Source of the DNA: Microbotryomycetes sp. JL201
Taxonomy: Eukaryota > Basidiomycota > Microbotryomycetes
Length of the DNA: 64,000 nt
Direction: 5' to 3'
Assembly: GCA_033819885.1 (NCBI GenBank)
Contig: JAQYUZ010000020.1
Location: forward strand, 217,095-281,094
In this document: one piece after another, positions 1-64,000 of the stretch
How positions within the stretch are numbered: the first letter of the stretch is position 1
How the letters are laid out: each line of letters begins with the position of its first letter
Position numbers and translations under genes: made by a program
The notes under the pieces: model-generated
Databases searched by the model: none
Told to the model about the DNA's origin: nothing
The model's input: the letters and a program-made list of their open reading frames with translations, nothing else

Positions 1-764
1 CGAGGTGTGGGCTTGCAGCATTCCCTGACGCTGCCGACAAGAGGTTTGGGCAGACGGATCTCGGACGTCGTGTCGCCCACACCGCTGCGACAAGTGATAC
101 TCGCCCCGGCCAACGACAATGACGACGAAGAAGAGGAGGAGAAGGCGGATGTTTCCGCAGTGATCACGTCCGAGGAAGATGAGACAGCTGGGGCAGATGC
201 AGGCGAGGCGCTCCGAATCGACGACAGTATCTTGTCTGTCGATACCGACGTTGAGGTCGGAACTGATGAGTCCTACCATGGAAGTGGGAGTGAAGCGGAC
301 GAGGACGATCAGCTCGACGAGGTGGCTCCTTCGCGTTGTGAATCACGCATCAGGACGCCGGTCCAGCGCTCAACTTCCAGGACTACGCTGCCTCTGGCGC
401 AAGACGAGAATGCAGAAGTCGAGCTTGTGGTCGTCGTCCCTCGCAGACATAGCTGTGCGCGGTCGCCAAACCGAGACGACGACGACGAGGAGAACCAAGA
501 TCCCCGAGCATTGGACAAAAGCGTCGTAATGTCTGTCGCTTCGTCCAAAAAGCCAAAGCGGTAAGCCGCTTCTCCTTTCACAGGTCGACATGACGCTGAC
601 TATGCTTGTGCAGGAAACTCGGTAGCAGCAAGATGAAGGACGCGGAAGCGATCGACTTGTTGAGTGAAGAATTGCAGCCAAAGACTCCGTCTGCGGGTTT
701 GTCGCGGTGGAACAGCGTCAAGTCATTCAGCTCTGTCCACAAATCAGCCAGAGCAGCGCGATGA
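1..764 (+). CDS. 3' part of an unknown acidic/Ser-rich protein
   Basis: The reading frame is open from the first base, so the 5' end lies outside the window. Exon 1..560, intron 561-613 (gtaagc...cag) and exon 614-764 join in phase and end at TGA. The visible 230+ residues are low complexity: an acidic block (NDDEEEEE), another Asp/Glu-rich block, and a C-terminal part rich in Ser and basic residues (SSKKPKRK, VKSFSSVHKS). The basic stretch could be a nuclear localisation signal, which is inference only. I see no domain and do not recognise the family. No GC or codon shift separates it from its neighbours. Confidence 0.6.
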
Positions 765-1074
765 ACGAGCTTCACCTTGCTTTGCTCCCTTGTGTATCTA
801 TTTCGTCTTTTTTGAATGGTGTATCTCTCCTTGACAATTCTATTGATTTTTTTTTGCGCTGAAGACGAAAATCCAAAATCATATGAGAAGTGCTCTCGCT
901 GATTGCTTCGATCGCGTGAGCGTGACGATTTAATGTACACGATCTCAGGTGATATAAATGGAAGTGACCTGTCGGGTCCTCACGCGATTTCGGAGCGGAA
1001 TCTGCGCCATGATTGCTGTTCCTCCTATCGCGTTCGCGGCAGCTTTGAATGCGACTTTCATCACCAACACGAAG
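765..1074. other. intergenic, promoter side of the first ACS-like gene
   Basis: About 310 bases between the end of the unknown gene and the start of the aminotransferase. It holds a T-run near 848 and no recognisable gene. The frame upstream of the chosen aminotransferase start stays open to an ATG at 958, so a longer N-terminus cannot be excluded. Confidence 0.5.
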
Positions 1075-2817
1075 ATGCATGCCGAATTGAGCGATCGTGT
1101 CGAGCGACATCTGGCATGGACACAGTCGAGTGTATACGCACAGGCCCTCGACCGCACATTTGCAAGTGAGCTTTGTCCTGCCGGGCTCTGACGCTTGTTC
1201 CGGACATAATTTGATCGAGACATCGTAGACCTGTACTCGCCATCGAACGAGTCTGGAATCGTCAACGCCGGTTTGGCCGAGAATGTGATTTTCTCGCTCG
1301 TTGGAGTCATCTGAGAGTCAATGCATGCTGCTAATGTTGACTGAAACAGAGTTTGATGCACGATTGGCTCATCCAGTATTACGAGTCTCACTTTAAACTT
1401 GATTCGCTCGACTTGACTTATGGTTCGTTACTTCTGAAGTCAAAGAGAGGTGGACTAGGTTGAGCTGACATCCGCTCCTCAGGAACGTCATTGCTTGGAA
1501 GCACTCGACTGTTTCAAGCCTACAGCAGCTTTCTCAATGATTTTTTTGGTCCTCATACGCCACTACATGGCGACAAGCAATTCATCGCGGGCGTTGGCTT
1601 GACTGCTCTCCTCGACTGCCTCTCTCGAGTCTTGTTTGACGCTGGAGACAAATTAATCTTGTCGCGGCCGTACTACAACGCCCTAGTGGCTGATTTCAAG
1701 GAAAGCGGCGACGTCGACCTCGTTGGCGTCACTGTGCCAGAAAGTCAAAATGGAACAATGGCAGAGGTAGAATCAATGGAAAAAGAGATGCATGTGCTCC
1801 AGGAAGCAGGTCAGGCAAGCAGGGTCAAAGCGGTTTTGCTGATGAATCCGCACAACCCAACTGGTCAGCTGGGTTTGCCTCCACGTTGAAGCTATCAAAC
1901 TTATTGCTTTACCGCAGGATTAAATTATCCTCGGGAGACAATCGTAGCATACATGAAGTTTGCGGAAAAGTGGAACCTGTGGCTGATCGCGGACGAGATA
2001 TATGCCATGTCCGTGTTCGACTCGCCATACCCGTTCGTGTCCGTGCTGTCGATTGATGCACAATCCGAGGCGGGCTGCGACCCCGGGCGCATCATTCACT
2101 TGTACGGTGCGCTGCGCATAGAAGCTCTGGATGCTCGTGGCGATTTCGCTTGTCTCATACCTTGGATTCACACACAGGCGCAAGCAAAGATTTTGGTTCG
2201 AACGGTATCCGAATAGGTCTCTTGACTGTCCAACATAATGTGCGGCTTTACCAGGCGACAGCCTCATTAGCCAGGCCAATGAAGCTCGCGTCTCCAGCGG
2301 CAAGTCCAATGTTCGGATGATCGAGCCTATTTTCAGTACGGCGCTCATCTTTGAAGTCCTTACAGCATGTGATCTTCACCGCTCTGCTCAAGTGCGCCGA
2401 CTTGCCTGATTATTTTGAGCGAAATCGGACGGCGCTCAGAAACAGCTACGAGTATGCTTCTAGCTGGTTCAAGGCTCGAGGAATCCCTCATGTTCCAGCT
2501 CAAGCTGGCCACTTCATCCTTGTCGACCTTCGAGAACACGTGCGCAAAATCTCGGACACGAACTCGCACGTATCGCCAGGGGAGGCAGAGGTCGAATTAC
2601 TCAACAAGATGGTAGACGCTGGCGTTTATTTGGCTCCAGGTGAGCTCAACATGCAGCGACGCTCTCAGATAGCGAGCTGACGCGCGAGTGCTCGGCTTTT
2701 CTCTGCATAGGGCAATCTTACTTCTGTACGGAGCCAGGCTTTTTTCGGCTGACGCATTCTATCAGAAGGGAGTTCCTGGATGTAGCGCTGCGGAGACTTG
2801 ACAAGGTGCTGCAATAG
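1075..2817 (+). CDS. ACC-synthase-like PLP aminotransferase, copy 1
   Basis: Fold-type I PLP enzyme of the 1-aminocyclopropane-1-carboxylate synthase-like class, 430 residues after joining exons 1075-1165, 1229-1284, 1350-1422, 1483-1863, 1918-2106, 2178-2299, 2366-2639 and 2711-2817. Visible family marks: GLAEN near the N-terminus, NPHNPTG, ADEIYA, the Schiff-base lysine in ASKDFGSNGIRIG (about K267) and EPGFFRLTHS near the end. Start chosen because copy 2 begins with a matching M-x-A-x-LS-x-RVERH; upstream in-frame ATGs at 958 and 1009 exist. Intron 6 (2300-2365) begins GCAAGT, so it is read as GC-AG; with that, every exon keeps the phase of copy 2. Whether the enzyme makes ACC or is an ordinary aminotransferase cannot be told from sequence. 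A neighbouring copy lies 101 bp downstream. Confidence 0.85.
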
Positions 2818-2820
2818 AAG

Positions 2821-2830
2821 GTCACGTGAC
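2821..2830. promoter_or_regulatory. GTCACGTGAC palindrome between the two ACS-like genes
   Basis: A perfect 10-bp palindrome with an E-box core (CACGTG), three bases after the stop of copy 1 and about 90 bp before the start of copy 2. TCACGTGA is the kind of site bound by fungal bHLH factors of the Cbf1/Pho4 type; which factor binds here is unknown. Confidence 0.45.
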
Positions 2831-2918
2831 CAATGTGCGCGGTGGTCGCCGATGTGCCCTCTGAGCGCTCAGCTGCCCTTCACCGCTGAACGAAAGCCTG
2901 TGGGCGCGCCGCCGGAAG

Positions 2919-4654
2919 ATGCCCGCCCAATTGAGTAGCCGCGTCGAGCGACATATGACATGGTCAAATTCGAGTGTATTGGCGCCGACCTTGGGACGCG
3001 TGTTCGCCAGTGAATCAGCCATCGAGCGATGTTTCATGACTGAAGACAGCTCCTGACGTGCTTCTCGTTGACAGATCTGTACACGCCGTCGAACGTAGAT
3101 GGCGTCATCAACGCAGGCCTGGCCGAGAACGTGACTGCCGCACGAGCGTCTTGTCTGTTGCTCAACATATCCTGATTGCGCTCCGACTTCTTCAGAGTCT
3201 GATGCACGATTGGCTCATCCAATTCTATGACACGCACTTCAACATGACCTCGCTCGATTTGACGTATGGTTCGTCAATAAGCTAAGATGCTCAAACAACA
3301 CATAACCGTTTGGGCATAGGCACCTCTTTGCTTGGAAGCACGCGGTTGTTCAAAGCGTACAGCAACTTCCTCAACCAATACTTCAAACCTCATGATCCGG
3401 TCGCCGTTGAAAACCAGATCATCGCCGGCGTAGGCCTTAGTGCGCTGTTGGACTGCTTGTCGCGAGTCTTGTTCGACTCTGGGGACAAGATGATCTTGGC
3501 CCGGCCGTATTACAATGCTTTGGTGGCTGACTTCAAGGCGAGTGGCAACGTCGACCTAGTGGGCGTTGTGGTGCCAGACGGTGGAAACGGTACGCTCGAC
3601 GAGGTCGACAGTTTGGATATAGAAATGGAAAAGCTCAAATCCGAGGGGCAAGCCGACAAAGTCAAGGCCGTCTTGCTGATGAATCCTCATAACCCACTCG
3701 GTGCGTCTGAGCATGGCGACTTCAGACACAAACTGAGCAGGGCTCGTATAGGCTTCAACTACTCTAGAGAAACGCTGATTGCGTACATGAGGTTTGCGGA
3801 AAAATGGAATCTCTGGCTCGTGTCGGACGAGATTTACGCGCTTTCAGTTTTCGAATCAGACGTCGAGCACCGAGAGCCGTTCGTGTCCGTTCTATCGATA
3901 GACGCTTTAGGAGAAGCAAAATGTGATCCTGGGCGAATCATTCACCTTTACGGTAATGCTATCCGTGGCTCGGGCTCAAATATCGCTGCGATCGACTCAC
4001 GTTGTATTTCATAGGCGCGAGCAAAGACTTTGGATCGAATGGCATCCGGATAGGTCTCATGACTGTTCAACACAACAAAGAAGCATACGAAGCGACCGCA
4101 TCGCTTGCATGGCCGATGAAACTGTCGTCGCCAGCTGTGCGCACCATGTCCATCTGATCGAAAGCGCGTTCACTGACAGAAGCTCAGCAGGACATCATTT
4201 TCAGTGCTTTGCTCAATTCTGCAGACCTGCCAGACTACATCAAGCGCAACCAAGAGGCTTTGAAACAGAGCTATACGCGCGCTACACAGTGGCTCAAGCA
4301 ACGCAGTATTCCGTATACACCTGCACAAGCTGGACATTATATCCTGATAGACTTGCGAGGGTACACTGCTCGCTTCAAAGATGTAGCGGAAGCAGACCTT
4401 GATGGCGAGATCGAGTTGCTCAACAGAATGGTGGACGCTGGCGTCTACCTAGGACCAGGTCGGCTGTTTTTTTTTTCATGCTGTTCAGAGGCGTGCGATC
4501 GATGTGCTCACCTTTCATTGCCTCATCTTTCTCAGGTCACTCGTATTTTTGTCCCGAGCCTGGCTTCTTTCGCTTGACACACTCTATCCCGCCAGACCAC
4601 CTAGATTTGGCTTTGCAGAGACTAGATGCAGTGCTCGACAAGTCTGCTCAGTAA
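2919..4654 (+). CDS. ACC-synthase-like PLP aminotransferase, copy 2
   Basis: Tandem paralogue of the preceding gene, 436 residues. Exons 2919-3009, 3075-3130, 3196-3268, 3320-3700, 3752-3952, 4015-4136, 4191-4458, 4536-4654; exons 1-4 and 6 are exactly as long as in copy 1. Same motifs: GLAEN, NPHNPLG (Thr to Leu relative to copy 1), SDEIYA, ASKDFGSNGIRIG with the PLP lysine about K271, EPGFFRLTHSI. Here intron 6 starts with GT. A short extra stretch (about four residues) sits in exon 5. Both copies look intact, so they may differ in substrate or expression; that is inference. Confidence 0.87.
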
Positions 4655-4669
4655 GAGTGCAATATGAGA

Positions 4670-4677
4670 TCACGTGA
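4670..4677. promoter_or_regulatory. TCACGTGA palindrome before the coiled-coil gene
   Basis: Second copy of the E-box palindrome, 15 bases after the stop of ACS-like copy 2 and about 55 bases before the next start codon. Same candidate class of regulator as the site at 2821. Confidence 0.4.
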
Positions 4678-4731
4678 CCATTGAGGCACTCCGATTCTTT
4701 TGCGGCATCTGCCTTGCGACGCGCCTACACC

Positions 4732-6689
4732 ATGTTGCGACCCCCTTCTCCAAGCAAATTGCCTCAGTTCAGCAATGATAGGCCCCGAGCATTGCCTGCA
4801 CCAATCGCCGAGACCGGAATCAACAGAACACCGATTGGCGCGCCGGAGTCGACACCTCTGAAGCCATCTCGCGAAGCAAGTAGACTATTTGCGTCTACAA
4901 GCCATCAAGGATCTTTGGCAATGTCCAGCAATGTCGCAGCTCCCAGTGCTCGCTTGTCAGGATGGGATCGTTCAACATCGGCTCGCGCAGGGACCAGGAC
5001 ACAGCAGCCAAGCACCGTTCACAGCACGGTAGCTGGAAGATCTCTGGCACGAAGTAAGCTTGGTCCTGACTGTCGTGATACGACCCTGCCCCGACGGCGG
5101 TACGATATGATCGCTGATCGTCCACTCCCACCTTAGCAATAGAAACGAATACGATTTCGTCACCGCGCGTGCCATCTCCCAGCCGTGCGGAAGCCAGAAC
5201 AGTGTCAGCTTCAAGGTCCGCCACCGAAACCCCTTTGTCAACCCGCTCGGTCAGGTCAGCGGTTGCACCGTCTTTGAGCCACAGTTCTGTGCCCGACAGG
5301 TCTTTGTCAGCGAGCAGCATCAAGCCTGCAGCAATGCGGACGCTTGGTCGAGGCACGCCGGCGCAAACTTCGCAATCTGCTCGGCTGCCCAGTGCCACGC
5401 AGACCCCACTTGCACAGAGCCGAGTGCCTTCGAGAGGATCGGAAAGCAAAAACAGCACGTTGCAGAAAGCTGCATCTCTATCTAGTCTGAGGCCTGCATC
5501 TGTTGGCGGCCGATCAAATTCAAAACCGGCCCTCAAAACAGGCGAGACAGACGACTCTCCGATTGTCAACCGAAGCGTCTCTGTGTCAGGGACCGAGTCG
5601 AGATCAGTTTCGCGATCGAGCTCGCGTGCATCATCCAGAGCCGCTGTACGTTGTCCGCCCGCCGATCCCGATCGCTCACTGCAGTCGGTCGTGTCTGCGA
5701 CTCCCTCCAAGTCAGATGCTTCGCAAAGACCGATGCCTACTTCATACCCAGCGTCAAGACAGGCAAGATCGACTACGGGCCGGACCGCTCGCAGACCAGG
5801 ACCACGAGAATCAACAACGCGAGACGAAATTATTCGTCAGCAGAGCGCTGGACGAAGAGTATCTTCAGTTTTTGCCCAAGACGCGACTCCATGGCTTGGC
5901 AATGACAACGATGAAGACGATGAAGCGGTTTCGCTGCGCAAAAGCGCAGGATCTTCGAGTCAGAGGCGGATTTCTGACATTTCGGCGACGGCATCCAAAA
6001 CCATCCCGTTCAGGTCTCGAAATGCATCCGCGACGAGTGCAAAGACGACGACGACGACGACGACGACGACAGTGGCTGCGTCGCGTTCAAGTACGACACC
6101 GGCTCGCGTTACCAAGCCGTCCATGCCACCTCCACCGCCTTCGACGATGAAACAGCAACGTGAAGAGGAAGCACGTTTGCGCAAACTACTCGAGGACAAG
6201 CTGGACGAGATGAGAGCAGCTCTCGAATTGTCCAACAATGAGCTTGAGCGGATGCAAGAAGAGCGGTCACGATGGGATGAAGACCGGCGACGGATCGAGG
6301 GGGAGTGGCATGCAGAGAGAGACAGAATGGAAGCAGAGACGGGTTTGCTGGAGACTGAGGTCAAAGGCCTCGGTCGTAGACTTCAAGAAGAAAACGCGCG
6401 ATGGATCGAAGAGCGCAAGCACTTGCAGGACGAGGTGACACGAGCAAGGGCTGTGGCGGCAAGGACGGACGTTGAGTCCCGCGCCGATGTCCACGACGTT
6501 GAGAGGCTACGACTGGCTGTCTCTGGACATGAGATCTTGTCTCTGTTGGGATTGGCTGCCTGTCGCCACGAGGCGGTTGGTACGGCCGCTCGAGCCGAGC
6601 TAGACGCGACGGCCGACTTTGTGGAGCAGTTGGCGCATTCGAGGCGCGAATTGCAAGCGTGGAAGGAGGCGATTGCAGTGCAAAGCTAG
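4732..6689 (+). CDS. Ser-rich protein with C-terminal coiled coil
   Basis: Exon 4732-5053, intron 5054-5136, exon 5137-6689; 624 residues. The start ATG sits in a caccATG context. Roughly the first 440 residues are Ser/Arg/Pro-rich and probably disordered, with a Thr run encoded by an ACG repeat near 6043-6071. From about residue 445 to 560 a charged heptad-like segment (KQQREEEARLRKLLEDK and following) predicts a long coiled coil; the C-terminus is a further helical-looking segment. This plan is common in cytoskeletal or cell-polarity scaffold proteins, but no family can be named. A large open frame on the opposite strand (4895-5710) is a mirror of the Ser/Arg codons and is not taken as a gene. 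Confidence 0.7.
6043..6071 (+). repeat. ACG trinucleotide run in coding sequence
   Basis: A run of about nine tandem ACG codons gives a threonine tract inside the disordered part of the coiled-coil protein. Such in-frame triplet repeats vary in length between strains without breaking the frame. Confidence 0.8.
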
Positions 6690-6954
6690 CGTCCGCATTT
6701 GCAACACAGCGCGTGACTTTTTGACCGAACAGTGCACTGTGCCAAGACTCTTGCCGAAAAGGTTGTGCACAGCTTTCCTGGGCAATTTCGGATATTACAT
6801 AGACACTGGCGGCACACGGTTGCCTCTTTTGTCTACAAAATCGTCTCGTCTCTGTACCGGTGTACTAGCTCGACGCGTCTTTTATTTTCTGCTGCGGTCG
6901 CGCGCGCGCGCGCGCTTTGACGTTTGTTCGTTGATCTCTTGCCGACCTGGAAAT
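6690..6954. other. intergenic before chitin deacetylase
   Basis: About 265 bases with no gene. It contains the alternating CG tract at 6899-6915 and otherwise nothing recognisable. Confidence 0.5.
6899..6915. repeat. alternating (CG) tract upstream of chitin deacetylase
   Basis: Seventeen bases of uninterrupted alternating C and G, about 40 bases upstream of the chitin deacetylase start codon. Such tracts can adopt Z-DNA under negative supercoiling; any promoter role here is inference. Confidence 0.7.
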
Positions 6955-9017
6955 ATGCGCGCGTTTACGCTGGCCGTTGCGGCGCTGCCTGCGATTGTTG
7001 CTGCCGTGTGCAGTGACCACCAGCCTGCGCCGGCGCATCCTGTGCTCGTCAAGCGCGCGCTCGAGCGGCGCCAGCGACCTTCGTCCTCGACCACGGCCGC
7101 CGCCGACGCTGCAGCACAGACTCAGCGCCCTGGCGCGATCAATCCTCATGTCCAAGGAGCTCCTCCTCTGCCAGACTGTCAGTGTCCCGTCTTATTTTCT
7201 CTCTCTCTCTCTCGCATGCGCGCGCGCCAAGTGTTTTTCACCCGCTGCGGCCCGAGCGCGTCGCGGATCGACGGCACGCGGCACGCGTCTGCCGAGCACG
7301 GACCCGGTCAGGTGCACAGGATCACTCGCCCGGGAATTCATGCGCTGTCAATAGCACAATCGTACATCGTAACATCTTGGTCATAGCGCTGACATCACGA
7401 CAAACCCTACTCTCATCATCATGGGGACGCTGCCCCCGGAACGTGCACATCCTCCCTCTCCAGGGCAACAACTCGACTTGTCAGAATTCCCCGAACTCGA
7501 CAGGGTCCCACCAACAAACACACCCAAAGTCCAAGAGTGGATTCGCCAAGTCGGCAACAGGCTGCCTGACATTCCCCTGACCGGTCTCAACGGCTGCTCA
7601 AACACAACCTTCAACGCACAGGCCCTGCGTGATGCCGGCTCGGACGCCAACTGTGAGCACTTTGCCTGGACTGGCCTAAGCTTTCACGCTGACCGAGACT
7701 GCCAAACGAACAGGCTGGTGGACGTGTGGCGGCTGCACTCGCGACTCGGACGTGACAGTGTGCCCGGCTGACAAGCACGCATTCGGCTTGTCGTACGACG
7801 ACGGTCCATCAGACGACACGCCTCGATTGCTCAACTATCTCGACGAACAAGACCTCAAGTCGACATTCTTCGTGGTCGGCTCTCGCGTCTTGTCACGTCC
7901 AGAGATCCTCCAAAACACTTATATGGCAGGTCATGCCATCGCCGTCCACACGTGGAGTCATATGAGCTTGTGAGAACGGGCCGATGATCGCAGGGCGTGT
8001 GGAAACCGAACCTGACAGTGCTTGCATCGTTCTCTACTCGGCCAACATCCAGGACCACATTGACAAACGAGCAAATCATCGCCGAGCTCGGTTGGTCAAA
8101 GGAAGTCATCAAGGCTGTGATCGGTGTCACTCCGACGACCATGCGCCCGCCATATGGCGACATTGACGACCGAGTTCGAGCGATCTGCAAGGCTATGGAC
8201 TTGGTGCCCATTATCTGGTGAGAGCCTTCCTCTGAATTCAAGCTTGAGCAAGGAGACTGACGAGGATTGTGCATGCAGGACGAGTGTCGGAGAGACAAAC
8301 TTTGGTGCGCATCATGCCAAGTCGTGCTTGTCCGAAGTTGACACTTGCTGCCACATCCGCAGACACTGACGATTGGCGCATGAGCGATACCGTGAACCCA
8401 TATACCCAGGAGCAAATCTTGGAAAATTTTGATCACTTCCTCAACTTGTCAAGGCAGTTGTCGACTGGTTTCATCGTCTTGGCTCACGATCTTTATACTG
8501 TGAGCGGCGAGCGGCTAGAGAGCGACAGATACTCAGGATGACACTGATCGACATTGATTGTATCGCTTGCAGAGGAGTGTCGATTTCGCCAGTGAGTCAC
8601 AATGCTAAACAAGCTTGACCGGCGGCGGCCGAATCTGACTGTCGCGTCGCAGTCCAAACAATGCTTCCGCGGGCTATGGCTTACGAACCCAAGCTCGACT
8701 TGATGCCTATCAACACTTGTCAGGGCCAGTCCAACGCCGACATTTACGTCGAAACGCGCGCCAATGGATCAAACTCGACTTCGTCCTCTGCTTCGTCGCG
8801 GGAGGACTCGTCGTCCTCTACCGCATCGCAATCTTCACGTACGTCAGCCACGCGGGGCGTCTCGAGCGGCGCTGCACAAGCATCAGGAGGGTCTAGAACG
8901 GCGACGAGTGATCAGCAAGCAGTATCTCCATCGGGTCGACCCACATCGTCTGCACAACGAATGACGATTGGCGCTGGCGTCTTTGTCGGACTTTTGTCTG
9001 CCATAGTGCTTATTTAG
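6955..9017 (+). CDS. GPI-type chitin deacetylase (polysaccharide deacetylase)
   Basis: Carbohydrate esterase family 4 enzyme that removes acetyl groups from chitin in the cell wall. 459 residues; exons 6955-7177, 7464-7652, 7714-7969, 8053-8217, 8279-8304, 8363-8499, 8573-8591, 8653-9017. A signal peptide (MRAFTLAVAALPAIVAAV) leads, followed by FPELDRVPPT, typical of fungal chitin deacetylases. All NodB motifs are visible: SYDDGP (about 163), HTWSH (about 216), RPPYGD (about 254), DTDDW and LAHDL. The C-terminus is a long Ser/Thr tract ending in a hydrophobic tail (GVFVGLLSAIVLI), as expected for a GPI anchor. Intron 1 is unusually long (286 nt) and its borders are the least certain; it holds TC and GC runs. 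Confidence 0.88.
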
Positions 9018-9635
9018 ATTATGAGACATGCCTGCGTTTTCTATTGTTTCATCATTTTCGTCAAAGTCGCATGCGGCCGTATTTCGTCTGGTCCTTTCGG
9101 GTTACACAAGGACAATCTTTCTCTCTTCTTTTCTGTACGAGAAGTACTGAACACTTTTGATTGCATCGTCGTTGCGTTTGCCGCGAAACCGAGTCGATCG
9201 CGAGTGCTTATTCGCCACTGGCAACGATCCGCCTGCTGTCGGTGCTTGTGTCTCTTCGTCGTCGACTTGTTGCGCGACACGAGACGACCGTACAGGTGGG
9301 TCTTACCCGGTCAGGCTACTCAGGCCTCGCCCCGAATGTCCTTTCGGGTTAACGTTGAAGACATTCGCTTGCAATTGGCCTGGCTGGCGCTTGAAGCGCG
9401 GGTTTTTTCCCAAGAGAGAGTGCATGAGGCACTTTTCGGACTTGGTCATGGCAATATCGAACAAAAACACCATCATATTGATTACACCGAGAAAAAAAAA
9501 AGATGGTATTCTTCTTCCTCTTCAAAAATATGGTAGGACCAAAGCGAAAACTGGAAAAGATAGTCTTACAAAGAGCTTCAAGCTCCATTTCTAAAAGCAG
9601 TATGGAGGAAAAAAGAACAATGCAACTGATCATCT
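9018..9635. other. convergent 3' regions of chitin deacetylase and PMC1
   Basis: 618 bases between two stop codons on opposite strands. It holds A-rich stretches (for example near 9491) that fit 3' untranslated ends, and no coding sequence I can support. Confidence 0.5.
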
Positions 9636-12600
9636 TCAAATCCTGTTTCCTAGCGCGTCCTTGCCATCTTCGAGCCTGCCTTGAGTGAACAAGTGCGAAG
9701 CCGAAGCTGAAGGATCAGAAGCCGCCGGATCACTCAAACTACCTTGAGGTCTCCAACCCGCTCCAACTGAACCGACAATCAAAGTGGGCGCAATCACGCC
9801 GAGAGCTGAAGGTTGCAGACCAGCCTTCTTGAGTGCTCGAGACTTTGATCGGAACACTTTGACAGGAGAGTTGTGCAGGCGACCACCTCGAATAGTCTTG
9901 TACATTCGGAAATCGTCGATTGTGCGTTGAATGCCTTCATCCCATTTGGCCTCTGAAGTCGTAGGCGCTTCGACCATAGGTGCGTTCGGGTCGGGGTACA
10001 AGTGCAGACGGATAAGCATGCGCTCAAACGGTCCGGGCGGCAACAAGCGGATGAGGACGGCGACCGGAATCGAAATGAGACCAAGAATAACGGAAATGGC
10101 CCAGTCGCGACCGCCGATGCGAGTGACTTGGAACGCAGCGCCACCAAAGTTGACAATCAAAGCCTGACCGCCGACCATAATGAGGAAGATGACGATAAAG
10201 TACATGTTTTTCTGAACGCCACGGAAAATATTGAGACCTCTGTCGAGGCGACGAGCGTTCCACATGTTGACTATGAACGCAAAGTCAAAAGTCAGAAAAG
10301 GACGGTTTAGAAAACTGTACACTGAAGCTTACAGATCTGACAGAAGACGAACGAGTTGAAAATCAAAGTCTTGAGCTCGTTTTCGTTGTCGAGTTGGACG
10401 GCGATATCATCCGAATGCAAGCTGAGAATGTCCTTGCCAGCAAAGTGCAAGACGAGAGCAACGACGATTTGGTAGAAAGCCTGTCCGAGAATCATCATCC
10501 ACATCTGAGACGAAATCAATGGAGCAGTCTTGCGGTCAGGCTGGCGGTTCAACACAACAGGGTCGGCAGGATCAGTGGCGAGAGCGAGGGCAGCGAACGT
10601 GTCCATGATCAAGTTGACCCAGAGCAATTGAACAGCTGTAAGAACAGACTCTTCATCATCGGATGAAACGGCGGTGATGTAGGTGATGACGACAGCGCAG
10701 ACGTTAACGGACAGTTGGAACTGCAAGAACTTTTTGACCGAGTCGTTGACGCAGCGACCCCACATGATGGCGCGCACGATTGAAGCAAAGTTGTCGTCCA
10801 TGAGAATAATGTCGGAAGCCTCCTTGGCAACTTCGGTACCGGCGATGCCCATCCTATCGATCGTCACAGTCAGAAACATGAGCGGAAACAGTCCTCCGAT
10901 AAACTCTCTAGAAAGACTCACGAGAAACCGACGTTTGCAGTCTTGAGGGCAGGACCGTCATTCGTACCGTCACCAGTGACACCGACGACCTCGCCCATCG
11001 ACTTGAGGTGTTCGACCAAAATCTTCTTGTCCTCGGGTGACGAGCGGGCCAACACTTGCAAGCGAGGAACGATTTCGTGACGTTGGGCCTCAGTGAGCTT
11101 GCGGAAAACAGGACCTTCCATGATGATGCCGCCCTTGGAGAAAATGCCGCACTGTGTCGCGATCGAACGAGCCGTCAACACATTGTCGCCCGTGCACATC
11201 TTGACTTGGACACCGGCTTTCTGGCAAGTGTGGACGGCATTCGTGACACCCTCGCGAAGAGGGTCTTCGATGGCGGTGATGGCGACGAGAGTAAGATCCT
11301 GGGCAATGTCGTTGTACTCGACTTCGCCAGACGACGGGTCGACGGACGCGCCGGCCGGGGGCCAGCTCTCAAACTCGCGAGTACAAATGCCGATTGTTCG
11401 AAGTGATTGGCAAGCGTAGAAGATGATGGTGCGTGAAATGTTGGCTCGAGTTTCCTCATTGAATTCGACAGTGGCAACCTCGTCGTCGACAGATCCAGAC
11501 GTCTTGTTTTCCTCGACAACGACGTGGCGAGTAGAAAGCTTGGCCAAGACCTCGGACGCGCCCTTGATGTACAAGCGGTACCTGCCGTTGGGCAAGCGGA
11601 CGACGACACCCATGGCCTTGCGCTCGGACGAGAACGGAATCATTTGAACGACTTTGGCGCCTTCGCGGATGGCCTTGTAGTGAGCCCAGCCTTGATCCTT
11701 GGCGAACGACATGAGAGCGGTCTCGGTCTTTGATCCAACGAATCCACCTTCGGCGCCGTGCTCGTCAGTGCCTTCGAAGGCAGTCGAATTGATCGCGATC
11801 GAGTGATTGAGCAGTTCCTTGAGTGCGGGCGACAAGTGGTTGTTCATTTCGGCCATGTCGGTAGAAAAGTCGAGGCGACCTTCACGCTTGGGAGCAGGAG
11901 CGGCCGACTTTTTCTCGTCGTCCGACGTCTTTTCCGGGTCGCGGTCGTCGTTGGCGTTGGTACGTGTGGCATTCTCGGCGAGTCGGTCGGCAAACTTGAG
12001 GTGCACGCCGACAGAGCCGGCAACAACAGACATCTTGTTCTGAGTCAGAGTGCCGGTCTTGTCGGTGCAGATGACGGTAGCGTTGGCCATGGTCTCGCAA
12101 GCGCCAAGGACACGGACGAGCAAAGCTGCCTTTGTCATGCGACGAGTGGCGAACGCGAGCGCGAGCGTGACGGCAAGCGGCAAGCCTTCGGGAACGGCAA
12201 CGACGACAACGGTGACGGAGATGATGAGGACTTGGATAAAGTTCTGCGCTTTTTCGTCAGCCGTACGGTCGGGTTTGCGCGCCAAGTTGACAAAGAAGCG
12301 AATCATGAGCGAAACGAAAAGGATGAGACCAGCCGAAGAACCAAGCTTGGCGATCAACTCTGCGAGAGCGTTGAGCTTGAGCTGGAGAGGAGTGTCTTCG
12401 GTGTCGCCTTGGAGAGCTGTAGTTATCTCAGGTTAGCGACTGCGTATCTCGTAAATTCGACAACGCGACACGACTCACACATCATGATCTTGCCGTGGAA
12501 AGAGTTCATACCAACGTTGCAGACGACATACTGGCCAACACCCTCGAGCACTTTGGAGCCAGAGAGCATGAAGCAGTCGGACTTGCCCTTCTCCGAACCG

Positions 12601-13614
12601 TCGAGCTCTTCGAACGGAACTTTGCGAACGGCATCGGACTCTCCGGTAGCGCCAGACTCGTCGCAGCGAACGTTGTGACCGGACAAGAACAAGCCGTCGA
12701 CGGGGATGATCTCTCCGGGTTCGACAAAGAGAATGTCGCCAGTCACGACATCGTAGACTGACATGAGCTTCTCTTGGCCGTCGCGCAAGACCTTGACGTT
12801 ACGTTCTTCCTTTTGTGCATTCAGCTTTTGGAACTGTCGTTCCTTTTGCCAATCGTTGACTGAACCGACCAAGACGACAATGAGAATGGCGATGGTGATG
12901 GCGACACCTTCGACCCATTCGACCTGGGGCTCGGTGCACAAGTTGTTGGGGCAGCGGGTTGACGGGTACGTGTGAGGCTCGACACCGACGGATTGATAGA
13001 TGCCGAGGGCGAGCGAGACGATGGCGGCGACGGACAGAATGAGCAAGACCTTGTCCTGAAAAACGCGTGACAGAAACAGAGTTAGTTCACTCGTGCAGAC
13101 AATGCAAAGTAAACAAAATCGGGGATTCACTCACAGTGTAAGCAGCCCAGCAGAGAGCCAAGAACGACTTTGACTTTTTGGCGGGAACACGGTTGGCGCC
13201 GTAGACGCGCGTACGCTCCTCGAAAGGCACGTCGCCGCCGTTGGACGACAGACCGGTTTTAGGGTTCGTGCGCAGGCCTTCAACAACGGCCTTTGTGCCG
13301 CCGAGTTCGCGCAGGGCGTGGTAATTCTTGGGGTCGAAAATGTTGTAAAGTGTCGAAGGGAGCAAATTGCGCGCGAACGGGCCCATCTCTTCCGGCTTCG
13401 GGTCGGGGAATTGGTATGTGACGGGCGCTTTTTTACGAGGCATGGGGATGCAGCCAAACGCGAACTCGCGTTTTGGTCGAGCTTGCTCTGTAGCGGCGAC
13501 GGCCGTTTCGGCTACACCAGACTCGTCCGAGTGACTCAAGCCGGCCTCGAGGTCGATATGTTTGTCGGCAGGAGAGCCGCGAGGCTGATTAGCGACTGTC
13601 GATGTGTACGACAT
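9636..13614 (-). CDS. PMC1: P-type Ca2+-ATPase, PMC1-like (type IIB)
   Basis: Calcium pump of the plasma-membrane/vacuolar class; in fungi Pmc1 moves cytosolic Ca2+ into the vacuole. Exons (minus strand) 13614-13135, 13055-12479, 12416-10922, 10853-10333, 10270-9636; 1235 residues. Visible: the GATGES actuator loop (about 295), PEGLP of the M4 calcium site, CTDKTGTLTQ phosphorylation site (about D470), GDGTNDGPALK hinge (about 836), and the C-terminal transmembrane block (VQLLWVNLIMDTFAALALATDP). NARRLDRGLN after exon 5 start is typical of this class. The first in-frame ATG is used; the frame is open a little further upstream. The N-terminus is long and hydrophilic, and the C-terminal 100 residues are Ser/Ala-rich, without an obvious calmodulin site. 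Confidence 0.93.
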
Positions 13615-15111
13615 GGCGTGCGATGGTCTGCGGTCGACAGCGGCCGAGTGGCGTTCGTGTTCGTAACGCTTGCGGGTGCCCTCTGGCTGCACGAGACGAG
13701 ATTCGGAATGTCAGCTTTCGGGTCAACAAGTCAAGTGGGCGTATTGAGACTGGAATGAGAGTGAAAAAAGCGCGAGGCGAGGTGCGTGCACGTGCGCGAG
13801 CTTTGGCCCCTTGGCGCGCACGTCGTCATCGTCTCGGATCTCGAGTATGACGCGCACTTCCAGGCGACTGGCGTCGTAGCACAGAGCATGTAGCACAACA
13901 GCACCTGCCGAGCCCGAGTCGGGTACTTTGAGTGCTGCGCGCGTCGCTGCAGACGCCCTGCGCACGGCAGTCGGTGATCGAACGCGGCGCCGCAGAGCAG
14001 AGCAGAGCGCGGGGGTGCTGCGCTGTACGCACAAACGACCGCCGAACAGAGCCACAGCGTCGAGCATACATCCCCGATAGAGTCTACCGCGCACACGCAC
14101 AGCTGACACTTCTTGAATGCTCTATTGCTGGCTTGGCCGAACGCAAACAGACGAGCGAAGGCGTCGATTGGCGCGTGCCAAGCCAAGCGAATTTCCCGAC
14201 CCGAACGAAATTCGACCAAGGGACAACCACCTTTGGTCGGCCATGGCGCAGTGCACACGTGCACGCACCCGGTGAAGGCAGCCACCGACACACACGCACA
14301 CGACAGCCTCAAAGAACGAGGCCGAACAATAGAACCCCGAGACGACTCACGTCAATGTTGTTACGAAGACTCAGACTTGTTTGGGGTACGTAAATCGACT
14401 CTTGTGAAGATGCACGAGACGATGATGGCATGCACTACCAAAAAGTCGAATCGAGTGGCGCGTCAAGAACGTGAAAAACCCTCGAGTGGCCAAAGGACGG
14501 GCAAACTTGAGGTGGAGCGCCGAACGTTAAAGTCGTATGTGGTCGAGTATCGTGTGTATGCCGACCAGTATTGGCAACACACAGACGAAGTGATGTGAAA
14601 GAAGGAGAAGAAGGAAGCTGTCAGAACGTCTGGTCCGGCCAAGGGGTCGCGCGACGTCTTGTCCGTGGCGGTGCAGCACGTCGTGCGCTTGCGAAGGGCG
14701 AATGTTCGAGGCGTACACATCACGTGACCTGAATCGAGCTTGTATGCCACCATCCTGGCATACTCGAGGTGCATGCAACTCATCATTATCACCAGAATAC
14801 ACATAACATATCTCCCCCCTTGCTTTGCTTTGCAAGTATCACCCCATGACCAGCAAAGCCGTCCCTTGCACGCGCAGCGCCAAGGCGTTTGAACGCGACG
14901 CCCAACTAGTCGAGTAGTCGCACTCTGCACGTTCGGCGGAGAATTAATTGCACAGCTTCCGGAGACTGCCAAGTGTTGTGTCCTCGACGTTCTATTGCTC
15001 TGCACTAAGACACATGCCCTAGTGCGTGACAGCTGCCAGACTGGATGTTTCTCTGGTTTTTTCAACAAAAGTGCACAACATGTGTTATAGTTAAAATCAT
15101 CTCGTACAATT
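13615..15111. other. 1.5-kb intergenic region, PMC1 upstream / BRD8-like downstream
   Basis: The longest stretch without a supported gene. Open frames here are short, overlap on both strands and show no family features. It holds a TCACGTGA site at 14720 and CACGTG cores near 13788 and 14256. It probably contains the PMC1 promoter and 5' UTR plus the end of the BRD8-like transcript. Confidence 0.5.
14720..14727. promoter_or_regulatory. TCACGTGA palindrome in the PMC1 upstream region
   Basis: Third intergenic copy of the E-box palindrome, about 1.1 kb upstream of the PMC1 start and 390 bp past the end of the BRD8-like gene. Its target gene cannot be assigned. Confidence 0.35.
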
Positions 15112-16990
15112 CTACATGTCGTCTCCTCTGAAGCGAGTCAAATGTTCCTCCATCATGCTGCAAAAAGTGGTCAAGGTAAGCCAGAGTGCCGCAACTTGAA
15201 CTGGGTACGTTGGGCGAGGCTTACGTCTCAAACTTTGACCACAATTCGGCAGCCTCCTTGCCGACACTGTCTTCTTTACCGTTGAATTGAATAGCATTGG
15301 CGCACAACAGGGCCATGTCGCGCATCAGCTCGACCTCGTTCGTCGTGATGCCCTTCTTGACGCGAGAGACGACCTGTTGTAGCCACATAGGTCTCTTGAC
15401 AGCGTCAGGGTAGGCAGGGGCATCACTGCGCTTGACGGCTTGTTTGAACATGTTGATCGAAGGCTCGTCGTCCAACCGAGACAGCAGTAACGTTATCGCT
15501 TTTCGGAACCTGGCGCTCTCAGCTACAGGCAAACGCAGCGTCAGCGTCAAAGCAAAGCTTCCACCCACGTAGCGACTGACCAGCTTGTTGTTCATCTTCA
15601 GTCTTGACGCGTTTCGAAGATCGCTCCGGTGGCGGTGAAGTCGCTGGCTCACTCGTCTTGCGTTTATTTCGACGCGCTGCTGTACGGTATCAAGCATCAG
15701 CCTCAAGGTGAGATAGGCCATTTGACCTCTCAAGCATCTCGCACATCGACCAGCGCTCGTCTTCCGCCGCGAAGGTTTTCGCCCACCCTCTTCATCGTCA
15801 TGCTCGTCGCCTGCTTCGCTCTCTGCACCGTCTTCACCGTCAATGTCTCCAACGTCTCCGTCACCGTCAGCTTGCGGCGTGTCCGCGTCGCCAGCAGCAC
15901 TCTCGGCGTCAACTGTGCACCCCCTGCGACTTGACCGTCTCACCGCCGTCGGCGTGGCGTCCCTGCTCACAAAGCCATCCAGCCGTCCGACGGCGTCGAC
16001 TTCCGTTGACTCCTCTCTCGCACGAACATCGCCCTTTTGAGATCCAACTTCAACCTTGTCTCGAGTCGCATCAGCCATTTTGACGTCCCCGTCAGCTTCC
16101 TCCGATCTGTCCTCGCTCGCTGCTTTGGCTTTGCCCTTTTCTTTCTCTCCTGCTGCATCCGCACTCTGCTCGGCAGCCACCGCTGCCTTATGAGCCGTAT
16201 CAACAGCAGCTTTTTCGTTCTGCTTTGCTCTCGCTTCCAAAATTCTCGCTCGAAGTTCTGGTGGCGCAGACGCGATCAGTTGAGAGTCTAGTTTGCCGGC
16301 TTTGATGGCGTCAATCTCTGCGGCTATTCTCCTGAGGATAAAGGCAGGAATCAATGATCATGTCTTTTGCTATCGTGATGAGCTACGTTACCTCTCTTCT
16401 TTGAGGCGAGTGTGAACGAGCGAGAGAGCCTGGTGCAAGCTCTTGGCGTACAAGTTGCGAATCACTTTACGGGTGACACGTGCTGTTCAAATACCAGTCG
16501 AACGAAAAGTCAACTGTCTAGTCGGCCATGGGTGTGTGGGTAAGGAGCATGATGGCTCACCGTTCGGTTCGAGAGGTTCGGTGCTGCCGGCGTCCAGCGC
16601 AATGTCAGTTGCTCAATATTAGGGTCAGATTGCCGAAATATCTCACTACTGTAATCCACTGCCCTTGACTAATTGCTGGAATCTGGTAGCGCACACCTGC
16701 ACTGCGAGCTCAGCGCATACTCGAAGTGTCAACGGGTCGGATGCACGACTCGCCTCTGCCGAGACTCCTGCCTTTGTTCTAGCATCTCCAACAAAGTATT
16801 TCGACTGTTCGACAAGTCGACACACGACTTGCCAATCTCGTGTACCGGTTTGACACACGATCTGACACAGTAACAGCTGATGAGCGACGGAGGACAGCGG
16901 TATTGGCTGTTGTGGCTGTTGTTGACTAGGTTGTTGTCGTGGATGTTGTGACGGTGTTTGGGCCTGTACATTCGCTACAGGGTCTGCCAT
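15112..16990 (-). CDS. BRD8-like bromodomain protein (probable NuA4 subunit)
   Basis: Bromodomains bind acetyl-lysine; BRD8/Bdc1 belongs to the NuA4 histone acetyltransferase complex. Exons (minus) 16990-16660, 16611-16561, 16482-16392, 16331 to 15727 or 15751, 15679-15581, 15522-15225, 15157-15112; about 500 residues. The N-terminus has a Q/P tract and LLLCQIVCQTGTRDWQVV, like the start of BRD8 proteins, then a basic helix (KEERRIAAEIDAIKAGKLD), an acidic linker with a KRKTSEP nuclear signal, and the bromodomain at the C-terminus (FRKAITLLLSRL, APAYPDAVKRPMWL, CANAIQFNGKEDS with the acetyl-lysine Asn). Assignment to BRD8 rests on this order and is fairly sure for the bromodomain, less for the complex. 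The donor of intron 4 is unresolved between two in-phase sites. Confidence 0.75.
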
Positions 16991-18080
16991 GTGGTAGCCG
17001 CGAGAGCTCAAAGCGCCCGAGGCGGGTTGACCTCCCAACACACTGGCCTCGTCGCTGCACCAATACTGCCGTTGCTCCTGCGCGTGCAATGAAGTACCCT
17101 TTGTCGGTCACCTTAAAGGGTTTTTAGCCTTTCTCTTGCGCGCCAACACCTGCCATCATCAATTTCCATCGGCGCACCATCCGTCATTCATCCTTACCTC
17201 TATCCCGTTGCATGCTACATCTCAGACTACATGGTAGCATCAATGGCCTGACTCATGTACTCTGCTGCTCGTCAGCCGAGGATTAACGGGGCTCGCTATC
17301 GTCGAGATCCTGAACTAGGATGCAATCGAAGACGCGTAGAGCAACGAGAGCGGCTCGGCGCGACTGAGAGACTTTTGCGGATGCCCGCGACCGAGATGCA
17401 TCGCACAAAGCTGTCTGGAAAGACAAGCGCCACATCCTTATTTGCCTAGTTGTGAAAGCAGCCAGAGGGCGACGATATCCAAAGCGTGGCTCATATCTGT
17501 CGAAGGTTAAGGTACATTGACAAATTCGACGCCAGTCGCCATAGCTCTTGCGGCTGGCAAAATCTTTTGGCAACGTTGCTGCCGTCGAGATTGGCACGCG
17601 CGAGCTTCTTTGTCGCAGCGTACATCAGACACCAGTCAAAACGACGTTCAGTGTTTCAGAGGGCTATTTCAGAGAGGTTGAGAGCTTTGGCGATCGCTCG
17701 AGAGGGAAATGAGCTACCGTCGTTCCCGCCGGCATGAGATGTTCTCACAATGAGCTGGTCTGGGACGGCCATCGAACGCTCGTTGTGTACGTTGTTCGTA
17801 TGTACGTCAGTCTTTGATCGTAAATGATTCGAACATGTCGAGCAAGTCGACAGACCATCTAACGAACTGGCTTTGGGTTGGCCAAAGGGGCAAAGTCGAG
17901 GTCTGCGTAAAATACACCAAGGCAAAATGGGAAAGGAACAGCACGAAAGAAGATGATAGCGCAGTCTCTAGCGTGAAACACAGTCGGGCTCTAGCTTGGA
18001 GTAGAAGAATGGCGAAGCATAAAAACTTTGACAAGTCATGCAGGAGAAATCGCTCCAAAGTCCGAGCTTCACAAGCGCTT
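16991..18080. other. intergenic between BRD8-like gene and UBC7
   Basis: About 1.1 kb upstream of the BRD8-like gene and downstream of UBC7. The largest open frames are short, lack start contexts and splice logic, and show no known motif. Nothing else recognised. Confidence 0.45.
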
Positions 18081-18165
18081 CTATAGGTCAAGCTGCTGCC
18101 TGACGTGGGCCCTGATGATGTCGTCGTATTTTGCCCTGTCGTCACGATACACCTTCTGCTCGACG

Positions 18166-18206
<41 letters not shown>

Positions 18207-19161
18207 AACGACATTGGACAAGAAAGTTGATTCTCAGGGACGTCATCACTCACGCAAGCATCAATATTGGCGCCACTTTCAATGTTGGGTTCTGTACCAG
18301 CGCCACCCGTGGATCAGTGCTTTACTCGAGCCTTGTCCTCTTAAGAATGTTGCGCACCTGCAAGCATGCTGATGACGCTCAACAAGATCTTTTCGACGCT
18401 TTGGACAGGGCTCCATCGTTCGCTCGAGCTCTCGTACGCCGTCGGGTCGTCTCCTGGGGCGTGCAAGATAGAGATGCACACTTCGCCAGACGCGTAGACT
18501 GTAGGCGCGCCTCGAATCAGTCGGATTCATGCGGGGACTAGCACCAGGGAAAGACAGACTGTTTGGGTGAAACAGTGGCGGGTTGAACTTCATCTGAATG
18601 CGATTGGGAGGAGAAAGAAATTCAAAAGAGTGTCAGGCGTGCGAGAGGTTTGTGACGTTTTTCCGCGGCAGTTGGCGCGCACCTTTGGTGGGCTGAGTGG
18701 ATAATCCCGTGGGAAAAACAATTCTGCCTCAAACACGCCGCCTTCGAATGGCGTGTCGCTCGGGCCCGAGATCAAGCAAGACCAGTGAAAGAAGTCGTCC
18801 TCCGAGATGGGTCCTGCACGTGAGCGAGACGCAGAAGAAGTTTCGATGGTGTCAGTGAATGATGACGCAGATGCTGTTGCACTGCCTCTTGGCCGACACG
18901 AGCGCCGAGTGCACGCGTAATGAATAACTTTGCATAGCGTGGCCCGTGCAGACTTGCCTGCAGTGAACATGCTGTCCTCGTTCTCTGCTGCGGTCAGCTG
19001 CTTGTACTGCGAGAGAGGCGCGTACGTCGCTTGTCAGTCGTGTTTCGAATGGTTCAACATGCGCACGAGCCGTATGTGCGGGATCAGCGAGACTGTACAC
19101 CACGCCGACTGACCTCTGTCATTAGTCGCTTGAGCGCAGTGTTCATTGTTGAGCGTGACAT
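18081..19161 (-). CDS. UBC7: ubiquitin-conjugating enzyme E2, UBC7/UBE2G type
   Basis: E2 that carries ubiquitin as a thioester, in the endoplasmic-reticulum-associated degradation pathway. 171 residues from exons (minus) 19161-19114, 19006-18958, 18813-18683, 18593-18560, 18498-18358, 18291-18254, 18155-18081. Visible: [13 protein letters not shown]-terminal helix, [19 protein letters not shown], the HPN motif, active-site Cys about 95 in SGEVCISIL, and the acidic insertion after it ([19 protein letters not shown]) that marks the Ubc7/Cdc34 class. No C-terminal tail, so Ubc7 rather than Cdc34. Intron 2 (18957-18814) is GC-AG (G|GCAAGT). The last intron contains a 38-T pyrimidine tract. Its start codon is 24 bp from that of the divergent MMS19 gene. 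Confidence 0.92.
18166..18203. repeat. 38-bp A/T homopolymer inside a UBC7 intron
   Basis: Thirty-eight consecutive A on the plus strand, read as T on the coding strand just upstream of the CGTCGAGCAG acceptor of the last UBC7 intron (18253-18156). It serves as an extreme polypyrimidine tract. A tract this long should be length-variable by replication slippage and prone to sequencing error. Confidence 0.85.
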
Positions 19162-19185
19162 GGCGGGTCGAGGCAAGAGAGCAAC

Positions 19186-22100
19186 ATGAGCGCTCGCGAG
19201 CTTCGCAGCTCAGACTTGTGCCCGACGCCAGCCATGAGCTTGGCCCCGCTAGTGCGCTCGTACGGCGCACTAGATACAAAGGATGTGTCAGACTCGGACA
19301 TTCCGGCGCAAATTGCTCAAGGTGTGCATATACGTTCACAACTCGTCGACACGAGCGAGCGGGCAGCTCTCGCCTGACGTACCCGTCGACAGGACTCGGT
19401 AGCGGCACTATCAAGCTGATTGACATCGTCAATGAGCTCAAGGACAGCTTGACGAGCGAAGACGAGGCGATCAGGAGCAGAGGCGAGTGCTCGACCCGAG
19501 AGGCATCGTCCGTCTCGGTGCTCGGCTGACAGCGCGTACTCGACAGGCGTCGGCTTGCTCGCAGCAGTTGTCAATGTAGTCGATCCGGCAAAGCTAGACA
19601 GGCAGAGCAGTCAGTACCGTCACCGACAGCGACTGACAAGTCCTTGAGCTGAGCCCATCGTCGCGCTCGCCGCCGCCGCCGCTTTGACACGACACAAACA
19701 GCAAAGACTCTCGTCACATTCTTCTGCGGCAAACTCACAGACAAGCTGTCTATGACCGCCTGCGCCACAGCCCTCGCGAGCCTCACGGACGCGCCAATGT
19801 TTGGACAAGGCGAGGCGATCGAAGTGGCAAAGGCGTGAGCTCGCGCCTCGGTGCGCCCTCTATCGCGCAGACCTGCAGGACTGACTCGCTTCATGGACAT
19901 GCATGTAGTCTGTTCTCCTCACTCGACATGAGATCTCACCCCCAAGCTTCTCGACACACCGTCTTTCTCTTGCTCGACAAGCTCTTGACAAGGTCCAGGT
20001 CTGCGCTGCAACGCATGGGTAAAGAATTCCTCTCAGGATACTGTGCTTTGGCCGAAGGTGAAAAAGATCCAAGAAACCTGATGCTGAGCTTCAACATGGT
20101 GCACATCATCCTGCTCGAGTTCGACATTGCCCAGAACGTAGAGGTGCGAGCTAGGCTTCACCCTTTCCGACACAGCGAGCTGTGAATTGACCCATACACG
20201 ACAGGAACTTTTCGACATCACGTTCTGCTATTTTCCAATCACATTCACGCCTCCCCCAGACGACCCTTACGGCATTTCGAGCCAGGATCTGATCGTGGCT
20301 TTGCGGTCAGTCAACCTCAGTGCCCTAATCAGCGTTCATGCTGATACTCCGTTGCAGGAGATGCTTGTGTGCGACGCCTCTTTTCGGGCCTCTCGCGCTG
20401 CCTTTGTTCCTGGATAAGCTGCAGGCAGCAAGCGAAAAGGCAAAGGTGAGACCGGGACCTCGACGCTCTGAGAAGAGTTTGCGTTTACGTTCCCTGCTGC
20501 CAGCGACAAACTCTGCAAGCATTGATCGTGTCTTTCGGCGTTTACGGTGGCGCCGTCTGTGGAGAGTGGGCAGCACGATTCACAGAGGCTCTGACTATCG
20601 AAGTCAGTCTGGAACGGCAATTGTGCTATCATACCGATTCTGACCTGGAACTGCTCTTGCAAGGTGTTTCATGCCACAGACGGCTCGCTGCAAGACTTGT
20701 CTCTGTCGGCGTTGCAATCTCTGTTTGCCACGCTGTATCCTGATGGCGAGACGCCTGCATCCGTGGTTGACGTCGACATGCATATGCCAGAGGTAGGCAA
20801 GATCCCTCATGCGGACGACATTGAAGGCGTTGCGGTCAAGGTGGTCGGCAGCGCACTGGAAGAGTTGAAAGAGCCGGACAAGAGCAATGCAAAGCCTGCC
20901 TGCCGCGTGCTGTCCACGCTGCTACTCAGCTCGGGTGAGGCCCAACATTCAATGAATGTCGATCTCAATTTGACTTTCGAGTGCGCTGCAGATCGTCTCA
21001 CACGATATGTGGCCCGAACGGCAATGCCTCAGCTGCTTAGTCTATTCAAAAATCCAGACGAGGTTGCGCTGCGGCCTGCAGCTCTTGCATGCCTCTCGGA
21101 CATTCTTTCAGGGCTCACGATTGACGCTGTCCAGCCCTCGGAAGACTCAATAGTGCCCCGACCGAAGACTTTACATTCGAATGGCGCATCGCCACTCGAG
21201 CCATTTAGAGACGACCTCTTGTCCTCTTTTACCTCCGGTTCTCGGTCGGCCGTCACCCGATCGGCCGCTCTCGAAGGTCTTGTCGTCCTCGTAAAGATTG
21301 ACCAGTTCCTGAGATCTGACGAGGTCGCGTACTGCATCAACGCACTCAACGACGTCCTACAATCACCAGAATCGGATGACGAGTACGAATCTGCGTTGAC
21401 GGGCTTGATCGACGTATCGAAATACCATCCTCGACCGATCGAGCAATCTACTTTGCCGATCTTGTTCAACTTGTTGCCCACAGACGCGGACGCGTTCGAA
21501 CAACAGGATTCTGAGCACAAGAACGACTATCGCAGAGCATTGTCTTCTTTGGCAGAGCTTTGTATCGACCCAAATTTGTTTGAAATTTTGGCACTCAGGT
21601 TGTTGACGAGGCTGGAAACAATTGTCGGACACAGAACGGGTTTGACGCAGTCGGCAGCGGCAATGACGACGTATCAACAAGTCGCGCTGTACGGACACCA
21701 CTTATTGAGGACTCTGCTCGTCGTCCTCAAGATAAAGGTCGAGGAAGGACACGAGGACGTCGCAAAGTATGTCGACAAGTTTTTGTCCAGGTTGTTGGCG
21801 ATGTTTGTGGTGCCAACGCTGAGCGATGATGGCTCGCGAGACGATGAAGGGCAAGTCGTAGCGAAAGATGCGAGGTTGCTGAGGGACGCCGGAAAGGTTG
21901 TGACGGTCATTGTACAGAGGGTCAGCGTCGAGTGAGTCTGATTCGCCCACTCAATGCCTCGCAACATTAACATGAGTGGGGCCTTCTAAATTCAAAGACG
22001 GCAAACGACATTAGCAGACGCGGCCAACGCTGCGTTCCATGGTGGAGATCTCAAATCGTTACTAGGCGATTACGCTCCTCCAATGACATCTTCAACCCCT

Positions 22101-23452
22101 TTCATACCTTTCTCTGTCAGTCGCTCTTTTACCGAGCATCTTCATATACAATCGCTCATCTCCGCATGCGATTAAATAGAATGAGAGCTCTGAAGCTCAA
22201 CAGAACACAATCACATTGTTCTCGTCTGCACTGATAGCTATGCGACCGACGACGGCTCTCGCGGCGACGACGCTCGTCGATTTCTTGAGACGATCTTTGA
22301 CGAGGGCTCTGCAGAGTTCAAACGAGATTCAATTGTCCGCAACATTGCACTTGCTTGGCTCTTCTGTCAACAAACGCGCCGAAGGTGAGTCGGCTCTTCT
22401 AAGAGTTCTGTATCGGGAGGCTGAAATGGGTTTTCGATTCAGACTTGGGAGGATTTTTGCAAGATGACGTCCCTCGGTATTGGCAGGACTTTGTAGCCGA
22501 TCAGACGAAAGATACAGCATCCAGGATAATAGCACTTCGTGTCTGTGCATGGGTCAGTTTCTGTTGTACGAGTATGCAGACGATCGACTAAAGGCCATTT
22601 TGCACATTTCAGATCGCCAAGGCTCTCGTCGTCAGATCAGACCAGAGGGGGTACGATATCACAAGCAGGATACTTGAACTCTTTGTCGACGAGGCAGTAG
22701 CTCGGGACGCGGCTGCTTCTTTAGGTACGATTGCGGACGAGCAAGATCGAGTGCTTTCAAAAGCAAATTTCGCGGTGATCAAAGTGAGCGGACGATTGTG
22801 CTCTTTCGGCGATGTGTCCATTCCAGGCTGACTGCGACTCCGGATACAATTAGTTCTTGTACAAGCAACGGTATTTTAGCTTTTTGCTGCCCAAGCTAAT
22901 CGCCGGCCACAAGGACGCTGCTGGCGACAGCAAGTTGGCGTATCTCGTCGCATTATCTTCGTCCTTGCAGCACATTCCGAAACAACTTGCCGTCACCGAA
23001 ATGCCGAAACTGATGCCGTTGCTCGTGACGTCTCTTGATCTGGACGACGCGTCTTTGCGCTCGAACGTGATTGACACGTTGACTGTGTTGGTCAAAGAGA
23101 ACGCGTCAGACATCGAACACTCTATACCAAATTTGGCCTTGAAAGCGTTGCAGGCTGCGACCTGTGACCAACACGTCGTGACTAAACCTGCAGTCGTATG
23201 TCGTCTTTTCATCTCGTTCTTTTACGTTCGGTACGACGGGCTGATCGGTTTCAATTGAATTCTCTCTAGACATTGCGCATTTCGGCATTGAACTTTTTGG
23301 CGTCTCTGCCCAGTCAGGTGCCGTATGTCGTTTTGCATCCTCACAAGGCTGTCATTTTGAAAGAGTTGGGCAAGGCGACGGACGATCCAAGGAGGGACGT
23401 GAGGCGGGCTGCCGTCGATTGCCGAAGCAAATGGTTCCTGTACAGTGGATAG
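19186..23452 (+). CDS. MMS19: MMS19-like HEAT-repeat protein (CIA targeting complex)
   Basis: Scaffold that delivers iron-sulphur clusters to DNA polymerases, XPD and other nuclear proteins; named for its role in nucleotide excision repair. 1113 residues in 15 exons: 19186-19321, 19393-19482, 19547-19609, 19702-19834, 19909-20143, 20205-20305, 20358-20445, 20504-20602, 20664-21931, 21998-22115, 22180-22384, 22443-22552, 22613-22783, 22854-23195, 23270-23452. Recognised from ordered matches to the family: IKLIDIVNELKDSLTSEDEAIRSRG, LVTFFCGKLTD, CYFPITFTPPPDDPYGI, SFGVYGGAV..EW, VNKRAE, and the C-terminal DPRRDVRRAAVDCRSKWFL. Intron 2 is best read as GC-AG. The substrate POL1 lies immediately downstream, which is probably coincidence. 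Acceptor of exon 11 could alternatively be 22204. Confidence 0.88.
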
Positions 23453-23465
23453 AAGCTGTCATTGA

Positions 23466-23473
23466 TCACGTGA
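23466..23473. promoter_or_regulatory. TCACGTGA palindrome between MMS19 and POL1
   Basis: Intergenic copy of the E-box palindrome 14 bases after the MMS19 stop and about 330 bases upstream of the POL1 start codon. Confidence 0.4.
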
Positions 23474-23805
23474 CTTTGCTGAAAGGGGACATGTTTGTAC
23501 ATGTCGGTCGTTGAGAGATGTGATATGTTGGCGCGCTTATGGTATATGTGTCGTGAGCATGCATGCTTAAGTGAAGAGGGGACAATCAAGACGGACGCGT
23601 CTCGACGCGCTTGGTTTCGTCTGCGCCGACGTCTCGCGCATCCTTGCCACGGCCAGCTCCACCGCGTGGCTCAGTACCAATCTTCCAGCTTGGAAGCGCT
23701 TACTTGCGCAAGTTCTGCTTGACCCGCTCCGGCCCGAGTTCGAGACGCGCGTCGCGTCGACGCGACGAAACATACTACGCGCACACCCGCCACGCCACGC
23801 ACAAC

Positions 23806-26800
23806 ATGTCGGACAGAGCGGCGAGGCGTGCCGGATTAGAACAGCTCAGGGCAGCCCGTGCATCTGGGAAACGCGAGTACAAGGTCAGTGACGGAGACGA
23901 TCTTGGAGACAGGCAGATGGAGACTATCCCACACAACATGCGCGCGAACTAACTCTCTCAACGCTTACATTGTCTCTTCTTCAGGTCCAAGAAGATACTG
24001 CCATCTTTGACACGGTCACCGAAGAGGACTACAAGCTCGTCGTTAGCGACCGCCTCGCGAGGGACGACTTTATCGAAGAGGACAATGGCGTGAGCGGATA
24101 TGCAGACAACGGAGAAGATCACTGGGACAACAGAGACCCCGACGAGAGACAGTCGAGCAGTGAAGACGAGAACGAGAAAGGTAAGCAGGGGTTTGAGAGT
24201 CTCCCGCCACCACTCACGTGCTCGAGAAACTCTGACGTACTCTCGCGTCGTTATTATGCAGAGGCAGCCAGGAGGGCAAAACGCAAAGCAAAGGATGAAA
24301 AGGAAAAAGCTCGTTTAAAGGCGGCCGAGCAACGACGCAAGCTTAAGCAAGTCGTGCCAGACGGCGCTAATCCTTACATCAAGCCGCAAAAGAACGAAGC
24401 AGAAGCAGACGACTTTATGGCGAGCTTGATTGGTGATCTTGATGGCGATAACAGCTCGATGACGGCCGCGGCGTCGACTCCGGCGCACAAACCAAAGCCA
24501 ATCGCGTCGAGACCGATCAAATCGGCTTTGTATGGCATCAAACGACGAGCTGAAGATGATCCTCTTGTGACGAGGTCAAACATTGGTCGCGTCGCAGCGA
24601 TTTCGTCGGATGCAGCACCGTCCGATCCATACTCGAGCGACGCCATGCCCGATGCTGGACCGTCGAGTGATGGTGGCGAAGTCATCAAAAAGACGCGCTT
24701 CGACAACATTGATGACGCTCTCGGCGATGTAAACCGACGAATCAGCTTGCGAGACGACGATGCGATGGACGTCGACGAGAAACCGGTCATCAAATCTGAA
24801 CTCGGCGACGAGGATGAGGAGGATTTGTTCCTGAGACCGAAGGCGCCTGTCGTCAAGCCGAAAGGTCTCAAACGGCAGCTCGTCAACTCTGCTGGGGCAG
24901 CAGCTGCGCCATCAACGTCATCGGTCAAGCCTAATCCCGATATCAAACCCCTCGTCGCTGAAAACTCGCCGGCAGGCACATTCGGCGGCCGACCCAAAGC
25001 CAAAGGCACAGATTGGAAAGTGGCCACGTCCGAGCTGGCTGTCGCATCCGGACCTCTGTTCGAGGACGATACAGGAGCAGACGCCGAAGCTGAACCTCTG
25101 CCCGTGCCAGAGTCGCTCAGGCGCAGAGGCAAGCAGGCACCAAAGATTGTCATTCCAAGCGTCAACGCGCTAGAAGATGATGGTTCCATCAGATTTTGGT
25201 GGTTCGATTACGTCGAATCTGCCACGACCGGCAACTTGTTTCTCGTCGGCAAAGTCAAAGCTCGCGGGGGCAAGGACGATGGCAAATGGGTTAGCGCCTG
25301 TGTCGCTGTCTCTGGTATCAAACGCAAGCTGTACGTCTTGCCACGCAAGAAAGCTTTGGACGGTAAGTCCATGCTCTGGAGCGTCGAAGATAAGTCGCCC
25401 TGCTCATGTGCCATGACGCCTACGACACAGATGAAGGCAACGAGCTCGACTATGACGACGATGATGAAGAGGGCCTCGAGTTTGACGATGTCGCTATGGA
25501 TATCGAGACTAAATTTGAGGAAGAGTACGGCGTCACTGGCCTTGAAATCACGCAGGGCTATGTTCGGCGAAAGTACGCTTTTGGTATCAAAGGCATCCCG
25601 AGAGAAGAGACGGATTGGGTCGAGGTTAAATGTGACTTTCCAAGTAAGCCTGTTCCAATTCCTGCGGTCTGCTGTCAACATTGACATGAGCATATGTTTG
25701 TCAGAGCCGAGTATTCGAGGAGGCGAAAGCAACGAGATTCCTCTTGACGCCAGCGGCGAACGATTCAGTCACGTTTTCGGTACTCGCAACAGTGCTTTCG
25801 AATTGTTCGTCGTAGAGCGGAAGATTATGGGTCCTTGCTGGCTGAACATCAAGGCTCCGACAGTCACGAACGACTCTGTAGGTGGCGACAGCGTTCAGAT
25901 ACATGCGGGAGATTCTGATTTTCAGTCTGCAGATCTCCTGGACTCGACTGGAACTGAGCGCTCACAAGGACAGCATCGAGCTGTTCGACCAAGACGACGT
26001 GAATGCGCCCAAAAGTCCTCCACCGTTGACAATCATGAGTCTGAGCATGCGCTCGGTGGTTCACCTCAACGAGAATAGGCGAGAGCTCGTCTGTGCGAGT
26101 GCCCGATTCTGGACAGATTGCAACATTGACGACACGACGCCAATCGGTCGGCAACCTTCGAGGGCCACGACGCTCGTGCGCAACTTGTTCACGCCATTTC
26201 CGACAGGTTTCGAGGCGGAGGCTGCCAAAAGCGCAAAGGACGGCAGCGCGATTGTGGTCGTCAGGAACGAGGAGGCCATGTTGAATCAGCTGCTTGGTGA
26301 GCACATTTGACAGGTCGCTCAATCGATACTGTAGAGTTGACGCAGCGATCTGCCTCTCAGCAATCATTGCCAGGCAAGACCCCGACGTCATAGTCGGACA
26401 CGATTTCATTGCTGCCGATCTCGATGTCATGATCAAGCGAATGCAAGCACTGCGAACTGAGAACTGGTCCCGACTGGGTCGGTTCCGTCGCGAAAAGTGG
26501 CCCAAGACGATCGCTGGAAAAAACGGTGGCGTGCTCAACGGCCGCCTCATCCTCGATCTCAACTGCGACGGCTCTCGTAGCATCATTGAATCGCAAACTT
26601 GGTCATTGACCGAAATGTGCTCCACACATCTCGGTGTCGCTCGAGAAGACATTGACTTGGACGACACGCCAAAGTTTTTCGACAATGTTCATTCAACGAA
26701 AGATCACTTGCTTCATTTCGTCATGCATTGTTTGGCCGATACGTACTTGCAAATGGCCGTCGCTTTCAAAGTGCAGGCTTTGCCTTTGACACGGCAACTC

Positions 26801-29596
26801 ACCAACCTGGCCGGCAACTCTTGGTCAGGCCCGGTTCAGCGAACCTTGACGCGCGTAATGCTCACAATCATGCCTCTCAAATTACAGGAACAAGACGTTG
26901 CAAGGACAGCGTGCTGAGCGTAACGAGTACATTCTCTTGCACAGATTCAACGAGCATGGTTACGTTGTCCCTGACAAGATTGCGCGTTGGGAACTACAAG
27001 AGAAAGAAAAAGCAGCGAGCAAAAACAAGAAAAAAAAGAGTGGCGTCAAGGATGAAGCCGAGGGCGAAGACGGTTCGGGCGACTTGACGCCAAAGGCTGC
27101 CAAAGTTTCGATGACAAAGAAAAAGTTCACGGGCGGCCTCGTTTTCGAACCCGAAAAGGGGTTGTTCGATCGGTTCGTGCTGGTCATGGACTTCAACTCG
27201 CTGTATCCGAGTATTATTCAGGAGTACGATATTGACTTTTCAACGATCGATTGGACCGTTGATGGCGTGAGTAATGGTATCGATCTTATTCAAACGCTCG
27301 CTGAACAAAGCTTCAATCGCAGGCCGAGGACATTGAGAGCATGCCTGAGCGTATGCCTTGCGAGGGCGAACCTCAAGGTATCCTGCCTCAGCTCATTGCT
27401 TCGCTCGTCGCCCGACGCCGTCAAGTAAAGAATCTCATGAAAGACAAATCGCTGTCTGCTTCACGTCTGCAACAGGTGCGATGCTTCCCCGTCTTCTAGG
27501 AATGAAGCTGAAACATCTCGGCTCTCAGTACGAAATTGCTCAGAAGGCTCTCAAGCTGACAGCCAACTCGATGTACGGTTGTCTCGGATTCGAAGGCTCA
27601 CGTTTCTACGCCCTACCCCTTGCTGCTTTGACAACATACAAAGGTCGTGAGATCTTGACCCGAACAAAGGCAGACGCTGAAAACCTCGATCTCAAGGTGA
27701 GCGGGCTTTGAATTGACAAGTTCGGCATAGCGACTGACGGCTTGCTGCGCGCAGGTCATTTATGGAGATACTGATTCCATCTTTATCAACACGAATCAAA
27801 CTGAGCGCGCTACTGCCATCAAGATCGGAAACGAGTTCAAAAAGACGGTCAATGACAAATATCGCAAGCTCGAGATTGACACGGACGCCGTATTTGAGCG
27901 GATTTTGCTACTCAACAAGAAGAAATACGCTGCGAGAAAAGTAGAGGATGACGGCTCGATCTCGACAGAGATCAAAGGTCTTGACATGAAGCGTCGCGAG
28001 TACTGCGAGTTGTCAAAGAATGCATCACAGTGAGTGTCGCGACAGTGATTGAGGATACGACACAGATATTCATCGCAATCAACCCGCAGGTTCGTCCTAG
28101 ACAAGATCCTGTCGGGCGAAAGCACCGAGAATGTGGTCGAGCAGATTCATGATTATCTCACCCAACTCGGCGAAGACATCAGAGCCGGGCGCATCAAGCA
28201 TGAACAGTTTGTCATCATCAAAGTTCGTCACCGCTTGCTTGCGTGCTATACTGGTTTTGCTCTTCATTGACGTTCATTGAACTGCAGCGGCTCGGAAAGA
28301 ATCCCCAAGACTATCCCGATGCCAAATCATTGCCACATGTTCAGGTCGCCCTCCGCATGAAGGCACGAGGACAGAATCCAAAAGCGTTGGACGTGATTCC
28401 TTACATCTTCTGTCTGCCGGAGAACAAGGAATCGGCAAAATCGGCAAAAGCAGAGAATGCGTACCACCCTGACGAAGTTCGCCGAAACAATCTGACCATT
28501 GGTAGGTTTATTTTGACATCGGACATGGAGAGCGCCAAGCATGCTGATGAGAGACCGACTTTGTGCCAGACGTCGAGGTGTACTTGCACGCCCAAATTTT
28601 GCCTCCGATCGAACGTCTGTGTGATCCTATTGAAGGCACGGAGAAGGCTCGGTTGGCAGAGTGCCTTGGTGAGGTCGACGTCGGCTATGGGCTTTCTAAA
28701 TATATATATTCACGGACGATTCTTCCCCCTGTAGGACTCGACACTTCGCGCTACGCGTCGTCGTCTCTGGATCTACCGGAGCACCACTTCAAAACGCTCA
28801 ACTCGCAGATTTCAGATGCCGTTCGTTTCAAAGACGTCGACCCATTGCGAATCAAGTGTCGCGTTTGCTCAAACCTGATGGCTTTTGGCGGCATTGACAA
28901 GGCGGTTGTGAGTCTGGGCATGGTTCCGACCTATGGTCCCGATGCTCGAAAGCTGACGAGATCGTTTCGCTGTAACCAGGGCTCGATGATCTCAAAGAGC
29001 GGCTTCTTCTGCACCAATATGGAATGTCTCGAACCTCTGTCTGTGCCTTCCATGGCCGTCCAGCTCGATTTGCAGATTCGTAGCTTTATTTCAAAGTTTT
29101 ACGAAGGTTGGATCGTGTGTGACGAGCCGACGTGCGGCAACAGGACGAGGATGATGTCGGTCTACGGTCGAGTTTGTCTCGTGCCGAATTGCAAGGGTCA
29201 AGTGCACTTTGAGGTCAGTGACAGCATGCGCATAACACGTGTACGCTGTGAGCAAGCTAACGAGCTTCTTTCCTTTCCAAACTTGACAGTACAACGACAA
29301 TCACTTGTACACCCAGCTTCTTTACTTTGACACGTTGTTTGACGTTGGGCGCATACGTGGCAAATTGCATTCGTCCGCTGGTGCAGGTCAGCAAGCTTGT
29401 GGATCCGACTTGTTGTCGATCAATCACTGACAGCTTGACAAACGAACAAACAGAAATTGGTGAGATTCTCGAGGCGCAAAAGATAGCACTGGCGCAACTG
29501 CGTGCGGTCGTGACCAAGCATCTCGACAAGAACGGCAGGCGCTGGGTGTCGATGTCGAGCTTGTTCTCGTTCATGAATCGAACTTTGAAAGCTTGA
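23806..29596 (+). CDS. POL1: DNA polymerase alpha catalytic subunit
   Basis: Family B polymerase that, with primase, starts leading and lagging strands. 1575 residues, 17 exons: 23806-23883, 23985-24180, 24262-25362, 25431-25643, 25705-25877, 25933-26296, 26361-26823, 26888-27266, 27323-27475, 27529-27696, 27755-28029, 28090-28222, 28288-28501, 28570-28668, 28735-29213, 29290-29386, 29454-29596. Order of marks: acidic/basic N-terminus, degenerate exonuclease-like region ([10 protein letters not shown]), motif [11 protein letters not shown] (about 963), motif [14 protein letters not shown] (about 1047), motif C YGDTDSI (about 1099), and two C-terminal Cys modules (CRVC...[21 protein letters not shown]...CLVPNC). 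Length is usual for Pol alpha. The second Cys module is the site that binds the B subunit in this family. Confidence 0.95.
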
Positions 29597-29779
29597 TGTC
29601 GATATTGAATATTGTGGCGCTTTGCTTGCGGGTGAATCTGTCTGTGTCTGGTTCGTAGTAGCATCCTTCTGCCTTGCGTTTGTGTTTTTGTCTTTGAAGT
29701 TGTAATGTGTATCCGTTTACTTGAAGCGCGGCGGCGGGGTGTGTGTTGCGCTCAGGCCGCTCGTCCCAAGCGGGGTTCG

Positions 29780-32700
29780 ATGGCGTCGAGCACGCCTCTG
29801 CGGCCGCTTGAGCTGCCACCGTTCAGCTTACATGGTCTATTGGCTCCAGTGTTTGTCACTGCGAGCTCGTCGGACGGCGTGCAGCTGTCCCCGTCTCGTG
29901 CGACGCCTCGGTTGATCAACCAACTGATCCAAGGCGTCACCGGCACGCCAGCAACAACGAGCACCGGCGTGTCTGCCTCGGAACCGCCATCTCTGGTCAA
30001 AGAAGCTGCAACGGACCAACCTGAAGCGTCTACCGAATCTCAAGCAGCGGCAGCGACCGCCAACGCACCCGCCATCGTCGTCAAAGCCGTCGAAGCAGGC
30101 GACAACAAAGTCTACATCGGATCAAATGACGGCAGAATCAAGATTTGTCAGATTGATGAGGACGAGGACCGAGCGCCGCCCCAGCCGATGCCACTTGCGA
30201 CAGCACCAAGCGCTCGCTCGTCTCCTCCTCGAGTGAGTTCAACAGTCATTCGGCTGCAAAGGATCATCGCTGGACTGACTCAAGATACATCTGTCAATGC
30301 AGGCATCAGCCTTGCGCCAAGTGCAGGAAGTAGTTGTGACTCACGGGCGCAAGGCTGCCGACCGCATCGCGCTTCTGCACAGGCTCGACAAGGCAGTCGT
30401 CCTATCTGGTCAGTCGCACGTGGACTACGATCAGTTTGAACCTTTCTCAGATTGGCACACGGCTTGTGCTCTCAACAGAGGGCATCTTGGCCTTCCACTC
30501 GATGCCGACATTGACGCCACTCAACGTCCATTCGTTTCCGGCCGTAAGAGGATGCATCACCTTTTCCCTCGACGAAGCAGAGCTGGCAGGAGGCGGAGAT
30601 GTAGATTCAATGCATATTTGCGTCGTAAGAAGAAGGAGCATACAGCTGCTCAAAATCACAAGCCAAGGCGTGTCTCAATTAAAGGTACTCTCTCGCAATG
30701 GCGCAAAGGTCCACTGGCCGCTCACTGGGCTGTGATAAACAGGACCTACCGTTGTCGGGTACGCTGATGGCGGTGCTCAGAGGACGATACGTATGCACGG
30801 CAGACAAAGAAAACTACTCGATTATCGACTTGGACGCAGCAGTGGCTCTGCCTCTGCTACCAATATCTCAGGTCCGTCAAGGCGCAGAAAGGTCATTCGG
30901 TGCTAACGGAAGAACTAAATGATACTCGCAGACCCCGAACCCCGAGTTTGAGGGGACTAACGCTATCGATCCGAAACAGAGGCCCGCGATCGCTTGCGCC
31001 GGATCGAACGAATTCTTGATTGCGAGCCACACCGGCCCGACGACGCTGGGTGTCTTTGTGACCGAGTCGGGTGATCCCTGTCGGGGGACGCTCGAGTGGG
31101 CTAGCAACCTTCGCAGTTTGGGCACGTGTCATTCACGTTGATAACCCGAAGCCATCCGAGGTCGCTGACAATAATGTGCTTGCGCAGTGGTCGATCCCGT
31201 ATATTCAATTGCTCTGCTTCACAACAATACGATCGAGGTGCATTCGTTGAAAACCCAGGCCATTGCACAAGTCGTCCAGTTGCCCAACTCGCCCGCGCCG
31301 TCTGCACTCCAACCTAGGTCGCTGGCGTATTCATGGTCCGGGCTCGACTTGGGAGTCGCCACGGGGGCTTACAAGACAGAAACTGTCATGATGCCCTTAC
31401 TGCCGCGACCCGCCACGCCACCTTCTGCGCCTGCCACACCAAAAAAGGGTTCACACCGACAATCCGTCTCTTCAATGTCGCTTAGGACAGCAGAAAGTGG
31501 TTCAAAGGGTACAGCGACTCGGACGATTGTTGTCGGAAGAAACAGTCTGTTTGCATTGACGCCAATGACGTTGGTCGCTCAAGCGGACGCTTTGTTTGAC
31601 AAAGGTAGAGCCGAAGAAGCCCTCGATCTAGCACAACAAGCCCAAGCCGGATCAAAGACATTCGTCAGTTGCTTTTGCCGAGTGGACGGGACGAGTGCTG
31701 ACTTTGCCTCTGCCGGCGGGCGTTAGAATGTCGAATCGGCTTACGTCCTCTCGCGAGCGGCATTTCACTTTCTCGAGCAAACTTTGTTCCAGAAAGCGTT
31801 CGAGTTGTTCGAGCAGTCAAGAATGGATCCCCGATGGCTCGTCCGCATGTTTGACGATTTGAAGGATTCTGTCCTGACCAGCGCGGACGAGGCTCCAATC
31901 CTGCGAGGTCTGCAGTCCGAGGCGGCGGTCATCAAGAGTGTCGACGATTACAGTGCGTCCTTTAGAAGGAAGTCTTGCTTCTCGACTGCTGAATCATTTC
32001 GATAGTACTAGACAACTTGAATCGTAACTACTCGCCTCACATCAAGCCTGACGTCGAAACAGCGGGGCCGACTGTCGAGATCCGGACGACACTTATGAGG
32101 ACAGCCAGGGACAGCCTGATGGAGTACCTGAAGCGGTGGCGGAAAGAGATTCGAGCCACCAGAGACGACAACGTCACCGACGACCGAACGACAAATATAA
32201 ACGAGGTGCGTCGCTCGCTTTCAAGGCCGTCGATTCGTGCACTGAACACTGTGCAGGTCGTTGATACTGCCCTCGCACGGCTCTTAGCCGAGCCAGGGCA
32301 CACCCAAGAGTTGGTCGACTTGCTCAAGAGCGAAAACAACTGCTCGCAGGCGATGGCCGAAAGGCTTCTTGCCGAATCGCGTCAGTATACGTATTTGGCT
32401 GAACGTGTGCTTGCGAGTGGCCGACGGGATGAAGCATTTGAGATTTGGAAGAAGTACGTTTCAGGAACATGGCCTGTGAGCTCAAGCTGATGTCTCGGTC
32501 TCAGGCTTTACGATGGCGACTACGTGCAAGACGAGACTACTGAGGACACAATCAGGCGTGCGAGTCTCGAGAGGATATTCGAAGAATTGCATCACGATGC
32601 CGCCAAATCCATGCTAGAGCTGCACGGCTTCTGGCTCGTAAGACGCGATCGGCAGCTTGGCGTCCGCTTGTTCACCGAAGAGAGAGCAATTTCCATGTTT

Positions 32701-34322
32701 AACACACGAGAACTGTTGGACAAGCTGCGTGACATTGACGCGGAAGCGGCAGAGCTCGTTCTGGAACACGTCGTGCTTCGGACGAGCACTCAAGACGAGC
32801 AACTGCATACAGAGCTCGCCAACAGGTACTTGGACAAGTGCGAATCACTCATGTCGGATGCCAAGTTGAGACCCAGAGCTAGACTGCTAGGTTCGTCGTC
32901 AAGAGTTTTTGTGGTGTCTTCAGAATCTGACCTATCCTGCGCGCTCAATAGAGTCGGAATACCAGCAGTCTACGCTGCATTTGGAGCAAACTTTGCTCAG
33001 TCACTTGCTCGCACGGGCTGAACCTGATGCTATATTTCCTGAGTTTGAGCGAGCTCGACTCAGGCTCGTCATCTTTTTGAGCCATTCCAACGAATACTCA
33101 CGGGAACGAGTCAAGACCAGACTCGAGGAAATGGAGAAACGAGGTTTGCGTGGCTTAACGCTAGAGCGTGCGATCGTTTACGGCAAGGTCAGTTTTGCGG
33201 TGCTTGGCGCCACCGACGAGTGCATACTGATCGGTTTTTTGGGCAATCGCGGTTTGAAGCTTCAACTCGATCGTCAGGCATTGTCGTTGCTGGTCAACGG
33301 GATACGGGATTTGACTTCGGCAGAGGTATATTGTCAGCAAGGGGGCGATCCGCTCATTGGATCGGAAAAGGCAAGGGCGTCCGAGTTGTGCAACGTGCCG
33401 ATCAGTGACAGTCACCACGGTCCGACTAGAGGCAAGAAGGGTCCAGCGACAGTCACTCGGCGGAGACGGACAGAATTGTCCAAGTTGTTGATCGAGATGA
33501 GCCTGCTCGGGCAGACGGAGAACTCGGAGCGCGACGGACGACCTCTTCTTGATAGTGCACCCGCAATCGCTCGCATCTTGGAGGCACAAGCGAGCTCGCT
33601 TGAGCCCGCGCATGTCAGTCTGGGATCGAATTCGGCCTGGCGACCCTGAGCTGACGCACCGCGCACCGTGTGCCAGGTTTTGTCCATGTTGCCAGATCAT
33701 TGGCCACTGTCACTAGTCACACCTTTTTTCTCAAGCACATTGCGGCGGTCATTGCACGACCGTCAAGAGGCGACACTTTTCAAAGCGCTTGCTTCCAGTC
33801 AAAATCTGCGTATTGCTGAACTTTATGGCGATGTCGTTCTTGGGCTCGAACCGACAACGCAAAATCAGTCTGATGAGGAAAACGGTGGAGGGCAAGGCGC
33901 GACCCGAGTTGATGGAGAAAAGGGTTTCATAGTAGAGTTGAGATCGTCGTCATCCAAGGGCAAGGAGCCAGTGGAGAAGGGTGTAACACTCGAAGACGCC
34001 GTCGAATTGGGTCTCGGGTAGTTTGTGCTGCTTGCACATGACGAGGCTGTGGGCGGTCAAGATATTGTTGTTACTCATAACTAACAAACATTCGCGGACT
34101 GTGGCGAGCTTTGACCTTTTGCGTCTCGCCGACGAGTACCGGACGATGCCGCCATCGAACGCCAACTCGCTCGTGCAGGCGCTGCACAAGAGCTTGTTGC
34201 ACATCCATCATTCTGCGCCGCGGCTGATTGCGACGCCGACGCTGCTGCCTGCAACAAACAGCACCGCCAGCGCAGCGTCGGCCCAGTCGGCCACAAAGAG
34301 GGCGAGTGTGGCCATCAGTTGA
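29780..34322 (+). CDS. Vps3/TGFBRAP1-type vacuolar tethering subunit (CNH domain)
   Basis: Member of the Vam6/Vps39-TGFBRAP1 group, subunits of the CORVET/HOPS endosomal tethers. 1237 residues; exons 29780-30232, 30303-30408, 30479-30684, 30743-30871, 30932-31121, 31188-31663, 31727-31952, 32006-32205, 32257-32453, 32505-32890, 32952-33187, 33260-33613, 33677-34017, 34109-34322. The N-terminal third is a beta-rich CNH/citron domain with DNKVYIGSNDGRI; then VAQADALFDKGRAEEALDLAQ; then alpha-solenoid with ERAIVYGK...AEVYC and VLSMLPDHWPLSLVTPFF..LRRSLH, which resembles TGFBRAP1/Vps3 more than Vps39. No C-terminal RING. Start could also be the in-frame ATG at 29705. The donor after 31121 would be GC (GCACGT) and is uncertain; the last exon is the least supported. 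Confidence 0.72.
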
Positions 34323-34455
34323 GTCGTTGTCGCTAGCTATGAGGATATAGGCTGTGTGACACGCCTTGGATGCGCTGTGCTGCCGCGTGTGACGTTGGGT
34401 GACGCGTTGGGGCGCGTCGGCGCGTGCGGCCCGGAGCCGTAGCGAATGGCCAGCG

Positions 34456-36077
34456 ATGCTCGAGTGGAATCTTGACATGCACCACAAGCAGCTGACACCT
34501 TCTGATGCTGTCCCGTTGCTGCGCATGCATGTAGTCATACGGTTGCGTCCCGAGACGAGTCCGCCGAGCTCGACGCCATCGACCGCGTCGCCTACCAACA
34601 CACCGCCGACAGGCAACTCGCCCGTCGCACAAACACCGGCTCATCTGCCTGCAGCAGACGGAGCACCTGATCTGGCGTCGAGCGGGCCCTCGGTAGAGCA
34701 GTCGCGTCCGGCTAGTCACGAGCCGCAACAGCCGGCGTCAACGAATCCACTACAGCCACAGATAAAATCTATCGACAGTCAACTAGAAGAGTTTTTCAGT
34801 CAGGATTGGACGCAAAAGCCGGGAACAAAGGCCGAGATCTTGTTTATTAAACGAGCAACGAGGTCGACAGAGTCAGTGGCGACCTTCTGACCTGTTTTGT
34901 CGTCGTCGCGAACACACACAAGCTGACGTTTGCCTTTCGGAATCGGCAGCAAGTGGAGCGGTCATGTCGCATTCCCTGGAGGCAGACAAGAACCCGAAGT
35001 GCGTGTTGGTCCGAACAAAGACAAAGTGATGGCCTTGACACTTTGCTGCTCGCCCTTCACAGGATGAAGATTCCAGGTATACAGCTATGCGCGAGACATG
35101 GGAAGAAGTCGGACTCGATTTGGCGGAGAGCAATTTTCTGAGCATTGGCGCGTTGGACGACAGAGAAATCACAACAAGTCTAGGCAAGAGATTGCTCATG
35201 ATCTTGTCACCGCACGTCTTCCTGCACACTTCACCTTATGCACCGATGCCAGAGTTGCAAGAGTCGGAAGTGTCGTCGGCACACTGGGTATCGATCGAGA
35301 AATTGACGCCGCCGCAAGCTCAGTACGGAAATGTGTCAATCGACATCAGCACGAGGTACGCTTGGAACGAGCGTACAAAGCAAAAACTATTCTGACTTGT
35401 ATTCTCAGGCTTGCACCTAGGAATATGCTAGCGCGTTTCGCGCTCAAAATGCTCGTAGGGTCAATGAACTTTACGTGAGTTGGCGACCGGCGGATTGCAC
35501 ATGTTTCCGCGACTGACGAGATGGATATAGGTGTATCTTGCTGCCCAACGAACCCATCGCCGTTGGCAACATGCCACCGCGCCCGCCAAAGGGTCACCTG
35601 CCCGAGCTCAAGCTGTGGGGCTTGACACTCGGCATGACTTTGGACTTGCTCTCGAGCATGAAACTGCCCGACGCGCCTCCATCAGGCACCAAGAAGACTC
35701 GTCCTGGATTGAGCGACCTGTCTACGTACCCACACGCCATATCGACGCTCGACCCAAACCACTCGAAGCTGCCGACAATGTTCGCTCCATCTATGGCGTC
35801 CATCTTTCCGAGATTTGCATACCCAGATATTAATCTGTTGATCGCCATATTTGGTACACGGTACAGACGAACCCTTCAAACTCCCGCTCACGAATACGCT
35901 CGGGTGAATTGGCAAGGCATGTCGATCAGCTCGTACTACGCCGCAGTCCGGAGAGCGCTCGTCGTGGCGGTCGTCTTGAGAGCCTTGGCCGCTCTGAGCG
36001 GTCTATCTTGGTTGGTCGTTGAAATCAGAAGAAGGGTCAGAGAAAAGAAGGGCGTGCGCGCAGCGATCGGAATGTAG
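34456..36077 (+). CDS. Nudix hydrolase, CoA-diphosphatase-like, with C-terminal membrane segment
   Basis: Nudix enzymes cleave nucleoside diphosphates linked to another group. Exons 34456-34871, 34950-34998, 35063-35355, 35409-35474, 35531-36077; 456 residues. After a Pro/Thr-rich insert, the Nudix core begins at DKWSGHVAFPGGRQEPE and continues to RETWEEVGLDL (R165, E166, E169, E170 are the metal ligands); FPGGR..E and a later LWGLTLGMTLDLL resemble the Pcd1/NUDT7/NUDT8 CoA diphosphatase group. The C-terminal 180 residues go beyond a normal Nudix protein and include a hydrophobic helix (ALVVAVVLRALAALSGLSWL) before a basic end. This suggests membrane anchoring. ATGs at 34477 and 34522 are alternative starts. 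Confidence 0.78.
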
Positions 36078-36919
36078 TGATTCACCGATCCATCTCGCGC
36101 TTTGTTCGGTACATTGTCTTTATTCTCGTTGCATGTTGTCTTCTCAACAAAAGTTGTCTTTCTTGAGTTATGGCTTATGTTCTGGAAGAGCTTGAGCGAC
36201 CTGCGTTATGGCCCCGGAAGACAACAAGTGTCATACTGACAAAGCAGGTATGTAGGTGCCTTCGACACGGTGACAACTCACTTCTAAGTAGCTTGCCACT
36301 GGCACTCCACTCGACTGCTCGATCGACTACTTGCTCTGATTCCTGGGCAACTGGATGCCCTCGAGAGTAGGGAGTAAAAAGCGTGTCCGTGGAATACGGT
36401 TGCTTTGACGTCGCAAACCTATATGCGTGTCCAGACTACCTACCGCTACTCCGCTCGATCCTACAATCAGTACAGAGTCAGTTCAGTTCAGTTCCCGAAG
36501 GATTCTTTGACGTACGTACCTTTTTCTCGAAAACCGATCGACTTTCAAAGTTTAGGTTGCCTTCACGGCACAACAACTCGCGTGGGTCTACTCTCTTCCA
36601 TCCGCAGCGGGATGAAGCGGTGTCAGTCGAGATCAAGCATTCTCAACTTGACTCGTGTCCAATCTTTGTGTGCAGTGTGCATAGTCCACGCTGAGCCGCC
36701 CGAGTTGGAGCGTGAAACAGAGCATGAAGAGTATGACAACGGGTCGCACTTGGAGGAAGAATCGAACAGCTGTAAGCTGTATCTGCCGCCGTGCCTGCCG
36801 TTCAGCCACCATATCCTCGCACACAAGAAGAACCCTCGTTGTCACACAAAGACAGTAATGCGTGCAATACAACAACTCAAAAGAAAACCTAAAAATCCAC
36901 GAAACGATCCATTGCGCCC
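36078..36919. other. convergent 3' intergenic region
   Basis: 842 bases between the stops of the Nudix gene and the GRAM/VASt gene. Short open frames on both strands have no motif or splice logic that I can support. Confidence 0.45.
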
Positions 36920-39170
36920 TCACAACATTTGTCGCAATCCAGCGAGCCTGTCCGACACCTGTTGCAAGCCCTTTTCGACTTGATCAACTGCTCCTGCGAG
37001 CTGTCCGAGCTCAACTTTGACACGATGAGCGTCAAATGCTTGACTCCGTGGTCCGGCGCTCTCGTAAACGCTGTGAAAGCTATCAAGGACGCGAGAGACG
37101 GCATTCGCCACTTCGCCGGGGTGTCCCAGGCGCATAGTGCGCAACGCTCGAGCTTGATGTCGCAGTGCAACGAGGGTCCATATGTTGGTAAGGATGAGTA
37201 CGCACACAATGATGCCCATGATTACTGCGAGAGAAGGCTGTGTGATTGCGTCGATAATAGCTTGGACTGATGCAGGAACAGGTGAAGATGAGTCTCCCAA
37301 AGAGACACTGCTGAGCTTGGTCGCAGGAGGCTCGTTACAAGATGTGACGCCTGGGTCCTCAAAGTCGCTTCGGTGATCCTCAATGTATTGCTTAGCCGCT
37401 TTCTCGAGATCTTCGTGGTATTTTTTCTGACCCTCGATGCAGCTTCTCTCAATGATGCCCTTGAGCATCCTATTGACTTTCGTCCACTCGACATCGGACG
37501 TCACGTGTACACGAGTCCCACCCGTCTCGCTCCAAGTGAAAACGGTCTTGGTCATCGTCGCAAAGTCGTTTCCGGACGGCACGTCCGGCGTCCTTGTCGT
37601 CGTGACGTCTGCAATGCTCGTTTCTGGGTCAAAAACCTCTTCCTCGTCATGAACGATGCAATGAGTCTGCTTTGGACCTGCACAATCCGGAAACTCATCA
37701 GCAAATGACCCTCGGACCTTTGGCAGAGGCATGCACACCGATGGAGCTGTTCAGGGGTTTGATATAATCCATTTCTCGGGTCTGGCTGCCCTCTTCACCC
37801 TGCCACTGACCCAGTTGCAGATCTCGCAGGTGCTCCATCTCCTCCAGGAACGGCCGCAAGAAACCCTCATCCTTGAACAATAAATTAAACGCTTTGACAG
37901 GGCTTGTCGGAAGAACAAAGTCTGACACCTCATGTGAGTACTCTTCGCCATAGAAGAATGTGGGCTCGTGGCCGAGGTCCCGCTTCAAGGCCTGGTCTTT
38001 GACTTGCTCCGCGGCCGTCCTACCCGACGACGTGTCCTTTTTCGTCATCGTCTTCAGCAGCTTTCCGTTGAAGACGTCGCGGAAAATGTGCTTCTTTTGC
38101 TGCCCGTGATCGTCCTCAAAAGATACTTCCGACTTTGCCTCTGCATTGCGGTCATCTGACACGTCCGAAGGGTCGCTTTCGCCTCTGTCCCGCTTGTCAC
38201 GTACGCGCTGCTCTTCGGGATGTTCGTGCCTCCACACTGCTACGAGAAGATTGTAACAACTGTCTCGCTTGAGCAGATTGCTGAACAAATGCTTGCTGTT
38301 TGACGTTACAATCTCGATCGCGTTTGGAATGACTTTGGCTGTCGTACGCTTTTCGATTGTCGTAATTTCCGAAAAAGGGATAGACACGGACGTTGAAAAT
38401 CCAAGGATGTTTGTTCGGAAACCGACGTGATGCTCCGAGATGTATAGTCTGCCGGCGATCGCAATGTCGCGTACGAGTGCGCACACGTATGTTTCGATGA
38501 GCCTTTCGTCTGGCGAGACTGCCGTGAAAAGGCGGTGAAAGCGTCGCTCGGAAACCGCAGGATCGACGTCGTACTCTGACGTGACGTCGTCGTGTATCGA
38601 ATGGATCGACCCCGCGCTAGGCAGTTTCTGGTCTTGAAGGCTGTCGGCGGTCGGACGCAAAGCGTCTGTTGTCTCAATGCTCGCACTCTCATCCTCTATA
38701 GGAGACGATGCCAGGAGTGGTCCGGGCGATACAGTGCCGACATCGGTGGCGTCACGTGACTTGGCGACGGAGGGGCTGCGCGTACGCGCGCCACCTAGCT
38801 TTTTGAGCCACGATACCTTCGAGTCTTGAGTGTCTGACCTATCTCTGGTCTCGACAGTAAGCTCTGGCTTGTCGCCCTTTGCATGTCCGACTGCTGCTTC
38901 GATTTGGTCGCTGTCATCTGGCAGCGCCGGCGCGGCCTGCATCGCATCTAGCGTTTCCTTTGCATGATCATTCAATCCAGTGGCTCCAGAGTCGAGTACA
39001 GCAATTTGCTTCGGCATGGAATCGGTGGATGTTGCTGCGCTCTTGGTGGACGAGCCATCGGTGGCACGAGACGCCTGCTGATCGTCTACCATGACGAACT
39101 GCGAGCCTGTCATGGATGTGATCTGCTCGAGAAGTGGCTGCGGGGGAGTGACTGTCGCTGCCGTCGCCAT
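36920..39170 (-). CDS. GRAM/VASt-domain sterol-transfer protein (Lam/Ltc family)
   Basis: Family of ER-anchored proteins that move sterol at membrane contact sites. Exons (minus) 39170-37739 and 37677-36920; 729 residues. N-terminal 200 residues disordered; GRAM domain about 207-305 (FHRLFTAVSPDERLIETY, GRLYISEHHVGFRTNILG, IEIVTS); VASt domain about 407-600 (PTSPVKAFNLLF, REMDYIKPLNSSIGPKQT split by the intron, VTSDVEWTKVNRMLKGIIE); one transmembrane segment about 625-650 (AVIMGIIVCVLILTNIWTLV) and a coiled-coil C-terminus. No PH domain is seen before GRAM. The start at 39170 is preferred over the in-frame ATG at 39287, whose extension looks unlike coding sequence. Confidence 0.85.
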
Positions 39171-39779
39171 CGAGGGCGGTTTGCAGCACAAGGCCGAGGT
39201 CGCGCTCGCGAATTCGAATGGAACGTCATTGGGGGCTCCGCAACTACTCAACCACTGCTGTATAGCATTGATCGCGCAAAATCGCATATCATGCACTTGA
39301 GTTGTTCGGACTGCTGGTCAAGCCTTAGACGAAATCTTTCGTTAATGTAGAAGGATCAGGTCGATCGCATAGGAGGCGGCTGTCAATGTTAAGCAGAAGC
39401 GCGAATTGGACATAGGGGGGCGAATCTGATCGAGTTGTTTGGAGAATGTTTGAATCCCGAGCTCGATGCACGCCATCTGAAACTGGATTTTTATTCGGCC
39501 TCCCGCAAATGCGCTGCAGTATATGCCAAGACAAGCACGGTCAGCTCACGCAGAGGTGCAGAAATTAGAGTCAGTCGTTTCATGGGAGGAGTTTGCCAAC
39601 CAAAGACCAATCCGAGTCGTTACAAGTTCGCCGGCGAATGCCCTCGAAGGCAACGGTATGCTCGGCTTGCTGAAAACCTCTCGCTTGCCAATTTCGAGAG
39701 CACAGACTCGCTCACTGGCCCAGGGCGTTCTTGACCTCTTCCTTCAGAGTGTCTTCCCATTGTACACATCTCCGACAGG
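39171..39779. other. divergent intergenic region
   Basis: Between the GRAM/VASt start and the hydroxylase start. An open frame at 39523-39864 reads through into the next gene in another frame and has no recognised motif; an upstream noncoding or short coding exon of the hydroxylase gene is possible because CGACAG stands directly before its ATG. Confidence 0.4.
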
Positions 39780-41239
39780 ATGGCAGCATTTTTGGATCAG
39801 GCAGTTTCGCTTAATTCCCCGGCGAAGCTGGAAGCTCATAACTCTCCGACATTGTCCGGCATGACCGGACATTCCAACACGATAACATCCGAGACCGTTC
39901 AGGACTCGATTTCGGCACGTGACGCGCAAAACCCCAAACCGAAACGCGACTGGCGACCAAAATCAACATGGCACTTGAAAAAGCCGGACGAGATGACATG
40001 GCAAGAGAAGCTGATGAAGAGGCAGGGGTTGATGCACGATGGATATTACGAACCGTCGAATGTCGAACGAGGGCCCATTCCGAAGCACTCTGTGTTGCGG
40101 GAGCATCTCTGGATCATCACCCGGGCAAGCTTTGCACCTCTCGTGCAGCAACTTTCGTTTTGGACCTTCCCTGGTCAGTTCTCCGCCGAGTTTGCTCCTT
40201 CCTCTCCCTCTCTCACTTTCTGACATCTTCCTCGCGGTGCGCGTGGCGGCCGTTAAAGGCTCTGCATGGCACACGCCATTAGCGTGGACATTCTATTGGC
40301 TGAGCTTTACATTCTTTGCGGTAGGATGCGTAAGTCATTATCGCTCTGATGTAACTCCACGCCGTCTAAAGCCTTTTCGCAGGTCCGTCGTTTTGATCGC
40401 TTCTCTGCTGTTTACGGTACTCTCGACGCATCCTTTGGACGTGACCGGACCGCCGACAAGGACATTGGCCAACTTACCCGTGGCTTCTTTCATTTTCTGA
40501 TGGGACGTACGCTGGGCGAATTCATTTTGCGATGGAACAAGCACGAACAGCCGATCCACGCCTTCAAATGGGATTACCCTGTCCGCGCTTTCCTGTTCCT
40601 CGTCGTCATGGATTATTTCTTCTATGTGTATCACCGTTCATGCCACGAGATTGATTGGCTCTGGAAGGTGAGCCTGGCGGGCCGCCGCAGATCCACAGCA
40701 TGCCGGAGGCATCTCACCGTCTGCGGATCTCTGTATGCGTAACCCGCTCTTGGGCTGATCAATGTGAATTACAGATTCATCAACGCCACCACCAAACAAA
40801 ACATCCCAATCCCGTACTCAGCATCCTCGCCGGCGATATACAAGAAGTCATCGAGATCTCATTGGTCCCCCTTTGCGCAGCAATGATCGTTCCAATGTCA
40901 TTCCACGAGACGTGGATGACTATCTGCTTCACCACTTACGTCGAGATCTTTGGACACACGGGCATGCGCGCAGATTGGCCTTTACCGATCGCGGGGCCTG
41001 TACTGGCACCGTTCGGTCTGGATTTGATTATCGAAGACCACGATCTACATCACCGCTTTGGCAAAGGCGGTAAGAATTGTGAGTAGCAGACCTCTTGGCC
41101 CCTTGCATTCCAGCCCAAGGTTGTCCACTCATTCGTGTCTACTTCAGATGGCAAACAAACGAGATTGTGGGACGTTTTGTTTGGGACTACGTGCCCGCGT
41201 ATCGAAATGGCAAACTTGCCAGGACACCGTCCGTATTGA
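39780..41239 (+). CDS. fatty acid hydroxylase/sterol desaturase family membrane protein
   Basis: Di-iron integral membrane oxidase. Exons 39780-40173, 40259-40329, 40383-40667, 40775-41078, 41148-41239; 381 residues. The three histidine clusters are HRSCHE (about 240), HQRHH (about 252) and HDLHHR (about 340); the spacing and the RLWDVLFGT end are typical of the family. Hydrophobic helices are PLAWTFYWLSFTFFAVG, RAFLFLVVMDYFFYVY and EISLVPLCAAMIVP. Substrate (sterol, sphingoid base or another lipid) cannot be decided. The first exon is hydrophilic and rich in Lys. The exact N-terminus is uncertain. Confidence 0.82.
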
Positions 41240-41375
41240 ATCGTATCAGGCCTCCCCGTATTTGAAGTCTTATTTTGTGTAACGTGTGCCATCGACGCTT
41301 TCATCGGACGTTCTCAGCGATCTGTCGGCGCCGCACTTCCACAGCTTGCCTAAAAGCTCTCAAATTTTGCACTGA

Positions 41376-43440
41376 TCAAGACACTACACACTTCTCTTTG
41401 TCCTTCTTGTCTTTGCTCTTCTCCTTCTTGCCGCGCTGAACCGTTGTGCTGCTGGTGGATGGTAGAGCGACAGCATTCGGACCTACGCTCAAAGCGCCAG
41501 GCGCCAACACGGCTGGCGATCGTTCGGCTGCCAGCTCAGCCTCTCGAGCTCGATTTCTTCGCCTGATCTCACGCTCGGCATGCCACGCTCGCTCGTCTTC
41601 CTCAGCTTGGATCCTCTGCGCCAGCGCGAGACTGCCGTAAATTGATTCAGCCACAGTGACGATCAAGGGCCCGTGACGGCAAAAACTTACTCGCTGTCCT
41701 GCCCGCCTTCTGTCGAATTCACACCCTGCCTTGAGAACGCTTCTACTTGTAATTGTTCGGCTTCTTCCCTCCTCCACCTCTCCATCCTTTCTTGCTCTCG
41801 CCTTGTCATCCTCTCCTCGTCCCCAGAAGCATTTGATCTGACGTACTCCCCGCCTCTGACACTGGTCTTTCTCAAAGCTCCATCGTAAAAGTCGCTCAAG
41901 GCGCCTTCCACGTCTTCAAGACTTTCCCAAACGACGCTCGGTTCGTGCACGAAGGTCGCGTCCGTGACAAGAGTGAATAGAACCGGACCTTCTGTACCTA
42001 GCTGTGGAGTGTTGTGAGGCGTTGGCGTAGCAAGTCGTCGATATAAGACCGACAAGTGCGAATTGCGAAAGAGGGCAGACAAGGACGAAGGAGCCAATTG
42101 ACTGGACAAGAGGAACAAACCATGATAGGTAAGTTGGGTTTGAGAGGAACTGAGAAACTTTTGAACAACGTGAGCTATTTGAAGGGTCAGTCGGGGATCT
42201 TTCAGGCTCGTGGTCACAAGGTCAGATAACCCACCTTGTCGAACAATATCTTCCTGCTCCGGCGTCCACAGACTGCGCCGTCGAATCATTTCGAGCAGCT
42301 TTTGCTCATCATGCTCGTCATCTTGAACGTCTTCACCAGCGATTTCTTTTCCCGCCACCACCTTCTCCATCGCTGCGTCATAGTCACCAATGTTCTCCAC
42401 GACAACGTCCCAAGTTTCTGTGTCTTGCGGATCAACGACCCATCCATGAAGTAGTGGGACCCGAGACGTAGCAAACAAGTCCAACTCTCCTGTGCCCCAA
42501 GTTTCGTCGCCCTGAGACTGTTTGAACCCGTCAATGCTACCGAACCTTGGATTTAGGTTCAGCCCATATCTCGTTGAAGGCAATATTTCAAGAACTTTCT
42601 CTACGGAAATTGTCGTCGCGGCTGTCGAGTTTGCGAGAACGTGGTTGGCGATCATCGTCGACAAGTAAGTGTAAGTTACTGTGTCGCGGCTTTGTTCGAT
42701 GACCATGTCGCCTCGCAGTATAAGGATATTGCCTTGAGCAGAACAACGGCAAGTCAGCTTCAGAGTGAGGATTCGGTCAAAGCCAGGCACTGACACAAAG
42801 CGATGAGGGAGCAAGGCCCGTTTGCGTTTTGGCAAACAATCTTGACGAACGGTTCTATCGCGCTTGTTTGTCCTTGAGAGTCTGAGGGTGGTGGTGGCAA
42901 GGGCGGCCACGCAATCTGCTTTAGTGGCCATTCTTCTTCAACTTCGGCAGGCTGTGGCTGATGCAGTAGCGGGGCTGTTGACGCCTCAGGCGCTGGGACC
43001 AGGCTGACGCTCGACGCCGGCGATTCTTGATCTTGTGCGGCCGTCTCTAATCGTATCTTGTTCAAGCCATTTGCCGCATCGTCTACTGTCGGCGACCTGG
43101 CTGAGACCTCGGCGTTGGCCTCGATTGGCTGAGTGTTGGCCGCTGGAGCAGATACAGAGGCGGGAACGGCGTCGTGTTGATGCTGAAGGTCTCTCACTCC
43201 GCTCTTGGGCGCTATAATGACGGTATCCGGACCGCCGTTATCGTTCAACCCGCCGCTCGTCTCGTTTGCGCGCTGCTGTGCAGACCCCAACGCAGGCGAT
43301 TGCTTGTCTGAGCGAGTTTGGCTCGGATCCAACGGTGTCTTGGACGCAATGCTCTCCAGTCCAGCAGCATTGTCCGTGGTGTGAGGCGCATCAATATCCT
43401 GAGCAGTGGCGCCGACCTCGTCAGGCTGAGGGTTTTGCAT
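41376..43440 (-). CDS. MINDY-family deubiquitinase with C-terminal CaaX box
   Basis: MINDY (FAM63) enzymes are cysteine deubiquitinases that trim Lys48-linked chains. Exons (minus) 43440-42795, 42732-41691, 41631-41376; 647 residues. A disordered N-terminus precedes the catalytic entry CQNANGPCSLIALC (family: QNENGPCPL; nucleophile Cys about 210), followed by NILILRG, RYGLNLNPRFGSIDGF, PLLHGWVVDP and the catalytic-His segment FRNSHLSVLYRR...LFTLVTDATF. The C-terminal part is Arg/Glu/Ala-rich and ends in Lys-rich KKDKEKCVVS. CVVS fits a CaaX farnesylation box; yeast members of this family also end in CaaX. Divergent from the next gene by 147 bp. Confidence 0.87.
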
Positions 43441-43587
43441 GACGAGCCACAAGCGTCCACGCGAAGATGCTTCTGTATCAGCAGCCGATGGTGCCCTGCT
43501 TTGGTGTAAGGAGTAGAAGAAGAGAGCGGCGAGGACCTGTTGCGCTCAGGCCGCACGCACCTGAGAGTCCTGATTCGAGCAGAACAG

Positions 43588-44365
43588 ATGCAAAACGCCC
43601 CTACGCCAAGCAATGCCTACTCGGCCTTCCTGAATGTGGGCAGTCCAGCGTTTTCGCCTCCTGCTGGCGCGTCGCCGTCGCCCGCGTTGACGAAGCCGTC
43701 CCCGGCGCCCTCGGCTGGTCCGAGGCCGACGTCATCAGCGCCTCTACTGCCGCCGCAACTGGCGCAACAATCTCAGACATCGTTTTCAACTCCTGTGCCA
43801 CCGGCGGCCCCAGGAAGTGCCGGCGGGTACAGATCTGGGCGAGCTGCGTCTGTTGCTTCGCGGACTGGAGGACCGTCGGCGGTCGTCGACATTAATCTCG
43901 AATGCAGGAAAGCGTACACATTACTCATGGGACCAGCCTCAGCCGAGTCGACTGCCGCTGCAACTGCAAAGGCTTCACAAAGCGCCGGCGGACTGCTCGA
44001 CAAGCTCGAACTCGAGTTTGACGCCGTCATGCACAAACTCGAGCACGCGTACGACGACAACGACGGCTTAGATGGAGATATCAGTTGAGTCTCATCACTG
44101 ACGGTCAGCGGACGGAAGCGCGCATCTTGTGCTGATTCGGCATTCGGCAGCCATCGAAACGCTGCTCGCGACCATCAGCTCTGTCGTCAATGCGCTACAA
44201 TCGTCAGCTCTTGGCGGGTTTCCACTACCCTCTCCGCAGACCGAGGCTCACTCACTCCAGCAGCGGATAGACGTCGCTTCAACAACAGTGCAAAAGCTGT
44301 TCAGGGAGAGGCAACGCGCTAAAGAAGGTGCTGACGTGGTAGCCAACGTGCTCAATAGTGCATGA
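43588..44365 (+). CDS. unknown small Pro/Ser-rich protein with helical C-terminus
   Basis: Exons 43588-44083 and 44151-44365; 236 residues. The start has an ACAGATG context. Residues 1-100 are Pro/Ser/Ala-rich; from about 105 the sequence turns helical (DINLECRKAYTLLMG, LLDKLELEFDAVMHKLEHAYD) and ends with a heptad-like helix (RIDVASTTVQKLFRERQRAKEG). This size and plan is seen in small subunits of coiled-coil complexes such as Mediator or kinetochore assemblies, but I do not recognise it. The intron is read as 67 nt with a GCTGATTC branch site; a nearer acceptor would make it only 25 nt. Confidence 0.6.
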
Positions 44366-44445
44366 GGCATCAAGCCCATCTAAAGGGGGGGCACTAGAGT
44401 CAAGCTTGAGCAAATTGCAACAAAGGCATGGCCCGCTTGCGACCC

Positions 44446-46539
44446 TCATCGACTGTCATCCTCATCGCTCGACGCGGCAATTACACGCTTTTTGTACTTG
44501 GCGCTCGGCACGAAATCGTCTTGGACATCATCGTCGACCACAACGACATCGTCATCACCGTCCACGTGTTCTGACGAGCCAGTCTTGTAGCCGTCCTTGG
44601 TAATACGTCGCTTCTTTTTCACAGGCGATGGCGCTTTGCGCTTTGGGGCTGTTTTCGCCGATCCCCTCATCATCCAGCCGTCCAATGTTGATCCATTGTT
44701 GACAGTCAACGGCTGCTTCTTTGCGCTACCGGCCTTTTTCGAGGTTGATACGGACGACGGTAACCCTTTGCGGTGTCGTTCGCGCTCGTCCCAAATCTTA
44801 CCAACGGCGCCACCTGTGTTTGCGCTAGCGACGTCCTTTTCATCAACCCACTTGCACCTTCCGACGCCGTATTCTGTCCCGTTCTTGGCAGACGCTAGGT
44901 TTGGCAACTCGTTGGATTCGATAACGACGCGCGTGGCGAAATAGGTTCGAATCTGGTGACTGTAAATTTGTTTGACCGGGTCCAGCTCTTGTATTGATCC
45001 AATTGCCAAGTTGTTGCTGCGTATGTCGTCATTGTCGCTGCTGCTGTTGCTATTGAAACCGGGCTCGAGCTTTATTTTCGCTGCGAGCAAAGTTGACAGA
45101 AGTTTGCCAAGTAATCTATAACGTTCTTTCGCTGTTGACAGCTCGTCTGAAGACTGTATATCCACGGCTGGAAATTCGTACAATCCAGCAAGAAGACCTA
45201 ACATCGAGCGGGTTAGTCCTCTGTCTTCATCTGGATTGAAACAGATCCAAGATCCGAACTAACCTTTCTCAGGTCTCTTGACAAGCAAAATCTTCTTTTC
45301 GCTCTGTTGTACAATATTGTCTGATGACGATTTAATCCACTCGAGCACGCAAACGGCAGTCTCTTCCTCTCGAGGTTTCTTGCGCTCTTTTGCCATCGGA
45401 TAGACTGTCACGCTATGTTCTGCCCGATCAAGGTCGTCCATAGGAGAGCATATTGAGCACTCTTCGATATCTGGAAGGACGGTTGGAGACTTTGAAACCG
45501 AGCGCTCGTGCGTGGCTAGCCGAACTTCTGCATACGCGAGACATTCTTCCGATAGAGGACACGCGTGACACGAAGGATTTTTAGGCGTACACACCGTGGC
45601 GCCCAACTCCATCAAAGCCTGGTTCCAAGCTCCAGGTTTGTTGAGTCCCCCAACGTCGTTCAACGTGTCTTGTTTCTGATCGGGCACGAGCACATCTGCC
45701 AGCGTCCAGATAAAGTTTGTCGTTTGCTTTGACGCGATTGGTGCGTAAAGAGCTGTCAACCTGCTCAAGACGCGTTGAATGTTGCCGTCGACCATGGCCG
45801 CTCTTTGTGCAAAAGCAATGCTAGAGATTGCGCCGGCCGAGTACGGGCCTATGCCGTCAATCTCGAGTAACTCTTGCGGAGATGGTGGGACAAATCCTTT
45901 GAAATGTCTCAAGACTTTTTGAGCGCCTTTCTGCAAGCGAGTCGCTCTGGAGTAGTAGCCCAACCCCTTCCAGATCTCGTTGACGAGTTCGGGGTCCGCG
46001 TTGGCAAGACTGGCGATCGTAGGCAGCTTTTGCATCCACCTGTTCCAATAATCGATCACTGTTGCGACTTGAGTTTGCTGCAACATGATTTCAGATACCC
46101 AAACCTAAGGGGGAACGCGTCACGTGACCTGGCTTGACAGTGGGACCTCAAACGGACCTGTGGACCGTGGGCTGCTTACCTCGTACGCGCGTTGAGATCT
46201 TTGCTCGTCCGACAGGGCTTCTGGGTCGACGTCTATCCGCCAAGGCATGCCTCTCGTGGTCTTTACAGTGTCGTACCAAGCGAGCAGCTTGCGCTGTACG
46301 ACCACGGCGTCGATGGCATCATCAACAGGCTGTTCGAGCCCGGTTGCCGTATTTTGCTTCTTCTTTGATGTTTCCGAGCGGTGCAAAGGCGTGTGTGTAG
46401 ACTTGAGGAAAGCATGGTATGCCAAAGAGTGCGGCCGTCCGCGTTGCAACGCGCTTGCGAGCTCTGCTGCACTCGGATGATTGGTATTTGGATGAGAAAT
46501 CTGTGCTGATGTAGCTTGACGTGGCCGCTTCGGTGGCAT
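44446..46539 (-). CDS. MutY-type adenine DNA glycosylase
   Basis: Base-excision repair enzyme that removes adenine opposite 8-oxoguanine (MUTYH). Exons (minus) 46539-46180, 46104-45264, 45197-44446; 650 residues. Visible: VSEIMLQQTQV with the catalytic Glu (about 125), EIDGIGPYSAGAISSIAF helix-hairpin-helix, VDGNIQRVLSR with the catalytic Asp, the four Cys of the 4Fe-4S cluster (C-x6-C-x2-C-x5-C at about 295-310), and a C-terminal MutT-like 8-oxoG recognition domain (LLVKRPEKGLLAGLYEFP). Beyond that is an extra tail with LDGWMMR, a KRKAPSPVKKKRR nuclear signal, and an acidic DDDVVVVDDD element that looks like a SUMO-interacting motif. Intron 1 carries a TCACGTGA palindrome. Confidence 0.92.
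46120..46127. promoter_or_regulatory. TCACGTGA palindrome in intron 1 of the MutY gene
   Basis: Copy of the E-box palindrome inside the first intron (46179-46105) of the glycosylase gene, about 410 bases from its start codon. It might act as an intronic regulatory site or be chance. Confidence 0.3.
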
Positions 46540-46970
46540 GTTTTGGGAATTCGCAGAGTGCTGTGCGCAATGTCAAACACGGCGCGACGCGACGCGACCA
46601 GTAAATTGGAACTGGTTACATAAGAGTCCGGTCCGACAGTAAAGTCAAGCTAATGTTTGAAGTTCGTACATGAGAGCAAGTACTTGGTGAACTCGTCAGT
46701 GTGATAATCCCGTCACCCCGCACGCGACGATGACGACTGACAGCAGCTAATCGTCACCCAAACCCTTTTTTTGAAAAGCACAGCACTGTTGCCATCGGCG
46801 ATTTTCCTAGTGCCGCCCATCGGACTGAGTGCTTCTGTGACCGATTGTGTTGCGTTGTCAGCACAGCACATTGTGCGCGCGCCGGGCCGGATCGTACTGT
46901 GCAGCGCCCTTGAGAAGCTTCTGGGGTTGGGCTCTTTCGGATAGAAACCCCTCGGCCTCGGCTCCCAAGC
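46540..46970. other. divergent intergenic region, MutY / F-box gene
   Basis: About 430 bases between two divergent start codons. CGCGACGCGACGCGAC near 46582 is a short direct repeat. No gene seen. Confidence 0.45.
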
Positions 46971-48461
46971 ATGGGATCACTCAAGAAGCTGCTCAAAAGA
47001 GTTGTGCACACACCAAAGCACTCGTCAACGTCGTCGTCGTCATGGTCCTCGACGTACCTCAACCGGTGAGCTCGTCTTATCTGGCGCTCGAGAGCCCGCG
47101 GGCGTGTTTGCGTGGCCCTAGCGTATCCCCCCTGTAGAACGCCCAAATTGACCGAGTGCGCGACGTGAATACACAGGCGGCACCAAGTGTCGACACGACT
47201 GCCGAACGAGCTCATCTTTGACATCTTTGAGCTCGCGACGGCGGACGATGGCAGTTCGGGAGACGTCCGATGTTCGGCTCGGTCTCTTCCAAGTTCGACG
47301 GCCGATGCCAATCCTGCCGCTCCTGCTGCGCCATCACGTCAAGCAATGCTGGCGACAATTGCCCGCGTATCCAAGCTGTGTCGAGCCTGGGCCGAGCAAG
47401 AGCTGTACCGGGCACCAGTGATCAGCTCGCCGGGGCAGGCCAGGCGTTTCAAGCGCACAGTCGACAGAGACATTGTCGAGCTTCAGAGCTCGCCTTCGCT
47501 CTCAGCGCCTGAAAGCCAGCAGCCGTTGCAGCTCTCAAATTCCAAACAAGGTCGTCGCGCACGCCGTCGGAGCGCTCATCGTGAACCTTTCAGGCTGCTC
47601 AAGCTCGTCGATGAAATCATCTTGCAAGGCCACGGCGCCGTCTTTCACATTGCCAACTTGTGTTCGACCTTCAGAAGATCCACCCTCAAAGGCTTGGGTG
47701 GACGAGTACCCGCAGTCACATTGCGCAACACGACAATTCCAACATTCTTTGCGTTTGCGGCAATCGCAGATACGTTGACGCACCTGACATTCGACAATGT
47801 TCTGCTCGCCGATCGTACCTTGACGGCGAGGTATCATCCGTTCTTTGTCACGTTCAATGCGCTCGACCGACTTGATCTCTTCTCGACAAAGATTGAGCTC
47901 GACACGGCTCGAATCTTTTTGTCACACTCAATGCTGCCTCAGCTCACGAATCTCACGATGGATCACGTCAAGTTGCTCAAAGACTTCGAGGAAGCTCAAG
48001 ATCCAGATTTGAGGATCAGGCGGCCTGTTGACGAGGACGCGAGTGCGATGGGCTTGGACGAGGACGTGGAAGTATTTGACGCGTTCCTGCTCGGTCAATT
48101 GGAGACGTTGTCATTGGCCGGACGTGAAGGTCGACGTCACGAACAAGATGACGACGATGACAATCGAGACGTTCTTGCCAATGTCCACCTGGCCGTTGAC
48201 GGCGAGCCGCAACAGCTTGACGATCACGAGAGTGGCTTGAATGTCGATGCAGACGACGACGGCAGTGACGTAGCAACGATCAGACTGGACACCTTTGCAG
48301 CCCCTCGGCCTGTCGATGCCCACGCAACAAGGATCCTCTGGACGGTCGAACGTCGCATGCTCGCCCAATGTCACGTTCTCAAATCTTTAACGCTAGACTC
48401 TACGCTAGCCGCAAACGAACACGATCTGCGTCAATATGTGCCCTCACCTTTGTTGACCTGA
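46971..48461 (+). CDS. F-box protein
   Basis: F-box proteins bind Skp1 and bring substrates to SCF ubiquitin ligases. Exons 46971-47065 and 47177-48461; 459 residues. The F-box begins right after the intron: RLPNELIFDIFELA (about 38-51), then LCRAWAEQELYRAPVI, the usual end of the motif. The rest contains leucine-rich segments (LTHLTFDNVLL, LDRLDLFSTKIEL, LPQLTNLTMDHVKLL) as in fungal F-box/LRR-like proteins, interrupted by an acidic stretch (EQDDDDDNRD). The first exon is a basic/Ser-rich leader (MGSLKKLLKRVVHTPKHSS). Substrate unknown. Confidence 0.75.
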
Positions 48462-48785
48462 TCCGGATTTTTGTATGACAGCAACCGAGTATTTTAGACT
48501 TTGACTCTCTTCGGAACCCGTGTTTTCTCTTTCTCTCTGGACCGATTCAAGACACACGAATTCACTTTTTCAACCATTTCTTTCTGTAGCCCAATAGACT
48601 TTTGTTCCTATGATGACATGTAAACGACTGCGAGTAGTTCGATTGAGCCTGTACAGCGAGAATGTTTCTTTACAAACGCAAGGAACGTTTTAATGATACG
48701 GGGCAGGTTCGCCAAGCGAATCCAAGATCACTTTTTCTTCTTGGTCGAAAATGTCTTACACTAAATGGGCTCAAACTTTTCTCTT
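48462..48785. other. convergent 3' region, F-box gene / PRP19
   Basis: 324 bases between two stops on opposite strands, AT-richer than the flanks, with T-rich tracts. No gene recognised. Confidence 0.5.
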
Positions 48786-50721
48786 TCAAGCGCTTGGTGC
48801 ACTTAGGACTCTGACTGTCCTGTCGATTCCCGCAACAAGAATTTCCTTTCCCAAATTGCCAAATCCGACTCCTGTGACTTCTGCACCATTCTCTTCATTC
48901 TTGCACAATTCTGCCCAAGTCTTGTTTTGATAGACTCGAACGTCCGTTCCAGCGACGCACAAGAACTGAGCAGATTCGTCAAACTTGACAACGTTAACGA
49001 CTTGTCCTGAAGGCAAGTCAATGTTGGCAGAATTTGTCAATTTCGACAAATGCCAAAGTTTGACTTGGTTCGAATCTTTGGCGCTTGAAGCGAGCGTGTA
49101 ACCGTTCTCGGAGAACGACAGGCTCGTCACGTCTGATCCTCCGACTTGAGAGTGACCGTCGAAAGAAGCGATGCATTTGCCAGACATGGTGTCAAAAATT
49201 CGGATGCGCGAATCGCTCGAACCGACACCAAAGATGGCGCCGTCAGGGTGGAACGCGATGGCAGTATTTGACGTGCCTTCAACAACATCAGAAGGTAGCG
49301 AGCCAGTCAAAGCCACGACGGGTTTGCCGCTTGCAAGGTCAATGATGGACCATGTGCCGTCGGAAGATGCGGCGGCGAGCAGACTGTGCGAGGGATGCAG
49401 CGCGATGGACGTGACTTCACCGCTAAGAGACACGCTTGATGTGCCATAGACCGTTTTTGAGCCGCTGGGAGTCCACAACCTGACCGTCTTGTCGACCGAC
49501 GATGAAACCAGGAACGAAGGAATGCCGTCTTCGATCGTGGGTGACGCGATCACAGCCGTGACCTTGTCTTTGTGGCCTTTGAGGGTAGCCACAATTTTGT
49601 CTGTCGATCGGTTATAAAGGACCACGTTTTTGTCGAGTCTGATTGCGCGAAGTCACTCGTCAGTGGCTGGATGGTTCCCGCGTAATAATATGTACTGACC
49701 CGCCGGTAACAAAGAGCTGCCCGCCGTCGGCCACGTCGAGGGCGGCGATGCCAGGGGGCTTTGTGCCGTGCAAGCTCGGAATAGCGTGCGTTTGGGTGAA
49801 CGTTTGGAGGTCGGCCGGAGTGGAATATCCGTCGGCCGGTTTCCGCTTTTTGCGCACTGCCGACAAGCTATTGTGATGGCCGAATCAGCTCCTGATGCGC
49901 TTCGCGGTGGTAGGCAGCCCGAGGCTTCATTCACCTCTGGTTCGTCTCGACGACGCGCTTCCTCGCGTCTTCTGGCAATCCTGCCTCTGCCTCTGGTGCA
50001 GCGTCCATCTCGACGTCTGCGCCGTTTGTGGCCTCTTGAGGAGCCGCTCCTGCGCCAATGCTTGACCTGACTGACGCCAAGGCACTACAAACAGGAGAGC
50101 CACAAGGTTAAATAGGAACAGATCGTGCTGCAATACGGCGTGGGGGCCTGCTGCTCACTCTCGTGCGTCGTTGCGTTCGCGCGTGAGCCTGGCGAGCACG
50201 CGCATTGCCGCGTCCTCCTTGTACAGGGCGTGGCTCAGTTCTTGACGGAGCTCGTCGTTCTGTCGCCTGAGCTCGAGGCATTCGAGCATGGTCGCATCCC
50301 ATTCGGACTGGAGAGTGTGCAAGAGCGATGGAATGGACGTGAACGTCGGCGGACGCGGTGCCGCTGCGGGCGTGGACGGAGCTGCAAGCGGTGTTGAATG
50401 CGTCAGTCAGTCTCACGAGAGTTCTCGAGTGCGCGCTTTAGCCTCGCGAGGTGTGTATCGACCATTGCGAGGCGCGTGGCACGCACAGCGCGATCTCAAC
50501 GAGCGAGTGGACAACACGAGCCAGCTGCGCCGCACAGGTAGCTCACCAGTCTGAAGTTCGATGAGGTCATCCTCTGTGAGTTGATCGCCGGTGATGGGGT
50601 CCTTGCCGCTGTTGTCTTGAAGGTACTTTGTGATGAGCGAGTGCTCGTACACGCTCCCGCTCTTTGTCGACACGACAGGCTTGAGCGGCGGCTGGCCAGA
50701 GATGGCACAGAACAAAGACAT
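48786..50721 (-). CDS. PRP19: pre-mRNA processing factor 19, U-box E3 ligase
   Basis: Core of the NineTeen complex that activates the spliceosome; also a ubiquitin ligase. Exons (minus) 50721-50547, 50381-50159, 50084-49935, 49867-49700, 49638-48786; 522 residues. U-box at 1-58 ([38 protein letters not shown]), then [20 protein letters not shown] and a coiled-coil ([22 protein letters not shown]) for tetramerisation, a linker with RKKRKP, and a C-terminal WD40 propeller ([21 protein letters not shown]..) typical of Prp19. Length matches the family. Divergent from NOP58. Confidence 0.95.
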
Positions 50722-51082
50722 CTGACCGGTGTCGAGCGAGGCCGAACAAGAAGGGCGCGCACGTGTCACGTCGGGCGGGCAAGCGTAACGCGTGCGGCAA
50801 GAGGCGCAATAGGGCAAGGGCAAGTCCCGGGTCAGATTCGTGCGGGATACGGATGCGTCAAAGGACACTCGATTGAATTGCGCTTACCCCTGTTATTTGT
50901 ATGCGGGAGTCGTTGACGAGAGCTCGAGCGAGAAATGCTGGGGCGGCGCGCGTCTTTTCAATCGATTCGGCCGCCTTGTCCTCTCGACACACCCAAACAC
51001 ATCCGCACACCTTATCCCTGCGGGTGTCTACACTCTTTTTCCCTGACTCCTCGCCTTCCTCCGCTAGCTCAAGAGGCCCAGC
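50722..51082. other. divergent intergenic region, PRP19 / NOP58
   Basis: 361 bases shared as promoter by two RNA-processing genes. It holds ACGTGTCACG near 50761 and a pyrimidine-rich stretch before the NOP58 start. No gene seen. Confidence 0.45.
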
Positions 51083-53263
51083 ATGCTCGTGCTCGCCGAC
51101 TCGGCCGTCGGGTTTGCGCTGTTCAAGATCAAGGATGGCAAGCTCGACGACAAGCAGCTGCACAAGCAGTTTGACACGCCAGAAAAAGCGACAAATTTGT
51201 AAGTTATCATCATTGCTCCCACACTCGTCCATTCTACTTTTGGGTCGACCGTCCGCGCTTTTTTTCGGCGCAAACGGCCACGCTCGCTTGGTCCATACTG
51301 TCGACCGACAGGGTCGAGCAGCGCACAAGTTAGGACTAGGGATACTTTGTGTATATCCTGCGGCCTGAGCTAGGCTGCTTCCGCGCTGCTCTTTGCACGA
51401 GCGCGTCATCACATTCAACGACGATGATTTCCACACGACATCCTATCGCGAGAGACGAGATTGCTCACAAACGTACTTGACCCACAGGCTCAAGCTGCAA
51501 GCAATTCACCGATTCACGTCGACTGCGGAGGCTGTTGAGGACATGACCGCACTCGGTGAAGGCAAAATCTCAAAGTCACTCAAAAAGTTCTTGACAGACG
51601 AGGTCGCGGGCAACAAAAAACTCAAGAACGAGAAACTCATTGTCGCAGAGCCAAAGCTTGGCGGTGCGATCTCGAAAAAGCTCGAGCTCGCAGTCGTATC
51701 GGACTCGTCCGTCAACGACTTGTATCGCGGCATCAGGCAGCAATTGTCGGCCTTGCTTGGCGACATTGATCAAAAAGACATCAACACGATGGAGCTTGGT
51801 CTGTCTCACTCTGTCTCGCGGTGAGTCTCGTCGGCAATAGTCCTGAGGTCCTGTCTGTTTGAGCAAGGACGAATTCGCTGACAACATACGACGGACCTCC
51901 CAGTTTCAAACTCAAATTCTCGCCCGACAAGGTGGACACGATGGTTGTGCAGGCCATCGCTTTGCTCGATGACCTCGACAAGGAAATCAACATTTACGGC
52001 ATGCGCGTCAAGGAGTGGTACGGCTGGCACTTCCCAGAGATGGCCAAGATCATCTCAGAAAACATCACGTATGCACGCATCGTCAAGGCCATGGGTACGT
52101 CGCCCGTTCTTGGCCCATTCAGTCTTTGTGCCACCCAACTTGCTGACGCGCACGAGCTTTTCGACTTTAGGCTTCCGCACGAACTACAACACGACCGACT
52201 TCTCCGCCATCCTGCCCGAAGAGCTTGAAGAGGCAATCAAGTCGGCCGCGGCCGTGTCGATGGGCACCGAAATCTCCGACACCGACTTGTCACACATAAT
52301 GCTCCTCGCCGACCAAGTCATCTCCATCACGCAATATCGAACTGAGCTGTTTGACTACTTGCGCAACCGCATGGCAGCGATCGCACCAAACTTGACTGCA
52401 CTCGTTGGCGAACTTGTCGGCGCGCGCTTGATTGCGCATGCCGGCAGTCTCCTGTCGCTCGCAAAGCACCCGGCGTCTACGGTCCAAATTCTAGGAGCCG
52501 AGAAGGCACTCTTCCGTGCGCTCAAGACCAAGCACGACACTCCCAAGTACGGCTTGATTTTTCACGCATCGCTTGTCGGTCAGGCACCACAAAAGCTCAA
52601 GGGCAAGGTCAGTCCTCATCTTGTATCCGCTGACGTATCGACATGATGCTAACGAGAGAGTTTCACCATTCGTAGATGGCCCGCATGGTTGCGACCAAGG
52701 CAGCCTTGTCGATCCGACTGGACGCGCTCGCCGATGCAGACTCGAAATCGTCGCTCGACGCAGCCACGATCGGTATCGATAACCGAGCCAAACTTGAAAC
52801 TCGACTTCGCAACCTTGAGCAAGGTATCGGTCACACTTCGCTGAGGTCGCTCGCTAAAACGACACCAGGTCACCAACAAGCTAGTCAAACTAAAAAGTTT
52901 GAAATGAGGTCGAATGGTGCGGCCAGCTACAACTCTGCTGCAGATGCTTTGTTGCCCACCGCTGCTGCGGCCACGGCGACGAACGGAGACGCTGCCGCAA
53001 GCGATGACGAGGAAGACGACGAAGAGGACGAGGCTACGCGGTTGAAGAAGGAGGCCAAGAAGCTCAAAGCACTTGCAAAGTCAAATGGAGACGTTGACGA
53101 GGCAGAAGCCAAGCGACTCAAAAAGGAGGCAAAGCGATTGAAAAAGGAGGCAAAGGCAGCAGCAGCAGGCGGCAGCTCACCCGAGAAGAAGGAAAAGAAA
53201 AAGGACAAGAAGCGGAAAGCGGAAGACGACGAAAGCGGCAAGAGCAAGAAAGTCAAGGCTTGA
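51083..53263 (+). CDS. NOP58: nucleolar protein Nop58 (box C/D snoRNP core)
   Basis: Core protein of box C/D snoRNPs that guide 2'-O-methylation of rRNA. Exons 51083-51198, 51488-51820, 51904-52094, 52171-52607, 52676-53263; 554 residues. NOP5NT domain from [16 protein letters not shown], coiled-coil, then the Nop domain with [15 protein letters not shown] and [36 protein letters not shown]. The C-terminus is the expected KKE/D-rich tail ([17 protein letters not shown]...KKKDKKRK). Intron 1 (51199-51487, 289 nt) is four times the usual length in this window. Exon 2 could in principle start elsewhere, but the phase and the family sequence ([17 protein letters not shown]) fit. Confidence 0.95.
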
Positions 53264-53598
53264 ATGTTACGTTCTGCTCCCACCTTGCTTCTTACCCTTT
53301 CGATCGGACGTTCTTCCACCGTGTCCTTTATTTCTCACGCTTGTTTTCTTGCTTGCGAGTGCTCCTTGCTTTCTCCTGGTTCTTCTCTTTTTTCGTTGTC
53401 TTCTTCTCCTTTCGTCATGCTTCTTGTATCACGTACAGCTCTTGTTCTCGTGTAATATTAAAGATTCACCGCGCGCATTCTTACAACAGTCCTTACGCAC
53501 TATGAGACGAATTCTGAAAAAAAGACGAGGCCATTGAATACACGCGACGAAAAAAACGAAAATGAACAGGGTTGTATAAAGTTTTGGTGCTCGGCGGC
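53264..53598. other. convergent 3' region, NOP58 / SMC2
   Basis: 335 bases between stops, with a strongly pyrimidine-rich (TTTCTTC) stretch at 53330-53420 after NOP58 and A-rich sequence near 53515. No coding sequence supported. Confidence 0.5.
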
Positions 53599-56500
53599 TC
53601 AGGCAGATTCGACCAAAAACCGCTTCGACTTTGTAGCGCCGGCTGCTGTACTCTTCTTGCCTGCCGTAGTAGCCGAAGATGATTGGTTTTCCTTGTCGTA
53701 AAGTGAAGAATTTGATCTTTGCGTCGTCCTCTCCACGACCGAAGTGCCGTCTCTAAACCTCGCTCTGAACAAGACTGCAGCGTAAATTATTTGGTCAACG
53801 TCTTGTTCAACAAGAAATGGCTTCTCCAAAGCACGTACCGTTGGCGTTGCTGAACAAGCCATCTTTGAGCGACACGACAATGAATTGACTACCTTTGAAC
53901 CGCGTACGAAACAGTCGGCCAATGTTTTCGGCTGCGCACGGCCAATGTCAGCGAGTCGGTTGCGTCGCAATAGAGCCCATTCATGCGCAAACTGACTGTG
54001 ACTAAGATCCAGCGCAGCATCCTGATTGAGCACGATCTGTGTTATCTCTCTGCCGCATATGATTTGTCGAAAACAAACTCACAATCTCGTCGAGAATATA
54101 CATTGGCGCGGGCTTAAAGTGGAGCAACGCCATGATGAGCGACAACGCAATCAAAGAGCTAATCACGAAAAGCACGTTAGTCGTACTTCCAAGCTTTTGT
54201 CCCAGTATTGACTGACCGTTGACCACCCGACAACTCCGTCAAGCTGGCTTTCCAAACAGTTCCAAGTCGAACCTTGACTTCGAGACCTTCAGTGATGTCC
54301 ATGCCCTCCGGAGGCTGAAGCTTCGAAAAATTGCCAGGCAATAGCTCGGCAAAAATATTGCCAAATTCGCTGAATCATCGTAGTCGAATCAGCAAATTCT
54401 TCACTTCCCAAATGACTCGATCACAGTACTGACGCATTGACTTTTTCCCACGTCGTTTGCAGGGCATCCCGTTTATACGCTGTCAGCTTCGTGACTGTCT
54501 CCTCGATTTTCGTCTTGTCCTTGAGTACTTGACGATACATCGTCATCAAATCCTTCTCCTTCTTCTCAACGCTGCGAACACCGCCAGCGTCAGCTGGAAG
54601 GGTCTAAATCGAAGCAGTGTGGACGAACCTATCAATCATGGTCAAAACCTTTGGGTTGACCTTTTTCTTCATGCCAGCGTGCTCTTCCTCCAGCTGCTGA
54701 CATTTCTTCTTCATCTCTCCCATCTTCAGTCCAGCAAAATTGTAAGGCGATCCTTCCTTGCCAAACGTCCTGCGTCGCGCTCGTCAGCTGTCATTGTCAG
54801 TGGACCCGGTCGTCAAGAGGGCGTACTGGCATTCGTCTGTGATCCACTCGAATTGTCTCTCGAGCCTCGACACGGCCTCGACCGCTGCCTTTTGCTCCTT
54901 CTTTAACCGGTCCGTCTCATGCTCAAAGTCTTTTATAGAAACGTCGGCATCGGCAATGTCTTGTCTCTTGCTTTTGATGGCCTTGTCAAGCGCATCAAGC
55001 TCGTCTTTGAAAGCTGTCAACATCTTCGTTTCGTCCGCAATCTTGCCCTCAATAGCCTTCAACTGCTTGTGCTTGGCTTGCAGGTCGGCTCGCAATTGTG
55101 AGAGATTGTCCTGCGTTTTGGTCACATTTGTTCTGGCTTCGGCCAGCTCGACACCACTGGCGGCAATGTCTTTATCGAGTTGTTCTGTCGGAGTCATCTT
55201 GTTCGTCAGCGGAGTCTGCTGCGACATATCGATTCAAGCATGACCCACCTAGCTCGAGATCTGCTGTATGCACTTCACGCTGCATGGTCTTGACGCTCAC
55301 AGTCAACTTGTTCGACTCTGCCTTTTTCCTCTTGATCTCTGCCTGGAAACAATCAACATGCGATCATCAGCCACTCGTCAATCGGTTGAAGGAAGCAGGG
55401 CTCCAGACTCGCCTTGATCTGCTCCAGTTTCGAGCCGCGATTGTTCTTGAACTCGTCCATCTCCTTTTCAATCCGCTTGCATTCGGTCAAGGCCTCTTTC
55501 TGTTTCGCTTTTGAATGCGTGATCGAATCATTGAGCTCGGCGATTGTCGCTTTGAGGCTCTCAACCTCGGCAATGACCTGATGCTCGCAAGGCAATATTT
55601 AGCCTTTTCGCTTACTCAGCTGACCGAGTCCGCGTGCGATGCGCTCACCTTTGTCGCGCTGGAATGTTTGACCCGCTCTTCGAGCAAACTCAACTCATGA
55701 CACTTGAGATCAAACCTTTTCTTCGCGTCCTTGTATGCGAGCATGGCTGCTTTCGCCTTGTCCCACTCTGCTTCGACTTCAGCCAAAGCCTTGTTGCGTT
55801 TTGCCAACTCGTCCTCTATCTTTTTGAGTTTCTGCACCTTGACGAGCACGCCAGTGCCACTGCTCTTGCTACCACCCGATAATGTACCCGATGGATCGTA
55901 CACGTCGCCTTGTAAAGTAACAGAGCGCATCCGGATCTCTTTGTGAAACGTAACGAGGTTGGCCGTTTGCGCATCAGGACAAATCAAAGTGTTGCCAAAA
56001 ACGTATTCCATTGCTCGAGACACTTCCTCGTCGTAACCGACGAGCGTCAAAGCCAGATCGGTCGCGGCTGAGACTTGTTTGACCTTTGCCATTGTCGATT
56101 TCGATGCAACATTGGCCGAAATCTTGTTTAAGGGAATGATCGTGACACGTTTGCGCAAGTTGCCCTTTTTCAACAAATCTGAGCCGACGTTTTCGTCCTC
56201 GACAACAACGTTGTACAACCGACCTCCGGCGCATACCTCGAGGGCAGATGCAGCGTCAAGGTGCGACGGGTCGAGGTCGATCAAGTTTGCGACGAGACCT
56301 TTCACCTTTGACCGATCAAATCCGCGGTACGGATCGGCATAGTCGAAATCAAGGGCAGCCAAGCTCGATTTGATAGAGTCACGTTCCTGTCAGGCAAGGC
56401 ATTCAGCTCATGAGTCCGACTCCATGCGCGTGCAACAATCCCACCTCCATGAGCTTGCGCACGGCGGCATTCTCAGCATCTCGTCGGTCACGCAAGCCCG

Positions 56501-58545
56501 CCTCTTTGCCTTCGTTCCATTCCATTTTTGCGAGCTGCGCTTCCAGTGATGAAACCTCTTTGCGCGTCTTGTCGAGTTCGGCTACGACACCTTTGCCATC
56601 GGCGGCGGCTTTCTTGGCTTTAGGTTCCTTCTCCTTGACTTCCTTCTGCAAATGATCGATTCGGGCCTTTGCGCGCTCTGCTTCCGTTCCCAAATTGGAA
56701 GCGAGCGCCTTTGCCTGGGCGAGCTGACCCATGAAGCCGGACGACGTAGACTCGTCAGATGAGGACATGCCAGTGAGCAAACTCTGGAGCAAATCTTCAG
56801 ATGATTTGAGGGCGGCGGTCACGTCATCATATTTGATCTTCAGCTCGCGGTATTCTGTCTGCAAAGTCGCTTTCGTCTCTGTCTTTACTTGCTTTTGCGA
56901 GGTAAGCTGGACGAGGGCACATTTGTCAGCGTGCGAGCCATGATGGTATTGTATCCGAGCGCACCTCTGACGCAGCTTCCTCTAGCTCCTTGACCTTGCT
57001 CTGCTCTTCCTTTGCATTCGACGCGAGAATGTCGGCTTGCGCCTCGAGTTTGCTGCATTCTTTCGCAAATTCTTTTTGCTGCTCTTCAAGTTTCTGAACT
57101 TTGCCGCCCTTGGCCAATTCCTGTGCGCTTAGAGTGGTCAATTTTGGCACACGCGGTAGAAGGCGGGCGAGACAGCCTACCTTGTCACGTCTTCTTTCAA
57201 TGTCAGTCACCTCTTTCTCCATCCGCTCGATCTCGCCGTCCATCCTTTGCCTGGACTGGACGGCTTTAGCCACGTTTGCTTCTGACGCCTTGATCTCCTC
57301 GACGCCTTTGACTTTTCTTGACTCGAGTTGCGACCATTCATACGCAATCACCAGCTTCGTCAACCTTTCCAACTCGCTCGTCTTTTTCTGAAACTCTAGA
57401 AAAGCGCGCTTCTCCTCCCTCAACTTGTCGAGTTTTGGTGTGATTTCCTCGCGCAAAAGTTCTTGAATCTCGTCAAGGCGTTTTTCCTTACGACTCATTG
57501 TCTTGACAGCCTTGTCTTTCTTCTCTTCGAACATTGACGTACCAGCCGCCTCTTCGATCATTGAGAGAATCTCTTGCGGTCGCATATTGAGCACTTTCGT
57601 GATTTTGCCTGCGACAATGGTTCGCATTAGGCTTACGAACGAGTGGAGCCAAAGCATGCACTCGTACAAACCTTGCATAATCAGAAAGTTTGGATTGTTA
57701 ATGTTGAGCTGGACGCTCTGAAAAAGGTTCTGGACGGCTTGTTGCGTCGATCGATGGCCACAGATGAGGTATTTGCTCGTGCCGTTGAGTGCAATCTGTT
57801 ATTTGAAGGGAATGCAAAGCTTAGCGATCCTCTATCTCGCGACGTCGTAGCGAAAACATGTGCTCACTTGTCGAGTGACTGATATTTCCGGCATGTTTTC
57901 GAACCCCACAGGCGCTTTCGACTTGTCCGTATTGTCAAAGACGATCGTGACTGAAGCCCTGGTGACGCCAGCTTGACCTCGTTTGTAGATCAAGTCGAGC
58001 AAGTTTGAAGCTCGAACCTGTTGCGACCATTCACAGCGTGAGCTGACGTTGTGCGAAGGAGCATTTCGGGTCGGAAAACCTTACTGTCGTCAAATTTGTG
58101 ATGCCAAGCACGAAGCAGATAGCATCGAGAATGTTGCTCTTGCCTGAGCCGTTTCTGTGTCATTCGAGGCGTCATTAGTACCATGCGAAGAAGCGCTTGC
58201 GCGATCGATAACATGCTGAGCGCGTAGCTGCTCGTGTTTGAGGCGTTTGAAGGTAGTGACGGCTCGTGTTTACTCACAAGCCGGTGATGGCGTTGAAACT
58301 GGCGTCCCATCCTCCGATTGTCGTCCGGACGGGACTGGAATAGACGCGAGGCGAGTAGTGATATCAGTACTGTCGTCTTCGATGGTACACGCGTCATGGT
58401 ACGAAGCAAGTAGCCAGCTTGATGCGCGTCGCGCTTCGTTCGCGGGTTGAATGAAGCGCGCTGCGAGCAAGCAGCCTCAGCCATGGCATACGAGTGGAGC
58501 TCACTAGGATTTGAACCCATCCAAGATGAGTTCAGTGACGCGCAT
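53599..58545 (-). CDS. SMC2: condensin subunit SMC2
   Basis: ATPase of the condensin complex, compacts mitotic chromosomes. 1217 residues in 19 exons (minus): 58545-58505, 58334-58278, 58154-58085, 58017-57868, 57795-57672, 57608-57181, 57120-56965, 56906-56445, 56386-55649, 55577-55413, 55342-55274, 55218-54827, 54769-54629, 54571-54434, 54369-54217, 54158-54083, 54021-53997, 53931-53839, 53774-53599. N-terminus [14 protein letters not shown], Walker A GLNGSGKS (32-39), [39 protein letters not shown] (SMC2 signature), coiled coils, hinge in exon 9, [14 protein letters not shown] and Walker [17 protein letters not shown]. Ends with an unusual Ser/Lys tail. The intron 55412-55343 is GC-AG (AAG|GCGAGT). 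The border of exons 11/12 is the least certain. Confidence 0.93.
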
Positions 58546-58670
58546 AGTCGCGTACACACGGCAACGAAGGAGACCTGAGCAACAAAGACCTCGGACCCGA
58601 GACCTAATTAGGAGGTGCAACAAAGTTCATTTGCAGCAACATACCGAAGGCATACTCTACAAGTCATGAT

Positions 58671-60543
58671 TCAATTTGCCAAATCTCCTGCCCGCCAGAC
58701 CTGACACGATGGTGGCCACTGCGCAGTGATCTCTGTACCGACGTATTTCACAAGCGGCACCGGACGATAGATCCACACTTCTCCTTTTGACATGCTCGTC
58801 ATGTCATAAGTTGCCTGAGAGGGAGCTACACCTTGCGATTGCTCGACGACTGTCAGATTGGCAAGGCTAGAGATTGGATAAGATTCGCCGGGCGCAGGTA
58901 AGGATGCAGGTTGGCCAACGTCTACAACGACCGCCGTATGCTACACAGCATCAATCCTCGGTCAGCTGCTGCCCTTCTCTGTCCAAACAATTCGACTCAC
59001 GTCAGGGTCACCGAGCGTGGAATAACTTAGCCTCGACATGCCAGCCTGCCTAATTGTCACCGCTCTCCATTCGACAATATCACCTGCTCTGACGTATACA
59101 TCGCCCCCTCGCCAGATTCCTTCGCCACGTCCTTCGCCCGTTGATCGAGCGTAAAACAAGAGATGGCCATGAGTACGTCCTATACTCGGAAAAGGTTCCG
59201 GCACATTGATGTTTCTGACTGATTCGAGAGCTTCTGACGCGACGTCCCAGCACTCGCCCCTAGCCACTGGTCTTCCAGATGCGACAGCGTTCTGTGCGAA
59301 CGAAATGACCGCGTCGGAGTACAGTTGCGATGCAATGTACAGCTCGTCGCCAGTCCAGGGCGACGGACAAGGTCGGTAGACGGCGTCTCTTCGCTCTTGA
59401 CCAACCAGATGTCGTGACACGTCCCAGTCAATCTTCCACCACGCACACGAGCAATCTCCGAACAAGGCAAAACCAATCAGAGACTTTTGTGAGCCAAGCT
59501 GAGTCCATGATCCTGTCCATCGCATGTCTGAACGTCCTCGAAGCGGTGGCGGAATCGTGTGCGCGGCATCTTCGGATGCGTACCATGGTGGAGACGGGAA
59601 AGGGGCATGCATGATCCAGTGGCAAATCGAGAGACCAGAAGATGAATGAGACTGTAGCGGAGGATACGACGGCACCGCCTGTGACGGCAGATCAACTTTT
59701 ACAGCTGGCCGCGTTGTCGACACTACTGCAGGACGTAGGGCGAGATCTCGACTGTGAGAGGATGTTATTGTTGCCGACGCAGAATCAGCTGGACCAGGCT
59801 CCGCGTCGTGCGATATCGAGGGAAATCGAGTCTCAAAAAACTGACCAAGACCTTTGTAAGTTTCTCGAATCGCTTACGCGTCTAAGACAACTGACATACT
59901 TCATCTAAGGTAGCAAAGAAATCTGCTCTGTCCTGTGCGTTGTAATCCGAAAACTTCTTGTGCAATGGAAGTTCGCTAGCTACGGAAGCGAGATGGACTG
60001 CGCTGTCATTGGATGCCCCTGGCGGATTGCGCGCTGGCGGCTGAGGCTTCGGCAGGTCATATTTGACGGCATGATTGTATGGCGGCGCGGGGACTTGACG
60101 TTCATTCGACAGCGTCCTACGAGGCAGCGCCGGTGGCGGAGCGGTTGCGCCGGCTTGGGACAGATTCGGCGGCTTTTGGGCAACAGTAGGGGGAGTCCTC
60201 GCCCCGAATGAGCTGCTTGATGTTGCGGTGAGATTTGAGCTGCTGCTTCTGAAGGGTGGCGGTGGCGGTGTCGAATGTTGCATAACGTCGTGCGCTTGCA
60301 ACGCCGTGCTCTGGTTGTAGCGCTGTCGCGCATCAGCGCCAGATTCACTGTAGCGGTCTAGTGGCCTTGAAGCTGGCGTTGAACGTTGTGGTGGCTTTGT
60401 AGTAGCAGCCTTGGCTCGCTGCTTGGCGTCTTCGGCCGCCGCTTGCTACTCTCGATCGTGGTCAGCCCTGCTTTCCATTTGCGTTCGTAGGACTAGCAGT
60501 CTGTCTCTCTCACCGCTTTGGCTTTGAGTTCGGCAAAATTCAT
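58671..60543 (-). CDS. AIM3/BBC1 C-terminal-domain protein (cortical actin patch)
   Basis: The C-terminal half matches the domain shared by yeast Aim3 and Bbc1, proteins of the actin patch. Exons (minus) 60543-60514, 60445-59900, 59840-59001, 58940-58671; 561 residues. Starts MNFAELKAKAQAAAEDAKQR, then a Pro/Ser-rich linker with polyproline stretches (TPPPPPF, PAPPYN) that could bind SH3 domains or profilin, and LHKKFSDYNAQDRADFFATLDEFF. The domain shows CAWWKIDWD, GECWDVASEALESV, PEPFPSIGRTHGHLLFYA, GGDVYVRAGDIVEW and YSTLGDPDHTAVVV. No SH3 domain as in Bbc1, so nearer Aim3 in plan. Start codon lies 49 bp from that of the divergent flavin-reductase-like gene. Confidence 0.8.
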
Positions 60544-60592
60544 GGGCGTATGGCGCGAGAGGCGAGTAAGAACCTAGGTTGGCTTCAGATCA

Positions 60593-61363
60593 ATGAGCGC
60601 GCCGTGCTGTTGCCGAACGCTGTCCACGGCCGCCACTCGCCGCTCGCCGAGCTCACACACAAGCCGCAAACATTTCAATGATGCTGCGACGGCGTTGCGA
60701 CACGTAATGCGATCAGTTGCTCAGCCCGTGGCCGTCATCACCGTACCGCTGGGCGAACCGAGTCGGCATCATCGAGTGTCGCAAATGAAGCATCAAGCAC
60801 GAGCATCAGATCACGACAGAGTGACAACACAAGACAATCACGGGGCAACGCTGTCCTCTCTATCGTCTATTTCTTTGCATCCGCCTCTCGTCTCGTTCTC
60901 GCTTAGGTTGCCATCGCGCGTGTCGTCGTACTTGACAGGCACGGGCAATAATCCCTGCAAGAAACAATTCAGGATACATCTGTTATCAGCCAATCAAGAG
61001 AACTCGGCGAGATTGTTTGCACGCCAGGCGCCGCTACCGACTCGAGCTCAGCCGTCGTCAGAATCGCCACCAGCGCTGCCACACTTTCCCGCAGAAGCGT
61101 TTCAAGAATTGGAGGCAGGTGCGCTCGGTACGCTCGACTGCACGCTCGTGCAACGAATAAAGTTGGCAGAGCTCGACTCGGCGGGGGCTACGGCTACAGA
61201 TTCAGGCGAGCAACCGCTGTCGGAACTGTACATTGCAAAAGTGGAGCGGGCGTGGTCAACACAGACACAGGGAGGGCAGAATGCTGGCGAAGTGAGTGCA
61301 CGTGGCAGCCTCGTGTACTGGGACCAGAAGTACAAAGCGGTCGAGGCAGCGCAGAAATGTTAA
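60593..61363 (+). CDS. flavin-reductase-like FMN-binding protein
   Basis: Single-exon gene, 256 residues, the only intronless one here. It has the order of motifs of flavin-reductase-like (FMN-binding split-barrel) proteins: LRHVMRSVAQPVAVIT, GATLSSLSSISLHPPLVSFSLRLPSR, IHLLSANQENSARLFARQ, and LGTLDCTLVQRIKLAE...LYIAKVERAW. The N-terminal Cys/Arg/Ser-rich leader without acidic residues could be a mitochondrial presequence (inference). Some inserted segments (TQDNHG, PLPTRAQPSSESPP) are typical of fungal forms. The substrate is unknown. Confidence 0.82.
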   Translation: MSAPCCCRTLSTAATRRSPSSHTSRKHFNDAATALRHVMRSVAQPVAVITVPLGEPSRHHRVSQMKHQARASDHDRVTTQDNHGATLSSLSSISLHPPLVSFSLRLPSRVSSYLTGTGNNPCKKQFRIHLLSANQENSARLFARQAPLPTRAQPSSESPPALPHFPAEAFQELEAGALGTLDCTLVQRIKLAELDSAGATATDSGEQPLSELYIAKVERAWSTQTQGGQNAGEVSARGSLVYWDQKYKAVEAAQKC

Positions 61364-61510
61364 CGGAGCGAGCACATGTCTCGGCCATGGTTTCGTGATA
61401 TTGCTGTTGTAATTGTCCACCTATTCCAGCGCCTCGTTACAAACACAGTCTCGGAGTCGTTCGACGCACGAACGGCGCGTCTTTTTTGATCTCGAACCAA
61501 AACCAGAACA

Positions 61511-63288
61511 ATGTAAGCAGTCGCGCCTCGGCCGCGCCGTCGCGTGTCCGGCTGCGGTTATACTGACTTGTCATTGCTCGCCATCGTGCAGGGCTGCCAA
61601 GATTTGTGAGTGCTCCGTGTGCCGGATCGTCGATGCCCCACCGGCGGACGATGCGGCGCGCACGGCCAGCATTGCTCGGTATGCGAGAGCCGCAACTGAC
61701 ATCGTTTCCTCGTCCTTCTCTACCGGGGACCTGTCGTGCAGACTGGTGAGTTCGCTGCTGCCGTCGTACGCGGCCCGCGTGCGCTTCGCGTCCCTCCACG
61801 AGTCACGCGCGGGGCGCACGCGTACGCCAGGCCACGGCCAATCCCCGCCCTGACAGCAATCGAAACCGTGAATGCTAACACTGCTCGGCTGCCTGCCTTG
61901 CTCGCAGCGGAAACTTGTCATGGTTAGTCCTCATCCGCCAGGCGCAAATCGCGTTTTCAGGCTGACGAGTGAATCCCGCCCGCGCGCAACCGCACCTGCA
62001 CTGCTTCCGAAACACCACAGGGGCACTAACAACGATACGTTGAGGGATGCCTTTCAACAATTCGGCCAGGTCGTCGACTGCATCGTCATGACGTGAGTAT
62101 CGCGCATAGTGGCAGGCCGCGACACGTGCATTAGCGCCAGGATGGTGGACGTCAACAGCTGACCAGGCAGAACATGTTCTGCAGTGAGCCTGGAACCGGC
62201 CGCTCGCGTGGCTTTGGCTTCGTCACCTTTGCCGACCAAGCCGCTGCCGACGCTGCGATTGCCGCCATGAACGACCAGGAGCTTGTGCGTTATTGATTTC
62301 CTATTCATTCTGATCGCTTCAGTCAATCGGCTGCTTCTGGCTTGCTGGGTTACCTGGCTCAACCGTTCTGCGGCCTCTTGGTTTCGGCTTGTTGCGCCTG
62401 CTCAAGTTGGCTGTGCTAGCTCGGTTCGATTTCGACGCTGTTCACACTCGTCTCAGAGCTGTCGGTCTGCTGCTTAATGTGATCGGACGTCGGGTCTCCC
62501 CGGAGCAGCGACTAACGGTCGCACCAACCCCGTTCTTGTATCTTCTCTGAACTGTTTCCTGACTCCTGTATTGGTTCTTTCGTCCCTTTCGCATGCTTCC
62601 TGTGCTCTGGCTTCAATGTCTGCGCCTCTGCTCTGTCGTTCTGGCTGCGTTGCTCAACACGCTCTCCGTCCCGATGCTTTACACTCTGATTTCACAGGGT
62701 AAGCACGGCCACCGCAATCTACATCTGAAGCTTTATTCATGGTCTTCACAAACTCTACAGACGGACGCAGGCTCCGCGTCAATGTTGCTAACCAGCGCAC
62801 CGGCGGTGGTGGAGGATACGGCGGAGGAGGATATGGCGGAGGATGTGCGTCTCAGGAGGCGCCTCCGCACCATTCTTTAGCTGATTTACATTCATGTGGG
62901 CAGATGGCGGTGGATACGGAGGAGGAGGAGGATACGGTGGAGGATACCAGCAGGGTGGCTGTGAGTAACGCGGCACACTCTTTCAGTTCTCGACGGCTCA
63001 TCCTCCTTGTCGCAGATGGAGGCCAGGCTGGCTTCGGTGGCCAGTCCGGCTACGGACAGCAAGGCTACGGACAGCAGAGCTACGGCCAGCAGTCCTACGG
63101 CCAGCAGGGCGGCTTTGGCGGCGAGCAAGGCTCGTACGGCGGCGCAGGTTACGGCGGTGCCCAGGGCGGTTTCCAACAGGGTGGTTACAACCAGCAGCAG
63201 GGTGGCGGTGGTCAACAGGGTGGCTATGTGCGTCTTGCAGCTCGGTTTGCATCGAAAAGACGACTGATTCACTTTTGGCCTGCAGTAA
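61511..63288 (+). CDS. glycine-rich RRM RNA-binding protein with micro-exons
   Basis: Small RNA-binding protein of the GRP/CIRBP type: one RRM plus a Gly/Tyr/Gln tail. 187 residues from exons 61511-61512 (AT), 61592-61605, 61742-61745, 61908-61922, 62021-62092, 62185-62284, 62698, 62761-62844, 62904-62960, 63016-63227 and 63286-63288 (TAA). RNP2 is IYCGNL (5-10), RNP1 is RGFGFVTF (44-51), and ELDGRRLRVNVA closes the RRM; the tail has GYGGG and GYGQQ/SYGQQ repeats. The parts from exon 5 on are secure apart from the single-base exon; the first four exons are inferred because only this chain gives ATG, KIY, GNLSW in one frame with good splice sites at every border. If the last intron is retained the protein gains about 39 residues. 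Confidence 0.8.
61742..61745 (+). other. candidate 4-nt micro-exon
   Basis: ACTG, directly preceded by CGTGCAG and followed by GTGAGT. It completes Tyr and begins Cys in the RNP2 motif (KI-Y-C-GNLSW) and is required to bring exon 2 (ending in phase 1) into frame with exon 4 (beginning with the third base of a codon). Confidence 0.6.
62285..62697 (+). other. 413-nt intron inside the RRM
   Basis: Longest intron in the window, between GTGCGT and TTTCACAG. If retained, an in-frame TGA follows within four codons, so unspliced RNA would encode a truncated RRM. It is pyrimidine-rich with many short CT runs. An independent gene inside is not supported. Confidence 0.6.
62698..62698 (+). other. candidate 1-nt micro-exon
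   Basis: A single G between TTTCACAG and GTAAGC. It supplies the first base of the Asp codon in EL-D-GRRL. Joining exon 6 (ends CTT, phase 0) directly to the exon at 62761 (starts AC GGA) would shift the frame. Confidence 0.55.
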
Positions 63289-64000
63289 ATCGCTCTGCTG
63301 AACCGCTTTCCTTTTCTCGACCCGCCTCTTTCTACCGCCTTTGACCGTCTCGCATTGTCTACTGTCGTCTCATTCGCTTCCGTTCTCGTCTCAAAACTCA
63401 TCGTCTCGGTCCCTTTTCCATCTCGACAATGAATCTGTTTCTCAATTACGGAACCATGTGACGACCTCGCGCTTTGTTTCGGTGTCTCTTGCCCCCCTTC
63501 CCGCACAAACTTGTCTTCACTCTTGTCTTCCAGGTATAGCTCGTTTTTCTCACTTCCCCTCTTCTTACCGCCTCTCTGCCTCAGACCAAAAAAGTTCTTG
63601 TATCTGTTCAAGTACGTGTGTGTCTCTCCTCAGTGCCCCTCATTCCGTTCTGTGCACTGCCGTGCCCAACTTTTTCTTTTTCGCTTTCCTATCAAAGTTT
63701 CTCGTGTGTCAGCAATGGGGAAAGAGGAATGCTTTGGAATTGAAATGCCTAGGAATTGATGCACATGCTGGTATGATCTCTCGCGTTTTGTGCTCTTGCG
63801 AAGGGACGACCATTGCCCTTGCATGCATTGATTTGACACGTTTGCGCATTGGGCCGAGTGTCGCCAACGTGGATAGCAGACGCCCTGATCTTTCAATGTG
63901 ATTTCGGACAAGCGAGCTGTCTCAATGATGATGGAAATGTGGGTTGGTCGGCGTCGTATTGACAATCAACAAAGGACAACAAATGAATAAAATAAAGGGG
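63289..64000. other. 3' region of the RRM gene to window end
   Basis: About 710 bases, very pyrimidine-rich to about 63680. AATAAA occurs twice at 63986-63996 and could serve cleavage/polyadenylation. No coding sequence is supported on either strand. Confidence 0.4.

Follow-up and report, generated by a model that had tools for sequence, protein, structure and literature searches.

A single G at position 62698 of the window (the whole stretch of DNA analysed, 64,000 nucleotides) very probably forms an exon of its own, flanked by two ordinary GT-AG introns at 62285-62697 and 62699-62760 of a gene for an RRM protein. Within positions 62690-62704 (TTTCACAGGGTAAGC) this lone base can be read directly between an acceptor and a donor, and the letters are as an earlier note on this DNA had given them, namely TTTCACAG/G/GTAAGC with exactly one G. 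At the level of the sequence the base is thus bounded by the AG of one GT-AG intron and the GT of the next. When the end of exon 6 (GAG CTT) is followed by this G and by the beginning of exon 8 (AC GGA CGC), the codon GAC (Asp) results, which restores the conserved E-L-D-G-R near the end of the RRM, whereas joining exons 6 and 8 with the G omitted shifts the frame. The base is needed, then, both for the frame and for a conserved motif, and from this we infer that the spliceosome uses it as an exon.

The RRM gene and its micro-exons

The gene lies on the plus strand at the window's end (61511-63288), where reading frames and splice borders outline eleven exons running from a split start codon to a TAA (Table 1). 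The product is an RRM protein of 187 aa with a Gly/Gln/Tyr-rich tail; a Gly-rich C-terminal region is present in the translation. Residues 5-75 match Pfam RRM_1 over the entire model (positions 1-70 of 70; 80.2 bits against a cut-off of 20.7), and with the one-base exon included the protein reads through to the stop codon without other damage. The start codon is interrupted by a 79-nt intron (61513-61591), and exon 1, if left unspliced, gives an ATG followed directly by TAA. Past the last acceptor we observed a pyrimidine-rich stretch of 246 nt (63286-63531) that contains no AG, the longest such run on both strands, which ends in CTTCCAG/GTATAG.

Table 1. Features of the RRM gene and of the interval around position 62698, in window coordinates; percentiles refer to the 91 training introns.
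Feature	Position	Strand	Description
Exon 1, coding part	61511-61512	+	AT of the intron-split start codon; AT/gtaagc...cag/GGCTGCC
Exon 2	61592-61605	+	14 nt
Exon 3	61742-61745	+	probable 4-nt micro-exon ACTG; completes IYCGNLSW near the RRM start
Exon 4	61908-61922	+	15 nt; donor GTTAGT
Exon 5	62021-62092	+	72 nt
Exon 6	62185-62284	+	100 nt; ends GAG CTT in phase 0; GAGCTTGTGCGT at 62279
Intron 6	62285-62697	+	413 nt; donor GTGCGT (59th percentile), acceptor TTTCACAG (96th percentile)
Rival donor GTTATT	62289-62294	+	would give one canonical intron to 62760, ELVHGRR
AG-free tract before acceptor 62697	62509-62695	+	187 nt; second longest on both strands
ACTAAC, candidate distant branch point	62511-62516	+	A at 62515, 182 nt from the end of intron 6
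Candidate near branch points	62678-62690	+	TTTAC (A 62681, 16 nt from the end) and CTGAT (A 62689, 8 nt from the end)
Exon 7	62698	+	predicted single-nucleotide exon G; first base of the Asp codon of ELDGRR
Intron 7	62699-62760	+	62 nt; donor GTAAGC (46th percentile), acceptor CTCTACAG (91st percentile)
Exon 8	62761-62844	+	84 nt; starts AC GGA CGC AGG; CTACAGACGGACG at 62755
Exon 9	62904-62960	+	57 nt, Gly-rich
Exon 10	63016-63227	+	212 nt, Gly/Gln/Tyr-rich
Stop codon TAA	63286-63288	+	first codon of exon 11

The earlier note had exon 6 ending in CTT in phase 0 and the next exon beginning AC GGA CGC AGG, which is borne out at 62284 and 62761, respectively. Its claim that one extra base is required to read Glu-Leu-Asp-Gly-Arg-Arg also stands, as the phase arithmetic holds. 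Both introns that border the G are long enough to be spliced (the shortest training intron has 44 nt). The mRNA junction predicted by the one-base exon is GAGCTT-G-ACGGACGC, and the junctions that would contradict it are GAGCTTGTGCACGG and GAGCTTACGG.

A second micro-exon probably occurs in the same gene, where, on homology, the four bases ACTG of exon 3 are required for IYCGNLSW. Splice scores alone favour a 76-nt exon over ACTG (-8.35 vs -9.79, or 1.4 nats). In the 86 protein relatives described below (best 80 of 315 prokaryotic, plus 6 viral), the segment encoded with exon 3 is equal in length in every case, and on the profile made from them the 76-nt version falls 11 bits behind. Some doubt over this micro-exon comes from the unusual Cys of IYCGNLSW, the residue of one relative at this position, where 80 of these 86 have V, 3 have I and 2 have A. 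The lengths of both micro-exons equal one modulo three.

Splice-site strength, protein relatives and chance

Splice sites were scored with matrices from a simple gene finder trained on the 64-kb window itself, with the maximum intron length set at 200 nt, of which 33 models were kept; an earlier run that allowed introns of up to 650 nt fused neighbouring genes and was discarded. The matrices come from 91 predicted introns in 12 models with high coding scores, all away from the RRM gene, while the 21 other models (score under 50) were dropped, including both models at the RRM locus itself. That locus was miscalled by the gene finder as a three-exon fragment (62782-63267) and a minus-strand model (61571-62308). 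The seeds of the gene finder included the RRM gene's own sites at 62285, 62699 and 62760, but not the acceptor at 62697, and the final matrices were drawn from the 12 other genes despite these own-site seeds. The training introns (median 65 nt, range 44-164) are predictions, and the models of Nop58 and Prp19 among them are imperfect in their N-terminal parts, so that the set is good rather than clean. The Nop58 gene (51543-53263, plus strand) has a model in which residues 2-486 of 497 can be aligned to solved Nop58 chains, although some 60 N-terminal residues are missing from it, and the model of the Prp19 splicing-factor gene (48786-50721, minus strand) has Pfam Prp19 and WD40 matches and appears imperfect near its N-terminus. 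Scans for tRNA genes and Rfam families gave no matches.

By matrix score, the acceptor at 62697 falls in the top 0.34% of plus-strand AGs and the donor at 62699 in the top 3.9% of plus-strand GTs (see Table 1 for their standing among the training introns). We enumerated 458 frame-keeping, stop-free solutions with one to three GT-AG introns, and the one-base exon came out on top (-5.15), followed by a single intron that uses the donor at 62289 (-9.25, 4.1 nats behind), with the third-best solution 6.3 nats below the one-base exon. In this ranking the one-base model was charged 7 nats for its second intron, a cost that we chose ourselves and that would have to rise to about 11 nats for a tie with 62289; the scores do not further penalise an exon for being extremely short. 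The length of intron 6, 413 nt compared with a training maximum of 164 nt (under the finder limit of 200 nt), counts against the one-base model.

How often would such a site arise by chance? The two strands of the window together contain 420 AG-N-GT sites, and by summed score the one at 62698 ranks first. When the interior of the intron was shuffled with its dinucleotides preserved, a G exon scoring equally well was obtained in none of 5,000 shuffles in a first run, and an exon of either G or A that came to within 2 nats in 15 of the same 5,000. A longer run gave a G exon as good in 31 of 161,396 shuffles and an exon of any base as good in 141, whereas a frame-keeping, stop-free rescue by two introns, with the exon of any length, was as good in 81 of 32,279. 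A loose rescue by luck is thus expected about once in 400, and exactly such a G exon about once in 5,000.

The length expected of the protein at this point was taken from relatives found by RRM scans, the best 80 of 315 prokaryotic loci together with 6 viral ones. In all 86 the stretch translates as one intron-free frame. The relatives were retrieved with a query containing ELDGRR (the full query in the confirming comparison), which introduces a mild bias; the junction peptide DQELDGRR, which served as one search pattern, occurs in none of the 86. The residue encoded by the codon that the one-base exon completes is D in 74 relatives and E in 8, with R, N, Q and A once each, and the motif continues with GR in 85 of the 86 (again the best 80 of 315 prokaryotic plus 6 viral). 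An 18-residue segment around it is equal in length in 83, one shorter in three (L078, L085 and L086) and longer in none. A count of loop length by letter pattern matched only 40 of the 86, with spacings from 3 to 8 and a loose anchor, and the alignment count was used instead.

On a profile built from these 86 relatives (best 80 of 315 prokaryotic, 6 viral), the product scores 124.3 bits with G in the single-base position, compared with 122.5 for A, 121.7 for C and 120.3 for T. Products of other splicing patterns score lower: 115.9 for the donor at 62289, 109.0 for a 34-nt insertion, 101.9 for skipping and 101.8 for retention. Pfam RRM_1 ranks the products alike. The G product (102 aa) reaches 82.3 bits, the 62289 product (103 aa) 76.3 and the product of the 34-nt insertion (113 aa) 74.3, and the full product has 80.2 bits with inclusion (187 aa) against 73.8 with skipping. 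Site strength, the chance controls and the 86 intron-free relatives all speak for the 1-nt exon that the earlier note had put forward, and make it probable as a reading of the genomic sequence.

Alternative readings of the interval

One may also consider explanations in which the G is not an exon. Two GT donors lie ahead of the in-frame stop that follows exon 6, GTGCGT at 62285 and GTTATT at 62289, and the latter offers the sole canonical single-intron rival that adds one residue. An intron from 62289 to 62760 would have GT-AG borders, is in frame and stop-free, and ranks second of the 458 solutions, giving ELVHGRR. Thus, the earlier note was wrong to hold that direct splicing needs non-canonical borders. 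Nevertheless, this donor stands at the 2nd percentile of the 91 training introns, its T at +5 has a frequency of 0.04 in a matrix of 123 introns, and the protein that results fits poorly: the alignment column of its extra residue is empty in all 86 relatives (best 80 of 315 prokaryotic plus 6 viral), none of which has a His here, and it is 8.4 bits worse on the profile of these relatives and 6.0 bits worse on Pfam RRM_1. The strong AG/G/GT site would, moreover, become a mere coincidence. We therefore consider a single intron from 62289 improbable.

Slightly less probable again is that the assembly is missing a base, or that the gene was broken by the loss of one, in which case a single 476-nt intron (62285-62760) would suffice. 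One absent base beside a splice site would account for the frame, but the protein made with the one-base exon is otherwise undamaged up to its stop codon, and it would have to be by chance that a G site of a quality seen in 31 of 161,396 shuffles lies in this very intron.

It is very improbable that a single intron with non-canonical borders yields the same mRNA, for although both possible pairs (GT...CA at 62285-62759 and TG...AG at 62286-62760) read exactly as ELDGRR, such borders are very rare and the strong AG/G/GT would once more be coincidental. A longer exon within 62285-62760 has just as little in its favour, since of the 456 further frame-keeping, stop-free solutions beyond the two best the leading one is 6.3 nats under the one-base exon, and longer exons add residues where none of the 86 relatives (best 80 of 315 prokaryotic, 6 viral) has any.

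Order of splicing and comparison with known systems

If the G at 62698 is an exon, only a single base separates its acceptor from its donor, and joint binding of the two is unlikely, which suggests that the two introns are removed in turn. A recursive splice site, or ratchet point, has the form AG/GT and amounts to an exon of zero length. The site in the RRM gene resembles it in its adjoining acceptor and donor, in the stepwise splicing that these imply, and in that a usable donor would remain if intron 6 were out first; it differs in that AG/G/GT departs from the strict definition and in that the base in between stays in the mRNA. Of the recursive splicing that the earlier note had offered as a mechanism, the two steps are therefore likely, while the sequence has no strict AG/GT. 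The order of events is also less favourable to it: with a median of 65 nt, the 62 nt of intron 7 are typical and the 413 nt of intron 6 are not, and one would therefore expect intron 7 to be removed first, in which case no donor is regenerated. Under such a scheme intron 7 would more often be excised first, so that the long intron 6 is left with TTTCACAG/GACGG as its acceptor, although the opposite order could also work, with removal of intron 6 leaving CTTG/GTAAGC as the donor. Successive removal has been argued for APC11, with a citation of potato invertase, where of the two introns next to a 9-nt exon the second is excised ahead of the first (PMC4674806).

The long AG-free tract ahead of the acceptor at 62697, together with the far ACTAAC, would permit a distant branch point, an idea that follows AG exclusion zones (PMC1431707). 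The tract itself is weak evidence, as AG was absent in 145 of 20,000 base shuffles and the longest run of this kind lies in the 3' part of the same gene. The near motifs in Table 1 may also serve as branch points; intron 7 has no YTRAY motif, its best candidate being CTGAA, with the A at 62728, 32 nt from the end. When the long intron was folded as RNA, the result did not stand out from that of shuffles (z 0.12 and 0.00), and a hairpin that would bring the distant branch point nearer was accordingly set aside as unsupported.

Retention of the interval ends the protein after ELVRY. Skipping of the G (62284 joined to 62761) leaves an open frame of 191 aa, which does not shorten the protein but puts an acidic and then an Ala/Ser/Arg/Val-rich tail in place of the last part of the RRM and its entire tail. 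Dual coding of this open skip frame was considered and rejected: the frame is open in all 5,000 of 5,000 synonymous shuffles, so that codon composition alone explains its openness, and there is so far no sign of selection. That the one-base exon acts as a regulated frame switch, with a distant branch point easing the crowding and possibly with autoregulation of splicing, is an unlikely, speculative extension of the one-base reading.

One-base exons of nuclear genes are known from plant APC11 and VPS55 (PMC4674806, PMC8831610), the latter reported in 2022 (PMC8831610), and from Fusarium CYP621A (PMC12940212). A search of open-licence papers for a micro-exon in a fungal glycine-rich RNA-binding protein gene found none; PMC3990503 has microexons solely as an aligner setting, and PMC8208691 merely cites the Arabidopsis case.

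Some of the systems that come to mind are similar in outline only. In placozoan mitochondrial cox1 one base is kept between two introns (PMC5436844), and in fungal mitochondrial rnl an A is kept between two group II introns (PMC12308204); these are mitochondrial genes, whereas the borders in the RRM gene are spliceosomal GT-AG. In [D1,2] stwintrons, too, one apparent long intron consists of two that are removed in consecutive reactions, the inner intron splitting the outer donor between its bases 1 and 2 (PMC12403724). In the RRM gene, by contrast, the donors GTGCGT at 62285 and GTAAGC at 62699 are both uninterrupted.

The nuclear cases are more alike. APC11 of Arabidopsis and other plants also has a frame-critical exon of one base, in an interval of 422 nt and 333 nt from the upstream exon (PMC4674806, PMC8831610), and there, too, successive removal of two introns has been proposed (PMC4674806); it differs in being a plant gene, in that the base is an A, and in that the proof came from cDNA, constructs and GFP (PMC4674806, PMC8831610). 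VPS55 likewise combines a single-base exon with a good donor, and forms with and without the exon exist in some plants, but it is a plant protein-sorting gene in which the exon is broadly conserved and backed by RNA evidence (PMC8831610). Fusarium CYP621A is fungal, as the RRM gene probably is by the window's gene content and intron size, and shares with it a G between AG and GT (AGGGT) that keeps the frame inside a conserved motif, and an interval longer than usual (139 nt, compared with a median of 56 nt in F. graminearum). It belongs to another gene family, the upstream intron of the RRM gene is much longer, and 20 orthologues and 18 RNA reads accompany the CYP621A exon (PMC12940212), whereas the exon in the RRM gene is predicted from one sequence.

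Judging from its sequence, the exon at 62698 is in all likelihood a new member of this known, very small class, of which other cases may exist in print. If so, it would widen the set by the gene of an RNA-binding protein that also carries a probable 4-nt micro-exon, and the locus would provide a compact natural substrate for the question of intron order where binding at the acceptor and at the donor is mutually exclusive.
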